This document shows, piece by piece, positions 1 through 14,597 of a stretch of DNA of 14,597 nt. The position numbers and the translations under genes are program-made. A model generated the notes under the pieces. That model saw only the letters and a list, made by a program, of their open reading frames with translations, had not been told where the DNA came from and searched no databases. Position 1 is the stretch's first letter; every line of letters begins with the position of its first letter. This stretch comes from Deltaproteobacteria bacterium (GTDB lineage Bacteria > DRYD01), in contig JAPYWL010000033.1 in the NCBI GenBank assembly GCA_028276365.1, positions 1 through 14,597 on the forward strand, given 5' to 3'.

Positions 1-888
1 AAAATTCATCATACTATTAAACATACTGGGATTATTTAATAAACTATTTAATTGACTTTGATTTAAATTACTTAGATTATTTAATAATGGAGTATTATTT
101 AAATTAGGATTAATATTATTTAAATTATTTAAATTAGGGGTAAAATTAGGGCTACCTAACACACCAGAAGGAGCCATACCAGTAGGTACCATCGGAGAAG
201 AAAAAGAATTAGGACCAATATTATTAGGATTATTTAAATTAAAAATAGTTACATTACTATCAGGATTAGCATTAACTACTGTAGTAGATGTATTGTTAAT
301 ATTTTCAGTTTTAGACATTATTTCATTTGTTTGAATAGGTATAGTGCTAGCAGGAGTAGAATCTGGCTTTAGAATCTCAGATTCTTGTAATTTCTTTAAG
401 AAATCTTCTTTTGAAATATCTTGATTATTATTAACAGCATTGGTATTATTATTTTTAGCAAGTAAAGAATTAGAAAAGTTATTTAATTTAGAATCAGTTA
501 TTTCCATAGCTATCTTATATTTTCTTTGAGCTAAATCTAGTTCTTCTGTTTTGCCTTCATTCATTAATCTTACTATTTCATTTACTAGTCTTTTTCTTTC
601 CTGTCTTAATTGCTCTATATCCAATTTTTCTATACTTTTTTTATAGTTTTCTAATTCATTAGTATTATTAAAATTAGAACTTAAATTAGAGTTTTGATTA
701 GAGTTTTGATTAGAATTTTGATTAGAATTTTGATTAATATTTTGATTAGCTCTATTTAATAACTTATCAAATGGATCAGAAAAATTAGAATTAGACAAAC
801 TATTATTTAAATTACTATTTATATTATTAACGTTAGAATTGAAAATAGGAGCATTATTGACATTATTTAAACTATTATTAAAATCCAT
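1..888 (-). CDS. Asn-rich low-complexity protein, 3' end off the left edge
   Basis: An open frame runs from an ATG at 888 to the window edge without a stop: 296 codons, C-terminus missing. I do not recognise a family. Residues 1-76 are dominated by Asn, Ser, Leu and Gln and include a (S/I)NQN repeat at about 47-66 encoded by five 12-bp DNA units. Residues about 78-136 are different: Glu/Lys/Arg/Leu-rich, heptad-like and probably helical or coiled coil. From about 137 on the protein returns to Asn, Pro, Thr and Ser, with many NLNN and NPN motifs and a Met/Pro/Gly-rich patch near 213-230. There is no signal peptide or membrane segment in the visible part. A G-rich ribosome-binding site (GGGGG, 898-902) lies 9 nt before the ATG. 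It resembles Asn/Gln-rich assembly-prone proteins, but that is composition only. The gene follows comEC by about 120 bp on the same strand. Confidence 0.75.
   Translation of the reverse strand, partial: MDFNNSLNNVNNAPIFNSNVNNINSNLNNSLSNSNFSDPFDKLLNRANQNINQNSNQNSNQNSNQNSNLSSNFNNTNELENYKKSIEKLDIEQLRQERKRLVNEIVRLMNEGKTEELDLAQRKYKIAMEITDSKLNNFSNSLLAKNNNTNAVNNNQDISKEDFLKKLQESEILKPDSTPASTIPIQTNEIMSKTENINNTSTTVVNANPDSNVTIFNLNNPNNIGPNSFSSPMVPTGMAPSGVLGSPNFTPNLNNLNNINPNLNNTPLLNNLSNLNQSQLNSLLNNPSMFNSMMNF
691..750. repeat. 12-bp tandem repeat, five units, coding
   Basis: Five consecutive 12-bp units follow the pattern (g/a)ttttgattaga, the last two ending in aat and agc. The unit length is a multiple of three, so copy-number change would keep the frame of the Asn-rich protein and simply lengthen or shorten its NQN repeat. 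Confidence 0.85.
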
Positions 889-1012
889 AAAAACTTACCC
901 CCTAGTAGTCTATTTATTTAATATTTTAAATAAAAAATGTTAATTTTTTGTTAAATAAAAGTTAAAAAAATATTAATTTAGTTTTTTATTTTTATATTTA
1001 ATTTTTATTTAA

Positions 1013-2503
1013 TTAAAAATACCAAATCAATTGCTTTTGATTAACTATAAAATCTATTAAAGCTAATAAATTGTAAATTAGATGGTAAATAAAATTAAAA
1101 TCAAATATTAAATAAATAATACCTAAATAAAATATAATTGGGTAAATCGCTAAAGCGATTAAATTATAAAATATACCAGATACTGAAACAAATCCAAAAT
1201 AAGATAATAAAATAGGTAATAAAAAAATAGTAGCACTTAATGACATCACAAAACTATCTATTACATAATAAACTATGAAAACCCAAAAGCCACTCATTTT
1301 ATTAATAAAATTGAGATTTAATATCCATCTTTTAAAAATACTACCTAAAATACATATTCCCATAAAACTTACAAAACTCATTTTAAATGAAAGATTATAA
1401 ATAAATCTATAATCAAGAATAACAAATATTATCAATAACACAAAAAGTAACTTAATAATAAAATAAATATCGTCATTATAATTGTAATTAAATAAAATTA
1501 AGTTAGTAATAATAGCTATTAAAAAAGCCCTAAGTAAAGGATAATCAAAACCAACTACAAAAGAATAAAACCATACTATCATAACACTAAAAATTATAAT
1601 ACCCAAATTATTTTTAATTTTTTCATAATTAAAACCATTTTTTTTAAACAAATACTGAAAAACATAATATAAAAAAGATAACAAATAAAAAGAGAAATTA
1701 AAAACTAAAGATATATTTCCACCAGAAGCTACAAACATATGATATAATCCACTTCTAATTAACTGCTGTTTTTCATAATAACTAAAATCATCTATCCCCC
1801 ACACCATACCTTTCAATAAATCCGAATAAATCCCAAAATCATTATACTTCTTATTTATAAAATACCTAATATTACTTATTAAATTATCATTTTCTTTAAT
1901 TTTTAAATCATAAAAATAATTAACCCTATAAAAAATATTATTTGAAAAATAAAAGTCAAATTTTTTATTATATTGATTAACAAATTCCAAAGAAGCAAAA
2001 GCAAAAATATTTATATTTTCTATTAAAACATTATTTTTAAAATTATCTTCATTCTTTATAATTTTTTCTAATTTATTCCTTGGAATAATTACCTTTGTAT
2101 TTACCAAATAATTATAATCATCATCAAATACTTCCTTAACTTTTAAAATAACATAATTAGATTTGATTTTACAAACCTGAAACTCAAAATACCCATCTAT
2201 TATTTTATTTTTTAAAACCTGAAATATTCTATATTTATAATCCTTAAAGTTATAATAAGCTAAAAAAAATGAAAATGTAATAATAAAAAATACAAGTAAA
2301 TAATCCGTTATTTTTAATTTAGCTTTATCAAATAAAAAAAATCTAAATAAAAATAAAAGAAATATATAAACCAAAAACAGAAATATTTCTAATAAAATTA
2401 TATCAATAAATCTTATATTATCAAATATCCTTCTAAAAAGGTAATCAAAAATGAAATAGGAATTAAACAAAAAAATTATGCTATAAAAAATAAAGTGATT
2501 CAT
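1013..2503 (-). CDS. comEC: ComEC/Rec2-family competence channel protein, short form
   Basis: This 496-residue, Ile/Phe-rich polytopic membrane protein fits the ComEC/Rec2 family, which forms the inner-membrane channel for single-stranded DNA during natural transformation. The N-terminus has hydrophobic segments (about 1-85) followed by a soluble stretch (about 90-200) where the family carries an OB-like domain. The competence domain follows: a GLYHMFVASGGNISLV segment near 250-267 matches the family's HLLAISGLHV signature, PLLRAFLIA comes further on, and the C-terminal SATIFLLPILLSYFG and SGIFYNLIALAIYP segments are typical. It ends after the last helices. The C-terminal metallo-beta-lactamase-like domain of the roughly 700-800-residue proteins is absent, as in the known short ComEC forms. 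The ATG has no clear Shine-Dalgarno. It starts 44 bp after the lyase gene and is probably co-transcribed with it. The family call is firm; the role in DNA uptake is inferred. Confidence 0.82.
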   Translation of the reverse strand: MNHFIFYSIIFLFNSYFIFDYLFRRIFDNIRFIDIILLEIFLFLVYIFLLFLFRFFLFDKAKLKITDYLLVFFIITFSFFLAYYNFKDYKYRIFQVLKNKIIDGYFEFQVCKIKSNYVILKVKEVFDDDYNYLVNTKVIIPRNKLEKIIKNEDNFKNNVLIENINIFAFASLEFVNQYNKKFDFYFSNNIFYRVNYFYDLKIKENDNLISNIRYFINKKYNDFGIYSDLLKGMVWGIDDFSYYEKQQLIRSGLYHMFVASGGNISLVFNFSFYLLSFLYYVFQYLFKKNGFNYEKIKNNLGIIIFSVMIVWFYSFVVGFDYPLLRAFLIAIITNLILFNYNYNDDIYFIIKLLFVLLIIFVILDYRFIYNLSFKMSFVSFMGICILGSIFKRWILNLNFINKMSGFWVFIVYYVIDSFVMSLSATIFLLPILLSYFGFVSVSGIFYNLIALAIYPIIFYLGIIYLIFDFNFIYHLIYNLLALIDFIVNQKQLIWYF

Positions 2504-2547
2504 ATAAATATTTTACAGTAGTTTTTTAGATAATAAATTAGAAGTAA

Positions 2548-3906
2548 TTAATAAACTGGTTCTAATTTAGCGGTAAAGTGAGGTACTAACTCATCTGCTT
2601 CTATAATTCTATAAGGCTTTAAATTATTTATATTTTCTTTAATTAAGGAAAAGATATAAGCTACATATTCTAAATGCTTATAAGTATAAGTTCTTCTAGG
2701 GATAGCTAACCTAACTAAATTCATTATAGCGTCCTTAGAATACATAAGATACCCTACTTCAACACTCCTAATACCACCTAATCTATATAACTCAATAACT
2801 AAGCTTTGACCTAAATAATCTTCAGGTTTTAAATGCTTAATAAATTCTGAAGCATTAACAAAAACAGCATGTCCTCCAACCGGCTCTATTATAGGGATTC
2901 CCATATCTTTTAGCAAATCCCCTAAAAATCTAACTTGCTTTATTCTATAATTCAAGTAATCTTCATCCAAAGCTTCTTCTAATCCTTTAGCAATAAGCTC
3001 CATATCTTTCCCTGATAATCCCCCATACGTAGGGAATCCCTCATATAATATAACCAATTGCCTAATCTTAGGAATTAATAATTCATCGTTAGTAGCGATA
3101 AATCCCCCCATATGAGCTATTCCATCCTTCTTAGTACTCATATAAAATATATCACAAAAATTAGTATATTCATGTATAATTTCTTTTATAGTTTTATTAG
3201 AATTAGTTATTTTTTTATAAAGGATAGCATTCTCAGCTATTCTACAACCATCAATAACAAATATTTTATTATATTTTTTGGTAATTCTATAAGCTTGTTT
3301 TAAATTTTCTAAATCTACAGGTTGTCCTCCAAGTGCATTATTAGTTATTGTCATAACAACATGACTAACATTTTCTTTACTTAACATTTCTTCTAACTTC
3401 TCTAAATCAATATTCCCTTTAAAATTATATTTTTCGTCTTTATAATAAGGAGTAGGTATATTAATAGGATTAGCTTTGAAATGTTTATAAATAGCGAATC
3501 CCGTATCAAAATGAGTATTACTAATAATAATATCTCCAGGTTTTGTTAAAATTTCTGCTAATATTTTTTCAGCAGCCCTACCTTGATGTACTGGAAAAAT
3601 AAATTCTTTATTACAAAAGTTCTTAGCAGCTTGTAAAAACCTCTCATAACTACTAGCACCTGCATATGACTCATCATATAACATCATATTACTTAGCTGT
3701 AAATCACTTATAGTATTAGTACCACTATCTGTTAATAAATCTATCGTTATATATTTTGAAGGAATATTAAATAAATTATAATTAGCTTTTTTTAAAATCT
3801 CCTCTCTTTCCTCTATACTCAAAAAATTTATTTTTTCTACTACTTTATACTTATAAAGTTCAACATCAAAAAAATCTAAATCTTTAAAAGTTCTCTTTAA
3901 ATCCAT
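2548..3906 (-). CDS. tnaA: Tryptophanase / tyrosine phenol-lyase family enzyme (tryptophanase favoured)
   Basis: A 452-residue PLP-dependent beta-eliminating lyase (fold type I). Tryptophanase splits L-tryptophan into indole, pyruvate and ammonia; tyrosine phenol-lyase does the same with tyrosine and phenol. Visible landmarks are TDSGTNTISD (59-68), the phosphate-binding HQGR (107-110), ITNNALGGQPV (187-197, with the ring-stacking Asn region), the PLP-nitrogen Asp in VIDGCR (219), and MSTKKD with the probable Schiff-base Lys at 260. VGGHAVFV, GIRSVEVG and VRLAIPRRTYT follow in the substrate and carboxylate region. In tyrosine phenol-lyases the SVEVG position reads SMERG, with an Arg important for phenol elimination; here it is Val, as in the hydrophobic tryptophanase version, so tryptophanase is preferred. 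However, IPRRTYTY looks more like tyrosine phenol-lyase. GGGAGGAG (3915-3922) sits 8 nt upstream of the ATG. No tnaC leader or tryptophan permease is visible. Confidence 0.88.
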   Translation of the reverse strand: MDLKRTFKDLDFFDVELYKYKVVEKINFLSIEEREEILKKANYNLFNIPSKYITIDLLTDSGTNTISDLQLSNMMLYDESYAGASSYERFLQAAKNFCNKEFIFPVHQGRAAEKILAEILTKPGDIIISNTHFDTGFAIYKHFKANPINIPTPYYKDEKYNFKGNIDLEKLEEMLSKENVSHVVMTITNNALGGQPVDLENLKQAYRITKKYNKIFVIDGCRIAENAILYKKITNSNKTIKEIIHEYTNFCDIFYMSTKKDGIAHMGGFIATNDELLIPKIRQLVILYEGFPTYGGLSGKDMELIAKGLEEALDEDYLNYRIKQVRFLGDLLKDMGIPIIEPVGGHAVFVNASEFIKHLKPEDYLGQSLVIELYRLGGIRSVEVGYLMYSKDAIMNLVRLAIPRRTYTYKHLEYVAYIFSLIKENINNLKPYRIIEADELVPHFTAKLEPVY

Positions 3907-4056
3907 TTTATAAACTCCTCCCTTGTAAATTTTAATTAATAAATAAGCATTTTTTTAATAAATAACATTTTTCCCCATTTTAATTTCTTAGAACTTAGTT
4001 TTATTCCTTTTTAGATTTAACAAGATTAATTTCAAAAATGTGTAATAATAAAATAT
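3907..4056. promoter_or_regulatory. Divergent intergenic region; possible near-leaderless promoter for the GTPase
   Basis: These 150 bp separate the divergent lyase and GTPase genes and must hold both promoters. On the plus strand TTAACA (4017-4022) and TGTAAT (4041-4046) are each one mismatch from the -35 and -10 consensus with an 18-bp spacer. That would place the start only a few bases before the GTPase ATG at 4057, which fits the absence of a Shine-Dalgarno there. In such AT-rich DNA these matches are weak evidence. No promoter for the lyase could be assigned. Confidence 0.3.
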
Positions 4057-4794
4057 ATGAACAAAAATGAAATAAAAGAAAATTCAAATGAAATAGATAA
4101 TAATAAAAAAGATCAAGAAATAGAAAATTATGAATTAAATATAAAACTTTCTTTTCCTTTACATGTAAAAAAATCAATAACAATAATTAACAAAATCATA
4201 AAAAAAATAAATACAATTGTATATATAGTAGATTCCAGGGTATTTGAATTGACCTTAGACTTAGATATTTTAACTCAGTTTAATTTAAAAGATAAATTTC
4301 TTATATTTTTTTTTAACAAAACAGATTTAATAGATGAAATTATCCAGAAAAAACTTAAAAACTTCATAGATAATATAAAAAATAACATAGATGAATTAAA
4401 AAAAAGATTTAAATTAAAAGAGATCTTTTTCATAGTAGGTAATAAAGATAAAATTAAAGAATTAAGAAAAACTTTAAAAGAAATAGCTAAAAAAGAGTTA
4501 TTCATAAATGTAGTAATAATAGGTTATCCAAATGTAGGTAAATCTACTATTATTAATAAATTAGTAAATAGATCTAAAGCTAAAGTAGAGGATAAAGTAG
4601 GAACTACTAAGTCATTACAATGGTTTTCAATTGAATATAATATAAAAATCTTAGATAGTCCAGGTATAATATTACCTAAAAATATTTCTCTTAAAAATGC
4701 CTTAATACTATATAAATTTAACATAATTTCAGAAAATTTTATCCCATTACCTAAAGAAAAAATAAAAACATTACTAACAAAATTAAAAATATGA
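4057..4794 (+). CDS. rbgA: Circularly permuted ribosome-assembly GTPase, RbgA/YlqF type, short C-terminus
   Basis: This 245-residue GTPase has its motifs in the permuted order G4-G5-G1-G2-G3 typical of the YlqF/RbgA group: NKTD at 87-90 (G4), GYPNVGKST at 156-164 (P-loop), GTTKSLQW at 182-189 (G2) and DSPG at 200-203 (G3). The FPLHVKKS segment (33-40) corresponds to the FPGHMAKA start of RbgA, preceded here by about 30 polar residues. RbgA promotes late maturation of the 50S subunit in the cytoplasm. Family members are around 280 residues with roughly 100 after G3; only about 42 follow here, so most of the helical C-terminal RNA-contacting domain is missing. The stop overlaps the next start (ATGA, 4791-4794), implying translational coupling to the epimerase. 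No Shine-Dalgarno precedes the ATG. The subfamily call is good; retained function is uncertain. Confidence 0.82.
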   Translation: MNKNEIKENSNEIDNNKKDQEIENYELNIKLSFPLHVKKSITIINKIIKKINTIVYIVDSRVFELTLDLDILTQFNLKDKFLIFFFNKTDLIDEIIQKKLKNFIDNIKNNIDELKKRFKLKEIFFIVGNKDKIKELRKTLKEIAKKELFINVVIIGYPNVGKSTIINKLVNRSKAKVEDKVGTTKSLQWFSIEYNIKILDSPGIILPKNISLKNALILYKFNIISENFIPLPKEKIKTLLTKLKI

Positions 4795-6011
4795 AAAAAA
4801 TAGTAAGTATAATAGGAACTAGACCACAATACATAAAATTAAAACCCATCTACGACCAATTTAATAAAATTAATAAAACATTAAATAATAAAATAAAACA
4901 TATAATTATCAATACATCACAGCATTATGATTACAATATGTCCAAAATATTTTTTGAAGATCTAATTATAGAAAACATAGATTACCATTTAGATATAGAC
5001 TATAGTTTGATATCAAATCAAGGAGAGCAAACCGCTTTAATGATAAAAAAATTAGAAGAATTAATCCTAAAAATAAATCCAGATATAGCGTTAGTATATG
5101 GAGATACAAATAGTACATTAGCAGGAGCTATAGTATGCTCAAAGCTAAAAATTCCAATTGCCCATATTGAAGCAGGTTTAAGAAGCTATAACAAACTAAT
5201 GCCCGAAGAAATAAATAGAATATTAACAGACAATATATCCACCTTTTTATTATGTCCTACAAAAAACTCAATACTAAATCTTAAAAAAGAAGGATTTAAA
5301 AATCTAATCCCTAAGCTCATTAGCTTAAAAGAAATAAACAAAATAAATTTTAAGCAATACAACATAAATAACCCTATTGCAATAAATACAGGCGACATTA
5401 TGTACGATTTACTCAATTTAGTTCTAAATAAAATAAAAAAAAATTATAATAAACTAAATATTTTAAACGAACTAAACCTTTCACCTTTGGATTATATTTT
5501 ATTAACAATCCATAGACAAGAAAATACTGAGAATAAAAATATACTAAAAGAGCTATTAATCTTTGTAAATGAAATATCTAAGAAATACAATAAAAAAATA
5601 ATCTTCCCCATACACCCAAGAACAAAAAAAATACTAAATGATTTAAAAATCAATATACTAAATAATTTCTTAATACTAAATCCAGTAAAATATACAGATA
5701 ATATTTTCCTAATATTAAACTCTTTCATAGTACTAACAGATTCAGGTGGGATACAAAAAGAAGCTTATTTACTAAAAGTACCCACCATTACCTTAAGAAA
5801 AGAAACCGAATGGATTGAAACTTTAAAAAATAATTTTAACATCCTTTATAAAGATTTCATAAATAAATACAATAATAATCATCCATTAATAAATAAAAGA
5901 GAGAAATTTTATAATGAAATATTATCTAAAAAGTTAAGTCTTAATGAATTCGGTGATACTAAAGCAGCTAATAAAATAATAAAGATTATTCTTAATTATA
6001 TAAACCTTTAA
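4791..6011 (+). CDS. wecB: UDP-N-acetylglucosamine 2-epimerase, non-hydrolysing
   Basis: A 406-residue cytoplasmic enzyme interconverting UDP-GlcNAc and UDP-ManNAc, which feeds ManNAc-type sugars into surface polysaccharides. Family motifs run in order: SIIGTRPQYIKLKPI near the N-terminus, TSQHYDYNMS, VYGDTNSTLAGA, HIEAGLRSYNKLMPEEINR (substrate and catalytic region), NTGDIMYD, LTIHRQENT, FPIHPRT, and TDSGGIQKEAYLLKVPTITLRKETEW (UDP-binding C-terminal domain, read in two parts). The usual length is about 370-380. The extra residues sit mainly in an insertion around 175-200, between the Rossmann domains and before NTGD. Translation probably starts by coupling to the GTPase through the ATGA overlap. 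An A9 run at 5435-5443 lies inside the gene without breaking the frame. No other polysaccharide gene is in the window, so its pathway cannot be assigned. Confidence 0.93.
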   Translation: MKKIVSIIGTRPQYIKLKPIYDQFNKINKTLNNKIKHIIINTSQHYDYNMSKIFFEDLIIENIDYHLDIDYSLISNQGEQTALMIKKLEELILKINPDIALVYGDTNSTLAGAIVCSKLKIPIAHIEAGLRSYNKLMPEEINRILTDNISTFLLCPTKNSILNLKKEGFKNLIPKLISLKEINKINFKQYNINNPIAINTGDIMYDLLNLVLNKIKKNYNKLNILNELNLSPLDYILLTIHRQENTENKNILKELLIFVNEISKKYNKKIIFPIHPRTKKILNDLKINILNNFLILNPVKYTDNIFLILNSFIVLTDSGGIQKEAYLLKVPTITLRKETEWIETLKNNFNILYKDFINKYNNNHPLINKREKFYNEILSKKLSLNEFGDTKAANKIIKIILNYINL

Positions 6012-6026
6012 CTTATATTAACTTAT

Positions 6027-6049
6027 AAAAGATTAAGCTCTTTTTTTTT
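6027..6049 (+). terminator. Weak intrinsic terminator after wecB
   Basis: AAAAGA (6027-6032) pairs with TCTTTT (6039-6044) around a 6-nt loop, and an uninterrupted T run continues to 6049. It lies 15 bp after the wecB stop and before the convergent small ORF. The stem is short and AT-rich, so it is tentative. Confidence 0.4.
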
Positions 6050-6088
6050 ATCGAGATAGATATATTCCTTAGCTAAATTACAAGTAAA

Positions 6089-6283
6089 TTAATTTTCGTC
6101 GTTATAATAAATAATTTGTTCTATAGAGTATTTTTCAGGAGGATAAGACTGTTCTAACTCAATGATTCTATTAGCAACTAACTCAGCTAAATCGTTCAAA
6201 CTTTTTAAATCTTGTAATTTATGTTCTTCAGAATATATTTCGCTATTATTTTGATTATCTATTACCACTAATTTTACTATCAT
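6089..6283 (-). CDS. Small protein of unknown function (64 aa)
   Basis: An ATG-to-TAA frame of 64 codons, 46 bp downstream of rpmI on the same strand. The product is acidic and soluble-looking: a beta-like start (MIVKLVVID), an acidic linker, a helix-prone middle (DLKSLNDLAELVANRIIELEQ) and a tyrosine-rich tail. No signal peptide, membrane segment or cysteine motif is visible, and I recognise no family. Support for its being real: protein-like amphipathic composition, same strand as the preceding genes, no competing gene in the interval. Against: no clear Shine-Dalgarno. In most bacteria the gene after rpmI is rplT; this is not bL20. Confidence 0.5.
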   Translation of the reverse strand: MIVKLVVIDNQNNSEIYSEEHKLQDLKSLNDLAELVANRIIELEQSYPPEKYSIEQIIYYNDEN

Positions 6284-6312
6284 TAAGCTTTAATAGGATA
6301 TTATATATTTTG

Positions 6313-6334
6313 AGTAATTACTTAAGTAATTACT
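6313..6334. repeat. 22-bp perfect palindrome over the rpmI stop codon
   Basis: AGTAATTACTT is followed directly by its reverse complement AAGTAATTACT, giving an 11-bp arm with no spacer, overlapping the rpmI stop (6330-6332). No T tract follows on the minus strand, so it is not a standard intrinsic terminator. An RNA hairpin protecting or processing the rpmI 3' end, or a protein-binding dyad, is possible. Confidence 0.6.
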
Positions 6335-6539
6335 TAGGTAAAATATTAGCTAAGTTTTTATATGCATATTTGGGGACTTCTAGATATAATTTTTGTCTTC
6401 TTTTAGTAGCTTTAGATTTTTTTCTTCTTAAATGTCCACAACCTGTATTAGTTTGCTTATGTAAGATTCTACCAGTACCTGTTATCTTAAATCTTTTAAC
6501 TATTGCTCTTTTAGTTTTTAACTTAGCCTTTTTAGCCAT
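6330..6539 (-). CDS. rpmI: 50S ribosomal protein bL35
   Basis: A 69-residue, very basic protein of the right length for bL35 (usually 64-66). Landmarks are the MAKKAKLKTKRAIVKRFK start (family M-x-K-x-KTxxAxxKRFK), the turn ITGTGRILH, a HLRRKKS segment and an ILPK C-terminus matching the family's LLPY-type end. bL35 binds 23S rRNA in the large subunit. GGAGGG (6548-6553) lies 8 nt before the ATG. The usual infC-rpmI-rplT order is absent: the upstream neighbour is nuoJ and the downstream one an unknown 64-codon ORF. A 78-codon frame on the opposite strand is its shadow. Confidence 0.92.
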   Translation of the reverse strand: MAKKAKLKTKRAIVKRFKITGTGRILHKQTNTGCGHLRRKKSKATKRRQKLYLEVPKYAYKNLANILPK

Positions 6540-6568
6540 TAGATAATCCCTCCAATTTTAATTTTTCC

Positions 6569-6626
6569 TTAATTAAAATAAATAGTTTTTGTTTAATTAA
6601 AATAAAGTTTAATTAAAATAAGTTAA
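6569..6626. repeat. Three AT-rich direct repeats between nuoJ and rpmI
   Basis: The sequence ttaattaaaata begins at 6569, 6593 and 6609, each copy followed by aa or ag. The last copy extends into an 18-mer that overlaps the nuoJ stop codon and recurs exactly at the end of the copper ATPase (7233-7250). The region holds no gene and probably carries the rpmI promoter and the nuoJ 3' end, but I could not assign either. Confidence 0.5.
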
Positions 6627-7165
6627 TCTTTTTTAGCGATAGAAACAGCAGCCAATATTGCAGCTAATATTAGAATTCCCGCTAATTCAAATAACAAGAA
6701 AAACTTACCCCCATTTATTATATCATCTGGCTTATATATATTAAAAAACGAGTTAGCAAAATGTGATAAACTTAATTTAATATTATTTATAGTGATTTTA
6801 CCAACTGAATATAAATCTTTAAAAATTACAAAAAATAATGTAAGAAATGTTATTATTAAGAAAGCAGATAAAACAGAAGCCCACACATAATGGGGTTTAA
6901 AGTCAATAAGAGAAGCATCTTCTAAAGATTTTATCTTAGCAGGAGAATGCATTATAGCAAATAAAATCAAAATAGCAATAGCACCTGCATATATAATTAA
7001 TTGAACAACTGCTAAAAATTCAGCAGCTAAAAGTAAATAGATACCACCTAAAAATATAAACGCAAAAACCAAAGCTGTAGCAGCTCTAAAAATATCCCTA
7101 TTAAAAACCGCCACTAAACTTAAAATCCCTACTAACGTTACTAAAATCAAATAAACTGTCTTCAT
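6623..7165 (-). CDS. nuoJ: NADH-quinone oxidoreductase subunit J (complex I)
   Basis: A 180-residue membrane protein matching NuoJ/ND6, a proton-pumping-arm subunit of respiratory complex I in the inner membrane. Five hydrophobic segments are visible at about 3-22, 27-47, 50-72, 92-114 and 154-176. The signature GGIYLLLAAEFLAVVQLIIYAGAIAILILF matches the conserved TM3 region (family YLLLGAEFLA-VQ-LVYAGAI-VLFLF), read in two parts at about 40-69. The loop around 115-150 is soluble. Normally nuoJ lies between nuoI and nuoK; here neither is present, and its neighbours are a copper ATPase and rpmI. A GGAGG lies more than 30 nt before the ATG, too far to serve it, and an in-frame stop lies between, so the start is as given. 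Confidence 0.88.
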   Translation of the reverse strand: MKTVYLILVTLVGILSLVAVFNRDIFRAATALVFAFIFLGGIYLLLAAEFLAVVQLIIYAGAIAILILFAIMHSPAKIKSLEDASLIDFKPHYVWASVLSAFLIITFLTLFFVIFKDLYSVGKITINNIKLSLSHFANSFFNIYKPDDIINGGKFFLLFELAGILILAAILAAVSIAKKD

Positions 7166-7236
7166 AATTTTAATATTAAATAATTTCTTTTAAAAACCTC
7201 CTAAAAAATAATAATTAATTTTTTACCATAAATTAA

Positions 7237-7578
7237 TTAAAATAAGTTAAAAATAAGTAAAGAAATAGAGCTTAATGACATAGATATAGAAGCTAATATC
7301 GGATTAATAAATATCCCTATATTATAAAATACTCCCATAGCTAAAGGTATCAGTAAAATATTATAAAAAAATACCCAAAATAAATTAAATCTTAATTTAT
7401 TAAACGTTTTTAAACTTATTAAATAAAAATCCTTTAAATAAGAAATATCCTTAAGAATAGCATCAGCTAAATTCTGTGTTAAATCATTACCATATTCAAA
7501 AGAAATACCAACATCTGCTTCTTTTATAACTATACTATCATTAATTCCATCACCAACAAAAACAACGCTACCTTTTTT
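7237..7578 (-). CDS. Copper P-type ATPase, C-terminal segment (third frame)
   Basis: An open frame from the A7 tract (7573-7579) to a TAA at 7237-7239, with no start codon of its own placed usefully. It encodes the end of the ATPase: VFVGDGIND, the Mg-binding hinge of the P domain (about residue 673 of the composite), then VIKEADVGIS and a LADAILKDIS region as in P1B pumps. The last two transmembrane helices carry the Cu(I)-site signatures FYN (TM7) and SMSLSS (TM8). This supports Cu(I) specificity together with CPC upstream. It joins the preceding segment only if one base of the A7 run is skipped. Confidence 0.8.
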   Translation of the reverse strand, partial: KKGSVVFVGDGINDSIVIKEADVGISFEYGNDLTQNLADAILKDISYLKDFYLISLKTFNKLRFNLFWVFFYNILLIPLAMGVFYNIGIFINPILASISMSLSSISLLIFNLF

Positions 7579-8344
7579 TCTTTAAATTTAATAAAATATC
7601 ATACTTTTTAACACTATTTACCTCATAAAAAACATTATTTAAACTAATATTTAAATTTTTAGCTAAATAAATAGCTGAATCTTTAACCCCTCCCGTTAAA
7701 ATATATATCTCTTTTTTATTATCTCTTAAATAATTAATTAACTCAAAAACTTCTGATCTTATTTCCTCTTGATAGTTAATAACCCCTATATAAAATAAAT
7801 TCCCTTTACCAAATTTAAAAAATAAAACAAAATAAATACTTAAACAATCACTATTAGATATTGCTTTAAATTCCTCTTCTACTTTTTCAGTATCAAAAAA
7901 CTTTTTCAAAAACTCGAAAACAAAAGCTTTACTTCCCATATATACTTCATATTCAATATTCACACTATAATTAAAATTAACTTTAGCAAATATCCCCTTA
8001 GAAACTACTTCCTTAAAATCAATTATCTTATGATTTTTTAACAATTTATATAAACTAAAACCATATTTAGCTTTAATAAAAGAATTAATAGATTTAGATA
8101 AAACATGATTAGATTTATAGGTAGCAATAAACATAGCTTGATTAATAAAAGTATCATTAACCTCAAAATCATTATTAAAATCATTAAAATTATTATTCTC
8201 AATATCTTTATTCTCACTTACTCCTTTATAAATTATATCTTTAATAATAATGTTATTAGAAGTAATAGTTCCAGTTTTATCAAAGACAAAAATTTTAGAT
8301 TTAACAATTTTTTCAAAAGCAGAAATATCTTTAACTAAAATATT
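7568..8344 (-). CDS. Copper P-type ATPase, middle segment (second frame): phosphorylation and nucleotide-binding domains
   Basis: This frame is open from the A9 tract (8343-8351) down to a TAG at 7568-7570; the first internal ATG is only at 8134. It starts with NILVKDISAFEKI and IFVFDKTGTIT, containing the phosphorylated Asp (DKTGT at 8267-8281, composite residue 431). The nucleotide-binding domain follows with SNHVLSKSI where P1B pumps have SEHPLAKA, so the Pro of the HP motif is Val. In the P domain, YILTGGVKDSA stands where the family has LTGDN, so the motif Asp is Gly. It ends at LKKKR, a TAG created by the A7 tract; skipping one A restores KKGSVVFVGDG. Confidence 0.8.
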   Translation of the reverse strand, partial: NILVKDISAFEKIVKSKIFVFDKTGTITSNNIIIKDIIYKGVSENKDIENNNFNDFNNDFEVNDTFINQAMFIATYKSNHVLSKSINSFIKAKYGFSLYKLLKNHKIIDFKEVVSKGIFAKVNFNYSVNIEYEVYMGSKAFVFEFLKKFFDTEKVEEEFKAISNSDCLSIYFVLFFKFGKGNLFYIGVINYQEEIRSEVFELINYLRDNKKEIYILTGGVKDSAIYLAKNLNISLNNVFYEVNSVKKYDILLNLKKKR

Positions 8345-9572
8345 TTTTTTTAATAGCTTGGATAATCCCTTTATTAACGGCTAAGGGATAAGCAAGTCCT
8401 ACAGCACAAGGACAAGCTATAATTAATGTAGATATAAAACTCTTAAAAGCCATTTCATTATTATTAAAAATAAATTTCCAAATAATTAAACTCATAACTG
8501 CTAAAGAGAAAACAATAATAACGAAATTACCAGCTATCTTATCTACAAAATTTAAATAACTACTTTCCTTATTTGAAATATTTTTTATCAAATATTCTAA
8601 GGAATGCCAAAAAGATTGCTCATAACTTTCAATAGCTTTTAATTTTATATTTCCATTAACAACCAAAGCCCCTGAATGAACTTCATCATTAACTTTTAAC
8701 TCTATTCTATTAAATTCTCCATAAATAAAATTTAAATCAATTAAAGCTTGACCTTCTATTATTACTCCATTAACTGGTACAAAATCCCCATTTTTTAGCT
8801 CTATTATATCCCCTTCTTTTAAGGATTGAATATCAACTTCTTTTATTTCATTATTTTTAAATAATAATACTTTTTTAGGTTTATATCTTAGTAAATTAGT
8901 TATACTACCTATCTTTTTAGTTTTTAATTTATTTTCAATATACTTACCTAATAAAATAACTCCAATAATAACACATAAACTTTCAAAATAATATATATGA
9001 ATATCATTAAAAAGATTATAAACACTATAAAAATAAGCGGAAGTAGTAGATAAAGAAATCAATACATCCATATTAAGGGTTTTATTTTTTATAGCAAAAA
9101 ATGAATTCCTTAAAAACCTATAGCCACCTACAAAATACACAAAACTTGAAACAAAAAACACAATTAATAAAACCACTTGAGAACTTAGCAATAAATTATG
9201 GAAAAACATAGAAATAACAAAAACTAAAAATGATAACAAATTTATAAATAAAACAAATATAAATTCTTTATCAAAAAAAATACTTTGCTTTTCAATTGAT
9301 TCTTTTTTTTCAATTTTTTTTGAAATCTCAGAAGTAGTATCTTTAGGGGGTATTTCAAGTTTATAACCTAAAGATTCTATATCTTTTTTTATATTATCTA
9401 AAAATTCCTGATTTTTTAAGGAAATAAATAATTTAGAACTATTTAAATCAATGTCGAAAAAATCAATCTGATTTTCATATTTTTTTATTTTAAATTTGAT
9501 ATTATTAACGCAATTAACATAATGAATTTTATTTATATTAATTTCTAATACTTCGCTTTTAAAGGAGTCCAT
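8331..9572 (-). CDS. Copper P-type ATPase, N-terminal segment: metal-binding domain, actuator domain, TM1-6
   Basis: A 413-codon frame with an ATG at 9572 and no clear Shine-Dalgarno. Residues 1-75 resemble an HMA metal-binding domain, but the usual CxxC is reduced to HYVNC, leaving one Cys (21). Transmembrane helices follow from about 100, then an actuator domain with GDFVPVNG and, at 8712-8723, YGEF where the family has TGES (the catalytic Glu is kept, the Thr is not). The next helix carries the metal-site CPC (387-389; 8406-8414) in STLIIACPCAVGLAYPL. The frame ends six codons after entering AAA AAA AAA at 8343-8351; one fewer A would continue into the DKTGT segment. With both breaks repaired the protein is about 777 residues, normal for CopA/CcoI-type pumps that move Cu(I) out of the cytoplasm. 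Confidence 0.85.
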   Translation of the reverse strand: MDSFKSEVLEININKIHYVNCVNNIKFKIKKYENQIDFFDIDLNSSKLFISLKNQEFLDNIKKDIESLGYKLEIPPKDTTSEISKKIEKKESIEKQSIFFDKEFIFVLFINLLSFLVFVISMFFHNLLLSSQVVLLIVFFVSSFVYFVGGYRFLRNSFFAIKNKTLNMDVLISLSTTSAYFYSVYNLFNDIHIYYFESLCVIIGVILLGKYIENKLKTKKIGSITNLLRYKPKKVLLFKNNEIKEVDIQSLKEGDIIELKNGDFVPVNGVIIEGQALIDLNFIYGEFNRIELKVNDEVHSGALVVNGNIKLKAIESYEQSFWHSLEYLIKNISNKESSYLNFVDKIAGNFVIIVFSLAVMSLIIWKFIFNNNEMAFKSFISTLIIACPCAVGLAYPLAVNKGIIQAIKKKYFS

Positions 9573-9900
9573 ATGATTAATATTATTTACTTTTTAAAAA
9601 CTTAAACTCTATTTAATTCCTTTTGTTCCTACTTTAGAGATTTATAGTTTTTTTATTAATTCTCCTTTTTTTAAATCTATTTTTTCTATAGTTTAAAAAA
9701 AACTAGTTTGAAAATTAGAAATTGCTTTTATAATTACAAAGGAAAAAAGAAAGTTATCCTCGTACTGTTAATTAAATATTTTAATAAATTTTAGTATTTA
9801 ACAGAATTAAATTTTATAAATTCTAACACAACTAAAATATTTAATTCAAATTCACCAGTATTTATAGAAAAGTAAAATAAAAGAATTTGTAGAAAATCAA

Positions 9901-9936
9901 AATAAAAAGGGAAACCCTAGTTTTAGACTTCCCCCT
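9901..9936 (-). terminator. Second hairpin terminator downstream of the pilin
   Basis: On the minus strand AGGGGGAA (9936-9929) can pair with TTTCCCTT (9914-9907), eight pairs including two G-U, around a 14-nt loop, followed by TTTATT. It is the only G/C-rich hairpin in this spacer and lies 57 bp after the pilin stop. Confidence 0.5.
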
Positions 9937-9960
9937 ATTTATACTACTCCTTTAAAAAAT

Positions 9961-9985
9961 AAAAAATCTAAAAATTATATTTAGA
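9961..9985 (-). terminator. Intrinsic terminator right after the pilin
   Basis: On the minus strand TCTAAA (9985-9980) and TTTAGA (9972-9967) form a 6-bp stem with a 7-nt loop, followed by six T and then ATTTTTT. It starts 8 bp after the pilin stop. The stem is short and AT-only, but position and T tract fit an intrinsic terminator. Confidence 0.5.
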
Positions 9986-9992
9986 ACTTAAA

Positions 9993-10616
9993 TTATTTTA
10001 GACCTTGAAGCAAAACATATAAAGATGTACTACCAGCATTATAAGCTTGAGGAGTTATATTACTTAAAGAAGTAGCCCCTGCTTGACCTCCTACAATTAA
10101 TCCTGTAGTATCTACTCCATTATCTAATTCCATATCTATTTTCTGCAAAGATTTAGATGGTATAGCATCCTGACCACTAACAGTAGGATTAACAACTTCT
10201 AAACCTACTGCTCTTATAAAAGGATATTGAGTTTGACCTGCAAAATTAAAAGATGTATTACTTATTTCAACAATTATTCTCATATTAGTTTTCCATGGAG
10301 AAGAATTAGCCCAGGTATCTGTAGTAGTATTAGGAACTTTTTCAATATAAGGTCCTCTCCAATTAGGATTAGGTGGAGTAGAGTTAACTACTAAATCATC
10401 CCAGCTATTAGGAAATACATTTAAATCGTTATAGTAAAGTAGCATAGCAGTTTTTAAGCTTCTTATTTCCCCTATCATCCTTGAGATTCTACTATCTTCT
10501 ACCCTATTAATAATATAGGGTAGCAATATAGCAGCTAATATAATGATTATAGCTATTACAACTAATAGTTCTATTAAAGTAAATCCTTTTTTCTTTTTAA
10601 TTACTTTTTTTATCAT
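9993..10616 (-). CDS. Type II secretion/type IV pilin-like protein (GspG-like pseudopilin)
   Basis: A 207-residue protein with a class III prepilin signal: a short basic leader MIKKVIKKKKG, then FTLIELLVVIAII, with cleavage expected after Gly 11 and the conserved Glu at +5. The hydrophobic helix continues to about 35. The globular part has ALKxA-like helix packing (IRSLKTAMLLYYNDL), then FPNSWDDL and WRGPYIEKVPN, recalling the major pseudopilin GspG segment with WKGPYL and a following DPWG-type loop (here TDTWANSSPW). It is longer than typical GspG (about 140-150), with an extended Thr/Asn/Gly-rich C-terminus and no obvious disulfide Cys pair. It would be inserted in the inner membrane and assembled into a periplasmic or surface fibre. 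AGGGGGTG (10622-10629) precedes the ATG by 5 nt. No secretion or pilus assembly gene is adjacent, so which machine uses it is unknown. Confidence 0.85.
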   Translation of the reverse strand: MIKKVIKKKKGFTLIELLVVIAIIIILAAILLPYIINRVEDSRISRMIGEIRSLKTAMLLYYNDLNVFPNSWDDLVVNSTPPNPNWRGPYIEKVPNTTTDTWANSSPWKTNMRIIVEISNTSFNFAGQTQYPFIRAVGLEVVNPTVSGQDAIPSKSLQKIDMELDNGVDTTGLIVGGQAGATSLSNITPQAYNAGSTSLYVLLQGLK

Positions 10617-10742
10617 CTAATCACCCCCTTTTTATATTTAAATTATTAAACCTTAATAAAAAAAATCCTACCCAAATTTAATCTTTAATTATTTTTTTAT
10701 AGCAAAAATTCATTATTATTTTTCTTGTTTCCATTTGACCTG

Positions 10743-10762
10743 ATTCTATTTAAAAATAGAAT
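10743..10762. repeat. 9-bp inverted repeat in the pilin upstream region
   Basis: ATTCTATTT and AAATAGAAT are separated by two A. No T tract follows on either strand, so it is a better candidate for an operator or an AT-only hairpin than for a terminator. It lies about 130 bp upstream of the pilin start and downstream of the AAA gene. Confidence 0.45.
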
Positions 10763-10824
10763 ATCTCTGAAAAAAGTAAAAAATCTTCTAAAAAACAACT
10801 AAAACCTTAAGAATTTTAATACTC

Positions 10825-10855
10825 TTTGAAAACAATTAACTCCTTGAAAACAATT
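10825..10855. repeat. Short direct repeat TTGAAAACAATTA
   Basis: TTGAAAACAATTA occurs at 10825-10837 and 10843-10855, 18 bp start to start, in the spacer after the downstream AAA gene. Function unknown; it may be another trace of local duplication at this locus. Confidence 0.5.
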
Positions 10856-10882
10856 ATCCTCTTCCAAACATTAAAATCAAAT

Positions 10883-10902
10883 ATTTTACCCTATTTTACC
10901 CT
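10883..10902. repeat. 10-bp tandem duplication across the stop of the downstream AAA gene
   Basis: attttaccct is present twice in tandem (10883-10892, 10893-10902). The copy boundary falls at the TAG stop (10891-10893). Confidence 0.7.
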
Positions 10903-12417
10903 CTTATACTCATAATTCACTATCTTCTTCTTTAGTTTATCTATCTCTATTCCCACTATATACACCCTCTCGTAATTCATATACTTCTTATAGTATTCCC
11001 TCTCTTGAATTTGTTTTATCGCTTTCCCTTTCTCCTCCTCTCTTTCTATTACCTTCACCTCTATTATATATACTATCCCTTTATTCACTATTACCACTAA
11101 ATCTATTCTCCCTTTATCTGTATTGTCTTCTGTTATTACATTTAATCCTGTTGAATACAATAAACTAAATATTGCTATCACATAACTTGACTCCCCTTTA
11201 TAATGTACATAACTTATATTACTTATTAACACTTCTATCTGCTCTCTTAGCTCCTCTAATTTCTCTCCCTTTAATATCTCTATTATCTTACCCGATATAT
11301 TCTCCCTTATTTCATCTTTTAATACCAACGGTAATATATCCTCATTAAACGATATCCTTACCTCCTTATTCGGATATCCTAATCTATACTCCTGTCCATA
11401 TTCTCTCTCATATGCCTCTTTTATTGTTAAATATCCCGTTTGATACATTAATGCTTCTATTTTTATCTCTTCTATGTCAAATTTTTCTAATACATTTTTC
11501 TTTACTATTTTGTTCTCTAATTCTGATATATCATATTCTTTTTCCTTTATCAGTTTTATTAAAAAACTCGGTGTTCCTGTCTTATACCAATAACTATCAT
11601 ATTCCCTATTCCTTAAATATAACAATATATCAAAGGGATTATATACTCTGTCCCCCAAAAAACTATATCCATTATACCATTCCTTTACTTCCTCTAAATC
11701 CACTCCTTCTAAATACTCCTTAAAATAAATCTCCAATTCCTCCTGTGTATATCCACATATATTCCCATATTCTTTGCTTAACGATATATCTTCTAACTGA
11801 TTTAATCCACTAAATAATGATACTTTTGAAAATTTACTCACTCCTGTTATTATCACAAACCTTATATACCTATCTAATCCTTTTAAGACTGAATACAATG
11901 CTTTTAGCTCTTTTCTTACTTCTTCTGCTTCTTTTTTATCCTCTATTACATCTAATATCGGCTTATCATATTCATCTACTAATACTACCACCTGCTTCCT
12001 CTCTCTTTCACTTATTCTCATTATTAATTCCTCTAATAATATACTCTCATCTCTTGTCTCTTTTGGCATCTCCAACTTATTCCACATATAATTCTTCCTT
12101 AATTCCTGATACATCTTCTCTTTTAAATCTTCCTTATTTTTTATATCTTTGGCAAAATCTATCCTTACTACCGGCTTAGTCTCTTCCCATTCCCACTTAT
12201 CTTCTATATACAATCCCTTATATAACTCTCTTTCTCCTTTAAATAAATACTCAATTGTTGATAACAATAATGATTTTCCAAAACGCCTCGGACGACTTAG
12301 AAAGTAATATTTCCCTTGATTAACTAACTTATATATATACTCCGTTTTATCCACGTATATATAATTCCCTTTTATTAACTCCTTAAAATCACTTATCCCT
12401 ATTCCTAACTTCTTCAT
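10891..12417 (-). CDS. AAA-ATPase-like protein with C-terminal PD-(D/E)XK nuclease-like domain, downstream paralogue
   Basis: A 508-residue protein of the DUF1703 type: an AAA-ATPase-like domain (Pfam AAA-ATPase_like) followed by a PD-(D/E)XK-fold domain (PDDEXK_9). The start is set at 12417, not the ATG 36 nt upstream, because the MKKLGIGISDFKEL start then aligns with the neighbouring paralogue and a G-rich ribosome-binding site sits 8 nt away. Visible motifs are GISDFK and YVDKTEYIY near the N-terminus, the P-loop RPRRFGKSLL (RRFGKS at 44-49), Walker B VVVLVDEYDKPIL, ITGVSKFSKVSLFSGL (sensor region) and, near the C-terminus, GRIDLVV...IIEVK...QIQEREYY, which supplies the D, E-x-K and Q of the nuclease fold. 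It is cytoplasmic and soluble. The biological role of this family is not established. Its second half is almost identical in DNA to the upstream copy. Confidence 0.88.
   Translation of the reverse strand: MKKLGIGISDFKELIKGNYIYVDKTEYIYKLVNQGKYYFLSRPRRFGKSLLLSTIEYLFKGERELYKGLYIEDKWEWEETKPVVRIDFAKDIKNKEDLKEKMYQELRKNYMWNKLEMPKETRDESILLEELIMRISERERKQVVVLVDEYDKPILDVIEDKKEAEEVRKELKALYSVLKGLDRYIRFVIITGVSKFSKVSLFSGLNQLEDISLSKEYGNICGYTQEELEIYFKEYLEGVDLEEVKEWYNGYSFLGDRVYNPFDILLYLRNREYDSYWYKTGTPSFLIKLIKEKEYDISELENKIVKKNVLEKFDIEEIKIEALMYQTGYLTIKEAYEREYGQEYRLGYPNKEVRISFNEDILPLVLKDEIRENISGKIIEILKGEKLEELREQIEVLISNISYVHYKGESSYVIAIFSLLYSTGLNVITEDNTDKGRIDLVVIVNKGIVYIIEVKVIEREEEKGKAIKQIQEREYYKKYMNYERVYIVGIEIDKLKKKIVNYEYKRVK
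11072..11823. repeat. Near-identical 752-bp block, copy in the downstream AAA gene
   Basis: Aligns base for base, without gaps, to 12663-13414 (offset 1591). By eye I found two mismatches (one near 11184 and one near 11221). It codes for the C-terminal half of both AAA proteins. Beyond both ends similarity falls quickly. Confidence 0.85.
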
Positions 12418-12425
12418 CCTTTTTA

Positions 12426-12432
12426 CCCCCCC
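12426..12432 (-). promoter_or_regulatory. G7 ribosome-binding site that decides the start of the downstream AAA gene
   Basis: GGGGGGG lies 8 nt before the ATG at 12417, within AAGGAAGGGGGGGTAAAAAG. The alternative ATG at 12453 lies upstream of it, has no such site, and would add 12 residues absent from the paralogue. Confidence 0.6.
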
Positions 12433-12453
12433 TTCCTTAATGATATTATCCAA

Positions 12454-12485
12454 CTAAAAAATACTCTATCTAAAAAATACTCTAT
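12454..12485. repeat. Exact 16-bp tandem duplication between the two AAA genes
   Basis: ctaaaaaatactctat is repeated head to tail (12454-12469, 12470-12485). The second copy runs into the TAG stop (12482-12484) of the upstream AAA gene. Confidence 0.8.
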
Positions 12486-14014
12486 TTCACCCTCTTATAC
12501 TCATAATTTATTATCTTCTTCTTATTCCTATCTATCTCTATTCCCACTATATATATCTTCTCATAATTCATATACTTCTTATAATACTCCCTCTCTTGAA
12601 TTTGTTTTATCGCTTTCCCTTTCTCCTCTTCTCTTTCTATTACCTTCACCTCTATTACATACACTATCCCTTTATTCACTATTACCACTAAATCTATTCT
12701 CCCTTTATCTGTATTGTCTTCTGTTATTACATTTAATCCTGTTGAATACAATAAACTAAATATTGCTATCACATAGCTTGACTCCCCTTTATAATGTACA
12801 TAACTTATATTGCTTATTAACACTTCTATCTGCTCTCTTAGCTCCTCTAATTTCTCTCCCTTTAATATCTCTATTATCTTACCCGATATATTCTCCCTTA
12901 TTTCATCTTTTAATACCAACGGTAATATATCCTCATTAAACGATATCCTTACCTCCTTATTCGGATATCCTAATCTATACTCCTGTCCATATTCTCTCTC
13001 ATATGCCTCTTTTATTGTTAAATATCCCGTTTGATACATTAATGCTTCTATTTTTATCTCTTCTATGTCAAATTTTTCTAATACATTTTTCTTTACTATT
13101 TTGTTCTCTAATTCTGATATATCATATTCTTTTTCCTTTATCAGTTTTATTAAAAAACTCGGTGTTCCTGTCTTATACCAATAACTATCATATTCCCTAT
13201 TCCTTAAATATAACAATATATCAAAGGGATTATATACTCTGTCCCCCAAAAAACTATATCCATTATACCATTCCTTTACTTCCTCTAAATCCACTCCTTC
13301 TAAATACTCCTTAAAATAAATCTCCAATTCCTCCTGTGTATATCCACATATATTCCCATATTCTTTGCTTAACGATATATCTTCTAACTGATTTAATCCA
13401 CTAAATAATGATACCTTCGCAAACTTACTCACTCCCGTTATTAATACAAATCTTATATACCTATCTAACCCTTTTAATGTTGTATAAAATCCTTTTAATA
13501 CTTCTCTTATCCTCTCTACTTTCTCCTTCTTCTCTATATTATCCAATATCGCCTTATCATACTCGTCTATTAATATTACCACCTGCTTTTTACTCACTTC
13601 ATATATCCTCTCTATTAATAATTCTAAATTTCTATTTATCGTATATTCCTTTTTGTATTTATACCTATATCTTTTACCCGTTTCTATTATTATTGCTCTT
13701 AACTCTTTTTCTAATTCCTTTTCATCTCTTACTTGTGTCTTTGAAAAGTCTATCCTTACTACCGGATACTTTTCTTCCCAATTCCACTTTTCCTCTATAT
13801 ACAATCCCTTATATAACTCTCTTTCCCCTTTAAATAAATACTCTATTGTTGATAGTAATAACGATTTTCCAAAACGTCTTGGACGACTTAAAAAATAATA
13901 TCCCCCTCCCTCCTTTATCATTCTATATATATACTCTGTCTTATCTACATATATATACCCTCCCTCTCTTAGTTTCTTAAAATCACTTATTCCTATTGGT
14001 AATAACTTCTTCAT
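12482..14014 (-). CDS. AAA-ATPase-like protein with C-terminal PD-(D/E)XK nuclease-like domain, upstream paralogue
   Basis: A 510-residue homologue of the next gene downstream, same architecture: PIGISDFKKL and YVDKTEYIY, P-loop RRFGKS (46-51), Walker B VVILIDE (145-151), ITGVSKFAKVSLFSGL (192-206), and the PD-(D/E)XK core with Asp 441 in GRIDLV, Glu 455 and Lys 457 in IEVK, and Gln in the following QIQEREYY. GGAGG (14024-14028) lies 9 nt before the ATG. The segment between P-loop and Walker B (about 85-180) differs strongly from the paralogue, while the C-terminal half (about residues 201-450) is identical at protein level. The mRNA strand is purine-rich, continuing the purine tract of the leader. 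Transposon-derived, defence or cell-regulatory roles have all been conceivable for this family; the sequence does not decide. Confidence 0.9.
   Translation of the reverse strand: MKKLLPIGISDFKKLREGGYIYVDKTEYIYRMIKEGGGYYFLSRPRRFGKSLLLSTIEYLFKGERELYKGLYIEEKWNWEEKYPVVRIDFSKTQVRDEKELEKELRAIIIETGKRYRYKYKKEYTINRNLELLIERIYEVSKKQVVILIDEYDKAILDNIEKKEKVERIREVLKGFYTTLKGLDRYIRFVLITGVSKFAKVSLFSGLNQLEDISLSKEYGNICGYTQEELEIYFKEYLEGVDLEEVKEWYNGYSFLGDRVYNPFDILLYLRNREYDSYWYKTGTPSFLIKLIKEKEYDISELENKIVKKNVLEKFDIEEIKIEALMYQTGYLTIKEAYEREYGQEYRLGYPNKEVRISFNEDILPLVLKDEIRENISGKIIEILKGEKLEELREQIEVLISNISYVHYKGESSYVIAIFSLLYSTGLNVITEDNTDKGRIDLVVIVNKGIVYVIEVKVIEREEEKGKAIKQIQEREYYKKYMNYEKIYIVGIEIDRNKKKIINYEYKRVK
12663..13414. 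repeat. Near-identical 752-bp block, copy in the upstream AAA gene
   Basis: The partner of 11072-11823, in direct orientation. The block covers synonymous and nonsynonymous sites alike, which points to recent duplication or gene conversion rather than selection on protein. Confidence 0.85.
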
Positions 14015-14151
14015 CCTTTATTTCCTCCTCTTTCTTTCTTTCTTTCCTTTTTTTTATTCCTTTTTTCTTCCCTTTTACCTCTTTTCCCTCTCTTTTTTCT
14101 CTTTTTTTCTCTTTTTCTCTTTTTCTCTCCTTTTCTCTCTTTTTTTCTCCT
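14015..14151. repeat. Polypyrimidine/polypurine tract upstream of the AAA genes
   Basis: About 135 bp in which the plus strand is almost only C and T (three A and no G by my count), rich in tttctttctttc and ctcttttt runs with partial mirror symmetry. On the minus strand this is the A/G-only 5' leader directly before the upstream AAA start. Such tracts can form triplex (H-DNA) structures; that is inference. The open frame across it on the plus strand is low-complexity Phe/Ser/Leu and is not a gene. Confidence 0.8.
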
Positions 14152-14597
14152 TACTTCCTTTTGTTCCCTTTACCTCCTTTTGCTTTCTTTTGGTTTCCTT
14201 TGGTTTTATTTGCTTCCCTTTAGTTTCATTTGTTTTCATTTGTTTTCATTTGTTTTCATTTAATTTCATTTGATTTCCTTTGGTTTCATTTGGTTTCATT
14301 TGGTTTCCTTTGGTTCCTTTTGCTTTTTTGGTTTAATTAGGTTCAATTAACTTCAATTGGGTTCAATTGAGTTCTATTGGTTCCTTTTGGTTTCCCCTGG
14401 TTCCTTTTTTGCTCTTCTGCTTTCTTATTTACATAATATACTTCCAGCACCGCAAATATTATAATCGTTTTACTTCCTTTGACTTCCTTTGACTTCAATC
14501 CGTTTTAATTGATTTCAATTGATTTCAATTGGGTTCAATTGGGTTCAATTGGGTTCAATTGGGTTCAATTGGGTTCAATTGGGTTCAATTGGGTTCA
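14152..14597. repeat. Degenerate 10-bp satellite, near-perfect at the right edge
   Basis: The sequence keeps a 10-bp period over most of this stretch. From 14191 to about 14320 thirteen successive decamers vary around tggtttcatt (tgttttcatt three times running). From about 14331 to 14400 the pattern is ttcaattgg-like and irregular. From 14471 it resumes as tacttccttt, gacttccttt and gatttcaatt, and from 14531 to the edge it is gggttcaatt, perfect for at least six units and cut by the window end. The only clearly non-repetitive island is 14411-14470. Copies are contiguous, with no unique spacers, and the period is not a multiple of three, so it is neither CRISPR nor coding. Confidence 0.85.
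14411..14470 (-). promoter_or_regulatory. Unique island inside the satellite, possible promoter of the AAA pair
   Basis: These about 60 bp break the repeat and include cttatttacataatata and, on the minus strand, TATAAT (14463-14458). No convincing -35 box is spaced correctly. It is suggested as a promoter only because it is the sole non-repetitive sequence upstream of the AAA pair in the window. Confidence 0.2.

What the first reader, a model, noticed from the sequence alone, without database searches (positions are those of the whole stretch)
7237..9572. Copper ATPase in three frames, both breaks at poly-A tracts and in the same direction
The frame of an otherwise complete P1B-ATPase is lost exactly at A9 (8343-8351) and again at A7 (7573-7579). 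In both cases one A fewer restores conserved sequence: K-N-I-L-V...DKTGT after the first, K-K-G-S-V-V-F-V-GDGIND after the second. No other stop interrupts about 777 codons. Random decay would be expected to scatter indels and stops. RNA polymerase or ribosome slippage on A tracts is known to rescue such genes in AT-rich genomes, so this could be a slippage-decoded pump making truncated and full-length products. An A9 run in wecB (5435-5443) stays in frame, so the tract alone is normal for this genome.
Basis: partly seen in the sequence, partly recalled or inferred. Interest (0 to 1): 0.75.

Follow-up and report, generated by a model that had tools for sequence, protein, structure and literature searches.

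The report
Copper pump gene broken at poly-A runs
A bacterial metal-pump gene has picked up two one-base frame breaks in runs of A, most likely a recent loss of the gene (or, less likely, a sequence error); other genes of the same genus do carry shared frame breaks at longer A/T runs that look genuinely decoded by slippage, but the pump does not fit that pattern.

Summary
In detail: one P1B-type ATPase gene (7237-9572, minus strand) runs in three frames that change exactly at A9 (8343-8351) and A7 (7573-7579), each one A longer than its relatives' frame, with no other stop. Slippage is not supported for this gene. (1) The same-genus orthologue (69% identical) and same-family orthologues are intact; at these sites G001 has A5 and an in-frame A7. 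(2) In both genomes coding A runs are depleted only from nine upward; A7 and A8 are as common as expected, so A7 is no noticeable slip site. (3) Both breaks need a base removed, the rarer slip direction. (4) Missing stops say little: an unselected copy would reach a 50% chance of a stop at about 0.6% divergence, 95% at 2.4-2.9%. Most likely a recently inactivated gene; consensus error and on/off tract variation remain. The ATPase differs from them in sign and conservation, and at its second site in tract length.

The parts
8334..9572 (-). ATPase piece 1: N-terminal HMA-like region (CxxC degenerate, first Cys is Tyr), TM helices, actuator domain, CPC motif; 413-codon ORF (stop 8331-8333)
8343..8351 (-). 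A9 tract, first frame break (one A more than the relatives' frame)
7574..8350 (-). ATPase piece 2: DKTGT phosphorylation site, nucleotide-binding domain
7573..7579 (-). A7 tract, second frame break (one A more than the relatives' frame)
7240..7581 (-). ATPase piece 3: GDGIND hinge and last two TM helices; stop codon at 7237-7239
6623..7165 (-). intact NuoJ-like gene directly downstream; the ATPase-NuoJ order is kept in G001
5435..5443 (+). in-frame A9 control tract in wecB (ORF 4791-6011)

Best explanation
The gene is a recently inactivated heavy-metal (probably Cu+) P1B-ATPase. An A was gained in each of two poly-A tracts by replication slippage in the lineage of this strain after it split from G001. 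Translation stops after 413 codons, before the phosphorylation site, so no working pump is made. Shown: the breaks, their absence in relatives, no faster protein evolution in this lineage. Inferred: that the tract lengths are real, and that no useful full-length protein is made.
For: Intact orthologues in the one same-genus and four same-family genomes. Site 1 is AAAAATAAC (A5) in G001 and site 2 an in-frame A7, so neither break is conserved. Amino-acid changes unique to each lineage are equal (52 vs 49; family-invariant residues lost 20 vs 16), so constraint held until very recently. A copy free of selection would need about 13-16 substitutions for a 50% chance of a stop and 55-67 for 95% (0.5-0.7% and 2.4-2.9% divergence), so a young break explains the missing stops. 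Losses specific to this lineage include the first Cys of the HMA CxxC (C18Y) and the Asp of PVDG (D268N). No COX1-type oxidase was found in any of the six family genomes, so no oxidase that would need the pump is seen. Both tract changes need a base removed in mRNA (or +1 ribosomal slip), the rarer direction: in Buchnera 151 of 157 transcription insertions but only 16 of 57 deletions fell in homopolymers, and no restored frame was seen (PMC5574713); E. coli RNAP needs at least 7 T and more A (PMC6260861).
Against: Two lesions and no stop in one gene is somewhat neat for decay. The raw reads are not available, so the tract lengths rest on a metagenome-type draft of 124 contigs. The gene is the only P-type ATPase found in the genome. 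Middle-piece divergence is only slightly higher in this lineage (21 vs 13 unique changes), not clearly relaxed.
Confidence: 0.55

Rival explanations
1. Consensus or assembly error: the real tracts are A8 and A6 and the gene is intact.
For: Draft genome of 124 contigs, reads unseen; relatives intact; unconserved A7/T7 breaks also occur elsewhere (pilin-like genes at G000 L131:841-847 and G001 C6:51931-51937).
Against: The assembly is not error-ridden: of 49 coding tracts of 9 or more with long open frames on both sides, 45 are in frame, and about 810 tracts of 7-8 are in frame. Two independent errors in one gene out of about 500 would be unlikely (inference).
Confidence: 0.22
2. On/off switching: the A9 (and A7) tract changes length often by slipped-strand mispairing, and this assembly caught an off state.
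For: Tracts of 9 or more are depleted in coding DNA (0.67 of expected for A9, 0.21 for A10), so they are costly, which fits instability. Poly-A/T tracts are known to cause phase variation (PMC3711429).
Against: The A9 tract is not conserved in G001; two broken tracts would have to switch together; A7 is not a depleted length; a full-length MutS is present and the MutL C-terminus is found at a contig end, so mismatch repair does not look lost.
Confidence: 0.13
3. Slippage decoding as proposed: RNA polymerase or ribosome slippage at both tracts makes some full-length pump and a truncated product.
For: The genus seems to decode other genes this way (recF-, cca-, flippase- and DUF58-like genes broken at the same T10/A10/T9/T9 tract in two species). 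A9 is in the length range where slippage matters (PMC1088944).
Against: Wrong sign: all eight other breaks at tracts of 9 or more are one base short (an added base or a -1 ribosomal slip restores them), the ATPase A9 is the only one that is one base long. Not conserved. The second site is A7; A7 and A8 coding runs are at 107-109% of expectation. Two slips would multiply. No unusual fold downstream of either site.
Confidence: 0.08
4. The pieces are separately translated subunits of a split pump.
For: The second ORF has an ATG at 8134.
Against: A protein from that ATG would lack the DKTGT phosphorylation site; the third piece has no start near its beginning; all relatives have one chain.
Confidence: 0.02

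Closest known systems
Frameshifted genes at poly-A/poly-T tracts in Blochmannia and Buchnera (PMC3017870; PMC5574713)
   Same: Single-base indels in A/T tracts of an AT-rich genome, the gene otherwise intact, evolutionary rate not raised.
   Different: The genes counted there as possibly slippage-rescued have a single indel; here there are two, one in an A7. Some symbiont breaks are shared by species; the ATPase breaks are not, whereas the four other breaks found here are.
E. coli copA, programmed -1 ribosomal frameshift giving a CopZ-like chaperone (reviewed in PMC7558416 and PMC5009743)
   Same: A copper P1B-ATPase gene in which the reading frame changes.
   Different: In copA the standard frame gives the full pump and the shift gives a 70-residue product at the N-terminal end, with a slippery site and an mRNA pseudoknot. 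Here the standard frame is truncated at codon 413, the shift needed is of opposite sign, the tract is not conserved and no stimulatory fold is seen.
Thermus thermophilus dnaX, RNA polymerase slippage on A9 (described in PMC1088944)
   Same: A9 tract inside a coding sequence.
   Different: There the DNA is in frame for the long product; here it is out of frame and a second break follows.
CopA-type Cu+ P1B-ATPases (TIGR01511, TIGR01525)
   Same: CPC, DKTGT, GDGIND, MxLSS, HMA-like N terminus.
   Different: The HMA CxxC has lost its first Cys, the TGE-type motif reads YGE and the HP motif reads HV (HI in G001); the gene is broken.

Membership tests
P1B-type (Cu+/heavy metal) ATPase | CPC in a transmembrane helix, DKTGT phosphorylation site, GDGIND hinge | tested here: met
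P1B-type (Cu+/heavy metal) ATPase | one continuous reading frame giving all domains | tested here: not met
   three frames, breaks at A9 and A7; met in G001-G005
P1B-type (Cu+/heavy metal) ATPase | N-terminal HMA CxxC metal site | tested here: not met
   HYVNC in the window, HCVNC in G001
Slippage-decoded (recoded) gene | frame break conserved among diverged relatives | tested here: not met
   intact in G001-G005
Slippage-decoded (recoded) gene | tract long enough to slip in this organism (depleted from coding DNA) | tested here: inconclusive
   A9 yes (0.67 of expected), A7 no (1.07)
Slippage-decoded (recoded) gene | sign of the break matches the genus pattern (one base short) | tested here: not met
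   eight of eight other long-tract breaks are one base short, the ATPase A9 is one base long
Slippage-decoded (recoded) gene | mixed-length mRNA or full-length protein | not testable with these tools
   no RNA or protein data
Programmed ribosomal frameshift (copA type) | conserved slippery heptamer with a downstream stimulatory structure | tested here: not met
   tract not conserved; downstream folds z = 0.0 and -0.7
Pseudogene | inactivating lesions absent in relatives | tested here: met
Pseudogene | faster protein evolution after the lesion | tested here: not met
   52 vs 49 unique changes; expected to be undetectable if the lesion is young

The most novel reading that the evidence does not exclude
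The genus decodes several housekeeping-type genes across long A/T runs by slippage (supported on its own by four breaks shared by two species; I put that part at about 0.75), and the ATPase is a further member decoded through two slip sites of opposite sign, giving mostly a truncated membrane protein and a little full pump. The probability is for the ATPase being included.
Probability: 0.08. Interest if true: 0.75.

Novelty: new member of a known kind. Interest (0 to 1): 0.36.

Why it matters
For the ATPase itself little: it shows how tracts, sign and conservation can tell a lesion from recoding without RNA data. The side result matters more: recF-like and cca-like genes frame-broken at identical 10-base homopolymers in two species of one AT-rich genus, and intact in the sister genus, would be a clear case of slippage decoding outside the well-known insect symbionts (lifestyle of this organism unknown), open to direct test by cDNA sequencing.

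Tried and rejected
Homopolymer-error-ridden assembly as the whole explanation: rejected by the near absence of other breaks. Loss of mismatch repair as the cause: a MutL profile found nothing in G000 and its G001 neighbour ilvE lies next to other genes, but the MutL C-terminus is present at the very end of contig C46, so it is only cut off by the assembly; MutS is complete. Programmed -1 frameshift like copA: wrong sign, no conserved site, no fold. Split subunits: piece 2 lacks the phosphorylation site when started at its ATG. Faster evolution as a test for decay: no difference. A second ATPase that would make this one redundant: none found. Several of the frame switches listed by the reference-free scan are ordinary gene junctions and were discarded by eye.

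Full report
What is there. The window is contig C93 of a 1.59-Mb genome in 124 contigs, 24% GC in the sample read, 87% complete. On the minus strand 9572-7237 carries a P1B-ATPase in three frames. The first frame ends after 413 codons just behind an A9, the second behind an A7, and the third runs to the normal C terminus. All three pieces match copper/heavy-metal P-type ATPase models, and CPC, DKTGT, GDGIND and MxLSS are kept.

Relatives. The single same-genus genome (G001) has one open frame of 791 codons, 69% identical over the first piece; four same-family genomes also have uninterrupted frames. At site 1 G001 reads AAAAATAAC (longest run 5), at site 2 it has an A7 that is in frame. Thus both breaks arose in the lineage of this genome, and the tract at site 1 is itself new.

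Is it an error-ridden assembly? No. Open frames from about 0.96 Mb of G001 were aligned to 0.83 Mb of G000: about 500 ORFs, 119,551 aligned residues. Apart from rRNA/tRNA shadows, real breaks in G000 were the two in the ATPase, one at A7 in a pilin-like gene (L131), and two indels without homopolymers in a decaying gene (C16 near 20.0-20.3 kb). The two ATPase breaks could still be errors, but two in one gene by chance would be unlikely (inference).

Does a lack of stops show function? No. About 4.4-5.3% of single-base changes in this sequence create a stop, so 13-16 neutral substitutions give a 50% chance of one and 55-67 give 95%, i.e. 0.5-0.7% and 2.4-2.9% divergence. A recent break needs no rescue. 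Up to the break the gene was constrained as in G001: 52 unique amino-acid changes here against 49 there; family-invariant residues lost 20 against 16. The gene as a whole evolves faster than most (pN/pS 0.43 against a median of 0.24 for 298 orthologues), so it is not among the most constrained genes of the genus. Losses confined to this lineage include the first Cys of the HMA CxxC and the Asp of PVDG.

Can the organism slip at these tracts? Codon-shuffled controls show that A runs of 5 to 8 in coding DNA are at 106-109% of expectation, A9 at 67%, A10 at 21%, none longer; T runs fall from about 8 on; G001 is alike. So slippage costs begin at nine for A. The A9 is at the threshold, the A7 is not. 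Published data agree: the selection threshold is nine in many genomes (PMC1088944); E. coli polymerase needs at least 7 T and more A, with insertion about 0.39% at an A7 and deletion rarer (PMC6260861); in Buchnera homopolymer errors are mostly insertions and no frame was seen to be restored (PMC5574713). The ATPase would need a deletion (or +2, or a +1 ribosomal slip) at both sites.

An unexpected control. A scan that does not depend on a relative looked for tracts with clear coding frames on both sides. Among 90 tracts of nine or more in both genomes, 81 are in frame and 9 are broken; among roughly 1,800 tracts of 7-8 only a handful are (junctions sorted out by eye). Eight of the nine long-tract breaks are one base short; the ATPase A9 is the only one that is one base long. 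Four of the eight long-tract breaks make two-species sets: recF-like (T10 in both), cca/poly(A) polymerase-like (A10 in both), a polysaccharide flippase (T9 in both) and a DUF58-like gene (T9 in both) (the name DUF58 is my own reading, not a profile match; the G000 copy of that gene came from a targeted search, outside the scan of 90 tracts). Pfam supports the other three names. pN/pS is the same on both sides of the break in the three tested (recF 0.254/0.257, cca 0.349/0.293, flippase 0.354/0.350), and in the sister genus recF and cca are single open frames. Long conservation of a broken frame with constraint downstream of it is best explained by decoding across the tract, by RNA polymerase adding a base or by a -1 ribosomal slip; parallel assembly error in two genomes is the main alternative. 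By contrast, a T7 break in a G001 FAD-oxidoreductase has an eroded remnant as its G000 counterpart. The ATPase resembles this second class.

Mechanism chosen. Replication slippage added an A in each tract; the product ends behind the CPC helix, without the P- and N-domains, and cannot pump. No COX1-type oxidase was found in the six family genomes, which may have made the pump dispensable (inference). Confidence 0.55; consensus error 0.22; switching 0.13; slippage decoding 0.08; split subunits 0.02.

Limits. One same-genus genome only; no reads, RNA or protein data; about half of each genome was read; the names recF-like, cca-like and flippase are from weak to moderate Pfam matches plus motifs; the junction sorting was done by eye.

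Noticed in passing
G000 C52:895-904 (L116/L172) and G001 C11:60514-60523 (L149/L171): recF-like gene frame-broken at a T10 run in both species, one base short, same constraint on both sides; a single open frame in the sister genus.
   Followed up: partly
G000 C60:1747-1756 (L124/L166) and G001 C4:65873-65882 (L144/L165): cca/poly(A) polymerase-like gene frame-broken at an A10 run in both species, one base short; a single open frame in four sister-genus genomes.
   Followed up: partly
G000 C35:4013-4021 (L079/L177) and G001 C2:1895-1903 (L044/L176): Polysaccharide flippase-like gene frame-broken at a T9 run in both species, one base short.
   Followed up: partly
G000 L179:1512-1520 and G001 C6:108533-108541 (L087): DUF58-like gene (name not tested) frame-broken at a T9 run in both species, one base short.
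   Followed up: partly
G001 C4:17218-17227 (L046): Glycosyltransferase-like gene frame-broken at T10, one base short; its G000 counterpart was not found in the half read.
   Followed up: no
window 10891-12453 and 12482-14014: Two tandem AAA-ATPase_like/PDDEXK_9 genes with almost identical C-terminal halves; at least nine further copies lie on other contigs, suggesting gene conversion or expansion.
   Followed up: no
window 14030-14597: Pyrimidine-rich stretch passing into short repeats (ttcatttggttt, gggttcaattg) up to the contig end.
   Followed up: no
L130:5740-6170: CRISPR-like array of about five degenerate repeats (GTTTAGCTTACCCATAGGGGAATTGAAAG) between an ilvE-like gene and an AAA-ATPase gene.
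   Followed up: no
G000 C71 (L178): Remnant of an FAD-dependent oxidoreductase with stops; its G001 counterpart is nearly full length with one T7 frame break.
   Followed up: partly
G000 L131:841-847 and G001 C6:51931-51937: Pilin-like genes each frame-broken at an A7 in one species only, one base short.
   Followed up: partly
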